This document shows positions 1 to 64,000 of a DNA stretch of 64,000 nt, piece by piece. The notes beneath the pieces are model-generated. The model did not search any database. It was given only the letters and a program-made list of their open reading frames with translations, and was not told the DNA's origin. Origin of the DNA: Sipunculus nudus (lineage: Eukaryota > Annelida > Sipuncula > Golfingiida > Sipunculidae); the NCBI GenBank assembly GCA_026874595.1, contig CM049306.1:44890019-44954018 (forward strand). The letters are read 5' to 3'. Position 1 is the first letter of the stretch. Each line of letters begins with the position of its first letter. A program made the translations under genes and the position numbers.

Positions 1-50
1 GACTGACTTGTGAGCTACGGGTTCGAATCCATGTGTTAGCAAGATTTCCG
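1..50 (+). repeat. tRNA-like/SINE head fragment cut by window edge
   Basis: Positions 20-30 read GGTTCGAATCC, an exact match to the pol III B-box consensus of tRNA genes and tRNA-derived SINEs. The flanking bases do not form a five-pair T-stem, and nothing resembling a 3' acceptor stem follows, so this is unlikely to be a functional tRNA gene. The A-box side lies outside the window. Most likely the left-truncated head of a tRNA-derived SINE. Confidence 0.45.
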
Positions 51-237
51 TGTTTCTGATGAATTTAATTTTAACATAGGTGTTCCCCGTAGGTTTGCAC
101 TGTGTTTTTTCATTATCAGGCACAGGCCCAACATACGGCACCCAAAGAATTTCCATAGAACCCTTCATCCAGAAAATAACCCTCAATACAACCATTGGAA
201 TCATAACATAAGAAAAAAAAGTCACAGAAGGGACCAC

Positions 238-800
238 AACTCTATGCAATTTGGACCACTTCGCTTCTGAAAACCATCGTGAAGACCCTTCTGTTTTGAG
301 TGATATTTACAAATGTTTTCGTAAGCATGTGCAGTTCGCGTGTTTGACTGATTGTATTCTGTGTATTCTAATGCTTGTGGAGACCTTTTAGTCTCATACA
401 AAGACACACGTCGCGCTCCACATCCCCAAAGCTGGTCTGTTATTTGACGTCCATTTTTTCATGAAACTTAAAAAAAACGGAAGTCTCGTCTGCAGTCCTA
501 CACCAAGGTCACTCCCGCAGAAGGCAGTGATTTCTTGTCAGGAATAACTTGTGACAAGCAAGTACGATAACCCAAACTGGATTAAGACTAATGCCTGGCC
601 ATTTGCAAATGTACAATGATGCGCTACAAAGAAAGCTTTAGCCAAGAGAATAAATCAATACGCCTGACCAATTAAAACCATGGTCTCATTCTCAAGTAAC
701 AGACGGACAGGGTGAAAGTTATCCGCGTGCACGCACAGGTGTGACCTATTAGTGGCCGCCTTTTTCTAGTGGACTGAGCTAAACTTTTATGCATAATCCT
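238..800. repeat. Diverged dispersed repeat, copy 1
   Basis: Two blocks here reappear in the same order near 9,921-10,400. Block one (about 238-365) shares TTGACTGAT, GATATTTAC and a run of partly matching bases with 9,921-10,050. Block two (about 738-795) shares GGCCGCCTTTTT and a similar CAGGTG-type lead-in with 10,345-10,400. About 370 bp between the blocks shows nothing recognisable. The class of element is unknown; I see no coding capacity or terminal structure. Confidence 0.4.
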
Positions 801-815
801 ATTGATGATCCCTAA

Positions 816-1206
816 CCGGCTTCTGTGGCTCAGGGGTAAATTGCAGGACTCAAAGCCGGGATATTGTGAGTACGAATCTCAGCCGAGGCGGTGAGATTTT
901 TCACGGTCGGCCCCCCACCCAGGGTAAGCGCTCTGCAGGCTTAATGGGAAGGCCGTGCCCAACGGCCGTGTTTCACTCACAAACGAGTGCGCCTTTCGGG
1001 GGCTCCTCGGTGGTATGACCAGCAATGGGGACGATTACACACCCAGGGCCCGCAGGTGCAGTAGTCACCGGGCCTGGTTAAATGAGAGGAAGCGTGTGAT
1101 ACTGCCCTGTCACGTAGTCCGAAACCGGAATGGAATTCTGCAGATGTACATATATGTAGTTAAGTAAGCATTAAAAATGGACACGGTTACCTCCACCAAA
1201 AAATAT
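816..1206 (+). mobile_element. tRNA-derived SINE, full-length copy A
   Basis: The 5' head is tRNA-like: A-box TGGCTCAGGGG at 826-836 and a diverged B-box GAGTACGAATCTC at 868-880. A GC-rich body of about 300 bp follows and ends in TTAAGTAAGCATTAAAAATG and CCTCCACCAAAAAAT, then an (AT)n tail (1,210-1,233). The body matches two other copies in this window on the minus strand (48,760-49,105 and 47,993-48,160). Shared pieces include GTGTTTCACTCA, GAGTGCGCCTTTC, AGGGCCCGCAGGTGCAGTAG, TCCGAAACCGG and CTGCAGATGTA. No protein is encoded; transposition would depend on a partner LINE that cannot be identified from the tail. I do not recognise the family by name. Confidence 0.8.
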
Positions 1207-1209
1207 TAA

Positions 1210-1233
1210 ATATATATATATATATATATATAT
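1210..1233. repeat. (AT)n microsatellite at SINE tail
   Basis: An uninterrupted AT dinucleotide tract immediately follows the A-rich end of SINE copy A and probably represents its expanded tail. Confidence 0.9.
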
Positions 1234-1362
1234 GCGCATGAAGCAGTCAGCTACACCGGATGCCCTATATCTGCGTGCGCATGAAGCAGTCAGCTACACC
1301 GGATGCCCTATATCGGCGTGCGCATGAAGCAGTCAGCTACATTTGATGCCCTATATCTGCGT
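1234..1362. repeat. Tandem repeat, 43 bp x 3
   Basis: Three head-to-tail copies start at 1,234, 1,277 and 1,320, each beginning GCGCATGAAGCAGTCAGCTA. Copies differ by a few substitutions (ACCGG becomes ATTTG in copy three; CTGCG becomes CGGCG in copy two). No coding meaning is apparent. Confidence 0.9.
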
Positions 1363-1755
1363 GTAGAGCTTGCAAACACAGCGCTATATGTTAACAGCAC
1401 GTGAGCCGGTATTTAATCACACAGTTATAAGCGGTTGTCGGTACAATTACATTTTCACTACAATACGTACTTTTCCAGTACAGGCTGCAACCCGAAACTG
1501 GAATATATGCTACAACAGTTTGGGCAAGAACCCAAGACAATGACCCAGTTCTATATTTTCAGTGCATTCAACCAAAGGTTCGTAGTCGGCCAGTGAATTA
1601 ATAAACAAGTTTTCCCATATCTTTTATAATGGTCAAACTAAAGTATTTGCCGAGCTTTCTTTAAAAACGAAAATTGTTATACTCCTTGGGGGCCTTCCTT
1701 TGCTATCGCTTGGCCCACGATCGAATTTAAGAATGTATTTGCAGATATATTTGAC

Positions 1756-1855
1756 ATGACACAATATGACACGTCTCCTGATGACACAATATGACACGTC
1801 TCCTGATGACACAATATGACACGTCTCCTGATGACACGATATGACACGTCTCCCA
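1756..1855. repeat. Tandem repeat, 25 bp x 4
   Basis: Four nearly identical 25-bp copies start at 1,756, 1,781, 1,806 and 1,831. Each contains ATGACACAATATGACACGTC followed by TCCTG, and the last is slightly altered. The unit itself holds a partial internal duplication of ATGACAC. Confidence 0.9.
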
Positions 1856-1969
1856 GTAATGTTCAGTTGTCGTTTGTTTCGTGTCTTGCACAGTAAATAC
1901 AGGTTGTCAGGCTAACTTGATGAATAAAACCATTTTTTATAATGTGGATCACAATAAGTCAAGCACATT

Positions 1970-2490
1970 CGTCAGACAGTAAATCAACATCAGTCAAATC
2001 GGTTATAAATGTAAGCCAGCTGGCAGATCATCATTAGTTATACTGACCGACATTAGTCAACTGATCAACATAAGTCCACTGGCCGATCAATATAAGTCAA
2101 CTTATCAACATTAATTCATCCTTATTGAACATTAATCCACTTGCCTATCAACATAAGTCAACTGATATACATCAGTCAACTGATCAACATTACTTCACCA
2201 CTTATCCACATATGTACATTAGTCAACTGGCCGATTTACACACTAGTCAACTGATTAAGCCTTATTCACCACTTATAAACAAGTCCACTAGCCGACCAAC
2301 ATCAAAGGGCCGATCAAAATTAGTCAATAGATCAACATGATTCAACTGGAAGATAAAATCAATCAAATGATCAATATCAGTTCACTAGCCGATCAAATTG
2401 GACAGCTGACGACCAACATTATAGTCAACTGATCTACAATATATTCCAAGTCCGATCAATATTGGTCAACTGACTGATCAACAGTTGTTA
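1970..2490. repeat. Degenerate minisatellite, about 18-22 bp period
   Basis: Variants of GATCAACATTAGTCAACTG recur about two dozen times at irregular 18-22 bp spacing. Many substitutions show it is an old, decaying array. The short open frame across it is a by-product of repetition. Confidence 0.7.
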
Positions 2491-2748
2491 CGGAGAAATT
2501 TGGTTCAATTAAAATAAAAGGGAATAAATGCCCTAAATGTAAAGGAAAATAGGCCTATTAGGATTATTATTGACGTGTGACATTAGCTCTAACATAAGAG
2601 TCACACAGAATGAGGTAACAAAGATGACGTCATACAGGATAATTTGGTCGGATAATGGTGTGGATGATTAGTTCTGTCACTGCCATTTAAACTGGATTTA
2701 AAAGAAGTCTTGAAAAATATTTTGGAATACTGAATTGCCTTGTTAGTC

Positions 2749-2749
<1 letters not shown>
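2491..2749. other. No recognisable feature
   Basis: AT-rich sequence with no supported gene, repeat or RNA structure. Confidence 0.5.

Positions 2750-2814
<65 letters not shown>
2750..2814. repeat. (TA)n microsatellite, about 65 bp
   Basis: Perfect TA dinucleotide tract. It is self-complementary and expected to be polymorphic. Confidence 0.95.
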
Positions 2815-2818
<4 letters not shown>

Positions 2819-4589
2819 GAGATGTAAAACCTCATATGAAAAACCAACATTTATATTTTCTTCTGAATCTTGTGGCCAAGTGACATGGCGTCTGCTATAG
2901 GTTGCAGACAACTGTATTTTTTAGAATATTTATGACCAGTTATTAGCCAATCAGGAGCTTTCAAGTCCAGTTGTTTGAGCATGTGACCGGTGACCTTGAC
3001 CTTCATGAATGAGTTGTTGTAAAAATAGACTGTTTTCTCAGATATCGATTTAATTGCATTGCTTGAGTATTTTCTAAGTATGATTATGATTTAATTATAG
3101 TAAATAAGGCCAACACCCCATTCCTTCAATGCAACATGCCATCTGAAATAAATGTGCCAGTTTATGAAAATATTGCCAAATTTCAATGTGCACCCTTTTG
3201 TGGAACAAACCGTGCTCTTCCAACTGATTGCAATTGCTTTATTGTATATATTTCTATCTTTATATCGGTAGAATCAGTATTTGAAAGCTAGCTTTATGCC
3301 GTTTTAATTCTGGTTTTTATGAATGTGTACAACAGTCAAAAAATCGTGGGGGACTGCAAATAACATCAGCAGCCGTACATAAGAGGCGAAGTTAAATATC
3401 ATATTACGTTCAAATAACTTTAACAAGGCAAACTACAGTCATATATGCGACAGATTTGTTGTATGAAATTTATATGCGCTACATATGGAGAACTCTGGAA
3501 AATACCACCAAATTCTAGCGCCTCTTGACTGGGTGTCTGTACTGATAGGAACGCCGCTGGTATCGGCTGCCGCACAGCAATTTGCTGACTTGAAACAAAA
3601 ACGTCAAAGACCCAGTGTTCGTGTTAATTGAATTTCAGTAAACTACACTAGGACAAGTCACCGACATGTACATAACACGTACTTACCTGATTTAATGCCT
3701 CTATGACGTACGTGAGCTATTCTTCCATTAGATATATCCAGGATGGCGCGGGCGCTGTGCGTCCGTGTACAGTACCACTGCCCGTGTGTTCAGCAGACGA
3801 TAGCTAGAGTTCGCAACTGTTCCGAGCTCCTACGAAGTCATCAAACACACGAATCAAATCTCGGTATGACTCCCATTGTGCCTGGGGCCGACCGATAAAA
3901 TCAATGCCAGTCGGCGCTGGTTGAGGGATCTCTCCACATTGCCTGAGACCATCTGGAAATACACGAATAATGCTAGACATAATACTGCCAAACTTATAGT
4001 CAGTGTATGGTCCAATTCTTCAGACAAGACCCCTGGAAGATAATCACGTTCTTCCACATTCGACCTTGACCTTCTCGGACGGATTCTCTTGTGACACCCT
4101 CGTAAACATGATTTTAAAACTGACTTACAATAACAAACAAAAGCTATATATAAAACAACAGTTATAGCTTGGATATAGATATTTCCCCCCAGATTTTACA
4201 TAGAATCTCAAAAGAATACCTAAATATATCGTTTTTAAGCAACAAAATATCATGCACACACCCACGGGCCTTGAAAAAAATTTATATGAACTGATCAGGT
4301 AACTATGTATTCAATTTTTAATTTAATGTCAGTTCTGTGTAACTATGGCAATATAAATCCACCTGTACAAGATAGATATCAACTAATTACAAATGCTGCC
4401 TTCCGCACGGATCCAACCAACGCTATATTCATGAAGATGTGTCATCCATGTACAATGGGAGCAATGTGATAAACAACATTTACGTGTTATGGTAGGTCGT
4501 AGCCTCGTGGTTAACTGAGGGTTTTGGATAACAGAGAAGAACGTCCCTACCAGTTTATAAGGGTCGATTTTATAATATTTAAAGAAGCC
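2815..4589. other. No recognisable feature
   Basis: About 1.8 kb of AT-rich sequence. Short open frames on both strands show no protein family signature. Confidence 0.5.
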
Positions 4590-4795
4590 AGAGAGTATGT
4601 GAATTATGTAATGTGTTAGGTGATGAATTTCATTATTAATTTTGATGTAACAAGTGTCTCCAGGAAAGAAAACAATTTATTTTAACATGGTACTCAATTA
4701 ACCCTCATATTATTAAATATGAGCAACTCATGTCTATTACTAACTATAGGAAACTCTGTAAATTGGCTAAATTTGTTACAGCATTTATGGATAAA
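4590..4795 (+). pseudogene. LINE ORF2 C-terminal relic
   Basis: Reading the frame from 4,592 gives RVCELCNVLGDEFHY, then, after two stops, a long stretch ending RKLCKLAKFVTAFM. The pattern Cys-x2-Cys followed by an acidic DEFHY and a further Cys is the C-terminal motif of many animal LINE ORF2 proteins, as is the 'KLAKF' ending. The same layout occurs in the LINE at 44,280-44,849 (MYC then EDEIHF then C, ending SKLAIF). Only the last 65 or so residues remain and the frame holds stops, so this is a dead 3' fragment. Confidence 0.6.
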
Positions 4796-6548
4796 AAACA
4801 TTGATGATTTCGTTGTATGTATAATTATATATACATGTATATTGTTTACAGTTAATTTTTTTATACATTTTTTATGCATTGTCTCGCACAATTATGGTTA
4901 ACTATTTTATATGCTACTATTGTGTTTATTAAGGATCTCATCATTAACAATTCTTTGATATTTATATTTACACGAGTATAGTTATGTATGGTTACTTAAT
5001 GAGTGCAATTATAATCCAGAAGTATTGTTTCCTCAGTTACTATGTATGAAAGACTATATGTCTTTCATGAGTCGTGAGTGTAATAAAGTTCTGAGTTCTG
5101 GAACACATCCCCGAGCTGTAAATTGGGTAAATAGTGAATTCACGATTGAACCTCGGAGATTTATTAGAAGTGTTAACAACAGCTAATGACATCTTGATAA
5201 TTCCAGGCCAAGTGCCCATAAAATGTGAAATCAAGAAGACTTAATAATAACATCATTCTCATTATAATGTAAAGGTCACACAAAAAAAAGTTTTTTTACG
5301 GACTCAAATATGGTGAGAGCGAGAGAAACTTTTCTCTTTTTGTCCTTACCAATCTAGACAGAATACATGTGAAACTCATCCAGCTAGCCTAGAAAACACA
5401 AAACGTTGCATCAGTTCTTGAAATGGGGTATATGATCAGCATAGAATTTACTCAATTGTCAATTTCTATATAAGGATATTTTAAGGGGTTTTTGCCACGG
5501 CACAATTTGCGGTTATACCAAGGACCACATTTTCATTTGCTTCGAAGAAAAGAATCCACAAAATATGGGAACAGCGAATCCGCAAATATTTGCATGGCCT
5601 AACCTCATCATCATTCAATAGACGGTTCCACCTGTAACGTATTGACCTAAATTGTACGCGTTTCATGCACAGACCGATCTAGGTCAGTGTTTTGTTTAAC
5701 TGTTAAAAATCATCGCTTCACGCGATGCTTAAATCAATTAAAAATGAAAACCTTATCATCAAAGTAGACGCCATCTACCATAAAGGTGAAGTTTTCACAA
5801 AGAGAACTACGTAGTGTATTTTCAGCACCACGGTAATGTTCCCCGTGGCAACCTTAAAACAGTCCATGCATGTGAGCAAAAAAAGCTTCAAAGGACCAGT
5901 CAAAAGACTTATTCCGCCTGTCCATGGGCAAAAAGTGGGTCAGAAATATGACCTCTTCAGCTGTCATCATCCGTTATTCGGATAGGTTTGGTGTATTTTA
6001 GGACTGGTTGACAGGGACAAATCTGTTTGATAAGAGACGCGGGGGAAATAATTGTAAGGACGGATCCCCTACGGGTGCTTATCTATTTTGTCTAGTCATT
6101 TGCGTTTAAAGGGGTCCAATCACCTATTTGACTTTTTTAATAAACTAAAGGTAATTCCTTAGAGCTTTTATAAAAATAGGCCAGAAAACGTGGATTGTTT
6201 TGTTTATATCAATGTGTTTATAATATGTGGGTGCCTGCCAAAATAATCAAAACAAAGTCAACAAGAGCATCTGGCAGCAAGTCAGATAAGTCAGCGCTAT
6301 GCAAAGGCGTATTGCAATAAGTAACCCATCTTGTATAACATTCTCGTTTGTCAACATTGATGTGTTTACAAATATGTTGTCGATAAACAAGTTCATATAT
6401 CCTTCACAATGGCGTCATAAGAACGTTTCTCAACCAATATTACCCTTCGATCTTTAATATATATGTACAGAGGAAGCCAGAAACATATAAATTCATTTTC
6501 AAAAGGTAGGTGAATGGGCACCTTTAAGCCAAAGTAACATTACCGGTT
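4796..6548. other. No recognisable feature
   Basis: AT-rich sequence; the first 200 bp may be the untranslated tail of the LINE relic. The short open frames look random. Confidence 0.45.
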
Positions 6549-7343
6549 CCCCCCCCCCCCCCCCCCCCAGCTCCGGTGGATTTTAAAATCGGCCCAGCAG
6601 CAAGCTCCACGCCCATTCTAAAAATCCGGCCGACTTCCGTCGATTTTTATAGATTGTGCATGGTATCATTAGTATCGAAGCCCGGCCGAGCCTAAAGATT
6701 TTTTTCCGCACCTGAAATGGGAAGGGGCCCGACAGGACGTCGTTAGAAGCACGTCTGAGCCTCCTCCGATCATCGTTCGGAACTCCTCCGACGTTTATAA
6801 CTCGACCGAGGCTTCTAAGTGGTCCGCCCGGCCAGTTTAGACCTGTTAGCTGTGTCCTGGCTGAGTTCACGCGACTGGAAATTTCGGACGATCCCAAAGA
6901 TACCCAAGCGGGCCTCGGCGATCTCTTTCCGAGCTGCTACCGAGCAAAACTTTCGCCGAATTCCAAGCGAGTAGTCGTCGCTCTTTAACTCCGCGCTAAA
7001 GAGCGACGAGCTCCCCAGCGAGCTGTTTAAATACTGAATAGGCTCGTCCGAGTAAACAATGTTAGGCCAAAGCTCGACCGAAAAGTCCACATTTTGGCCA
7101 AAAACAATTCGGTAGGGGCTCGTTGACGTGATATGACTGGGGCTTAAATCTGTAAAATCTGTAGAAGGCGGCGGGGAAGTTGAAGGGCCGAAGGTAAAGT
7201 CAGGGGATTTCCCACTAATATTTAGGTTGTGTTGGCGCATTTTTTTTCAAATGCATCGTGACGCAAAAATCCGGTTCTGTTTTCTGTATATTCCTTTTTT
7301 TAAGGTCGAAAAGTCCCCCCCCCCCCCCATAAATCCACCCCTG
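6549..7343. mobile_element. GC-richer island bounded by C tracts, possible hAT-like element
   Basis: A C20 run (6,549-6,568) and a C14 run (7,315-7,328) bracket about 750 bp that are visibly richer in G+C, with many TCCG/CCGA words unlike the surroundings. At the right end the minus strand reads CAGGGGTGGATTTATGG (7,327-7,343), resembling the CAGGG-type ends of hAT transposons. At the left end CAGCTCCGGTGGATTTTA follows the C tract, a weak partner. No matching 8-bp target duplication is visible. The minus strand carries two overlapping open frames (6,815-7,240, 141 codons; 6,583-6,897, 104 codons) without a recognised family; I do not call them genes. Confidence 0.35.
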
Positions 7344-9920
7344 ATCATTGATCTACATGTCTTGGGTAATAAATCTTATTTTTAAACAGTGTCTACATTA
7401 ACCTCAACAACATTTTTTAATTGTTCGCTGTAACTTAAAGATACAAGGTGAAATTAAAGCGACATTGATAACAAAGGTAAATTTTTAGTTGTTTTTTTCT
7501 AATGCGCATGGTTTTATCAGTCTTGAAAATAAACTGCATACAGACTGCCGGTATGCTTTTTATTCCTTAAGCTATAAGTAAGCCGATTAGACACCTACGT
7601 TGCGAGTGTAAAAACCGCCAATCCACACTTTCAATTATATTGAAAATACATGTAAAAATATAAAACAAAAATGAAAGAAACTGCCGTCAGCTTTTCACCT
7701 CCTCAGCTGTCCAACTCAACTGACCCATTACTACACTGGCGACATCTGTTGGTGACAACTGAGAGTAAGTGTTCGGGTCAGTTGTATCAACAAAGAAAGA
7801 TCGTATCTGTTGTATATATATATCTCAGATTCTGATAGTTCTGATAGTCTGATATTTTTTATCCTCGAAGGGGAGGTGCCTGCCTGAGGGTATGGCATGT
7901 ACTGTGTTGAATTCATGTACGCGAGGTTATAATTTCGCGATTTCCACTTTTTGTCTGTGTATCCCGAGGGTTTCATCTTCATCTTCATTTCACAATACAC
8001 AGTAAACTGTACACTATTGTATGACATTGTATTACACTATTGTATTTTATATGTCCGCAAAATTCTTTACTCTTTGAGAAGGACCAAGAAATCGTCGAAG
8101 AAGTGGGAATTCGTGTTCATTTTAGGCAGAAAATGAAAAAAAAAATATATGTCATATTTTTCATAATATCAGTCTTTGGCATACGGATGGTATAACATAC
8201 ATCTGTTAATAACAAATATATGTCAATAATATATGTCCCGGTAAGCTACAGACATAGATGATGTATGTGGTATATCAATGAGGCTTCACTTTAAACGAAT
8301 ATTCAGCTGTGTAGTTGGAGCGTCTTATTAATGTATAGTTTTATTCGCGATACTTTTCCGTTCGCGAATATTGCGAATTTTAAAATCCTCGCGAACATAA
8401 ACCCGACCACGGTATCTGGTTTCATTTATAAAACCGAATCACAGCATGTTATATATATTTCGAATATTTACTGCGCATAATATTAATTACATTTACCTAA
8501 TCCCTACCTGTTGTATCCAGCAGACGACCGTACAACGCCCATGAAAAAGATTTCTCAATTTTTTTTTTTTCAGCGCACAATATTGAAAAGATTCCCAGTT
8601 ATCCTTTAGTATCAAGTCATAAACAAAAAAAAAAACATATAGCAGTAATTATATTTCTATTGTTAACATTTTCTTACTGTTCTATTATCAATATTTTCTT
8701 AACATTTCTCATTTCATACTTCGTACTTTGGAGAATTATTGGTGCTATTCAGGCTCGGATGCAGAGGATAGGTTCGTGATTTCCGTATCAATTAAGTGAG
8801 TCATAAAGTCAAGTGATACCTCAAGTTTAATACAATCAATTTTGCATGCTCCTCGTGTTGTACTAGTATACAGACATATACAAGTGTTGTATCAGTGTGT
8901 TCATTAGACCCAGCCAGCAATACCCGGCTTTCATGTGATGAGCGTAATTGAAATAGGAAAATGATACCGAGTATTGCCTGGAAAGAAGTTCACGTATGTC
9001 CTTACCCTCCCCGCCGGTACGGCAAGTTAACCGTTTCAACTGAACACAGTCGGTTCAACTAACAGCGTCGAGCAAAATTGGCCACCCTTTTTTCTGATTA
9101 CATTGTAACCATGGTAACCTTGTTAGAAGAACAACTCAGCTAATAACTTTGCCCGTAAACTGACTTGTTCTAAGAGTACTTCAAAGTTTTCTTCACAAGA
9201 TCAAGTGTCAAGTGGTTGCCCCTTACATTTTACCGGAAACGAACGCATTTAATGATGTTTCATATCTGAAGGTGTGAGACACACGTGACTCCTTTGTACT
9301 CTGAACTGTTAATTAACATGCACTAAAGGGTTTTTTGAAAAAATTGCCTGTTCTAAAAATGAGATCTATAAACTCCTTTTTAACCTATGGTTAAGAAATC
9401 AAACCCTGCAGTATATACATTTTTTTGTGGGTGTGTATGTATGTGCGTGCATGAATGCGTACATTTACTATACAATTTTATTCTGACAGCCAGATAAACA
9501 GTATACTCTTAAATCCGATGTCACTTGTACACTGGATTACAGTCTGTGCGCAAAATGAAAGCCCCGAAGAGCCGTTTATCGAGGTCAGGCTTGATAACGA
9601 CTTCTGATAGAAAAGTACACCGAGGACAATTTCATAGTTGGAGTCTATATATGCGAAGAGCACGAGGGCCAATATACCCTAATCTTCCGAGTAGAAGCCT
9701 GAGGGCCATTTTATGGATTACCACGCAATCATCCACAAAAAAAGTAGGGAAAGACGATGGCAACTGTGTTGCTCACTGTGCGTCTGCAGTCTCACATCAT
9801 ATATTATCGTGAGCGGTCGGAAACATTTGGCCCACAAGGTTTATCCGTTCAAAAATAAAAAATGCATCAGTAGGAAGCGCAACACCGGTTACAAAAAACA
9901 GTTAAAGAGGCTCCGGTTAG
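7344..9920. other. No recognisable feature
   Basis: AT-rich sequence. A CG-dotted patch at about 8,345-8,410 (TTCGCGAATATTGCGAATTT and neighbours) resembles the ends of palindromic MITEs, but no partner was found. Confidence 0.45.
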
Positions 9921-10400
9921 AACCATTTCGGCCTTGAAAAGAATATTCAAGACATACCCCAAATTTATAGTGCATTGTAAAAGATATTTACGTACATTTT
10001 CCTTTACAAGAGCGTGCGCAGTACAGGTGCTTGACTGATCGTTTGTTTTTTTACAGGTCAGACGAGCAAACACTAACTGTAGTCTTCTTGTAATGTGACT
10101 GTAATGTTACTGTAATATTACTGTAATGTTATTGTCATGTTTCTGCCATGTTACTGTCATGTTCCAGGCATGTTACTTTAATGTTACTGTCATGTACTGT
10201 TATGTTACGGTAACGTTATTATAACCTTTCTGTAATGCTACTGTAATGTTACTATAAATGTACTTTGATTTTATTGTAGTTTTACTAATATTTGGGGACA
10301 CGGTAAATGTCCAAAAGTCGCGACAGTTACAGGCCACAGCCACAGGTGCGACCCAGTGGGGCCGCCTTTTTTCTGGTGGACAGGACCAATCTTTTACGAA
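9921..10400. repeat. Diverged dispersed repeat, copy 2
   Basis: It matches copy 1 (238-800) in two ordered blocks. The first is at about 9,921-10,050 with AGATATTTAC and CTTGACTGAT, the second at about 10,345-10,400 with GGGGCCGCCTTTTTT and GGTGGAC. The 11-bp tandem array lies between the blocks and is absent from copy 1. Identity is moderate and indels are frequent. Confidence 0.4.
10089..10288. repeat. Degenerate tandem repeat, 11-bp period
   Basis: About 18 units of TGTAATGTTAC and variants (TGTCATGTTAC, TGCCATGTTAC) run with a steady 11-bp register and one small interruption near 10,195. Decay increases towards the right end. Confidence 0.8.
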
Positions 10401-13067
10401 ATCTTCGAATTGATAAAACGTGACACATTTTCCTCATGCAGCTTGGATTCCCACATTCCTATGGTAAAAAACCTGGTAATACTGCGGATCTGCATGGTGA
10501 TCCAGGAAAATGTCCTAGGAGTACGGTGCCAGAGAGTTTTCAGTAGCTTTAAACGTTAGCCGCACCTCCTCATTAACGACTCACCGCTTAGGAACCGGTG
10601 AGCGTACCTTTTAGTGCCCGAGTTTTAACCAAATATTTTCCGCATGTGCCGGGCCAAACTCTCAATGTGATCATAGCTCAGGGATCGGCGATTTATTGGG
10701 AAAGAAATATTGGTCTTCATCTAAACTGGACCCTCCGCATGCATACCGTTTAATACTCTTTATGTACTGGGGACATATAATTTCCGAAACAACAAACAAC
10801 ACATGCATAAAAACAGAACCGCTATGTTTCATTGCCAGGGTTCAATAAACGACTGCAGTTACACGCAGGAGAGCGCATACCTCCAACAAAACAGTAACAA
10901 CAGACCGTCCCTTAATTCATCTGGGTCCCCCCTGGCCAATGTCCAACACCTCCGAACAGTTACTAGATAAACAGCTCAATATTAGTTTTGCATAGTCCTG
11001 CTGACGTAAAATATAGACACGAACGAAAACATAACCTCCCTTTCTGAGATGACGTCATAAAGAAACACTTCTAAGCATCATATTCTTACCAGCAATAGTA
11101 AGATTAAAGGAATATATTTACATATATCAGCTATAAGATATAAGTTTTGAAATGCTCAGTTATAACAACACTGCAAAGTAAAAGGCCTACATCTCAAAAT
11201 GCAGCCTTACAGGGAATAAAGTAACACAGGGAATGGCCCCTTGATCTAAAAGATTGGTTGAACTTTGAGTTTATCCCTGATAAGACTATAAACACCTACA
11301 CACAGCACCCCGGCGTACAAATCTGGCTGTTGTCTGGAGTTCTTGATATATGTATAACAACGCTTAACTCCCAAATCACGCATCTGCTTTTGGCATCTTA
11401 GTCTGGTTAATACTTTTTTGGGGCTTGCGGGGTGTGAGGCGATTTCCATGCAGAATCCTGGGGGCACCGGCTGTTTATATCCCCGGCCCAGGGCAGGTCT
11501 CGCCGGGCTAATAGAAGGCGATGGGTTCAATGCGTAACGCCAAACTGTGTTGGCTATTGACTGCCTGTACAAAGATTAGCAACAAACAACAGACTTTGTG
11601 ACTGGCGCGAGTCAGCCGACCTTGGGCGTTTCTGCCTTATATATTCTTTACATCCAGGGTTCGTGTAAATGAAAATATGAATGTACGCTGTTCTATTAGA
11701 AATATATTACCTTCGTGTGTTACTATGGTAACCACAGTGATACGCTCATTCTAGCGAGCGTTATACATCTCTAATTAATAAAATTGTCCCCGCCAGACTA
11801 ATCAATACGGATTCATGTAGTGTATCGGTGGTAACGTTATCTCTATATAAGATAATTCCACGTGACAGTGACACGCAAATACGAAACCGGTAAACTGAAT
11901 ACTGAAATCATATGCCGTATACACCGTAAGCGATTCGAAACTTAAGGGCAAAGAAAATACAAAAATTGACATGTTCAGGTAATAGGCTCTTCAGATGTTT
12001 CAGAGTTACAGGGTCAACTGTACCTGAACACATGCACAATTTAGGTATTGCAGAACAGATACCCTTTTACATGGGGTAGATGCATCCTGTGTAGGAAATG
12101 CTTCCTAACGGTTTATTTAAACATCTATAAAATATATGTGTCTTACTCGGTAAATTAAATGAAAAAAAATAGCCCATGGGCCATGACGCTCAGCTGAATT
12201 TGACATACTGGTGATGTTTGCATTAATTACTGTTTTTATTATCTAATGGAAAATATTTTTAAAGGGACATATTCACATACCGTGTATGTTAAATACACAC
12301 GAAGTATAGTGTTTTCATCTTAAGATATTACAGTTTCTACTAATATTTCGTTCTAAACCCGTTATCCAAGTTCTGTACAGAAACAGACTTTCACCGGACA
12401 CGATTTGTATCACAATACATCAACTTGATGCATTTTAAGTTCGAAGCCGTCAGTTCTGTTGAAGCAGTAATAAAGAATGGACTGTAAGAGAAGGATGTAC
12501 TGAACCGCTTTAATTGGTATTCTGTCTTTAAGGTTATTTATATCCTCATGCATCCTCATACATCCTCATATTTATATATTTTACATGTCCATAATGATAA
12601 ATTAAAAAAGACAGTCATATGGAGGTCTAATGAAAAAGTGAGAATGTGCGACATGTTTTGTGTATAAAAGGGATGAGGGCTTCTTTATTTCTATTTATAT
12701 GATTTAAACTTCATTCAGACTATTAACATTCAGATGACAAAGCAGGCCTAAGTAACTTAGTAACAAAAAAGAAACTATTTAAAATTGTTATCAAAACAAA
12801 TTAAGAAGGCACTCCGTAACATCAAGGCAAGCAACGTACAGAAAGTTACCCACACTACAGTCTATGTCTGTCGTCCTATCGACAACAATAGTCTTCACAA
12901 TAGCGGAAATAAAACAGGTGAAACTTTGCAGAACAAAAATTAATTCACATGAACATAATAAGCAGTTAAAATACTTTGATGGATCACCACGTACCGCCGC
13001 ATTTAAGGTGGAGTGCAGATGCTTCAGAAGATCATCTCTTCGGTATAGTGTGCAGCAAAGGTTTGCT

Positions 13068-13071
<4 letters not shown>
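10401..13071. other. No recognisable feature
   Basis: A short GC-richer patch at about 11,260-11,570 carries a 108-codon minus-strand open frame with no recognised motif. The rest is AT-rich. Three small TCCTCATNCA units lie at 12,543-12,570. Confidence 0.45.

Positions 13072-13131
<60 letters not shown>
13072..13131. repeat. (AT)n microsatellite, about 60 bp
   Basis: Perfect AT tract. Open frames crossing it translate to Tyr-Ile repeats and are artefacts. Confidence 0.95.
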
Positions 13132-13132
<1 letters not shown>

Positions 13133-13893
13133 CAGTTTCAAGATGGCAGTAGAAACTACATCGATGACTCAGTGATTTAGTGAAAATCTTGTTTTGTTTT
13201 TATATACAATTTTTCACTGTTTACATATATCGGGGTGTACCATGTTCCATCAAACAGATCGAAGCAACCGTCAGCGTCTTGTTTACTTTTTATAAAGACA
13301 TTCACCATGTATAATTAATATTTTAATAATAAATAAGGCCAGGCTTGTATTTGCTGGTCTGAAATTGATATTTGACTTTGGCAAATGTATGATTTGAAGA
13401 AATAACAATATAATATATTTTAATTTAATTAGAATTCCCGTTCCAAACGGAACGCTTTCCACGGCCCTTAGGGCTCTCTAGAATGAATGCAAATAAATAT
13501 TAATTTAGGTTATTTTTTAATGGATATATGCGTCGTCCCAAACTATTAGCCTGTTATACTTGCCTGGCGAGTTTGATATAACAGTAACCATAGTTTCCAA
13601 ACACTCAGGAATTTCTGCATTTCCAGGCATTTTAATAGATCCAAAGAACTGACACGCCCAGGCCCTTTGGGCCTCCGGATTAAAAACTATATAAACTGGC
13701 TAATGTTATTTATGACAAATGAGACTTCATCGTCAAACCTTATTTTGTCCTTGTGAACACCTAGGCTTTGCCCCACTGGCCTATCCTATAACCTCTGATT
13801 GCAAGGTGTATGGATATTCTTACACTACTATAACACTGGTAGATTGCCTGCCAGACACTAACCTACGATTATTAAACAAAAGGTTGTATTCCA

Positions 13894-13896
<3 letters not shown>
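13132..13896. other. No recognisable feature
   Basis: AT-rich sequence without supported features. Confidence 0.5.

Positions 13897-13946
<50 letters not shown>
13897..13946. repeat. (TC)n microsatellite, about 50 bp
   Basis: Perfect TC tract. The crossing open frames translate to Ser-Leu or Arg-Glu repeats and are not genes. Confidence 0.95.
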
Positions 13947-13950
<4 letters not shown>

Positions 13951-16806
13951 GGAACCGGGAAAAGAGGTTGCGGAATACGACATCAATACCCGAAAATCGG
14001 TCAAACGATTAGGAAACTTTTCAAATATTTTAGAAGAGGTTGGGTATTTAGGGGAGTTTACAAAATATTTTAGAGGGGTTCTGGCAGGATGATATGTAGG
14101 CATATACACTCTCCCATCCCAACAACCCTTCTCCGGCAGTATTTCGTGGGTCTGGGTCGCAATATTTCGTCATCCAGCAAGTCACGTTTCGTCGTGAAAC
14201 TGCCTCGTGCACACGCAGCCTGGGTTGACCCTTGAAGCATGTTAATTACATGATAGGTACGGATAGCGTCAGCAGGCCACGTGATTAGCGTGTCACATGC
14301 TCAGTCATATCTATGACGGACCAGGGGAAACATTCATTGTGTTATACATTCATGTAGCAGGCATCAAGATTATGTTACGTGATCCAAACACCAGGGTCTG
14401 TTCCCCGTGGATTCGTCATTTCCGATTTTTACTGGCGGGCATAGACCGAGCCAAATGGTCGTCTAATGTCGCCTTCATCAATCCGGCAATCACTAGCTCT
14501 CTTTGGCGAACTGAAAATGCGATAATTTACGTTAAAAATTTAAAAAAAATGAAATTACACGACAGAAAACTAGAAGCATATTTGCCGATCGCAATTTCAG
14601 CAATTAAAGATTTAAATTGGAAATTATTTAATTTTTTGAAATAAGAACAATTGACCTTAATAAATGTTTAAATGATAGTGTTAACTGTTTTCATACCTCT
14701 GTTAAACCCTCTGTTAAATTTAAACATACACCTGCCTAAAAGATTAAGAGGGCTCCTTTATAAATTTATATTAGCAACAGCATATCAGCAGTTTAGGTGT
14801 TATCAAATCCAATGAAAATATATTCTCTGTAGTGCTAGAAGCAAAAAGTTTGAATTAATTAAACCGCTTGTTAATTCTAAAATTTTATCAGGTAAATTGA
14901 ATGACGATTAAAGTTTTAAATTGTGCAGCCCGTCGCCATGGTGATAGATTAACCAATTACTGAGATAATGATATTACAAACGGAATACTCATGTTACAAA
15001 TTAAGCCAGTCCAGCACAAAGGTTTCAAAGGTATCGGACAGGTAATTATTTTTTTCAATTAATTCATTGTTTTGTCAAATATCTGATGATCTGAATGAGC
15101 CAATGATATCTGCAGGGACAAATGAAATACTCAGATACGCGCTCCCTTATTCGCCCACAAATCCATGTGTGTTAAAGCAGAAAGGAGTACTCGAGTTCTC
15201 ACATCCGAGTTATTTTGACAGATTATTCGATACCAAAGTTAGAACTCCAGCACTCGTGTCAGCCTGATTTTTTTAAGATGTTTCGGCATGTTTATAATTC
15301 ATGTGGTTATTACATTTGCTTGTAAATCTAATGTTTATGAATAATATGAATACGATTCATGTTAAGCAAAGATTATGAGTTTAAATGTAAATGATACATT
15401 ATTGGATATGAGCAGCACATATAGGTGAAACACAAAATTAAACTAATTTAAGAAGACTATTTTCACTTAAAATGTTTCTCTTAAATTTTCATCTAAGGTT
15501 AGATTACAATTCTTAACATAAAATTGTAAATGGAGCTCCATAAGAAAGGTATCGAATTGATGTCACCCCTTGGCATTTTAGTGCATAAATGTAATATAGC
15601 GGTTGTAGAAATTACAATTCATCATTGTATCTTGTACTCGATATGATTACAGTTTTATTTCATGAAATGGAATATATTTGCCCATATACCATAAACTTCA
15701 AATTCGTAGGGTGCCACCATGACACCCATTGGAGAATTTCGCGAAAATCCATGGTGGCGCTCTAAATCTCTGAAACATTAGGGTGCGGGGAATTGAATCT
15801 TAAATTAAGTAATAGCAGTAACAGAACAAGCAAACATTATGATAAACCTTTTCATGAGTAACTTGTCAAAAGCATTTACTTCCATGTGTTCAGAATTTAT
15901 ATTAAATATGGTATCTCATCAAACAAAATAGCCAACTTTAAAAAGGAATTGGTAATTTGTGTCATATATTTTTTTTATTTTCCAGGGATGACAGATTCGA
16001 AACTGATCAGTTATTTGTGAGCTGGTTAATTATAATTTCCCGCTCAATCATTTGTGCCATATGGTGTGTATTGATTACTATTTATCATGCAGACAGAATT
16101 AAACGAAAATCTTGTAATATACAGGTATCATAGGTATTCCACCTACACTTCATGAACAACCTGAGGATGAATATATTCCATACATTATTTTTGTGCCTCT
16201 CAATTGATTATATAAAGAAATTATTATAGCAAACATAAATGGCTGCTTCTAAGAAACCACATCAAAGTGCCGTTTCCTAGGCTCAGGAAATGATGAGTGA
16301 AGTTCGTGTAATAAAATGATCCATTCAAATAAACATCATTTGACTTCCGATTTAATGATCTATAAAATTTTATAGGAAAAAGTTTTCAACATGCCTAAAT
16401 AAACATATTTATATGTTTTATACATATATATACATATAAATGTCACTAACAGGAAAACTTAAAAGATCATATATTGATATAATCTTTAAGTGTAATGAAT
16501 CCTGGGAAAAAAACTCATTATCATGCAATAAATGTACAATATTTTTAATGGTCTGAACCAGAAAATTTCTATAGCAGGGAATTAATACTTTTATATGCTT
16601 TAATCTTGGGCAGTATAAAGGGGGGTATAAACAGTATTTTCAGCCTCTTTATGAGCCTTATCAAACTTTAAATGAATATTAATTTGAATGACAAATCTAT
16701 ACTCATTTTTCTGTAGAAAAACGTTTCATACACTATATGGTTTTATGGGTCTCGTAAGAGTATATATGTTTTAAGCAAGTATGTTAAAGAGATTTTCGGA
16801 CATCCA

Positions 16807-16809
<3 letters not shown>
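13947..16809. other. No recognisable gene; one imperfect palindrome
   Basis: AT-rich sequence. An imperfect hairpin pairs GGTGCCACCATG (15,710-15,721) with CATGGTGGCGCT (15,750-15,761), with a central GAATTTCGCGAAAATC. It could be a decayed foldback MITE. A 115-codon plus-strand frame at 14,297-14,644 has no recognised motif. Confidence 0.45.
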
Positions 16810-16854
<45 letters not shown>

Positions 16855-16862
16855 ATATATAT
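16810..16862. repeat. Compound (AT)n(GT)n(AT)n microsatellite
   Basis: About 30 bp of AT, then seven GT units, then a short AT run. Confidence 0.95.
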
Positions 16863-17827
16863 CTCTAATACATTAGAATATACATTTATCTAATATGACT
16901 TGACTTCAATTAAATTATGTTTTGTTTTCAGTTGTGGTAAATGATATATTTGTTGAAATTAACAAAGTAACGTGTACCTGAGGAAGTACAGCTGTCGACT
17001 TATTAGAAGTCACCATTTGCATAGAATGAAAATTTCATGCCCTGACGTGATTCGTCCAAAACACGTGCACTGTAAAACTAACTGCAATCATGTAGTTTTT
17101 CACTGATAGATCCCAAGAAATAAAAACATATAAAGCGAGTTTCACGACCTCCAGAAGCTTCATTTGTATCCGCGTCAGCTCTCATGGCAGTAGCCTACAA
17201 ATAATGTAGTTTTCTTTATCTTACCTCACAGAAGGACCATCAATACCATCCGCGCCGTCTCCGTCGACAGAGGTTGTAACGTGACGCCTGCAATGTCAGT
17301 TGTCCACGACAATTCATTTATTGATAATTGTTTGAATATAGTACTTGTGCATGACACTTCACACGCATGATCATATGGATTTAGCAGATAAAAAAAACCC
17401 AGTGTCCTTTCCTATCCTGTCTTACTTGCGGCCTCCATATGGTTTTGATAAAACCGCTAGATAATCGTGCACATAATGTTTTATCACTGGATAATTCCCA
17501 GGAGAATACGGTTAGTAAATGTTGATAGTGATCTTTAGCGAAATTAGTATTACAATGCATGGTTACAAGGTGTCTATAATGTTAGGGCTATATATTCTCT
17601 TTCGTTATTTATTCATATGTTTATATATGAATGTCCATGTTAATATATACATTAACTTATATATGTGAATGTGTGTATGTGCTTATATATGCCTTATCAT
17701 GTTACTAACTGACTTTAAGCTGATCTTGCAAAATCAGCGGAAACGAGGTACATGTGCATGTGCGCGCGGGCGTGAGTACTATGTTGTGTGTACGCCCCTG
17801 CCCGGTGTGCAAGTGTCTATTCTAATA
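16863..17827. other. No recognisable feature
   Basis: AT-rich sequence without supported features. Confidence 0.5.
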
Positions 17828-18863
17828 CTGTGGATTCAGAGTATATCGTGGGTTTAAATTTCGTGGTTTTTGACCTTAAACACTATTCGTGGGTTATAAC
17901 TTTCGTGGAATAATCGTTCTTGGTTATGCATTTTATCAAAATTCATTTGTGAACAGACCTGAAAATAAACCAAAGATCCGTGATTGTTCTTAAAAATGCA
18001 CTGAAAGTTTACAACTTTAAAACTCATTAAATCAAATGTCAGATCCATGCTATCCCCATGCAAGCGGTTTTGGCTCAATGACACAACAACTAAAATATCG
18101 TTTGACTTATCTGAATCATGAGTGAAAATATTTAGATAAATCTCGATAGATTTCTCAGGGATAATTCCACCTGAGTTCATCAAATGAAGTCATGCATAAC
18201 TAGGTTAATGAGAGCAAGTTTGATCGTTTGATCAGAAGAAACCCCGTTTCCACTGCAGTGGGGACCAGTACACCTCCGGAACGAGGCCACGGTAAAACTG
18301 GGTCCCCGCTCAAAATTGTGCTCAGCTGACCGCGACTCATCACCCAGCCCGGGGACTAACTAGATTAACTCTGCCGCACGGTTGAGCTATTATTGTTCGG
18401 CCAGTAATTAACGGGATACAGCTATAGGGTGATGTTGGTTTGTTTACAGAGTGCAGTTATCTGTTTGTTCCCAACAATCTCAACCATTAAGGTGAGGTAG
18501 TGCAGACGCACTTTCAAACCGTCATTGGTACAAGTTGTAAGTCCGACAGTGCTGCAATCTTGATTTTTTTACTCAGCCCAAGGAAGAACTAGCTATCTTT
18601 CCTTACTAACTAACATTTTGAAGTACTTTTTTAATTTATAGGCTAAATATAGCTTTCTGTGCATTTTATTGACCAATACCACTGAGAGCATGGACGGCGA
18701 CAGCGGGCTTTCACGATGTCATAACTCAATGTGCAAACAGGGACGACGGAATTTTAAACAATTAACTTTCAAAGTTAATGATCGTTGGGTTTAAAATTCG
18801 TGGATAAAGTCAACCACGAATTCCACGAAAATAAAAACCCAACGAACAATTCTGAATCGACAG
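17828..18863. mobile_element. TIR DNA transposon (non-autonomous), TA target site
   Basis: The left end begins CTGTGGATTCAGA, followed at intervals by TCGTGGGTTT and TTTCGTGG. The complement of the right end begins CTGTCGATTCAGA, followed by TCGTTGGGTTT and TTTCGTGG. Both outer ends are bordered by TA (17,826-17,827 and 18,864-18,865), the target duplication expected for Tc1/mariner-type elements. The 1,036-bp interior has no transposase frame; a 109-codon minus-strand frame at 17,854-18,183 has no recognised motif. The GC-richer patch at 18,230-18,420 may be a nested insertion. Confidence 0.65.
18230..18420 (-). mobile_element. Possible nested tRNA-like SINE fragment
   Basis: On the minus strand the patch starts with an A-box-like TAGCTCAACCGT and is GC-richer than the element around it. 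The expected B-box is weak (GATGAGTCGCGG), so this call is tentative. Confidence 0.25.
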
Positions 18864-19828
18864 TATATATTTTTGTGTATGCGCTTGTATACCTGCTATG
18901 AAGTACACGTTTTCGTTTGTAAGTGTTTCGAGCTAGGGGTATCTAAGCACAAAGCATACTTAGTATACCGGTTGCAATGTTAATCTACAGCTGTGAAGAC
19001 TCAGGCTTGTACAAGCAACTCGTTAGCCGAACCTCAGACCTGGCACGATAAAGGATAAATATTTTCTCAACAATATTAACCATTAGCTTGTTACGTAAAC
19101 ATGTAGGCCTCGATCTGTCTACCTACAAATGTCAGCCATATGACGTGAAAAAGAGTCTAACGGTAGAAAAAATCCGAGAAATACCCTTTTTTAACACTGA
19201 TTTGGGAGTAAAATAGAGTGATTCTGATCTGTCGGTACCTTGCACCAGTTTGGTCTGATAACTGTAATCAGATTGTGTAGTAATCTGGTTGTACGTGGTT
19301 ATATATACCATGGTAGACATACAAATGTAAAAATACAAACGACAATAGTGATGTTCGGTGTTATTGCTCTGACATCGGTGTTGATGAAGGAAGCAATAAA
19401 TATTCTGACTGGTCTGCTTACATATATTATTTTTATGATCTTTTTTGTACAATACCAAGTGAACAGAATTTAATGAATTATGAGTAGTAAATGATTGAGA
19501 ATATTAATTCAGGGATAGGTATCCCTGCTTCAATTGTATGCAAGTATGCAAAATTAAGAATTTTTGAGTAACGGGGGGGGGGGGGGGATCAGAAATCCGT
19601 GAATAATTATGCACTAAGTGATGTTACATGACATATCTTGAAAGTATACAATGCTCGGTGATTGGTGGAGAGTGAGTTTCCATAAAGTGTTGCAGGGCAT
19701 TAAAAATTATTTTTTCATGTAACAATGACATATAAATGAATCTTATTATTGATCTTCCTGTAATAAACATATTTTGATTAACTTGTGATGCGTTCTGCTC
19801 TTTGTATGCTGTCTGAGATTGTATTATG

Positions 19829-19865
<37 letters not shown>

Positions 19866-21118
19866 TATTTATACACATTTATTTTGTGATTGAGGCATTC
19901 CCCTGCAAGGATGCAAGATTTCATTTATGATTGCTGCCAGTATTTGCTATATTAATGTGCAGGCATCAACTTAATTTTTTTCATATTAAGGAACGAAAAC
20001 ATGGTAGCAACACATTGAAAAGGGTTTTATTATATTATCTGTGTTAAACTCTCCACCATTTGTTTGTAAGACAGTTTATTATATACTATAGTTTAACATT
20101 CCAAATCTCTATTCAGCTGTATATTGCTAAAGATTCAGTCCAGTTCAAGGTATATTACGCACCATTATCTGCATATATGAATATTCAACATATACCTTCG
20201 TGGTTAAACGTCCAAGCATATTTACGGTAACTATCTATATGAGCTTCCGGGAGGGACAGTCAGAAAGAGAAGATGGAGCAAAAAACATGGCGATAATCCA
20301 GTATGATTGAAGCCCCGTAGTCTAGATGCACTTGGCGCCTGACCAGCAGCCGGCCACGGAGGGACCTATCAATATCCATGACATCTCAATGAAATATATC
20401 AAATACTTGTCAATGCTGGGAGCCAAACCACGGCCGGTGGCTTCTGTCTAGTCCATGCGAGGCTGCAGACACGCGGAGCAGGGATTTCCGCCTCTGCACA
20501 GAAGTATGCCACATATCCAGAAAATATTCCGCTCCAGACCAGCGAAGTTGAGAACATTTTCCGCCTCTGCTCTGGGAAGATTAATTGGCTTAGTTATATA
20601 TTTAGGATGGTAGAAACCATGAAAACATGGCGCCTCTCTGTGTAATTAACTGTTGGGAGTATATGCGTCATGGCTTTATAGTCATAGTTGTATGCCCGGT
20701 ATAACAGTAGCTTCAAACAATTGGCTTTGTGGTGGAATTACACAACTTTGATTCTAACTATTATACAAGCGTGTTCCACTATTTACATGAAGAGAAATAT
20801 TTATTTCGAAACTTAGTCAGACCGTATCAAATATCTCCCTTCTCAACAGCATATTTATACGTGTTTTGTCGTAAATGTAAAACAAAAATTTCATACAGTA
20901 TACATGTGCCATTTTGGACAGATTTGTATTTAGGAAGAATCTGATCGTTATCCATCACTTTTACCTAGCGCCACTAGGAAATTCCCTTTTGGATAAAAAT
21001 TTCTTTTGTATGCGTGCCAAAAAGCTTCAGGAGCGCTCACAGGGGTAAAATATAAAATTGTCTAACCCTTCAGAAAACCTGTCAGACTTTTTCTGCTCAG
21101 TATGGTCAAAGTGGGAAC
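18864..21118. other. No recognisable gene
   Basis: AT-rich sequence with a G15 homopolymer at 19,573-19,587 and an (AT)n tract at 19,829-19,862. A GC-richer patch at 20,300-20,560 has no identified content. Short open frames show no family motif. Confidence 0.5.
19829..19862. repeat. (AT)n microsatellite
   Basis: Perfect AT tract. Confidence 0.9.
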
Positions 21119-21121
21119 TAA

Positions 21122-21764
21122 CACCCCCGTCACACGAGAAGGCGATCTCGCTGCGATCACCGAATTGGGCCAGAACGCCGTAGAACGCAGCCAGAGTGGC
21201 CTTAAGTTTTCATGAGCTTCGTAGGAGCGAGATAGTGTCGCCTTTGGTGGTCATATGGTCACCATGAACGCCATGAGTGGCGACCAGTTTTGAACATGGA
21301 CAAAATTTCCGCCGCGGGGTCGCCGTGGATTAAAAGCGCAGTCAGATCGGAATTCAGTCGCCATCAGTGTCCCAGCAGCGCAGTACCAGCTTTCTGACAG
21401 CGCAGGTCGATCGCCAGTAAAGATGATAGTATCGGCGTTCCCGTGCCACGGCGCTGGCTCAGCACACTTACCCCGCTGCTGCCGAGACCTCGGTGACCCT
21501 AGTGAGACTTAACACGTTTCGCACGGTGCTGCCGCTGCGCTTATGACGTCAGAGCTGCGCTCCCTCTGCGCCCAGTTCGATCCGACTTGTGCTGGCGTCT
21601 GCCCTCTGATTAGAAGCTCGCGGCGCCAGCACACGTCGTGTCAGCGGGGCGGGAGCGGCTTTGCAGTCATACTTGGAGGGGCCTTCCGATGTTTAGGGCG
21701 ACCAACGGCGATCTACTAGGTCGCCGTGGTCGCCGTAAGGTCTTCATCTAGTGTGATGGGGCCC
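21122..21764. mobile_element. GC-rich MITE with TIRs and TAA duplication
   Basis: The left end reads CACCCCCGTCACACGAG and the complement of the right end reads GGGCCCCATCACACTAG; 12 of 17 positions match, including an unbroken TCACAC. TAA lies directly outside both ends (21,119-21,121 and 21,765-21,767), consistent with the 3-bp TWA duplications of PIF/Harbinger elements. The interior is markedly GC-rich, contains nested inverted repeats (for example GTGCTGGCG pairing with CGCCAGCAC around 21,590-21,630), and has no long open frame. It is a non-autonomous element. Confidence 0.65.
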
Positions 21765-21767
21765 TAA

Positions 21768-22204
21768 GCACTTGAACATCGGTTGAAAAGATCGCTGCGT
21801 CCTTGTGGGAGATCAGCAACATTGTGTTGGATACATGTGTGTGTTTGTGTGTGTGATGTGTGTGTGTAGTGTTAGCTTCTAATTCATGATTGCCCACTGC
21901 AAAATGTTTATATATATTGATAATTCTTTATCCCCAATATCATATTTGCGTAGCTTTTCATCTAGGAACTAAGGCACTATATTGTGTGTCAGAGACGTCA
22001 GCTGAACGAATCCGGTCACGCTATAACTCACCATTACCACATGTTTCTATTGGTGGTTATGAAGCAATAAATAGGGATCTACTGAGACCATCCTTGATTA
22101 AGAAACCACGTTTCTGAAAGTAAGTGGATAATAATTCTGATAATCTGGCTCACATAAACGGTCGTGATATGCATATAAATCTTGTATTATCTTGCAGCAT
22201 TATA
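21768..22204. other. No gene; short (GT)n tract
   Basis: An imperfect GT microsatellite lies at 21,835-21,868. The rest is AT-rich with no supported feature. Confidence 0.5.
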
Positions 22205-25200
22205 TTGTTTGGTTTATGGGGGTTGTTTGGTATGTGGGGGTGTTTTGTTTATGGGGATGTTTTGTATCTTGGGTATTGGGGGGGGGGGGGGGGGTGGGGG
22301 TTGGTATATGGGGTTGTTTGGTATATGGGGTTCTTTGGTATATGGGGGTGTTTAGTATATGGAGTTGTTGGTATATGGGGGTGTTTGGTATATGGGGGTG
22401 TTTGGTATATGGGGTTGTGGTATATGGGGGTGTTTGGTATATGCTGGTGTTTGGTATATTGGGGTTTTTGGTATATGGGGGTTTTTGATATATGGGGGTG
22501 TTTGATATATGGAGGTGTTTTTGGTATATGGGGGTGTTTGGTATATGGGGTTTTGGTATATGGGGTTGTTTGGTATATGGGGTTTTAGTATATGGGGTTG
22601 TTTGGTATATGGGGGTGTTTGGTATATGGGGGGTATTTTGTATATGGGGTTGTTTGGTATATGGAGGGTTGTTTAGTATATGGGGTTGTTTGGTATATGG
22701 GAGTGTTTGGTATAAGGGGTTATGGTATATGGGGTGTTTCTGAATATGGAGGCTATTTGTTATATGGGGTGTGTATTGTTTATGGGGATGTTTTGAATAT
22801 TGGGGGGGGGGGGGGGGGCTGTTTGGTATATGGGGGTATTTGGTATATGGGGGTATTTGGTATATGGAGGGTGTTTGGTATATGGGGGTGTTTGGAATAT
22901 GGAGGGTGTTTGGTATACGGTGTTGTTTGTTATATTGGGGTGTTTTAAATATGAGGGTGTATGGTTTATGGGGGTGTTTGGTTTATGGGGATGTTTTGTA
23001 TATAGGAGGGGGGGGGGGATGTTTGGTATATGGGGTGTTTAGAATATGGAGGGTGTTTGGTAGACGGGGTTGTTTGGTATATGGGGTTGTTGGTATATGG
23101 GATGTTTGATATTGGGGTTGTTTGGTAAAGGGGGTTTTGGTATATGGGGTTGTCTGGTATATGGGGTTTTGGTATATGGTGTTGTTTGGTATATGGGGGT
23201 GTTTAGTATATGGGGTGTTTGGTATATGGGGTTGTTTGGTATATGAGGGTGTATGGTTTATTGGGGTATTTGGTATATGGAGGGTGTTTTATATATGGAG
23301 GGTGTTTGGTATATTGGGATGTTTTGAATATGGAGGGTGTTTGGTATACGGTGTTGTTTGGCATATTGGGGTGTTTGGAATATGAGGGTGTATGGTTTAT
23401 GGGGTGTTTAGAATATGGAGTGTGTTTGGTATACGGGGTTGTTTGGTATATGGGATTGTTGGTATACAGGATGTTTGGTATTGGGGGTGTTTGGTATATG
23501 GGGTTTTGGTATATGGGGTTGTCTGTTATATGGGGTTTTGGTATATGGTGTTGGTTGGGATATGGGGTGTTAAGTGTATGGGGGTGTTTGGTATATTGGG
23601 TTGTTTGGTATATTGGGGTGTATGGTTTATGGGGATGTTTTGTATATTGGGGGGGGGGGGGGGGGGTATTTGGTATATGGGGGTGTTTGGTATATCAGGG
23701 TATTTGGTATATCGGGGTGTTTGGTATATGGGGTTGTTTGGTATATGGGGGTGTTTGGTATATTGGGGGCGGGATGGGGGGGTTGGTATATTGGGTTGTT
23801 TGGTATATGGGGTGTTTGGTATATAGGGTGTTTGATATATTGAGGTGTTTGGTATATGGAGGGTGTTTGGAAAATGGAGGGTATTAGGTATATGGAGGTG
23901 TTTGGTATATGGGGGTGTTTGGTATATGGGGTTTTTGGTATAAGGGGTGTTTGGTATATAGGGTGTTTGTTATATGGGGGTGTTTGGTATATGGGGTTGT
24001 TTGGTATATGGGGGGGGGGTGTATTTATATATGGGGGTATTGTGTTTATGGAGTGTGTTTGGTATATGGGGGGGTATTTGGTATATGGGGGTGTTTGGTA
24101 TATGGGGTTGTTTGGTATATGGGGGTGTTTGGTATATTGGGGGCGGGATGGGGGGGGGGGTTGGTATATTGGGTTGTTTGGTATATGGGGTGTTTGGTAT
24201 ATAGGGTGTTTGATATATTGAGGTGTTTGGTATATGGAGGGTGTTTGGAAAATGGAGGGTATTAGGTATATGGAGGTGTTTGGTATATGGGGGTGTTTGG
24301 TATATGGGGTTTTTGGTATAAGGGGTGTTTGGTATATAGGGTGTTTGTTATATGGGGGTGTTTGGTATATGGGGTTGTTTGGTATATGGGGGGGGGTATT
24401 TATATATGGGGGTATTGTGTATATGGAGTGTGTTTGGTATATGGGGGGGTATTTGGTATATGGGGGTGTTTGGTATATGGGGGTGTTTGGTATATGGGAT
24501 TGTTGGTATATGGGGTGTTTGGAATATGGGGGTGTTTGGAATATGGGGGTGTTTGGTATATGGGGGAGAGTATTTGGTATATCGGGGTGTTTGGTATATG
24601 GGGGAGGGTATTTGGTATATGGGTCTGTTGGTATATGGGCTGTTTGGTATATGGGGTTGTTTGGTATAGGGGGGGTATTTAGTATATGGGGGTATTGTGT
24701 ATATGGCGTGTGTTTAGTATATGGGGGGGGGGGGGTATTTGGTATATGGGGGTGTTTGGTATAGGGGGGTGTTTGGTATATGGGGGTGTTTGGTATATGG
24801 GATTGTTGGTATATGGGGTGTTTGGAATATGGGGGTGTTTGGAATATGGGGGTGTTTGGTATATGGGGGTATTTGGTATATGGGGGTATTGGGTATATGG
24901 AGTGTGTTTGGTATATGGGGGTGTTTGGTATATGGGATTGTTGGTATATGGGGTGTTTGGAATATGGGGGTGTTTGGAATATGGGGGTGTTTGGTGTATG
25001 GGGGAGAGTATTTGGTATATCGGGGTGTTTGGTATATGGGAGAGGGTATTTGGTATATGGGTCTGTTGGTATATGGGGTGTTTGGTATATGGGAGTGTTT
25101 GGTATATGGAGGGTGTTTGGAATATGGAGGGAGGGGGTATTTTATATATGGGGTTGTTTGGTATATGGAGGGTGTTTGGTTTATGGGGTTGTATGGTATA

Positions 25201-25288
25201 TTGGGGTGTTTGGTATATTGGGATGTTTGGTATATGTTTTTCTTTTGTATATTGGGGTTTTTTTGTATTTGAGGTTGTTGGTATTTGT
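22205..25288 (+). repeat. G-rich minisatellite, 16-17 bp unit
   Basis: About 180 units of TTTGGTATATGGGGGTG and length variants (TGGGGTTG, TGGGGTG, TTTTGGTATATGGGG) fill 3.1 kb. G-runs of 3-6 recur about every 13 bases on the plus strand, and runs of up to 18 G interrupt it (for example 22,276-22,294 and about 23,650). A segment near 23,751-24,000 recurs about 378 bp downstream, and another near 24,498 recurs at 24,936, showing segmental duplication inside the array. All three plus frames stay open for long stretches and give Trp-Tyr-Met-Gly-Val-Phe-Gly-Ile peptides; these are repeat artefacts. Confidence 0.95.
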
Positions 25289-25456
25289 CGACAAAGAGAC
25301 AAACAATCTTTGTAAAACCAGCCTCGTGATTAATAACTGGTGCATGAATATACGCAAGTCAATCGTGAATGTACTATTTATTATTTTTCCCAAAAGAATA
25401 ACTTAACTTTATCTTACTTCAGAAAACAATTACAGTTCGACAAGCAGGTAAAAATG

Positions 25457-25493
<37 letters not shown>

Positions 25494-25640
25494 TATAAAT
25501 ATATATATATATATACTGTTAGAAATGGCGTGCACATCTGCATGTTCTAGAATTGATGCGAAACCAATAGCTTGTACTGCCATGCACCCCAACGTTTTCA
25601 TTTGATTAAACTTCGACGTTTGAAAGGCAGGCTGCCGCTA
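25289..25640. other. Spacer with (AT)n tract
   Basis: AT-rich spacer including an (AT)n tract at 25,459-25,516. No gene seen. Confidence 0.6.
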
Positions 25641-25855
25641 GTGTTTGGTATATGGGGGATTCAATCCCTGGCATTTTTAAAAATATTTTCCCAATGAGGT
25701 ATACGTGTATCTCATTGTTTTTAGTTAAGTCTTTTTCCATATCTTCATTGTAGCTTTTGTGCTTTCTATTGTACAGCGCCGACGTAAGAATTCTATTTGG
25801 ATAAAAAGTTAAACAAATATTATAATAATTATAATAATAATTATTATTATTTTAA
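25641..25855 (+). mobile_element. Possible SINE carrying a solo minisatellite monomer
   Basis: It begins with one intact unit of the upstream array (GTGTTTGGTATATGGGG, 25,641-25,657). This runs straight into GATTCAATCCC (25,658-25,668), which matches the B-box consensus GGTTCRANYCC at 10 of 11 positions. A unique body follows, then TGTACAGCGCCGACG and a tail of ATAATAATT-type repeats, as in many SINEs. No A-box was identified, so the SINE call is tentative. Confidence 0.4.
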
Positions 25856-26330
25856 GCTCTTCCCTGGAGACAATCGCGTGACGTGATGCCTGTGGCTCGA
25901 TTTCTATGTTATACCGTCAAGGGTATGTCATAAATTAATATGTCATTAATATCTCGGGTATGGCAGGAATGGCACGGTCCAAGGGGGTGTTACACAACTT
26001 GAAAGGGCTTTTATAGACTATTTCCCCCTAAATTCAAAATGAAAATATGCTCAGCTGGCCTTCTGCAGGGCCACCTTAGAATAATAAGATGACTTATATC
26101 CCGGCTATCCAGGTAACGGAACCTCCTATGTGCTTCGGAGTGTGAAGTATCCTGTTAAGTGTTCTCCGTACGTAATAAAATCGTCGCCTTGGGCACCAGT
26201 TTCACTTTTATTTGTGTCCAGTTGGCTTTGTTTCTTCATGTCTCACCTGTTTTCAGGACTTTGAACTAGAACTGTGGGACGATTGTTTATCAGCCGTTTC
26301 TGACGCATATATTTCTCTCCGGGTTTGCAA
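25856..26330. other. No recognisable feature
   Basis: Unique sequence without supported features. Confidence 0.5.
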
Positions 26331-27490
26331 TAGGACACAGGTTGTGTTTTTCGTTTTTCCTGTCTCTCTGTTTCTGCTTCTGTATAGGAGACAGGTTGTG
26401 TTTTTCGTTTGTCCCGTCTCTCTGTTTCTGCTTCTGTATAGGACACAGGTTGTGTTTTTTTTCGATTTATTGTTTGTCTGTTTCTGCTTCTGTATAGGAG
26501 AAAGGTTGTGTTTTTCGTTTGTCCTGTCTCTCTGTGTCTGCTTCTGTATAGGACAGAGGTTGTGTTTTTTTTATTTCCAGTTTGTCTGTTTCTGCTTTTG
26601 TATAGGACTCAGGTTGCATTTTTCGTTTGTCCTGTTCCTCAGTTTCTGCTTTTGTATAGGACAGAAGTTTTTATGGAATTCTAGTTTGTCTGTTTCTGCC
26701 TCTGTATAGGACACAGTTGTGTTTTTCGTTTTTCCCCGTCTCGCTGTTTCTGCTTCTACATGGGACACAGGTTGTGGTTTTTCGTTTTTCCTGTCTCTCT
26801 GTTTCTGCTTCTGCTTAGGACACAGGTTGTGTTTTTTTTTTTTTTCGTTTGTCCGGTCTCTCTGTTTCTGCTTCTACATGGGACACAGATTGTGTTTTCG
26901 TCTGTCTGCTTGTTTCTGCTTCTGTATAGGACACAAGTTGAATAATTTTTGTTTGACTCGCTCCCTGTTTCTGCTTCTGTATAGGACACAGGTTGTGTAT
27001 ATTTGTTTGTCTCGTCTCTCTGTTTCTGCTTCTGTATAGGACATAGGTTTTTTTTTATTTGTCCTGTCCCTCTGTTTCTGCTTCTGTTAAGGACACAGGT
27101 TGTGTTTTTGTTTTGTTTGTCCGGTCTTCCTGTTTCTGCTTCTGTATAGGGCACAAGTTGTGTATTTTTTTTACCTGTCTCCCAGTTTCTGCTTTAATAT
27201 AGGACACAGGTTGTGTTTTTCGTTTGTCCCGTCTCTCTGTTTGTCCTGCCTCTCTGTTTCTGCTTCTGTTAAGGACACAGGTTGTTTTTTTTTGTTTGTC
27301 CGGTCTTCCTGTTTCTGCTTCTGCATAGGACACGGGTTGTGTTTTTCGTTTGTCCTGTCTCTCTGTTTCTGCTTCTGTATAGGACAGAGGTTGTGTTTAT
27401 TTTCGATTTCCTGTTTTTCAGTTTTGACTTCTGTATAGGACTCAGGTTGTGTTTTTCGTTTTTCCTGTCTTTCTGTTTCTGCTTCTGTAT
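26331..27490. repeat. 54-bp pyrimidine-rich minisatellite, about 21 units
   Basis: Each unit runs TAGGACACAGGTTGTGTTTT, then a T/C-rich stretch with TCGTTTGTCC, then TCTCTCTGTTTCTGCTTCTG. The first two units start at 26,331 and 26,385. Units vary by T-run length, substitutions and short deletions. Because 54 is a multiple of three, the minus strand shows repeated peptides such as SYTEAETERRDKRKTQPV, but indels shift the frame between units, so I do not treat it as coding. Confidence 0.95.
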
Positions 27491-28439
27491 ATCTACATAT
27501 AAACGATACATAAAATGAGTGTGGACGGATTTGAATTCGATTTTTCCTTATAAACTCTAGAATACTAGTTAGTCGACAACACCGCGATAAGCATGGGAAG
27601 GTTATCAAAGTTTGTGCAATATAGACATAATAAAAAATAAGGCAAATGCTGATTTTAAACCATTTTAGATATAAATTTTACAGATAAAACTCATTTATGG
27701 AACCAAGGTCTTTCAGTATTATTCTAATTATTAATATATTTCATTTTCATTATATGGTACTTATTCTCACTAAATGAGGGGTTATTATAACGTTGACCAC
27801 CCCACCCCCATCTTGCTTAAATGTTAGAGATAGATACCCCAATCCCCTGTATTGACGCCCCTGCATGCAGAAGTTGCGATCGATTACTGTGCTGGTGAAA
27901 TTTTAATAAATTATGAAACAATGAGTCCATTGACCTCATCGAAAAGCACTCCTCTATTCCATGTGAAGCCGTATTTTCCAATCACTCATGCTGTAAAGGA
28001 CGGTTTGTCACTGCGAGCCTTGTCTATGGCAGACATTCTCGCGGTTTAACCCCCTGGATTCCAGGGCCGCGGCCCCGTCCAGGAACCAGGTGGATGATCC
28101 CGTCACTGTTTTTGTGATACCCCTACTTTTGGCCAGCGGTCCTTCGCCTGCTTCCAGTAATTGTTTTTTTTTTCAGACAGAAAGGATAACTGGCTGAGTT
28201 TCTTGAATGAAATATTTTTGAATTTCTATTTACTCAATGTCTAAATTCGAAGATTTTTACGATGTATAATTGGGTATTCGCAAATGCATTTAATCATTTC
28301 GACCATATCTTTCCATTTAGTGCGGCGGCTAATGGAAAAATTGTTCAAATTGTGATAAAAGTACCAAATTTGGTACAGTTGTAGTATTGTACACTGGCTT
28401 TCACTGAAGAAATAGTTCCACGAAATATTCATGGTATTT
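27491..28439. other. No recognisable feature
   Basis: AT-rich sequence. No gene supported. Confidence 0.5.
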
Positions 28440-28899
28440 CAGGGGTGGATCCTGCAATTACTTTTGGGGTACCGATGAATAAATTAAATAATTAATAAAA
28501 ATAATGTCTAATCTAAAAGTGTTCGATCAAGGCATTTATTTTGCAGCACATGGAATACAGAAGACTGCTTATGCTCAGACTTTACTTTGAAGTGAAGTTA
28601 ATTCAATTTAACAAGGGATCTGCAATAATTATAATGGAGCAGGATGCATTTATTTATTAAGTATTGTGCAGAACTAACGCGATTTAGCACGCCTTTTTAT
28701 TTTTGTTAACATGTATATATCGCAAACATGTTTAATGTAGATTATAACAAACGTAGGCTTACCATTTATTGTATAATTGACTAAATGTAAATTATTACAT
28801 GTATATAATTATAACTATTTATGTTTGTCAATCAGCCTACTAAAGAGCAAGTTAATTATTTAGTAAAAATGTTTCGGAACTCTGCCTGTCTACTTTTCC

Positions 28900-29520
28900 T
28901 GTACATATGAGGGCTCTAGACCTATTGAATTACAGACCTGTCAGAATTCCAATATGGCCATCACAGCCCAATCGCTGACTTTCTTTCGCATGTGATAACA
29001 ACAACATACTTCAGCTTTCCCAAATTAACAGGGATGATTGGTACATACGAGGGCTTCGGACCTATTGAATTACAGACTTGTCGGAATTCTAATATGGCCA
29101 ACAGATCATAATGGGTAATGTTCTTTCGCACCTGATATATCAACAAGAACATGCTTGATCTTTATCATTATCTCAGGGATCATTGTTGCTCGTGCGGACT
29201 CAATCCCTTCCCAATAACTGAACTGTTAGAATTCCAATATGGCTCCCAGAGCACAATTGGGTATATTCTTTTAAGCGCGATAAAACAACAAGAACAAGCT
29301 TGATCTATCTCATTACACAGAGATGATTGGCACCTATAAGGCCTCCATCTCTATCGAACTGCAGACCTGTCGGAACTCCAATATGGCCACCAGAGCACTG
29401 TCGTTGATTTTCTTTTGCAACAATATGCTTGATCTTTCTCAAATTCACAGGGATCATTGGTGCCTATGAGGGCTTCTGACCTTTTGAAATACAGACTTGC
29501 TCAAAATCGAATATAGCCAA
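28900..29520. repeat. Tandem repeat, about 140 bp x 5
   Basis: The landmark AATTCCAATATGGCC and variants recur at about 28,945, 29,085, 29,230, 29,374 and 29,504, with flanking words such as GAGGGCTTCGGACC, TACAGACCTGTC and GCTTGATCTTTCTCA at matching offsets. Copies are diverged and differ in length by up to 15 bp. This is a medium-length satellite-like array of unknown origin just upstream of the LINE relic. Confidence 0.8.
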
Positions 29521-29734
29521 CAGACTAGATTCCGTCATTTCTATGGCACACATCATTTCAGACATATCTGCTTTAATATTATTTGAACCAGTAGGATTTT
29601 TTCCCTCATACATATGGATAAAAACCTGTTTCTGTTTGTCATATTTTTCAACTTTAACTTAATTTTTCACCCATATGTAAACTAGTCCAGCACTAGCAGA
29701 AATGCTAATTCAGAAATAGCAACTTGGAAGCACA

Positions 29735-32725
29735 TGGACTTAAGAACTAAATTAAATCACTAGAAGTGAAAGAATTGATAAATAGTCAGGTATCGTATGT
29801 ATCACTGAGACTTGGGCAACCACGGATGATGAATTTTCTCATGCATTCCACGAGTACTATGGTTATGGTATAGTAAGGAAGAGTACAGGGAGAGGAGGGG
29901 TCTTAGTTAACGTGCAACAGAAATTAAAGGGTATGATGGTACCTTAATTAATGAAAATAAAGATTTGGCCATAGTTTGCTGCTATATTGCGCAAGCAGGT
30001 TTATCATTCTATGTGGACGAAGATGAAATAAATGGTATCAACAGGCTGGAAAATTTATTGGCAGATACTTAAGCAGAATTTGATGAATTTAATTTAATTC
30101 TCCTTTGTGATTATAATGCTAGAAGTGTAAATATAACAGATATACCAGGAGACTTAATTATGGATTTAACTTCTTTTGGTAGCAGTGTAGTTGATTATGT
30201 AATTGTCAGTAGCTGCCTACTTCATAAGGTAGATGGATCCTGTGTATTATCAGATGATCCGTCCGATCACTTTCCTTTAAGCTGTCCACTCAATATTATT
30301 AGACCAAGGAAAGAGCTTTCGAATGAACACATTTGCGAACTGACAAAATGGTTAACATTTTATCAGACTGATGAAGATAAAACAAATATTCCAAAATCAT
30401 AAGAACAAATAGAATGTGCGTTACTTTTCATCACATTTAATGAAACCTTAGAAACATATCCGGACCAAGCAAGTGAGGCATTGGTTAGTATTTATCAAAA
30501 TATATCCTACAGAAATAAACAAAACTTCCGAGACAACATGAAACTAAAGCAACAAAATGGTGGAACAAAGAATGTGAATTTTGGAAAAATGAAAAATAGA
30601 TAGCTTTGAATAAGTATAGATGTAAAATACCAGATGGCGACTTACTTAATTATTAATAAACAAAACAGAGGTTTAACAAATTATGTGAAGTAAAGAAGGC
30701 AATCATCCAAGCCTCAGAGGTGCAAAAGGTGATAGGTACAAAAGACACTGATTCCATGTGGAAAAACATGAGATTTTTTAATAAAAAGAAAATTGTTACA
30801 GCAGCAGAACCGGTACGTTGGTACAAACATTTTAAGGAACTTTTGAATTCATCAACACATGAAGTTAATCAAGAGTTTAAGAATCATACTCTGGAATATT
30901 TAAAAAATGTATTAGAAATTGAAAATGATACAGAGCTCGATGGACTCATTAACACCGTGTGAAGTACAGAAAGCCATATATGAAATGAAAAGAGGAAAGG
31001 CCCAAGTGCCTGACGGGATAACGGTAGGTATATTGAAAGATACATATCGTCACATATCGTCTCATATATTACAATTATTGAATAGTGTATTAAGAAATGG
31101 ATTTTTCCCAGCCTCTTGAAGCAAAGCATTTATTGTACCAATTCACAAAAAGGCTTCCACCATAGATACTAAAATATTATAGAGGTATTTCATTACTTAA
31201 TACCGTGGGTAAACTATTTACAAAAATATTGGCAAACAGAATTCAAAATTATGTTGATCAAGCTGGATTATTATGTGAAGCACAAGCTGGCTATAGGAAA
31301 GGTTATTCAACAGTGGACCATACATTTTCTCTAATGGGATATGTGCAGAAATATTTAACAAAAAAGAAAAGGTTTTATTACACTTTTATTGATTTTTAAA
31401 CTGATTTGATAGTGTACAACACGATTTATTGTGGTATGTTTCAGTTAAATCTGGGATAAAAGGGAAACTCTTACAGACACTTCAGTCAATATAGAGTCAA
31501 ATGAAATGATTTCTTTTCACAGAGGAAGGATTAACAGATTATTTTGAATGTACTAACGGAACTCGACCAGGATGCATGGTAAGTCCCCTTCTGTTTCCTT
31601 AATTCATAGATGAATTTCATGAACAAATTAATGAAACAGATTGTCATGGTATAAATACTGATTAATATTTGCTAAAACTTAATGACATTAATGTACGCTG
31701 ATGATTTATTATGCTTCAGTGATACAATAGGACGTCTTCAAGAACAAATCAACCAGTTGCAAGTTTTTTTTGTCAATTATGGCTTAAAAAATAATTTAGG
31801 AAAGACAGAAATTATGGTTTTTAGACACGGGGATTCATTAAAAAGAATAGAGATATGGCACTATCAAAAAATACTCAAATTGAAACGGTAAATGACTATA
31901 GGTACTTAGGGGTAATATTCACAAGTACATTGTCATGGTATAAAACAAAGAAAGCGCAGGCAATGCAGGCTGAAAGAGCAGCGACTCTCACAAAAAACTT
32001 TTATGGGAAATATATTATTTTATCAGTGAGCCAGCTATTTTATCTATTTGATTGTATGGATACACCGGTCATTATATATAGTTCAGAGCTGTGGGGCTAG
32101 GATAGATGTGAAATAATTGAAAAGGTGCAATATAAATTTGCAAGTACATTCTAAAAATTTGCTCTTCAGCTCCGTACGCAGCATTATTGGGAGAGTTTAT
32201 AAGCATCCAATGTATGTCGGTCAGTTATTAAGATGTGTAAAATACTGGGCAAAACTAGTACATTATGGCAATAATAGATATCCAAAGCGTATATATAACA
32301 TGCTATTTAATCTAGATATGAATGGAAAACAAACATGGGTTACTCATATAAGAAGGAAAATATGCAGCGCAGGTTTTGGGTATGTGTGGATGAATCAAGA
32401 AGTAGGAGACAGAATATTTTTGGCTAAAATAAAGGAAAGAATTATTGATATGACAGAACAAAATTGGTCTTGTGATGTAGAAGTAAATACTAAATTAAAT
32501 TTATATGGTACTTCTAAATCCATGCTCTCAATTAATGGAGAAATATAATCTGTGTGTGACAAATACCAAGCATAAACAAGCGCTAGCCAGATTGAGATGT
32601 TCATGTCATGATTTTATGATTGAAAAGGGAAGGTATACGCAAGGAGATAGAGTTTGTTGGTTTTCAAGATTTGTTTGTAGAAATAAAACTTTAAAACGCT
32701 GTTTAGTTGTACATTTACGATAACA
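29735..32725 (+). pseudogene. Degraded LINE ORF2 (same family as 41,435-44,849)
   Basis: Broken frames follow the order of the LINE at 41,435: endonuclease start near 29,735 (GLRTKLN), SSVVDYVIVSS and the catalytic SDH at 30,160-30,300, RT palm at 30,919-31,119 (MKRGKAQVPDG), AQAGYRKGYSTVDHT at 31,280-31,320, the active-site MYADD at 31,690, GRLQEQINQLQ after it, ELWG at 32,090, then GFGYVWMNQEVGD (32,370) and LARLRCS near 32,590. Many stops and frameshifts break it up. The C-terminal Cys/His motif is decayed and no poly-A or TTTG tail is visible. It is a dead, older copy. Confidence 0.85.
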
Positions 32726-33365
32726 TTTTAAAAGAATGTACCCTGATAATTAAATATGATTCGCCCCTGATAATTAAATATGATCCGCCCCTGGGAATTC
32801 AGGGGTTTATTTCAGTGCTCATATGGAAATGTCCATAAGCTCATTAATACAAACAACAGATATTTTGCACTAAGAACAATAAAACTGTACATGATTTTTA
32901 TGCACGAAGCAACTTACACATTGTATGGTGAAATATGTTATAATGTTTATACAGCGAACCCATTCTACGTGAGTAGTATTCCCCCCCCCCCCTCCTCATT
33001 GCCCTCCCCCACCGTCTCCTATATTCATCAAAGGAGACATCGACGAGATGTGAATTGAGAATAGTGACTATATACCTTACTTTAAAACAGAATATTTATG
33101 TCATATTGAACAATAAATTAATTTCAGTTAACTACATTTCGTTGAGTGGCAAATAGTCATCTTTTAATTACAAATGTTTACATGAATGAGATCACAAAGG
33201 TAATTTTACATTTCTAATGATGATGTTACTTAAATAGAACCAAATATTTCAAAATTTTTCCCTATCTATAAGGAATGTATAAGATGTAATGTAACTATGA
33301 TGATCTTCCATGTATTTTTCATATAAATTTGAGAACCCCACAATTAACATAGGATCCGCCCCCGT

Positions 33366-33869
33366 TACACTGAGAAGATTTGGTGGAACTAATAAAAAAA
33401 ATGAAAATTTATTATCCAAACTTCATCTCCACCAAAGTTGGTACTATCACAATCTGAACAATTCTTCTGTATTTTGCCGTTAACCGCTGCACTAATTTCT
33501 TTCCTGTATATTGTAGATGAGAAACCAACCTGGTTTCGTCAAATGAATAAAATAATGAGATAAAAATAAAGAAAACTTAATATTTATTACAAAATTTTGA
33601 TACATTATAATTACATTCTCCCCTGTCCCTAGGTTCGCTGGAACCGTTCAAATTTTATTTCCCGTCAATTGGCATACCAATGCATAAACAATTGTTGAAC
33701 TTTAACATTTATTTCCAAAGGCATAACAGATGACATATAAAACAAGAAAAAAAGTCTGCACAGATCTCGAACCAGCTCCTTAAGAAATAAAGGAATTTTG
33801 AAGTAGGACATCAGACAAATTATGGGCGTTCACAAGAATTTTCTGAAAAACATTTAGGAGTTTTCCATG
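33366..33869. other. No recognisable feature
   Basis: AT-rich sequence without supported features. Confidence 0.5.
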
Positions 33870-34680
33870 AACGATTGTGGTTTAATCGTTTGATTGATTA
33901 TATTATTCCGGCAGCTTCCAAAGGTCTGTTTACTTGGTTAAAATGGTTGTACTTGGATGACTGTATCATTTACATGAAAAGTTTTGCAAAAGAACTGAAT
34001 GATGTCCAGAAAAATAGGTTTATAAAAAAATATTATTCAGTTAGAGCAGTCTTTTTTAATCAGAAACAAGATTTTGAAGTGAAAGAATAAAGGGAAATAT
34101 TTTGGATTATTGTATAAAGCTTGAAAGTATAGGAAATTATAGCAGATTTGTTTTTCACAGGAAAATATACATACGTATTAGGAAATATATTAGTCAGCAG
34201 ATCCCTGTTTGTGTTATCAGGTCTATACAGGATCCGTTTTTGTTCAGATAATGTATAGAAAAATATAATTGTATCGAACCGTCTCTGTAACGATACCTCA
34301 TCGACAGCTGCTTACTTACTATGTGACATTGACGCTGTCCTTGACAATCAAGTCACTAGGCCGATAATATCCTCCGCAGACAAGGGCTGCGACCCTGAGG
34401 TCCTGCCTACAGTCAGGTTGTCAGACGGTTTGGCCATTTATCAAAGGAATGGATAATACATCACTTCCCAATTGGTTATTTCCAAAAGTACAAATGTGTT
34501 GGTCTCAAAACGTAAAAGGAAACAAAGGATTATTTTAAATGTTGTACAAGATATCTTGAAAACATGGTTGCATCACAAACTAGAATTCTGCATTCCAAGG
34601 AACGCAAGCCTACGCAATGTGGGGTTCATGTATTGGAACGCTCCCCCAACGGGTGTTTGCATTTACTTATAAAGCCATAC
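33870..34680 (+). pseudogene. Probable Ty3/Gypsy-type pol relic
   Basis: At 33,905-34,040 the frame reads GLFTWLKWLYLDDCIIYMKS, similar to the RT active-site region of Gypsy elements (Y-L-D-D-I-I-x-x-x-K-S-F). At 34,320-34,670, across stops, VRLSDGLAIYQRNG and then QLVISKS and a VGFMYWN-like end resemble the linker and zinc-binding region before the integrase. No LTRs, protease or integrase core were found. It is short, decayed and tentative. Confidence 0.35.
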
Positions 34681-34919
34681 TCCAGGTGCATTCTTGCCTA
34701 AGTGATTTTACATTTGTGAATATTCCCCGATGACTTTCTGAATCCGTATCAGGTGCAGGATCCACACCGAAATCTAATCGATTCCCTTATTTTCCTTGAG
34801 ATTCCGGTTAGGTTGTGAACAAACACGCACAAAAACGCACACATGAACGGGGATGAACACATACCCTCAAGGCGGAGGCAATTAAATCTGAAAAAATCTA
34901 AACCTGAAATCATAGCCCT

Positions 34920-35020
34920 GTAAAAGGGTGTTTCCTTGTACGCTTGGAATTTTCGGAGGCTTTTGACACCATCCGCCAGGTTATTTTAAGATTCTTCACC
35001 ATATTGGCATATTGGTAACT
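34920..35020 (+). pseudogene. LINE RT fragment
   Basis: The frame from 34,929 reads CFLVRLEFSEAFDTIRQVIL and ends at a stop near 35,018. The core F-S-x-A-F-D-T is the conserved RT palm motif of non-LTR retrotransposons. Only about 30 codons survive, so the clade cannot be given. Confidence 0.5.
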
Positions 35021-38000
35021 GTTTTAGAATGGTTTTCTTGTTAATTGTTGGTAAATGTTTCTCGTTAAAGGTGAACATTCATATTATACATGTACTCAAG
35101 TAAGATTTACTTATTACCTGTATGATGTATATAAATGCTTATTCTTCAATTTAATGTTATCACTTTTACACAATGATTTTATCAAAGACAGACTAAACCA
35201 AGACCATTAGATCCGAGACTTAGTTCAGACAAAGGTGACCATGAGCAAGACCGTAACCTGAAGGTCAGGTAAACCTATTAGGACATTTGTTTATTATGTG
35301 CAGGGAGTATTGTATCAAGAACAGAGATTTGGCGCCGAGTGATTGGCTGGTGCAAAGTTTGCCATGACAGGCAAAATTTGGACTTAAATCTAGCAATACA
35401 TGATATTTCATTTTTCCCTGAAAATTTTGGGCTGAAAGTTTCAGAAATTGTAAGCTATTGATGAGATTTAGAATTTTTAGTCACAGGGGATTTTCTTGCG
35501 GGTGACGTCACTGCCGAGTTGACATTGCTCATAGGTATGCTAATAGCTTTTGAACACACAATCTCATTTTTTAGAACAATAAATAGAAAGTGTATTATAT
35601 AAATAATTTTGTGTTTTATGATAATATAAGGAGATTTGGAATACATTTGTTTGAACTTAAAAGTAATTTTCTCATGAAATACCAGTAAACCCTTCATAAA
35701 AATTAGTATAACGTTGCTAACAGTGAAACATACAAACACACAGACAGATATACCTCCTCTTAGGAAAGGACAATTTACTATATATAAATCGCATATATAA
35801 GGGCTCGATCTATAACCCATACTTAATAAAACCTGAATTTTTAGAGATCAGAATAGTAACCCAGATCATATTATAGCGAGATCAAGCAAGTACAATCATG
35901 CACAGAGTTAACAATAAACATAAAATGATCAAGCACTGATATTTTTATTAGCAACTCCTAGTGTTTTGTAATCTGACCCCTCTTCCATTCAGGATAAAAA
36001 CGTTCATATACGGTACGTCAAGGAAACTTAATATGGACTGAGTTCTCATGTTTCCGTTTAATTACTCGCATGAAAACGGTAAAGAGCATAGTTTTACCCT
36101 ACTATAATACTAATAGTAGTTCGCAACTTTTCCTTGTTTTTTTTTGGGGGGGGGGGGGGGTTGCCTTCTCTGAAACAAAAATTGTATATATTAAAGTGTT
36201 GGTATAAAAGTATTTCAGTATCTCAATAAAACAGAGGATAAGGGTACTGGCCCGACGTTTAAAAAAAACAGCTTTTAATCCGTTTGTGGTTTCGATTGAA
36301 ATTTTTCTGATAACCTTAAAAACTGAGACATATTGTAGTATAAAAATCCATAAATGTGACTTTTAATTCGCCAAAAACACGATTAGTTATACCTTACGAC
36401 AAAACAACCATACAGAAACATTATAAACTACCAACTTAAATTCTAAGTTACAGTATTGAAAAAAGATCAAATATCATCTGCAGTTTCTTCACAGGTTTTG
36501 TTATATTTTCCGTGTAAATGTACAGCTGCACATAGAAACCAAGTCCTGCATGTGGTTGTTCAGAAGATATACGTTTTGCTCAAGGGGCCATAAGTATAAT
36601 TTCCTCGCGACAATTTGGTAACCCAGTTTTTCATTTAAAATCTGGTCATACTTTTTATCCCTTGTCTCTCTTATATCAAAGCTTTAGTAAGTCTGGTAAA
36701 AATAGAAAGTCTTCCGGAGCACGGCGGATTTAAAAATGTAAGATCGAAATGAGCAGGTTTCTTCTTATGTAGAATTTCGATAAACATGACATTTAACAAA
36801 GAAACCATCAGCGGCGAGGCGTCCGACGTAAAAAAAAGGTAGTGTTAGTGATAGCTTGACTTTCTTGTTCCGTGTTATGGCGAGCAGGAGACTTCGAATC
36901 AAAGATTCGCTGGAATAGGTATTACAGGTGTTTGTTTAAACAAAGAATTTCGTAGATTCCGTGTCTCGCCATTTTTTTTTTAACACTTTATCATTTACAT
37001 CGATATATTTAGAATAGTGAAGAAAAGAAAAAAAGACACGTTAATTAAAATATACTTTACATAAAAGACAACTGTCTGTGCTCGGAACAAAGAAATTTCT
37101 TGGACACAATTTCAAAAGTAATAAAACTCTCCATGAGGCTGTCATTGGTGACGATTTCTTAAATATATATATTATCTGCCGATAACACACGATAAAGGAA
37201 GACTTGAAAGAGTCTCTAGAGTCGAAAACAGTCGCTCAAGATACCTTTTCGCCAGAAGTCGTTTCTACTCAAAACGATTCTCTTTCTGTTTGGGACTGTG
37301 GGATGGCCGGGACTCTTTATCCTAACTGTCAAACTATATAAAAAAAAATTGTTTCATTTCAAGGTAACACCTGTTTTAACTCCACATGCGCTTGCTTACA
37401 AAATATATCTTATTCTGTAAAGTCCTTACCCAAAAACACCGTTGTGTAAGTAATTTTCCTTTAAACAATTCTTATCCAATACACTTGAAAGAAATACATT
37501 GTCCACTTATCTACAGTCATACCTACGCCGTTGGTGTATTTTGGAAGCCCCGGTGTATTGTGGGGGTCAGATTTCCACTCCAACAATCCCTAAACAGCAG
37601 AATCTCACTAGAGTCAAGCGTGGGGAGTGCGTTAGCGAGGAAACAAATTATGCCCTGCCTCGTCATGAACTTGCTTGGCTTTGGTTCTGAGACATCTACT
37701 ATGGCACGAGGAATGGGACGTACCTGTTGATTATTATCTTTCTTTTTCTCACGCCAATATTCCTACCTTATATAACACGACATTATATGCGGCGATGATG
37801 TTGAAAACCAAATCGAATGTACATCACCATGCACGATTTGTTTAGCGGGTCAGTGTACATGCCTTATGATTGAAATACCACGACTAACAATAAGCTTAAC
37901 CTATTGCAATTCGATAGCATGATGTTTTGAATATTTCCTCATTTTTTTCTGATCTATATCACAGTATTTCCTGGTGTCAACAACACCTAAATACATTAAC

Positions 38001-38330
38001 TCGAGGAGATATGGTCTTTTGAGTTTAATTTTTATTATAGGTCGAAAAAGTGTCATTGTTATACGAATCAAATTGTTCCGCAATAGATACGTTGTGGGGT
38101 TATATGTAATCATTAAGATCTGCTAACAAACATGGCTGTTTTGAAACTTATATTGTGTAAATTTAAAATACTGAGAAAAACATCAGCAAACAAAACGATA
38201 ATACTTAAGTACATTTTTATGCATGTAAATGTAATCAAACAAGTTTCAAAAAGGTAATTTCTATTCAACTTTACCTATATTCCAATTATTATTGTCACAA
38301 ATATATTATGTTAGCAATATAACTGCTCTT
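35021..38330. other. No recognisable gene
   Basis: About 3.3 kb of AT-rich sequence with a T9G15 run at 36,137-36,160 and an imperfect palindrome at 36,878-36,971 whose ends are TGGCGAG and CTCGCCA. Short open frames lack recognisable motifs. Confidence 0.5.
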
Positions 38331-38369
38331 CCGGTGAAGAATATCAAAAAAATTAAAGAGCTTAGTACT

Positions 38370-39640
38370 AACTTTATCTAGAATGGGCACGGCCAAAAGT
38401 GAAATATAAGTCATTAATTTGGGACTATAGTATTTGAGGAATAAGATTACCAGATTTCCTATTTAAATATAAAACTCAACGAATCATATGGATTAAAAAA
38501 TTATTAGATGGTCAAATCGGTTTTGAAATGGGTTTTGAAAACTGGAGCCCATATATTGAACGTAGGAACTAATTGTCATATTGACAGTTTAGTGTCATAC
38601 AAGTTGTCTTTCTATAAGAATGCGTTTCATATATGGTCTCGGTTTGCAAGCTGTACCCCAGAAACTCCAGACGAAGTACAAGTCCAACCTCTCTGGCGAA
38701 ATAAATTGATAAAAATAAATAACCAGTCCGTAAACTTTAGCTAGTTGGGCAAGATAAGAAAAATTATATAGCAGATTTAGTCAATGGAAATGGTTGTGTA
38801 AAACAACCTAATGGAATATTCCCAGAAGACAATACATATAACAGCTGTGTCATGTTATACAATTCGCTATTATGTTATTCCACCAAAATGGATTCCTCTT
38901 ACTGCTAATAATGTTACACAAGGTTTAGTTAACAAATATAGTTCGCAAACCTACAAATTTAAAATCTAATAAAGATATATGAGGTGCTGCTATACCATTT
39001 ATGTTATGAACCATCGGCAAAAAGAAACATTGTGAGTAAATTTGATTGAGTAGACTGGTCAGAAATATGTAATAACATATATTAAAATTTTTATGAAACT
39101 TATTCTCGTGAGTTCCAGTTCAAATTAATTCACAGCTATATAGGTGTTAATGATAAAAATTGTTCATGGAACATGATACAGACCAGATTATGTTCATATT
39201 GTTTCACTGAACCAGAAACTGTTAATCATCTATTTTGTAGTTTTCATAATGCGAAAAACATGTCTTTTCAGATCATGGTATGGGCAAAGACGTTTAATGT
39301 AACGATGCCGGATATCTCAGAGTTAGTTATTGTAAGTGATTATATCGTTGAAAGTGACAACCGCTGTCTCATTAGTACCTTGGTAAATATATATAAGCAA
39401 TATGTTTATATGAACAGGGACGCAGATAAATTGAGCTTGAAAGCGTCTCAGTCAAAAGTAGATTTTGTTTAAAATATTTAACATTGAGAGAAGAAGAAGG
39501 ATAGATTACAGCTGTATTATTTGAAATGGAGACCAACTGAAAAAGTTGATGACAATCGATTGTGAACATGGCAATGTAAAAATATTATATTTGTTATTCT
39601 TGGTATATTTTTGTTGAAATAAAGATTTTAAAAAATTACC
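38370..39640 (+). pseudogene. Tx1/L1-like LINE ORF2 C-terminal relic
   Basis: Broken frames give LPDFLFKYKTQRIIWIKKLL near 38,450, GTNCHIDSLVSYKLSFYKNA and PLWRNKLIKINN in 38,508-38,744, and FQFKLIHSYIGVND near 39,120. CSYCFTEPETVNHLFCSF follows at about 39,190. The order (P-D-F near the end of RT, PLW-N, a 'FQFKLxH' segment, then C-x2-C-E-x3-HLF-x-C) is that of the C-terminal region of Tx1/L1-type LINEs and differs from the family at 41,435. The end AATAAAGATTTTAAAAAATT at 39,617-39,640 looks like a polyadenylated 3' end. Many stops make it inactive. Confidence 0.7.
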
Positions 39641-40774
39641 TATATTTCATTTGGTTATCATCTCAGTTTTACATCAGTGCCACTTTTCTTTTAAATACAA
39701 AACAAAACAAAAAAAATGTATATTCAAAGCATTTCACAATTTCTGTTCTTCAAACAAAGTATTTCCAGACATTCTGGGACTGGCTTAAGAACATCCCAGA
39801 CAAGTTTTTATTTAACAGCAGTCAGGAGACCGCCTGCGGCAGATTATATAAAAGAAACGCGGGAATGAAAGTTTTTTTTTAAATCCATGTAAAGTTACAA
39901 AGATGTAGTGAGCAACTTTCCTTTCTTAAGGTAAACAGATTTTTTGTCGGCGCACATCAAATCTGTGAGCTTCCTTTTCTTAGGTCCTTACCTTCGGGTC
40001 CTTACATGAGGGGTTACATGTGGTCAGAGTTTGAGTCAGAGTCCCCTGAAGTTGAAGATATACGGTCATTAAACGGTGGAAAGAAGACCGGGCACAGATC
40101 AGCGAGAACATGTAAACCTACAACCAATCACCACCGTGTCGCTTTGAATACACAGTGACCAGGTTTAAGCATGAAACCTTTGAAGGCCTACACCAGGTTG
40201 TTCAATACAAGGATTTAAAGCTTACAGCTTCGGCAGGGACTTTGATGCGACCGGATAAAAGAAGATGATACGCTTTGTGGCAGGGTCTGGGCCGGCCGTG
40301 ACAGCGCTGAGCAGTCCATGCCTTATCGTGATGTCAATGAGGGTGACTAAACAGAGATGCTGTATGATTGATGTAGCAGCATTCCCGGAGCGGTACGCCC
40401 AAGTTCTCCCATGATAAATAGATACTTCCCTTTATCAAGGTCTTATTTGATGTGATTACCTCAGAAATATGCCTACATAAAAATGACTAAAAGACATGTT
40501 GATCGCAGGGTATGCCGACAGTACACGCGACAGGTAAATGGATTTTTCTTCTCAGGCGGTTGTACAACGTGGAAATGAAATATATGTACTTTCTAATCAC
40601 ACATCCTAGAATTGAAGTTGGATGTGATGTTAGACTATTCTCCTTATTAATGTAACAACAACTTTATTTATTTTATCTTGCAGCAAAAAAAAAATAAATT
40701 TTATTTATGATACATTAATTGTACACATAATAAAAGTAACTAATACAACGTACTTTCCATGGCACAGGAAGTGG
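39641..40774. other. No recognisable feature
   Basis: Mixed-composition unique sequence, somewhat GC-richer at 40,030-40,400. No open frame or repeat supported. Confidence 0.5.
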
Positions 40775-40915
40775 CGTTCAGCAGTGTCCGGGGGCGGAGA
40801 ACTCGGAGAAAACGACCGGCCACTACAACCCCCTTTCATAGCCACGCCGCAGATCTAACCCGGGTCGCCAGCGGAGAGCGCCGAGCGTTCTACCACTCCA
40901 CCGTTCACTTTATTT
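40775..40915 (-). mobile_element. tRNA-derived SINE fragment, second family
   Basis: On the minus strand an A-box-like TGGAGTGGTAGAACG (complement of 40,886-40,900) is followed by a B-box-like GGGTTAGATCTGC (complement of 40,849-40,861) at normal tRNA spacing. A GC-rich body containing CGAGTTCTCCGCCCCCGGAC comes next. It differs from the SINE at 816. The 3' end is unclear. Confidence 0.55.
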
Positions 40916-41434
40916 ATATTTTCGGACCACTTTAACTTGGATTTGTGTCCTTGATTTGATATTAGTTTTTCTCACGCTTTATGACTATTTGACAAAGTCA
41001 AAGTCTTCATTGTTAATGTTAAAAGACATTCCATATTCCATACATGCTTGTCTTGGGAACGTGACGTTGAAAGGATTACGTCATGGATGCTGTTGTGACA
41101 AACCCAATACCAATGAGTGCGCATGCACTGATATTATACGGGAATGGTCAAATGGGATGTTAAAACCAACAGTAAAGTGTTAATAACAAGACCTAGAAAA
41201 TTCTAGCAGTCAGGCCAGGGTCCAAGTACCTATTCATTTAATTGCATTAATAATCATGGACGTACTAATAATTTATATTCTTGTGTTGTAAATTCGGAAC
41301 CAGTATGTGTACAACTAACCTCACAAGAAAGACTAACTTCACCCCAGTCTCAACACACCAACCTTAATACCTCTCAAGGAAACCAGGTAAGCATGTTAAC
41401 AAATAACTATTGCACTTATACTAACAATATTTAG

Positions 41435-44368
41435 TTACACAAAGATTCAAATATTAGTTATGATTTGCACTTAATTTCTTGGAATGTTGGGGGATTGAGA
41501 TCTAAATTAAATACAACAGAACTTCAAAATATAATGAAAGAAGGTGACATTTTGTGTATTGTTGAAACCTGGGCTGTACAATCAGATGACTACTCTGATA
41601 ACTTTGCAGATTTTCATTGTTTTAGTAAAGCCAGGAGTGATATGAAAAGGGGTGGAGTAATGGTATGTGTTAGGAAGTCTTGTTATATTAATATTTTAGA
41701 AATGTATATGTTTACTGATATTATTGTTTTAATATTGGAAGGTAAAATGTTTGACACTGGTTCATATATAATTTTGATAGGAGCCTACATAGCCCCTGAA
41801 GGGTCACCAATATATAATAAGACTGAAGAAAGTGATGGAATATTACGAATTGAAAACATTTTTATTGACATATCATCAAAGTATGGAGATATGAATATTA
41901 TTTTGATGGGAGATCTCAATGCAAGAATTGGTAATATGATAGATTATATAAAAAATGATTGTTTGAATTTTGTAGGTATAAATGATGCTTATCTTGCTGA
42001 TGAATTTAACATGAAAAGAATATCCAAAGATGCAAGAACTAATAAGTTTGGCTTCTCTTTGCAGCAGTTATGTTGTGCTTTTAATATCCATATTTTAAAT
42101 GGCAGATTTGCACCAGATTTATCAGGTGAATTTACCTGCGTTATACAAACTGGACAAAGTGTAGTGGACTACATAATTATTAGTACTGAGTTGTTCTGTT
42201 TTGTTAAATCATTTGCTGTCCTTACTGAGGATATTTCAGATCATTATCCCATAAAATTTACTCTGGAACTTAAGTCAGAAATAATAAAAACTAATGCAAA
42301 CATGGAAACCTACCCATGGGTAAAATATAAATTACCATGTAATGACAGTACAAATATAACAAACATTGACAAGAATATCACTTTTAAATATATTGAAAAA
42401 TTCAATAATCTTATTAATATTGATCTTAATGAAGCAGTAAAATGTTTAAATAACATGATATATAATATCACATCTGAAGTGAAAAAGGGAAATACATATA
42501 AAAGAAGTCAACCATATTGGTGGGATGAAGAATGCAACAGGGCAAAGCTAATACAATTGTCAACATTAAACAGATACAGAAAATCAGGAAATCTAGAAGA
42601 ATTAAATAAATATAAATCAGAAAAACAGACATTCAAACATATATGCAATACTAAGAAGAAAATTCAACAGGAATCAAAGATAACAAAAGTTTTTAATAGT
42701 AAAAATATAAATGAAATGTGGAAATATGTAAAACAGTATAAGAGACAAAAGAGAACTCCAAGTATAGATGCTAAGCAATGGTTCGACTACTTCAAAGATC
42801 TGTTTATGAGTAGTGTAAATGAAACTGAAAATGATCACCAATTACAAAATGATGACATTACCATAAACATTGAGCACTTTGCAGAACCTACTTTCAACAA
42901 ACCTATACTTACAGATGAAATAATACAAGCGTTGAATGAGATGCAAAAAGGGAAATCACCAGGTCCAGATGGAATATCTTTGGAAATTATACAATCATAC
43001 TATCCAGTTCTGCAGCCTTTATTGGTATCTTTGTTTAACAAAATTTTACATTCTGGAGTTTTTCCTGATGAGTGGTGTAAAGCTATTATAATTCCTCTCC
43101 ACAAGAAAGGTTCAATTAATAATCCAGGTAACTATAGAGGTATTTCATTACTAAATATAACTGGGAAAATTTTGACAAAAATCTTATACAGTAGATTAGT
43201 AGATTATGTTGAGAGTAATAATTTGATGTCAGAAGCACAAGCAGGGTACAGGAAAGGGTACTGTACTATTGATAATATTTTTATTTTACAAGCCATGGTC
43301 CAAAAATATATAACAAAACAAAGAGGCAGATTTTATTGTTTGTATGTCGATTTTTCTAAAGCTTTTGATTCAGTGCAACATAATATATTATGGAATGTAT
43401 TGATAAACCATGGTATTAATGGAAATATTTTAAGGGTTTTGCAATCATTATATACAAATATGAAGTCATGTGTATTATCAGAAAGTGGGCTTACAGAGTA
43501 CTTTCAATGTTCAGTAGGGATGAGACAAGGCTGTATGGTCAGTCCTTTACTTTTTTCTCTATTTATCAATGAATATATAAAAATATTAGACAATTCTGAC
43601 TGTAAAGGTGTATATGTTAATGAGAATCTTCCAAATATAACTACTTTAATGTTTGCTGATGATGTTGTTAATTTTGGAGATACTGTCGGCAGACTACAAA
43701 AGCAGATAGAGAAGCTTCAGCAATTTTGTGTTAAATATGGTATGAAAGTGAATTTGGAAAAAACAAAAGTCATGGTGTTCAGAAGAGGCGGCCCACTACG
43801 AAAGAATGAAAACTGGTATTTCCAAGGCAAAAAGTTAGAAGTGGTAAATAATTACAAATATCTTGGTATTTTCCTCACAACAAAATTGTCATGGACAAAA
43901 ACACATCAGCAACAAATTATGCAAGCTAACAAAGCATTATGTGTTATAAAAGCTTTCTATAGGAAATGTACTAATTTAAATGTTAAACAACTTTTTTATC
44001 TTTTTGATAGCATGGTGATACCTATATTATTATATGGCTGTGAATTGTGGGGTTATTCAAAATATATGATTTTAGAAAGAGTACAGTATAAATTTTGCAA
44101 GTATATTCTTAAAATAAGTGCAAGTACACCTAATGCAGCTGCCTTAGGAGAATGTGGTAGATTACCACTATTTGTTAAATACTCTTTGAAATGCCTGAAA
44201 TACTGGATAAGACTATTACATATGGATACAAACAGATTCCCAAAACATATATATTCATGTTTATTTAATTTAGATAATAATGGAAAAAAACTGGGTCAGT
44301 GGTGTAAGATCATTATTATTTCAAGCAGGTTATGGCTATGTATGGATGGCACAACAAGTAGGAGATGA
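41435..44368 (+). CDS. LINE ORF2: endonuclease-reverse transcriptase
   Basis: This protein would nick target DNA and copy the element RNA onto the nick (target-primed reverse transcription). Residue numbers count from 41,465 (a TTG codon). Endonuclease: SWNVGGL (5-11), catalytic ETW (34-36), GDLNAR (149-154), SVVDYIII (232-239) and SDHYP (258-262), all expected APE-like residues. RT: GKSPGPDGI (496-504), NYRGISLLN (556-564), AQAGYRKGY (591-599), YVDFSKAFDS (627-636), MRQGCMVSPLLF (686-697) and the active-site FADD (730-733), with the downstream LGIFLTTKLSW and YGCELWGY segments. The frame is open back to 41,435 with no ATG before residue 24, because an in-frame TAG at 41,432 cuts it from upstream coding. 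The last 25 or so codons are out of frame after an A7 run. Confidence 0.9.
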   Translation, partial: LHKDSNISYDLHLISWNVGGLRSKLNTTELQNIMKEGDILCIVETWAVQSDDYSDNFADFHCFSKARSDMKRGGVMVCVRKSCYINILEMYMFTDIIVLILEGKMFDTGSYIILIGAYIAPEGSPIYNKTEESDGILRIENIFIDISSKYGDMNIILMGDLNARIGNMIDYIKNDCLNFVGINDAYLADEFNMKRISKDARTNKFGFSLQQLCCAFNIHILNGRFAPDLSGEFTCVIQTGQSVVDYIIISTELFCFVKSFAVLTEDISDHYPIKFTLELKSEIIKTNANMETYPWVKYKLPCNDSTNITNIDKNITFKYIEKFNNLINIDLNEAVKCLNNMIYNITSEVKKGNTYKRSQPYWWDEECNRAKLIQLSTLNRYRKSGNLEELNKYKSEKQTFKHICNTKKKIQQESKITKVFNSKNINEMWKYVKQYKRQKRTPSIDAKQWFDYFKDLFMSSVNETENDHQLQNDDITINIEHFAEPTFNKPILTDEIIQALNEMQKGKSPGPDGISLEIIQSYYPVLQPLLVSLFNKILHSGVFPDEWCKAIIIPLHKKGSINNPGNYRGISLLNITGKILTKILYSRLVDYVESNNLMSEAQAGYRKGYCTIDNIFILQAMVQKYITKQRGRFYCLYVDFSKAFDSVQHNILWNVLINHGINGNILRVLQSLYTNMKSCVLSESGLTEYFQCSVGMRQGCMVSPLLFSLFINEYIKILDNSDCKGVYVNENLPNITTLMFADDVVNFGDTVGRLQKQIEKLQQFCVKYGMKVNLEKTKVMVFRRGGPLRKNENWYFQGKKLEVVNNYKYLGIFLTTKLSWTKTHQQQIMQANKALCVIKAFYRKCTNLNVKQLFYLFDSMVIPILLYGCELWGYSKYMILERVQYKFCKYILKISASTPNAAALGECGRLPLFVKYSLKCLKYWIRLLHMDTNRFPKHIYSCLFNLDNNGKKLGQWCKIIIISSRLWLCMDGTTSRR

Positions 44369-44849
44369 GAAAATGTTTTTATCTGGTATTAGACAGAGAC
44401 TCACAGATATAGCAGTTCAAGATTGGCAAAATGACATTAACTCCTGTAATAAATTGTACTCATATGGTGTTTTTAAATCTATGTTAACGTTAGAAAAATA
44501 TCTTGTCTGTGTTCCAAATAAAAATCACAGATGTGCATTAGCTAAACTTAGATGCTCTAATCACAAATTAGCCATAGAAACAGGCAGACATCAAAATCTT
44601 AACATAGAAGAAAGAATATGTATGTACTGCTTAAATCATGGATACAACATTACAGAGGATGAGATCCATTTCATATTAGAATGTCCAATGTATGCAGAAC
44701 TTAGGAAAAAATATTTGGGAGCTGAAAAGTATGAAACCAATGAAATTAATTTTAAAGAAATATTAAATTCAGAAAATCCAACACATATATCAAAATTAGC
44801 AATTTTTGTTTATCAGTCATTCAATGTTCGACAGAATTTTTATGGTTGA
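44280..44849 (+). CDS. LINE ORF2 C-terminal domain, frame-shifted
   Basis: This is the continuation of the upstream protein in the +1 frame. The switch lies at an A7 run (44,284-44,290); the degraded copy at 32,320-32,410 has the corresponding GYVWM-x-Q-x-VGD segment in register with its upstream sequence, supporting a one-base insertion here. Visible motifs are GYGYVWMAQQVGD, ALAKLRCSNHKLAIETGR, then C-x2-C (ICMYC) with EDEIHFILEC, a Cys/His zinc-binding motif common at LINE ORF2 C-termini, and a terminal KLAIFVYQSF. It is not an independent gene. A sequencing error in the homopolymer is possible. Confidence 0.85.
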   Translation: MEKNWVSGVRSLLFQAGYGYVWMAQQVGDEKMFLSGIRQRLTDIAVQDWQNDINSCNKLYSYGVFKSMLTLEKYLVCVPNKNHRCALAKLRCSNHKLAIETGRHQNLNIEERICMYCLNHGYNITEDEIHFILECPMYAELRKKYLGAEKYETNEINFKEILNSENPTHISKLAIFVYQSFNVRQNFYG

Positions 44850-45617
44850 ATAACACACTTTGAACAGATGGCAGAATTAACATTATGAGCGTACAATATT
44901 TTTAACTCACATGTTGTGTTTTGCTTAAGATGATATATAATGAATAGTAAATGCACAATTGTCATTCAGGATCATATGTAATTCTATTTAAATTAAGTAT
45001 GAACACAAGAAGAAGAATACCTTTAATATTTATAAAATGTATACCGAACAGACTTGTACTACATTTTATTCCAGGTGAGTGTTTGTCAGTTGTTTGTTTG
45101 TTTATTATTTAATTAGTTATTAATTCTTTGTGTTGCCTATTCTCTCTCTCTTTTTTTTTCCACTTCAACTGACATGAATTACTATTGTCTTTATTGTTGT
45201 TGGTGTTGATGTTATTATTATTATTATTAATTACAATTTCAGTTTAGTACACATCGGTATATTTGAGTTGAGTAAAGAATGAGTTAGAGGAAAAACGAAG
45301 TAAACATTTAAAGCAAAGTTAATAAAATATTTAACCAGGTATTCAATTTATTATTATTATTTTTTTTTCAGGTCAGTTATAAAATGCATATTAGAATATA
45401 TTGCACAGAATGAATGGATTGCATTTTCTTGTGAAATGTATTTATTTATTTATCAAATTATTGTAAGTCATGATTATAATAACTTATATATAAGTAACAT
45501 CTATGCAATACTGATACATGTAATATTATTTTTTGTATTGACTTTACATTCACATATATTTGGAACTATGGGCCTGTGGCCTTCATTTCCGGAATAAAGC
45601 ATTTGTTTGTTTGTTTG
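44850..45617 (+). other. Probable LINE 3' UTR
   Basis: AT-rich non-coding sequence between the ORF2 stop and the (TTTG)n tail, with an (ATT)n patch at about 45,210-45,232 and AATAAA 20 bases before the end. Confidence 0.6.
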
Positions 45618-47992
45618 AAATGGTCAAAATACTAAGGCCCAAAAAAAGATTTGGTTCTTAGGCACCGCACGCATCAATTAAACCAACCCCCCAACCCCCA
45701 ATAAAAATTTTTATTTTGATTTATATCTTTCGAGAAGATAAAATGATATAATTTAATTAAAATTTCCTTTGTTATGTAGTGCGTTTACCTGTTCTTATCG
45801 AAACATGCAAAAAAAAAGGAAATAAAAAAAAACGCCCGCCCGCACTGATTTTTAAAAAAAAAAATGCCTGAGACCCCTACCTTTTTTTGGCCTTAGCTTT
45901 ATGTAATATACGTGGAGCTTTAAATTTGAACAAAAATGAAGAGTCCGGGACGCTCAGGCCAAGGTTTCAGAGGTCACATAGGATATTGGAGATTCTTAAA
46001 ATTAAGGTGAAGGGAACTATGTCAAATGGTTAGATGGTTATGTAAAATTTAATAAATTTTTGTCAAAATATTACGTCAGTATCGTACCTTTATATGGTTA
46101 TGTATCGTCTCATCTATATGGTTATTGGATAACATAGTTTTTGTACATTGGAGATAGTCGGTTACGGAAACCGATTGATGCATGAGCCTAGTTTGATCAG
46201 TTTATCCTACGGACACTCGGACATCTAAAAGCGAGCGTCCAAAAATATATCGATCTTTACAGATGCTTATTCCCACGTTATTGAAAGCCTCATCATACAC
46301 TTCTTTGTACACTACCTGTCATGAATTAATTTTACCATTTTCCTTTCGGGTGCCCATGTATTTAGGTGCCCGTTATATCAAAGACGCGGCATACCTGTTA
46401 TGGAGAACACAGTACTTGGTGTCAGTTTCTTCTACGTTGTCCGTGGTAGCATTCTAGTCAGGTTTTGTGGGACAATTTCATAATGTGACGCACTTTAAGG
46501 CAAATTTCATGATGACAGCCTTAGCCCACTTGGACCGTGTATGCAATGCTTTGAATCTGTCAAACGTTTACAGAGGAAATGTCATTTTCCCACCAATAGA
46601 GAGCTAGGTGTGATTATTATGCGTTCCTGCGAAATGAAAGTCTTTCGGGAACAAATATAAAATACATCTTCTGTCTGGAAAATAGGTCAGTTTACTAATA
46701 GTTGACTTAAAATGAGGCTAAATAGAATAATGCATATTTTCTACACGTCTAAACCAGCAAAGTAGGCAGACTCAACAATTTAGCTGCGGACGATAGTTGA
46801 CTCCCTATTAATTGGACTAATAAATCATTTTTCTAATAACCCGAAGCCAATCCGTTTATTAAGGCACGGCACAGGACGGAATTATATGTTGATAACACGC
46901 CTAAGAACTTGAACAATCACTTGAACAATCATTTATCTGTTACAGATGTGACACATCTGTGTTTAAGCTTACACCTGTAAACACGTTTTGTATTCGGTAT
47001 CACTGCATTCCATGTTCAATCTATATATGTGCTAGCTGTACTGGTAAAACATGTTTAATAAAAATATTAAAAATCATAGAATATATCTTCTTTGCATGTA
47101 AAAATGATATCATTGGGTAAGACACGTGAGGCTCGAATGTGTTAATGCTCAAGTTGGCCGTAGACGAAAAATGCACGAAAAGCACGACAGTCAGTGGATG
47201 TGCCAAGGTTTTCATTTCAACAAACAACTTAATTTAGCATTGATGTATGAGCAGCCTGCCCCAGGCGCACGAGATATGAACATATCTGTCTTGTAAATAC
47301 CAGTGTATCAACTGGAAATTGATTGGAAATGTCTGTTGTCATGGTATTCAATCTGGAAGCCACAGAAACGCTATTGTTGGCATATCCTGATCAGACATGC
47401 AGCTATGCGGTATCAGTTATAATGAATGCTGTCACGTCTAGGACATGCCATTGTTGTCACCTAATTTATCATTGGAGTTATACATTGAAGTTGACAAGAT
47501 GTTTTCCTGTTTCTATAAACCGGCAGCTCTTTAATTGTGTATTTAAGAAGGGTTTTCAATGGCCTATTTTACAACATTTAACGCAAATTTTAAACAAAAG
47601 TAATATCCTGTAATATACAAGAGCGGTATACTTAAAAAAAAAGGTTTATATAATGAAAGGTGGAGTTGTTTGAGAGTAATTGTTTCTTCTAAATCAAATT
47701 GATCGTCTCGACCTTTGATCCTCTGTCATAACGTTATGCATGATGTTGATGTATAGTACAAGCTATATATTTGAGAATATTTGGTCATTACATTTCAAAT
47801 GTATGGTTACCAATCTCTATTAGCCTTAATCTTATAAAATTATAAACTTATCCTAATTATATAATGCGTGAAAATAGTAAATTAAGCCTTAAAATCCTCT
47901 AATCTGCACATTACCAAACAACAGGAATAGATATCATCAAATACATTAAATCTTCATACACAAATAATTCAGACTTTTATTTTAAACATTTT
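45618..47992. other. No recognisable feature
   Basis: AT-rich sequence. A 96-codon plus-strand frame at 47,323-47,613 has no recognised motif. No repeat supported. Confidence 0.5.
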
Positions 47993-48160
47993 ATGGTGAG
48001 ATACCCACCTCCATTTTTAATCTTACTTAACTACGTATATGTACATCTGCAGTATTCCATTCCAGTTTCGGACTGCGTATCACACGCTTCCTCTCACTTC
48101 ATATCTTACTGTCAACCAGGCCCGACGACTACTGCACCTGCGGGCCCTAGGTGCATTGAA
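47993..48160 (-). mobile_element. SINE copy C, 3' half
   Basis: On the minus strand it matches the 3' half of the SINE at 816: AGGGCCCGCAGGTGCAGTAG, GGGCCTGGTT, GAGAGGAAGCGTGTGATAC, TCCGAAACTGGAATGGAAT, CTGCAGATGTACATATACGT, and AGTTAAGTAAGATTAAAAAT. The tRNA-like head is missing. That is consistent with 5' truncation during reverse transcription. Confidence 0.8.
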
Positions 48161-48759
48161 CCAATAATGGAACAGAAAACTTTAAAATGTATTTTGTAGG
48201 TGAGCTTTATTTTTTTCTCTCTTTATAATGAATGTTTTTACCAGTTAAAACGAAAAACGTATAATAAGTTTTGCAAGTTGTAGGAAAGATTCAAAACTGG
48301 TGTATGAATGATAAAAGTTTACCCCATTGTCATTTATACATTCAGTAAATGTAAATTATTAATACATAGTCTTCTTCGTTTTTGCAAAGATTAAGTTAAG
48401 AATTGAAATTAGCTACATGTTAAATATACCGAGGGTAAGGTGCCACAAAAATATCACTGAGCGACGATACCGAGGAAAAATCAATTGCCTCTGTTTGGCA
48501 TGGAGATTTTTTTTTTTTTTTTGTAATTTGGAAATGATCATATGGTACATAACTTCATACATCTCGCAAGGGCGCTTTATTGATCTATAAATGTGAGATC
48601 TGGATCAAACTCTGGACTTCCAACTGGTATATATTAACGTGCAGTTGACCCCTATTCGTGCAGATAAATGAAAAATATGCAGTTGTAATTTTTTATTTAT
48701 GCTCGATTACCAACAACTCTTATCAAGGTCATACATCATCTAACTGGCTTTTCTAACGA
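48161..48759. other. No recognisable feature
   Basis: AT-rich sequence with a T-rich run near 48,508. No gene supported. Confidence 0.5.
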
Positions 48760-49105
48760 TTTTTTGGTGGAGGTCACCGCCTCGATTTTTTATGCTTGCT
48801 TAACTATATGAAATCATTACATCTGCAGAGTGTCATCCCGGTTTCGAACTACTCGATGGAGACTTATACGCGATTATCTTGCAGTCAATCAGGCCCCTTT
48901 GTAGCACTCAGGCGGGTCCTGGGTGTATGTCATCCCTATTGCTAGGTCATAACACCGAGAAAGGCGCACTGGTTTTGAGTGAAACACGACTATTAGGCCC
49001 AGTCTCCCCCTTATGCCTGCAGAGCCCTCACCTGGTTAGCAGACGATGGCGAATACTCTCACCCTCCTTGAGTCCTGTGCTGTACCCCTGAGCCCTGTGC
49101 TCTAC
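48760..49105 (-). mobile_element. SINE copy B, head fused to the satellite
   Basis: Read on the minus strand from its 3' end: CCTCCACCAAAAAATC (48,760), GTTAAGCAAGCATAAAAAAT, CTGCAGATGTAATG, GTTCGAAACCGGGATG, GTGCGCCTTTCTCGGTG, GTGTTTCACTCAAAACCAG and GGGCTCTGCAGGCATAAGG, all in the order of SINE copy A. The head region (49,020-49,105) reads GGCTCAGGGGTA, then CACAGGACTCAAGGAGGGTG and AGTATTCGCC. Copy A has GGCTCAGGGGTAAATTGCAG and GACTCAAAG in the corresponding place. The head is at the same time the first unit of the satellite that continues to the right. Confidence 0.8.
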
Positions 49106-52100
49106 TTTGAGTCCTGAGTCGTCCTGTGCTCTATCTTAAATCCTGAGTCCTGTGCTCTACCTTGAATACTGAGCCCTGTGCTGTACCCCTGAGCCCTGTG
49201 CTCTACCTTGAGTCCTGAGCCCTGTGCTGTACCCCTGAGCCCTGTGCTCTACCTTGAGTCCTGAGTCCTGTGCTCTACCTTGAGTCCTGAGTCCTGAGCT
49301 CTACCTAATGTCCTGAGCCCTGTGCTCTACCTTGAATACTGAGCCCTGTGCTGTACCCCTGAGCCCTGTGCTGTACCCCTGAGTCCTGTGCTCTACCTTG
49401 AGTCCTGAGTCGTCCTGTGCTCTATCTTAAATCCTGAGTCCTGTGCTCTACCTTGAATACTGAGCCCTGTGCTGTACCCCTGAGCCCTGTGCTCTACCTT
49501 GAGTCCTGAGCCCTGTGCTGTACCCCTGAGCCCTGTGCTCTACCTTGAGTCCTGAGTCCTGTGCTCTACCTTGAGTCCTGAGTCCTGAGCTCTACCTAAT
49601 GTCCTGAGCCCTGTGCTCTACCTTGAATACTGAGCCCTGTGCTGTACCCCTGAGCCCTGTGCTGTACCCCTGAGTCCTGTGCTCTACCTTGAGTCCTGAG
49701 CCCTGTGCTGTACCCCTGAGCCCTGTGCTCTACCTTGAGTCCTGAGTCCTGTGCTCTACCTTGAGTCCTGAGTCCTGAGCTCTACCTAATCTCCTTAGCC
49801 CTGTGCTCTACCTTGAATACTGAGCCCTGTGCTGTACCCCTGAGCCCTGTGCTGTACCCCTGAGCCCTGTGCTCTACCTTGAGTCCTGAGCCCTGTGCTG
49901 TACCCCTGAGCCCTGTGCTCTACCTTGAGTCCTGAGCCCTGTGCTCTACCTTGAGTCCTGAGTCCTGTGCTGTACCCCTGAGCCCTGTGCTCTACCTTGA
50001 GTCCTGAGCCCTGTGCTCTACCTTGAGTCCTGAGCCCTGTGCTGTACCCCTGAGCCCTGTGCTCTACCTTAAATACTGAGCCCTGTGCTGTACCCCTGAG
50101 CCCTGTGCTCTACCTTGAATACTGAGCCCTGTGCTGTACCCCTGAGCCCTGTGCTCTACCTTGAATCCTGAGCCCTGTGCTCTACCTTGAGTCCTGAGTC
50201 CTGTGCTCTACCTTGAGTCCTGAGTCCTGAGCTCTACCTAATGTCCTGAGCCCTGTGCTCTACCTTAATACTGAGCCCTGTGCTGTACCCCTGAGCCCTG
50301 TGCTGTACCCCTGAGCCCTGTGCTCTACCTTGAGTCCTGAGCCCTGTGCTGTACCCCTGAGCCCTGTGCTCTACCTTGAGTCCTGAGTCCTGTGCTCTAC
50401 CTTGAGTCCTGAGTCCTGAGCTCTACCTAATGTCCTGAGCCCTGTGCTCTACCTTGAATACTGAGCCCTGTGCTGTACCCCTGAGCCCTGTGCTGTACCC
50501 CTGAGCCCTGTGCTCTACCTTGAGTCCTGAGTCCTGTGCTCTACCTTGAGTCCTGAGTCCTTTGCTGTACCCCTGAGTCCTGTGCTCCACCTTGAGTCCT
50601 GAGTCCTGTGCTGTACCCCTGAGCCCTGTGCTGTACCCCTGAGCCCTGTGCTCTACCTTGAATACTGAGCCCTGTGCTGTGCCCCTGAGCCCTGTGCTCT
50701 ACCTTGAATCCTGAGCCCTGTGCTCTACCTTGAGTCCTGAGTCCTGTGCTCTATCTTGAGTCCTGAGTCCTGAGCTCTACCTAATATCCTGAGCCCTGTG
50801 CTCTACCTTGAGTCCTGAGTCCTGTGCTCTACCTTGAGTCCTGAGTCCTGTGCTGTACCCCTGAGCCCTGTGCTGTACCCCTGAGTCCTGTGCTCTATCT
50901 TGAGTCCTAGGTCCTGTGCTCTACCTAATGTCCTGAGCCCTGTGCTCTACCTTGAGTCCTGAGTCCTGTGCTCTACCTTGAGTCCTGAGTTCCGTGCTCT
51001 ACCTTGAGTCCTGAGTCCTGTGCTCTACCTTGAGTCCTGAGTCCTGTGCTGTACCCCTGAGCCCTGTGCTGTAACCCTGAGTCCTGTGCTCTACCTTGAG
51101 TCCTGAGTCCTGAGCTCTACCTAATGTCCTGAGCCCTGTGCTCTACCTTGAGTGCTGAGTCCTGTGCTCTACCTTGAGTCCTGAGTCCTGTGCTGTACCC
51201 CTGAGCCCTGTGCTGTACCCCTGAGTCCTGTGCTCTACCTTGAGTCCTGAGTCCTGAGCTCTACCTAATGTCCTGAGCCCTGTGCTCTACCTTGAGTCCT
51301 GAGTCCTGTGCTCTAACTTGAGTCCTGAGTCCTGAGCTCTACCTAATGTCCTGAGTCCTGTGCTCTACCTTGAGTCCTGAGTCCTGTGCTCTACCTTGAG
51401 TCCTGAGTCCTGTGCTGTACCCCTGAGCCCTGTGCTGTACCCCTGAGTCCTGTGCTCTACCTTGAGTCCTGAGCTCTACCTAATGTCCTGAGCCCTGTGC
51501 TCTACCTTGAGTCCTGAGTCCTGTGCTCTACCTTGAGTCCTGAGTCCTGTGCTGTACCCCTGAGCCCTGTGCTGTACCCCTGAGTCCTGTGCTCTACCTA
51601 GAGTCCTGAGTCATGTGCTCTACCTTGAGTCCTGAGTCCTGTGCTGTACCCCTGAGTCCTGTGCTCTACCTTGAGTCCTGAGTCCTGTGCTGTACCCCTG
51701 CGCCCTGTGCTGTACCCCTGAGCCCTGTGCTCTGCCTTGAGACCTGAGTCCTGTGCTGTACCCCTGAGCCCTGTGCTGTACCCCTGAGCCCTGTGCTCTA
51801 CCTTGAATACTGAGCCCTGTGCTCTGCCTTGAGTCCTGAGTCCTGTGCTGTACCCCTGAGCCCTGTGCTGTACCCCTGAGCCCTGTGCTCTACCTTGAAT
51901 CCTGAGCCCTGTGCTCTACCTAATGTCCTGAGCCCTTTGCTCTACCTTGAGTCCTGAGTCCTGTGCTCTACCTTGAGTCCTGAGTCCTGAGCTCTACCTA
52001 ATGTCCTGAGCCCTGTGCTCTACCTTGAGTCCAGAGTCCTGTGCTCTACCTTGAGTCCTGAGTCCTGTGCTGTACCCCTGAGCCCTGTGCTGTACCCCTG

Positions 52101-55100
52101 AGCCCTGTGCTCTACCTTGAATACTGAGCCCTGTGCTGTACCCCTGAGCCCTGTGCTGTACCCCTGAGCCCTGTGCTCTACCTTGAATACGGAGCCCTGT
52201 GCTGTCCCCCTGAGCCCTGTGCTCTACCTTGAATCCTGAGCCCTGTGCTCTACCTTTAGTCCTGAGTCCTGTGCTCTACCTTGAGTCCTGAGTCCTGAGC
52301 TCTACCTAATGTCCTGAGCCCTGTGCTCTACCTTGAATACTGAGCCCTGTGCTGTACCCCTGAGCCCTGTGTTGTACCCCTGAGCCCTGTGCTCTACCTT
52401 GAGTCCAGAGTCCTGTGCTCTATCTTGAGTCCTGAGTCCTGTGCTCTACCTTGAGTCCTGAGTCCTGTGCTCTACCTTTTGTCCTGAGCCCTGTGCTCTA
52501 CCTTGAATACTGAGCCCTGTGCTCTACCTTGAGTCCTGAGCCCTGTGCTCTACCTTGAGTCCTGAGTCCTGTGCTCTACCTAATGTCCTGAGCCCTGTGC
52601 TCTACCTTGAATACTGAGCCCTGTGCTGTACCCCTGAGCCCTGTGCTCTACCTTGAATACTGAGCCCTGTGCTCTACCTTAAGTCCTGAGCCCTGTGCTC
52701 TACCTTGAGTCCTGAGCCCTGTGCTGTACCCCTGAGCCCTGTGCTGTACCCCTGAGCCCTGTGCTCTACCTTGAGTCCTGAGTCCTGTGCTCTACCTTGA
52801 GTCCTGAGTCCTGAGCTCTACCTAATGTCCTGAGCCCTGTGCTCTACCTTGAATACTGAGCCCTGTGCTGTACCCCTGAGCCCTGTGCTCTACCTTGAAT
52901 ACTGAGCCCTGTGCTCTACCTTAAGTCCTGAGCCCTGTGCTCTACCTTGAGTCCTGAGCCCTGTGCTGTACCCCTGGGCCCTGTGCTGTACCCCTGAGCC
53001 CTGTGCTCTGCCTTGAGTCCTGAGTCCTGTGCTCTACCTTGAGCCCTGTGCTCTACCTTGAGTCCTGAGTCCTGTGCTCTACCTTGAGTCCTGAGTCCTG
53101 AGTCCTGTGTTCTACCTTGAGTCCTGAGTCCTGTGCTCTACCTTGAGTCCTGAGTCCTGTGTTCTACTTTGAGTCCTGAGTCCTGTGTTCTACCTTGAGT
53201 CCTGAGTCCTGTGCTCTACCTTGAGTCCTGAGTCCTGTGCTGTACCCCTGAGCCCTGTGCTCTACCTTGAGTCCTGAGCCCTGTGCTCTACCTTGAGTCC
53301 TGAGCCCTGTGCTGTACCCCTGAGCCCTGTGCTCTACCTTAAATACTGAGCCCTGTGCTGTACCCCTGAGCCCTGTGCTCTACCTTGAATACGGAGCCCT
53401 GTGCTGTACCCCTGAGCCCTGTGCTCTACCTTGAATCCTGAGCCCTGTGCTCTACCTTGAGTCCTGAGTCCTGTGCTCTACCTTGAGTCCTGAGTCCTGA
53501 GCTCTACCTAATGTCCTGAGCCCTGTGCTCTACCTTAATACTGAGTCCTGTGCTGTACCCCTGAGCCCTGTGCTGTACCCCTGAGCCCTGTGCTCTACCT
53601 TGAGTCCTGAGCCCTGTGCTGTACCCCTGAGCCCTGTGCTCTACCTTGAGGCCTGAGTCCTGTGCTCTACCTTGAGTCCTGAGTCCTGAGCTCTACCTAA
53701 TGTCCTGGGCCCTGTGCTCTACCTTGAATACTGAGCCCTGTGCTGTACCCTGAGCCCTGTGCTGTACCCCTGAGCCCTGTGCTCTACATTGAGTCCTGAG
53801 TCCTGTGCTGTACCTTGAGTCCTGAGTCCTGTGCTGTACCCCTGAGTCCTGTGCTCTACCTTGAGTCCTGAGTCCTGTGCTGTACCCCTGAGCCCTGTGC
53901 TGTACCCCTGAGCCCTGTGCTCTGCCTTGAGTCCTGAGTCCTGTGCTGTACCCCTGAGCCCTGTGCTGTACCCCATAGCCCTGTGCTCTACCTTGAATAC
54001 TGAGCCCTGTGCTGTACCCCTGAGCCCTGTGCTCTACCTTGAATCCTGAGCCCTGTGCTCTACCTTGAGTCCTGAGTCCTGTGCTCTACCTTGAGTCCTG
54101 AGTCCTGAGCTCTACCTAATGTCCTGAGCCCTGTGCTCTACCTTGAGTCCTGAGTCCTGTGCTCTACCTTGAGTCCTGAGTCCTGTGCTGTACCCCTGAG
54201 CCCTGTGCTGTACCCCTGAGTCCTGTGCTCTATCTTGAGTCTTGAGTCCTGTGCTCTACCTAATGTCCTGAGCCCTGTGCTCTACCTTGAGTCCTGAGTC
54301 CTGTGCTGTACCTTGAGTCCTGAGTCCTGTGCTGTACCTTGAGTCCTGAGTCCTGTGCTGTACCTTGAGTCCTGAGTCCTGTGCTCTACCTTTAGTCCTG
54401 AGTCCTGTGCTGTACCCCTGAGCCCTGTGCTGTACCCCTGAGTCCTGTGCTCTACCTTGAGTCCTGAGTCCTGAGCTCTACCTAATGTCCTGAGCCCTGT
54501 GCTCTACCTTGAGTGCTGAGTCCTGTGCTCTACCTTGAGTCCTGAGTCCTGTGCTGTACCCCTGAGCCCTGTGCTGTACCCCTGAGTCCTGTGCTCCACC
54601 TTGAGTCCTGAGTCCTGAGCTCTACCTAATGTCCTGAGCCCTGTGCTCTACCTTGAGTCCTGAGTCCTGTGCTCTAACTTGAGTCCTGAGTCCTGAGCTC
54701 TACCTAATGTCCTGAGTCCTCTGCTCTACCTTGAGTCCTGAGTCCTGTGCTCTACCTTGAGTCCTGAGTCCTGTGCTGTACCCCTGAGCCCTGTGCTGTA
54801 CCCCTGAGTCCTGTGCTCTACCTTGAGTCCTGAGTCCTGAGCTCTACTTAATGTCCTGAGCCCTGTGCTCTACCTTGAGTCCTGAGTCCTGTGCTCTACC
54901 TTGAGTCCTGAGTCCTGTGCTGTACCCCTGAGCCCTGTGCTGTACCCCTGAGTCCTGTGCTCTACCTTGAGTCCAGAGTCCTGTGCTCTACCTTGAGTCC
55001 TGAGTCCTGTGCTGTACCCCTGAGTCCTGTGCTCTACCTTGAGTCCTGAGTCCTGTGCTGTACCCCTGAGCCCTGTGCTGTACCCCACTGAGCCCTGTGC

Positions 55101-58100
55101 TCTGCCTTGAGTCCTGAGTCCTGTGCTGTACCCCTGAGCCCTGTGCTCTACCTTGAATACTGAGCCCTGTGCTCTACCTTAAGTCCTGAGCCCTGTGCTC
55201 TACCTTGAGTCCTGAGCCCTGTGCTGTACCCCTGGGCCCTGTGCTGTACCCCTGAGCCCTGTGCTCTGCCTTGAGTCCTGAGTCCTGTGCTCTACCTTGA
55301 GCCCTGTGCTCTACCTTGAGTCCTGAGTCCTGTGCTCTACCTTGAGTCCTGAGTCCTGAGTCCTGTGTTCTACCTTGAGTCCTGAGTCCTGTGCTCTACC
55401 TTGAGTCCTGAGTCCTGTGTTCTACTTTGAGTCCTGAGTCCTGTGTTCTACCTTGAGTCCTGAGTCCTGTGCTCTACCTTGAGTCCTGAGTCCTGTGCTG
55501 TACCCCTGAGCCCTGTGCTCTACCTTGAGTCCTGAGCCCTGTGCTCTACCTTGAGTCCTGAGCCCTGTGCTGTACCCCTGAGCCCTGTGCTCTACCTTAA
55601 ATACTGAGCCCTGTGCTGTACCCCTGAGCCCTGTGCTCTACCTTGAATACGGAGCCCTGTGCTGTACCCCTGAGCCCTGTGCTCTACCTTGAATCCTGAG
55701 CCCTGTGCTCTACCTTGAGTCCTGAGTCCTGTGCTCTACCTTGAGTCCTGAGTCCTGAGCTCTACCTAATGTCCTGAGCCCTGTGCTCTACCTTAATACT
55801 GAGTCCTGTGCTGTACCCCTGAGCCCTGTGCTGTACCCCTGAGCCCTGTGCTCTACCTTGAGTCCTGAGCCCTGTGCTGTACCCCTGAGCCCTGTGCTCT
55901 ACCTTGAGGCCTGAGTCCTGTGCTCTACCTTGAGTCCTGAGTCCTGAGCTCTACCTAATGTCCTGGGCCCTGTGCTCTACCTTGAATACTGAGCCCTGTG
56001 CTGTACCCTGAGCCCTGTGCTGTACCCCTGAGCCCTGTGCTCTACATTGAGTCCTGAGTCCTGTGCTGTACCTTGAGTCCTGAGTCCTGTGCTGTACCCC
56101 TGAGTCCTGTGCTCTACCTTGAGTCCTGAGTCCTGTGCTGTACCCCTGAGCCCTGTGCTGTACCCCTGAGCCCTGTGCTCTGCCTTGAGTCCTGAGTCCT
56201 GTGCTGTACCCCTGAGCCCTGTGCTGTACCCCATAGCCCTGTGCTCTACCTTGAATACTGAGCCCTGTGCTGTACCCCTGAGCCCTGTGCTCTACCTTGA
56301 ATCCTGAGCCCTGTGCTCTACCTTGAGTCCTGAGTCCTGTGCTCTACCTTGAGTCCTGAGTCCTGAGCTCTACCTAATGTCCTGAGCCCTGTGCTCTACC
56401 TTGAGTCCTGAGTCCTGTGCTCTACCTTGAGTCCTGAGTCCTGTGCTGTACCCCTGAGCCCTGTGCTGTACCCCTGAGTCCTGTGCTCTATCTTGAGTCT
56501 TGAGTCCTGTGCTCTACCTAATGTCCTGAGCCCTGTGCTCTACCTTGAGTCCTGAGTCCTGTGCTGTACCTTGAGTCCTGAGTCCTGTGCTGTACCTTGA
56601 GTCCTGAGTCCTGTGCTGTACCTTGAGTCCTGAGTCCTGTGCTCTACCTTTAGTCCTGAGTCCTGTGCTGTACCCCTGAGCCCTGTGCTGTACCCCTGAG
56701 TCCTGTGCTCTACCTTGAGTCCTGAGTCCTGAGCTCTACCTAATGTCCTGAGCCCTGTGCTCTACCTTGAGTGCTGAGTCCTGTGCTCTACCTTGAGTCC
56801 TGAGTCCTGTGCTGTACCCCTGAGCTCTGTGCTGTACCCCTGAGTCCTGTGCTCCACCTTGAGTCCTGAGTCCTGAGCTCTACCTAATGTCCTGAGCCCT
56901 GTGCTCTACCTTGAGTCCTGAGTCCTGTGCTCTAACTTGAGTCCTGAGTCCTGAGCTCTACCTTGAGTCCTGAGTCCTGTGCTGTACCCCTGAGCCCTGT
57001 GCTGTACCCCTGAGCCCTGTGCTCTACCTTGAATACTGAGCCCTGTGCTCTGCCATGAGTCCTGAGTCCTGTGCTGTACCCCTGAGCCCTGTGCTGTACC
57101 CCTGAGCCCTGTGCTCTACCTTGAATCCTGAGCACTGTGCTCTACCTTGAGTCCTGAGTCCTGTGCTCTACCTTGAGTCCTGAGTCCTGAGCTCTACCTA
57201 ATGTCCTGAGCCCTGTGCTCTACCTTGAGTCCTGAGTCCTGTGCTCTACCTTGAGTCCTGAGTCCTGAGCTCTACCTAATGTCCTGAGCCCTGTGCTCTA
57301 CCTTGAGTCCAGAGTCCTGTGCTCTACCTTGAGTCCTGAGTCCTGTGCTGTACCTCTGAGCCCTGTGCTGAACCCCTGAGCCCTGTGCTCTACCTTGAAT
57401 ACTGAGCCCTGTGCTGTACCCCTGAGCCCTGTGCTGTACCCCTGAGCCCTGTGCTCTACCTTGAATACTGAGCCCTGTGCTGTACCCCTGAGCCCTGTGC
57501 TCTACCTTGAGTCCTGAGTCTTGTGGTCTACCTTGAGTCCTGAGTCGTGAGCTCTACCTAATGTCCTGAGCCCTGTGCTCTACCTTGAATACTGAGCCCT
57601 GTGCTGTACCCCTGAGCCCTGTGCTCTACCTTGAGTCCTGAGTCCTGTCCTCTACCTTGAGTCCTGAGTCCTGTGCTCTACCTTGAGTCCTGAGTCCTGT
57701 GCTCTACCTAATGTCCTGAGCCCTGTGCTCTACCTTGAATACTGAGCCCTGTGCTCTACCTTGAGTCCTGAGCCCTGTGCTCTACCTTGAGTCCTGAGTC
57801 CTGTGCTCTACCTAATGTCCTGAGCCCTGTGCTCTACCTTGAATACTGAGCCCTGTGCTGTACCCCTGAGCCCTGTGCTCTACCTTGAATACTGAGCCCT
57901 GTGCTCTACCTTAAGTCCTGAGCCCTGTGCTCTACCTTGAGTCCTGAGCCCTGTGCTGTACCCCTGAGCCCTGTGCTGTACCCCTGAGCCCTGTGCTCTG
58001 CCTTGAGTCCTGAGTCCTGTGCTCTACCTTGAGTCCTGAGTCCTGAGCTCTACCTAATGTCCTGAGCCCTGTGCTCTACCTTGAATACTGAGCCCTGTGC

Positions 58101-61100
58101 TGTACCCCTGAGCCCTGTGCTCTACCTTGAATACTGAGCCCTGTGCTGTACCCCTGAGCCCTGTGCTCTACCTTGAATACTGAGCCCTGTGCTCTACCTT
58201 AAGTCCTGAGCCCTGTGCTCTACCTTGAGTCCTGAGCCCTGTGCTGTACCCCTGAGCCCTGTGCTGTATCCCTGAGCCCTGTGCTCTGCCTTGATTCCTG
58301 AGTCCTGTGCTGTACCCTGAGCCCTGTGCTCTACCTTGAGTCCTGAGTCCTGTGTTCTACCTTGAATCCTGAGTCCTGTGCTCTACCTTGAGTCCTGAGT
58401 CCTGTGTTCTACCTTGAGTCCTGAGTCCTGTGCTGTACCCCTGAGCCCTGCGCTCTACCCCTGAGCCCTGTGCTCTACCTTGAGTCCTGAGTCCTGTGTT
58501 CTACCTTGAGTCCTGAGTCCTGTGCCCTACCTTGAGTCCTGAGTCCTGTGTTGTACCCTTGAGCCCTGTGCTGTACCCCTGAGCCCTGTGCTCTACCTTG
58601 AGTCCTGAGTCCTGTGCTCTACCTTGAGTCCTGAGCTCTACCTAATGTCCTGAGCCCTGTGCTCTACCTTGAATACTGAGCCCTGTGCTGTACCCCTGAG
58701 CCCTGTGCTCTACCTTGAATACTGAGCCCTGTGCTCTACCTTAAGTCCTGAGCCCTGTGCTCTACCTTGAGTCCTGAGCCCTGTGCTGTACCCCTGAGCC
58801 CTGTGCTGTACCCCTGAGCTCTGTGCTCTACCTTGAGTCCTGAGCCCTGTGCTGTACCCCTGAGCCCTGTGCTCTACCTTGAGTCCTGAGTCCTGTGCTC
58901 TACCTTGAGTCCTGAGTCCTGAGCTCTACCTAATGTCCTGGGCCCTGTGCTCTACCTTGAATACTGAGCCCTGTGCTGTACCCCTGAGCCCTGTGCTCTA
59001 CCTTGAGTCCTGAGTCGTGTGCTCTACCTTGAGTCCTGAGTCCTGTGTTCTACCTTGAGTCCTGAGTCCTGTGCTCTACCTTGAGTCCTGAGTCCTGAGC
59101 TCTACCTAATGTCCTGAGCCCTGTGCTCTACCTTGAGTCCTGAGTCCTGTGTTCTACCTTGAGTCCTGAGTCCTGTGTTCTACCTTGAGTCCTGAGTCCT
59201 GTGCTCTACCTTGAGTCCTGAGTCCTGAGCTCTACCTAATGTCCTGAGCCCTGTGCTCTACCTTGAGTCCTGAGCCCTCTGCTCCACTTTGAGTCCTGAG
59301 TCCTGTGCTCTACTTTGAGTCCTGAGTCCTGTGCTCTACCTTGAGTCCTGAGTCCAATGCTCTACCTTGAATACTGAGCCCTGTGCTGTACCCCTGAGCC
59401 CTGTGCTGTTACCCTGAGCCCTGTGCTCTACCTTGAGTCCTAACCCCTGTGCTGTACCCCTGAGCCCTGTGGTCTACTTTGAGTCCTGAGTCCTGTGCTC
59501 TACCTTGAGTCCAGAGTCCTGTGCTTTACCTTGAATACTGAGCCCTGTGCTGTACCCCTGACCCCTGTGCTGTACCCCTGAGCCCTGTGCTGTACCCCTG
59601 AGTCCTGTGCTCTATCTTGAGTCCTGAGTCCTGTGATCTACCTTGAGTCCTGAGTCCTGTGCTCTATCCTGAGTCCTGAGTCCTGTTCTCTGCCTTGAGT
59701 CCTGAGTCCTGTGCTCTACCTTGAGTCCCGAGTCCTGTGCTCTACCTTGAGTCCAGAGTCCTGTGCTCTACCTAATGTCTTGAGTCCTGTGCTCAACCTT
59801 GAGTCCAGAGTCCTGTGCTCTACCTAATGTCCTGAGCCCTGTGCTCTACCTTGAACCCTGAGCCCTGTGCTCTACCTTGAATCCTGAGCCCTGTGCTCTA
59901 CCTTGAGTCCAGAGTCCTGTGCTCTACCTAATGTCCTGAGCCCTGTGCTCTACCTTGAACCCTGAGCCCTGTGCTCTACCTTGAGTCCTGAGCCCTGTGG
60001 TCTACTATCAGTCCTGAGTCCTGTGCTCTACCTTGAGTCAAGTGTCCTGTGCTTTACCTTGAATACTGAGCCCTGTGCTGTACCCCTGAGCCCTGTGCTC
60101 TACCTTGAATACTGAGCCCTGTGCTCTACCTTAAGTCCTGACCCCTGTGCTCTACCTTGAGTCCTGAGCCCTGTGCTGTACCCCTGAGCCCTGTGCTGTA
60201 CCCCTCAGCCCTGTGCTCTACCTTGAGTCCTGAGCCCTGTGCTGTACCCCTGAGCCCTGTGCTCTACCTTGAGTCCTGAGTCGTGTGCTCTACCTTGAGT
60301 CCTGAGTCGTGTGCTCTACCTTGAGTCCTGAGTCCTGTGTTCTACCTTGAGTCCTGAGTCCTGTGCTCTACCTTGAGTCCTGAGTCCTGAGCTCTACCTA
60401 ATGTCCTGAGCCCTGTGCTCTACCTTGAGTCCTGAGTCCTGTGCTGTACCCCTGAGCCCTGTGCTGTACCCCTGAGCCCTGTGCTGTACCCCTGAGTCCT
60501 GTGGTCTACCTTGAGTCCTGAGTCCTGTGCTCTACCTTGAGTCCTGAGTCCTGAGCTCTACCTAATGTCCTGAGCCCTGTGCTCTACCTTGAATCCTGAG
60601 CCCTCTGCTCCACTTTGAGTCCTGAGTCCTGTGCTCTACTTTGAGTCCTGAGTCCTGTGCTCTACCTTGAGTCCTGAGTCCAATGCTCTACCTTGAATAC
60701 TGAGCCCTGTGCTGTACCCCTGAGCCCTGTGCTGTACCCCTGAGCCCTGTGCTCTACCTTGAGTCCTAACCCCTGTGCTGTACCCCTGAGCCCTGTGGTC
60801 TACTTTGAGTCCTGAGTCCTGTGCTCTACCTTGAGTCCAGAGTCCTGTGCTTTACCTTGAATACTGAGCCCTGTGCTGTACCCCTGAGCCCTGTGCTGTA
60901 CCCCTGAGCCCTGTGCTGTACCCCTGAGTCCTGTGCTCTATCTTGAGTCCTGAGTCCTGTGATCTACCTTGAGTCCTGAGTCCTGTGCTCTACCCTGAGT
61001 CCTGAGTCCTGTTCTCTGCCTTGAGTCCTGAGTCCTGTGCTCTACCTTGAGTCCCGAGTCCTGTGCTCTACCTTGAGTCCAGAGTCCTGTGCTCTACCTA

Positions 61101-64000
61101 ATGTCTTGAGTCCTGTGCTCAACCTTGAGTCCAGAGTCCTGTGCTCTACCTAATGTCCTGAGCCCTGTGCTCTACCTTGAACCCTGAGCCCAGTGCTCTA
61201 CCTTGAGTCCAGAGCCCTGTGCTCTACCTTGAGTCCAGAGTCCTGTGCTCTACCTAATGTCCTGAGCCCTGTGCTCTACCTTGAACCCTGAGCCCTGTGC
61301 TCTACCTTGAGTCCTGAGCCCTGTGGTCTACTATGAGTCCTGAGTCCTGTGCTCTACCTTGAGTCAAGTGTCCTGTGCTTTACCTTGAATACTGAGCCCT
61401 GTGCTGTACCCCTGAGCCCTGTGCTGTACCCCTGAGCCCTGTGCTGTACCCCTGAGTCCTGTGCTCTGCCTTGAGTCCTGAGTCCTGTGCTCTACCTTGA
61501 GTCCCGAGTCCTGTGCTCTACCTTGAGTCCAGAGTCCTGTGCTCTACCTAATGTCTTGAGTCCTGTGCTCTACCTTGAGTCCAGAGTCCTGTGCTCTACC
61601 TAATATCCTGAGCCCTGTGCTCTACCTTGAACCCTGAGCCCTGTGCTCTACCTTGAATCCTGAGCCCTGTGCTCTACCTTGAGTCCAGAGTCATGTGCTC
61701 TACCTTGAGTCCTGAGCCCTGTGCTCTACCTTGAGTCCTGAGTCCTGTGTTCTACCTTGAGTCCTGAGTCCTGTGCTCTACCTTGAGTCCTGAGTCCTGT
61801 GTTCTACCTTGAGTCCTGAGTCCTGTGCTCTACCTTGAGTCCCGAGTCCTGTGCTCTACCTTGAGTCCAGAGTCCTGTGCTCTACCTAATGTCTTGAGTC
61901 CTGTGCTCTACCTTGAGTCCAGAGTCCTGTGCTCTACCTAATGTCCTGAGCCCTGTGCTCTACCTTGAACCCTGAGCCCTGTGCTCTACCTTGAATCCTG
62001 AGCCCTGTGCTCTACCTTGAGTCCAGAGTCCTGTGCTCTACCTTGAGTCCTGAGCCCTGTGCTCTACCTTGAGTCCTGAGTCCTGTGTTCTACCTTGAGT
62101 CCTGAGTCCTGTGCTCTGCCTTGAGTCCTGAGTCCTGTGCTCTACCTTGAGTCCTGAGTCCTGAGCTCTACCTAATGTCCTGAGCCCTGTGCTCTACCTT
62201 GAATACTGAGCCCTGTGCTGTACCCCTGAGCCCTGTGCTCTACCTTGAATACTGAGCCCTGTGCTCTACCTTAAGTCCTGAGCCCTGTGCTCTACCTTGA
62301 GTCCTGAGCCCTGTGCTGTACCCCTGAGCCCTGTGCTGTATCCCTGAGCCCTGTGCTCTGCCTTGATTCCTGAGTCCTGTGCTGTACCCCTGAGCCCTGT
62401 GCTCTACCTTGAGTCCTGAGTCCTGTGTTCTACCTTGAATCCTGAGTCCTGTGCTCTACCTTGAGTCCTGAGTCCTGTGTTCTACCTTGAGTCCTGAGTC
62501 CTGTGCTGTACCCCTGAGCCCTGCGCTCTACCCCTGAGCCCTGTGCTCTACCTTGAGTCCTGAGTCCTGTGTTCTACCTTGAGTCCTGAGTCCTGTGCCC
62601 TACCTTGAGTCCTGAGTCCTGTGTTGTACCCTTGAGCCCTGTGCTGTACCCCTGAGCCCTGTGCTCTACCTTGAGTCCTGAGTCCTGTGCTCTACCTTGA
62701 GTCCTGAGCTCTACCTTATGTCCTGAGCCCTGTGCTCTACCTTGAATACTGAGCCCTGTGCTGTACCCCTGAGCCCTGTGCTCTACCTTGAATACTGAGC
62801 CCTGTGCTCTACCTTAAGTCCTGAGCCCTGTGCTCTACCTTGAGTCCTGAGCCCTGTGCTGTACCCCTGAGCCCTGTGCTGTACCCCTGAGCTCTGTGCT
62901 CTACCTTGAGTCCTGAACCCTGTGCTGTACCCCTGAGCCCTGTGCTCTACCTTGAGTCCTGAGTCCTGTGCTCTACCTTGAGTCCTGAGTCCTGAGCTCT
63001 ACCTAATGTCCTGGGCCCTGTGCTCTACCTTGAATACTGAGCCCTGTGCTGTACCCCTGAGCCCTGTGCTCTACCTTGAATACTGAGCCCTGTGCTCTAC
63101 CTTAAGTCCTGAGCCCTGTGCTCTACCTTGAGTCCTGAGCCCTGTGCTGTAACCCTGAGCCCTGTGCTGTACCCCTGAGCCCTGTGCTCTACCTTGAGTC
63201 CTGAGCCCTGTGCTGTACCCCTGAGCCCTGTGCTCTACCTTGAGTCCTGAGTCGTGTGCTCTACCTTGAGTCCTGAGTCCTGTGTTCTACCTTGAGTCCT
63301 GAGTCCTGTGCTCTACCTTGAGTCCTGAGTCCTGAGCTCTACCTAATGTCCTGAGCCCTGTGCTCTACCTTGAGTCCTGAGTCCTGTGTTCTACCTTGAG
63401 TCCTGAGTCCTGTGTTCTACCTTGAGTCCTGAGTCCTGTGCTCTACCTTGAGTCCTGAGTCCTGTGCTCTAACTTGAGTCCTGAGTCCTGAGCTCTACCT
63501 AATGTCCTGAGTCCTCTGCTCTACCTTGAGTCCTGAGTCCTGTGCTCTACCTTGAGTCCTGAGTCCTGTGCTGTACCCCTGAGCCCTGTGCTGTACCCCT
63601 GAGTCCTGTGCTCTACCTTGAGTCCTGAGTCCTGAGCTCTACCTAATGTCCTGAGCCCTGTGCTCTACCTTGAGTCCTGAGTCCTGTGCTCTACCTTGAG
63701 TCCTGAGTCCTGTGCTGTACCCCTGAGCCCTGTGCTGTACCCCTGAGTCCTGTGCTCTACCTTGAGTCCAGAGTCCTGTGCTCTACCTTGAGTCCTGAGT
63801 CCTGTGCTGTACCCCTGAGTCCTGTGCTCTACCTTGAGTCCTGAGTCCTGTGCTGTACCCCTGAGCCCTGTGCTGTACCCCTGAGCCCTGTGCTCTGCCT
63901 TGAGTCCTGAGTCCTGTGCTGTACCCCTGAGCCCTGTGCTGTACCCCTGAGCCCTGTGCTCTACCTTGAATACTGAGCCCTGTGCTCTGCCATGAGTCCT
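49066..64000 (-). repeat. SINE-head-derived satellite, at least 14.9 kb
   Basis: Roughly 650 units, mainly of two lengths on the plus strand: 20 bp (GAGCCCTGTGCTGTACCCCT) and 26 bp (GAGTCCTGTGCTCTACCTTG plus AGTCCT). Variants include TTGAATACT, CTAATGTCC and GTGTTCTACC forms. On the minus strand the units read GGCTCAGGGGTACAGCACAG or ...GACTCAAGGTAGAGCACAG, the D-arm/A-box segment of a tRNA. The A-box consensus T-R-G-C-N-N-A-R-Y-N-G-G fits GGGCTCAGGGG with its first base changed. Segmental repeats occur: 52,863-54,704 recurs at 55,121-56,962 (offset 2,258), about 58,150-59,000 at about 62,220-63,070 (offset about 4,072), and 59,270-59,870 at 60,596-61,196 (offset 1,326). The array continues past the window. 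The minus-strand GYSTGLRGTAQDSGLK open frames are artefacts. Confidence 0.9.

Follow-up and report, generated by a model that had tools for sequence, protein, structure and literature searches.

A short-unit satellite array within the tRNA-related head of a SINE in Sipunculus nudus

A 17.2-kb satellite array in the genome of Sipunculus nudus appears to be a new example of a known route of satellite birth, in which about 20 letters of one SINE head were copied hundreds of times. Its units resemble the D-arm part of this head, and the array lies between the two ends of a SINE. With a probability of roughly 0.7, a single old insertion (SINE B) was the founder, a piece of whose head was duplicated and then grew to the array inside the head.

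The array and its SINE family

The window, i.e., the whole 64,000-nucleotide stretch of DNA that was analyzed, comprises bases 44,890,019-44,954,018 of contig C1 (110.9 Mb) in a genome of 1.43 Gb. Tandem Repeats Finder placed a period-26 array at window positions 49087-63859. Read by eye, the satellite starts at 49068, where it adjoins SINE B (48760-49067, minus strand). The array (array 1, minus strand) fills the window from there to position 64000 and, as seen in the following 40 kb that was inspected, continues outside it to coordinate 66242, which gives the total of 17.2 kb. It contains 21 CpG, with CA in the unit where the SINE consensus has CG, and TTTT is absent from its minus strand, which has no bearing on transcription either way; the slices used for unit, block and base counts include 14 bp of flank. 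Two other arrays were reported by Tandem Repeats Finder in the window: a 3-kb array of a 17-bp unit, TGTTTGGTATATGGGGG, at 22206-25236, and a 1.2-kb array of a 54-bp unit at 26330-27491, the latter with additional rows at 110 and 164 bp.

The consensus of the SINE family was built from 30 genomic copies and starts ACCGGCTTCTGTGGCTCAGGGGTAGAGCGCAGGACTCAAAGCCGGGAGATCGTGAGTTCGAATCTCAGCC. SINE A, on the plus strand at about 815-1206, is one of these 30 copies and matches the consensus at 376 of 385 positions. Used as a query against the genome, it gave 6,470 first-look candidates, and the best 40, which were scored, were 89-100% identical over nearly the whole query. SINE B, whose body and 3' end are single copy, agrees with the consensus at 234 of 299 aligned bases (78% identity, i.e., approximately 22% divergence) and with SINE A at 73% over 287 columns; the next best genome match to its body was 78% identical (best 40 of 1,884 candidates scored). 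A further, truncated copy (47982-48153, minus strand) is 77% identical to SINE A. Target-site duplications scoring above the 95th percentile of mismatched flank pairs were found for 21 of the 30 family copies, and the remaining 9, SINE A included (score 3), were not above it.

The link between this family and tRNA is based on Rfam matches in SINE copies outside the window. In three of the four loci tried, the Rfam tRNA model matched 72 bases from GCTTCTG on, with scores of 29.5-30.5 bits, just over the gathering score of 29; the fourth locus gave no match at E 0.1. In the window itself, nothing was reported by ARAGORN or by Rfam at the gathering score.

Relationship between the satellite unit and the SINE head

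A form consisting of one unit and the next bases, GGCTCAGGGGTACAGCACAGGACTCA, is present in 39 exact copies in the array and matches the 30-copy SINE consensus at 24 of 26 bases, and a form ending GGGCTCA is present in 74 copies and matches at 23 of 26 (both counts are non-overlapping). At the SINE edge of the array, GGCTCAGGGGTACAGCACAGGACTCAA agrees with the family consensus at 25 of 27 bases and with SINE A, in which the corresponding head piece is GGCTCAGGGGTAAATTGCAGGACTCAA, at 23 of 27; SINE A is thus a poorer match to the unit than the consensus is. This 27-mer occurs once in the array, at the body edge, and it is without its last base that it reaches the 39 copies.

A 28-base query scored 44 against the consensus, whereas the best of 5,000 dinucleotide shuffles scored 32 and the top score in approximately 47 kb of remaining window sequence was 21. 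The margin was far thinner for the 26-bp form alone, which aligned with the head at 17 of 18 bases (score 31, shuffle maximum 29). For each of four queries, none of 5,000 shuffles was as good. Judging from its sequence, the satellite is derived from the D-arm part of the SINE tRNA head, as proposed in a preliminary description of this DNA; the chance tRNA-like match that would have spoken against this origin is not what we see, as the likeness stands far above both shuffles and other window sequence. The same description correctly had the SINE at 816 as full-length with a single head unit, and the D-arm pieces that it quoted are present in the minus strand of the array. Its statement that they occur in every unit did not hold, however, since GGCTCAGGGGTA is missing from some.

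The amplified piece had also been called an A-box fragment, which is right by position only. With general consensus patterns for the A and B boxes, the SINE consensus showed 2 mismatches to each box, whereas the 20-bp unit had 3 mismatches to the A box and the 26-bp unit had 4. In the 17.2 kb of minus strand the A box was found at no place exactly, at one place with one mismatch and at nine with up to two, and the B box at no place with up to 2 mismatches. The units, which fit these patterns worse than the SINE consensus does, lack the pair of A and B boxes expected in the unit of a Pol III-transcribed satellite, and at the body edge the B-box region has been lost. The sequence suggests no function for the array, which we infer to be neutral.

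Edges of the array

At the near edge, the satellite sequence CACAGGACTCAA is followed by the SINE body sequence GGAGGGTGAGA (49057-49079, minus strand), in agreement with the preliminary description, according to which the array meets SINE B at its head and the body is single copy beyond. The far edge (66209-66242, minus strand) reads GGCCTTGTGGCCCAGGGGTAGAGCACAGGACTCA and corresponds to the 5' start of this SINE; it matches the consensus at 31 of 34 bases with gaps and at 27 of 29 in local alignment. Both SINE termini are therefore retained, the 5' start at one array edge and the body to the 3' end at the other, and from these two edges it follows that the array lies inside the SINE head. It had been described as one short head piece amplified to at least 14.9 kb on the 5' side of the insertion; the short piece stands and the length is now 17.2 kb, but the array is within the head rather than 5' of the insertion.

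Exact matches to GGCCTTGTGGCCCAGGGGTAGAGCACAGGACTCA are confined to C1, where there are three: one at this edge, one 7,166 bp beyond it and one at 65,223,423. Another 9 places match at 2-3 mismatches, and in all 9 a head with a single unit leads into further SINE sequence. The satellite/body junction has no second exact match in the genome; 3 further places come within 2-3 mismatches. At the body edge, the head lacks approximately 32-36 bp after GGACTCAA, comprising the remainder of the anticodon arm together with the B-box region, and because the exact junction is unique, this loss is probably private to the SINE B copy. A target-site duplication joining the far array edge and the end of SINE B was not found with five start points tried, and 53-89% of mismatched pairs did as well as this pair. 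Order and strand thus carry the case for one founding insertion.

Unit types and blocks

The anchors enclose 704 units, of which 492 are 26 bp long, 184 are 20 bp long and 28 have other lengths. The commonest 26-bp unit is GGACTCAGGACTCAAGGTAGAGCACA (131 copies) and the commonest 20-bp unit is GGGCTCAGGGGTACAGCACA (134 copies). The 20-bp form consists of the D-arm and the opening bases of the anticodon arm, rejoined at CTCA, whereas the 26-bp form has GGACTCA twice, with GGACTCAA joined to GGTAGAGC. Exchange at CTCA should leave a joint of GGACTCA followed by GGGGTA, and this joint is present in the unit GGACTCAGGGGTACAGCACA, which accounts for 26 of the 704. The two forms are distributed along the array such that 26-bp units make up 62 of 66 in the first 1.7 kb past the SINE 5' start and 20-bp units make up 25 of 73 in the last bin near the SINE body. 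Much longer repetition was also evident: 87% of the array is in blocks of at least 400 bp that have an ungapped copy at 96% identity or more, and at the strongest block shift, 2,258 bp, a 1.9-kb stretch recurs with 100% identity in its best window.

Occurrence of the satellite in the genome

A 39-base satellite pattern was found exactly at 38 places in the genome, all 38 in two arrays on C1: 20 on the reverse strand at 44.94-44.96 Mb, which equals the local count of 20, and 18 on the forward strand at 65.22-65.24 Mb. Two more patterns, with up to 3 mismatches, gave reverse-strand totals of 156 and 445, again equal to the local counts (156 and 445). Within the patterns and mismatches used, there is no other copy of these satellite forms on the reverse strand of the assembly, and the agreement of totals with local counts argues against a second birth on that strand. 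The forward totals were 152 and 381, and as array 2 was read at its two ends, the exclusion applies to the reverse strand; every one of the matches listed, 100 out of 308 for the first pattern and 100 out of 826 for the second, was in the two arrays. For the first pattern, the matches listed with up to 2 mismatches included at least 35 places in array 1, where the local count was 61. With a looser pattern, the forward strand had 520 matches and the reverse strand 539, of which only 201 were in array 1 and its tandem copy. This total was not taken as a satellite count, because SINE heads of the GAGCACAGG variant fit the pattern at 2 mismatches (hand count). The satellite might have been expected at many loci lacking the SINE had it been older than the element, a prospect raised in advance of this search; the exact pattern was instead confined, in 1.43 Gb, to array 1 and an inverted array 2, two related loci both edged by the SINE 5' start.

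Satellite matches in array 2 extend from 65,223,423 to a stretch of 500 N at 65,240,772 (two ends read). This array is inverted relative to array 1, 20.3 Mb away, and has the 5' flank of array 1, pieces of which are 94-98% identical over approximately 10 kb; the next 5 kb of flank (L011:1-5245) had no match near array 2 among the best candidates. The 2.5 kb read at the far end of array 2 gave no match to a SINE body, the edge itself being N. A tandem duplication was also found at the home locus, where a 7.2-kb piece made up of the array end and 4.6 kb of flank is repeated (97.5% identity over 7,206 bp), such that part of array 1 recurs up to 73408.

Several features of these regions may be recorded separately. 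The 500 N right at the end of array 2 (L085:1773-2272) are an assembly gap or a withheld stretch. The common 5' flank contains an interspersed repeat (L009:2355-2826) that is approximately 90% identical at many places and has four copies 3,160 bp apart at C9:77.74 Mb. The inverted arrays (C1:44939086-44963426 and C1:65223423-65240771) have their common 5' flanks inward and are a possible substrate for inversion. It is conceivable, if rather improbable, that the satellite was born once from one D-arm among thousands of SINE copies and then copied inverted, to leave two arrays of more than 17 kb facing each other across 20.3 Mb; in that event, exchange between them could invert the 20.3-Mb segment.

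Origin of the array

The observations are best accommodated by the following course of events. An old SINE copy, B, now approximately 22% from the consensus, would have inserted on the minus strand. In its tRNA-derived head, the D-arm would have begun with TGGCTCA and the anticodon arm, 20 bases away, with GGACTCA, the two having CTCA in common, and slippage or unequal exchange at CTCA may have duplicated the intervening 20 bases. The 26-base form could have come from a further out-of-register exchange, and exchange of larger blocks (e.g., 2,258 bp) would then have raised the number to approximately 700 units, all within the head. The acceptor strand would have been kept at one edge and the body at the other, with part of the head lost at the body edge. 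The array with approximately 10 kb of 5' flank is also present in inverted orientation 20 Mb away, and the 7.2-kb piece is duplicated in tandem. The likeness of unit and head, the place of the array between two SINE ends, the unit types, the blocks and both duplications are observed directly; one founding insertion, CTCA as the seed and the order of these events are what we infer from the arrangement. A seed of only 4 bases points against a slippage origin, as the model of Haber and Louis, as told in PMC6947457, starts from short direct repeats of 5-10 bp. In addition, when the consensus was scanned for internal repeats of 10 bases (at least 8 matches), four others were found but not the CTCA pair, and the first arm of the preserved founding head reads GGCCCA, not GGCTCA as in the consensus.

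The lack of a target-site duplication across the array makes it possible that two SINEs were involved, i.e., that the array grew in another SINE, perhaps at C1:65.22 Mb, and that recombination in common head sequence linked it to the SINE B body. The junction loss that looks private to this place and the existence of array 2 with its closely similar 5' flank would fit such a chimera. However, the parts have the order and strand of a single SINE, array 2 gave no SINE body at its far end (though that edge is N), and one more event would be needed; we consider this origin unlikely, though deserving of attention. The assembly itself might also be at fault, or array 2 might be a misplaced second haplotype, given that long arrays are difficult to assemble, that array 2 ends at the 500-N stretch and that, in a highly variable species, flank differences of 2-6% might be allelic. 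Array 1, however, has distinct edges on both sides as well as many unit variants and nested blocks, and the failure of L011:1-5245 to match near array 2 (best candidates only) weakens the haplotig reading, so that an artefact of either kind appears highly improbable.

Growth within the head of a single SINE B insertion, which we prefer, could also have begun differently, with the first repeats arising during retrotransposition when reverse transcriptase jumped back in the D-arm and growth at the DNA level following later. The duplication would then sit within an insertion that is normal in other respects, as observed, and the data do not tell this beginning from DNA slippage. Yet the reverse strand has no other 20-bp head dimer within 3 mismatches, which indicates that such jumps are at least rare, and we regard this beginning as very unlikely.

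Comparison with known systems

Xenopus satellite 1 has a unit of 741 bp, longer than that described here. Like the present array, Xenopus satellite 1 / OAX and salamander Hy/Pol III are tandem repeats with a tRNA-related part, according to a table in PMC9659126. The Hy/Pol III unit, at approximately 200 nt, is also longer, and the SINE link of both systems is doubted in PMC10702118.

In that paper (Vassetzky et al. 2023), squamate SINE-derived satellites (sSats) have units that are portions of SINEs, some with head sequence. As in our array, units come from part of a SINE with a tRNA head, an end unit runs to the SINE terminus, minor variants have both SINE termini and there are up to hundreds of units per locus. 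The array has 704 tandem units, compared with the sSat minimum of four; its unit is homologous to a SINE portion (24 of 26 and 23 of 26 bases to the 30-copy consensus), and the edge unit runs into a SINE terminus at both edges. sSats differ in having units of approximately 67-290 nt at thousands of loci in many snakes, whereas here the unit is a 20/26-bp D-arm piece at two related loci. The four-unit minimum and the subtelomeric tendency of sSats are both taken from PMC10702118; the present arrays, at 44.9 and 65.2 Mb of the 110.9-Mb contig C1, are not subtelomeric.

Minisatellites derived from Alu and B1 (Jurka and Gentles 2006; Bois et al. 1998, as cited in PMC6947457, PMC9659126 and PMC3389668) likewise have a short unit within a SINE and are seeded by short direct repeats (PMC6947457). 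They involve other SINEs, with the named part near the 3' end or, in B1, a GAGGCA dimer (PMC9659126, which also says that repeats can come from any SINE region), and Alu arrays have 2.3-2.4 units on average (PMC3389668). In view of these minisatellites from Alu/B1 pieces, as reviewed, and of satellites from SINE portions (PMC10702118), the earlier opinion that known conversions involve whole elements or tails was too narrow. The available parts of PMC12692304 and PMC5874043 contained no closer case. A satellite with a D-arm unit was not found in the literature at the level of titles and abstract openings, a search that left subscription journals mostly outside.

Satellites usually lose the traces of their origin. 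In this array the two ends of the parent element, likely recombinant joints and later block amplification are all still legible, and therefore the standard model of a short repeat, slippage and unequal exchange becomes testable step by step. SINE-derived satellites and minisatellites are already known, and the array, distinguished by its very short unit from the D-arm and by the retention of both SINE ends, is a variant of them, by which the range of SINE-derived satellites would extend to a 20-bp unit.
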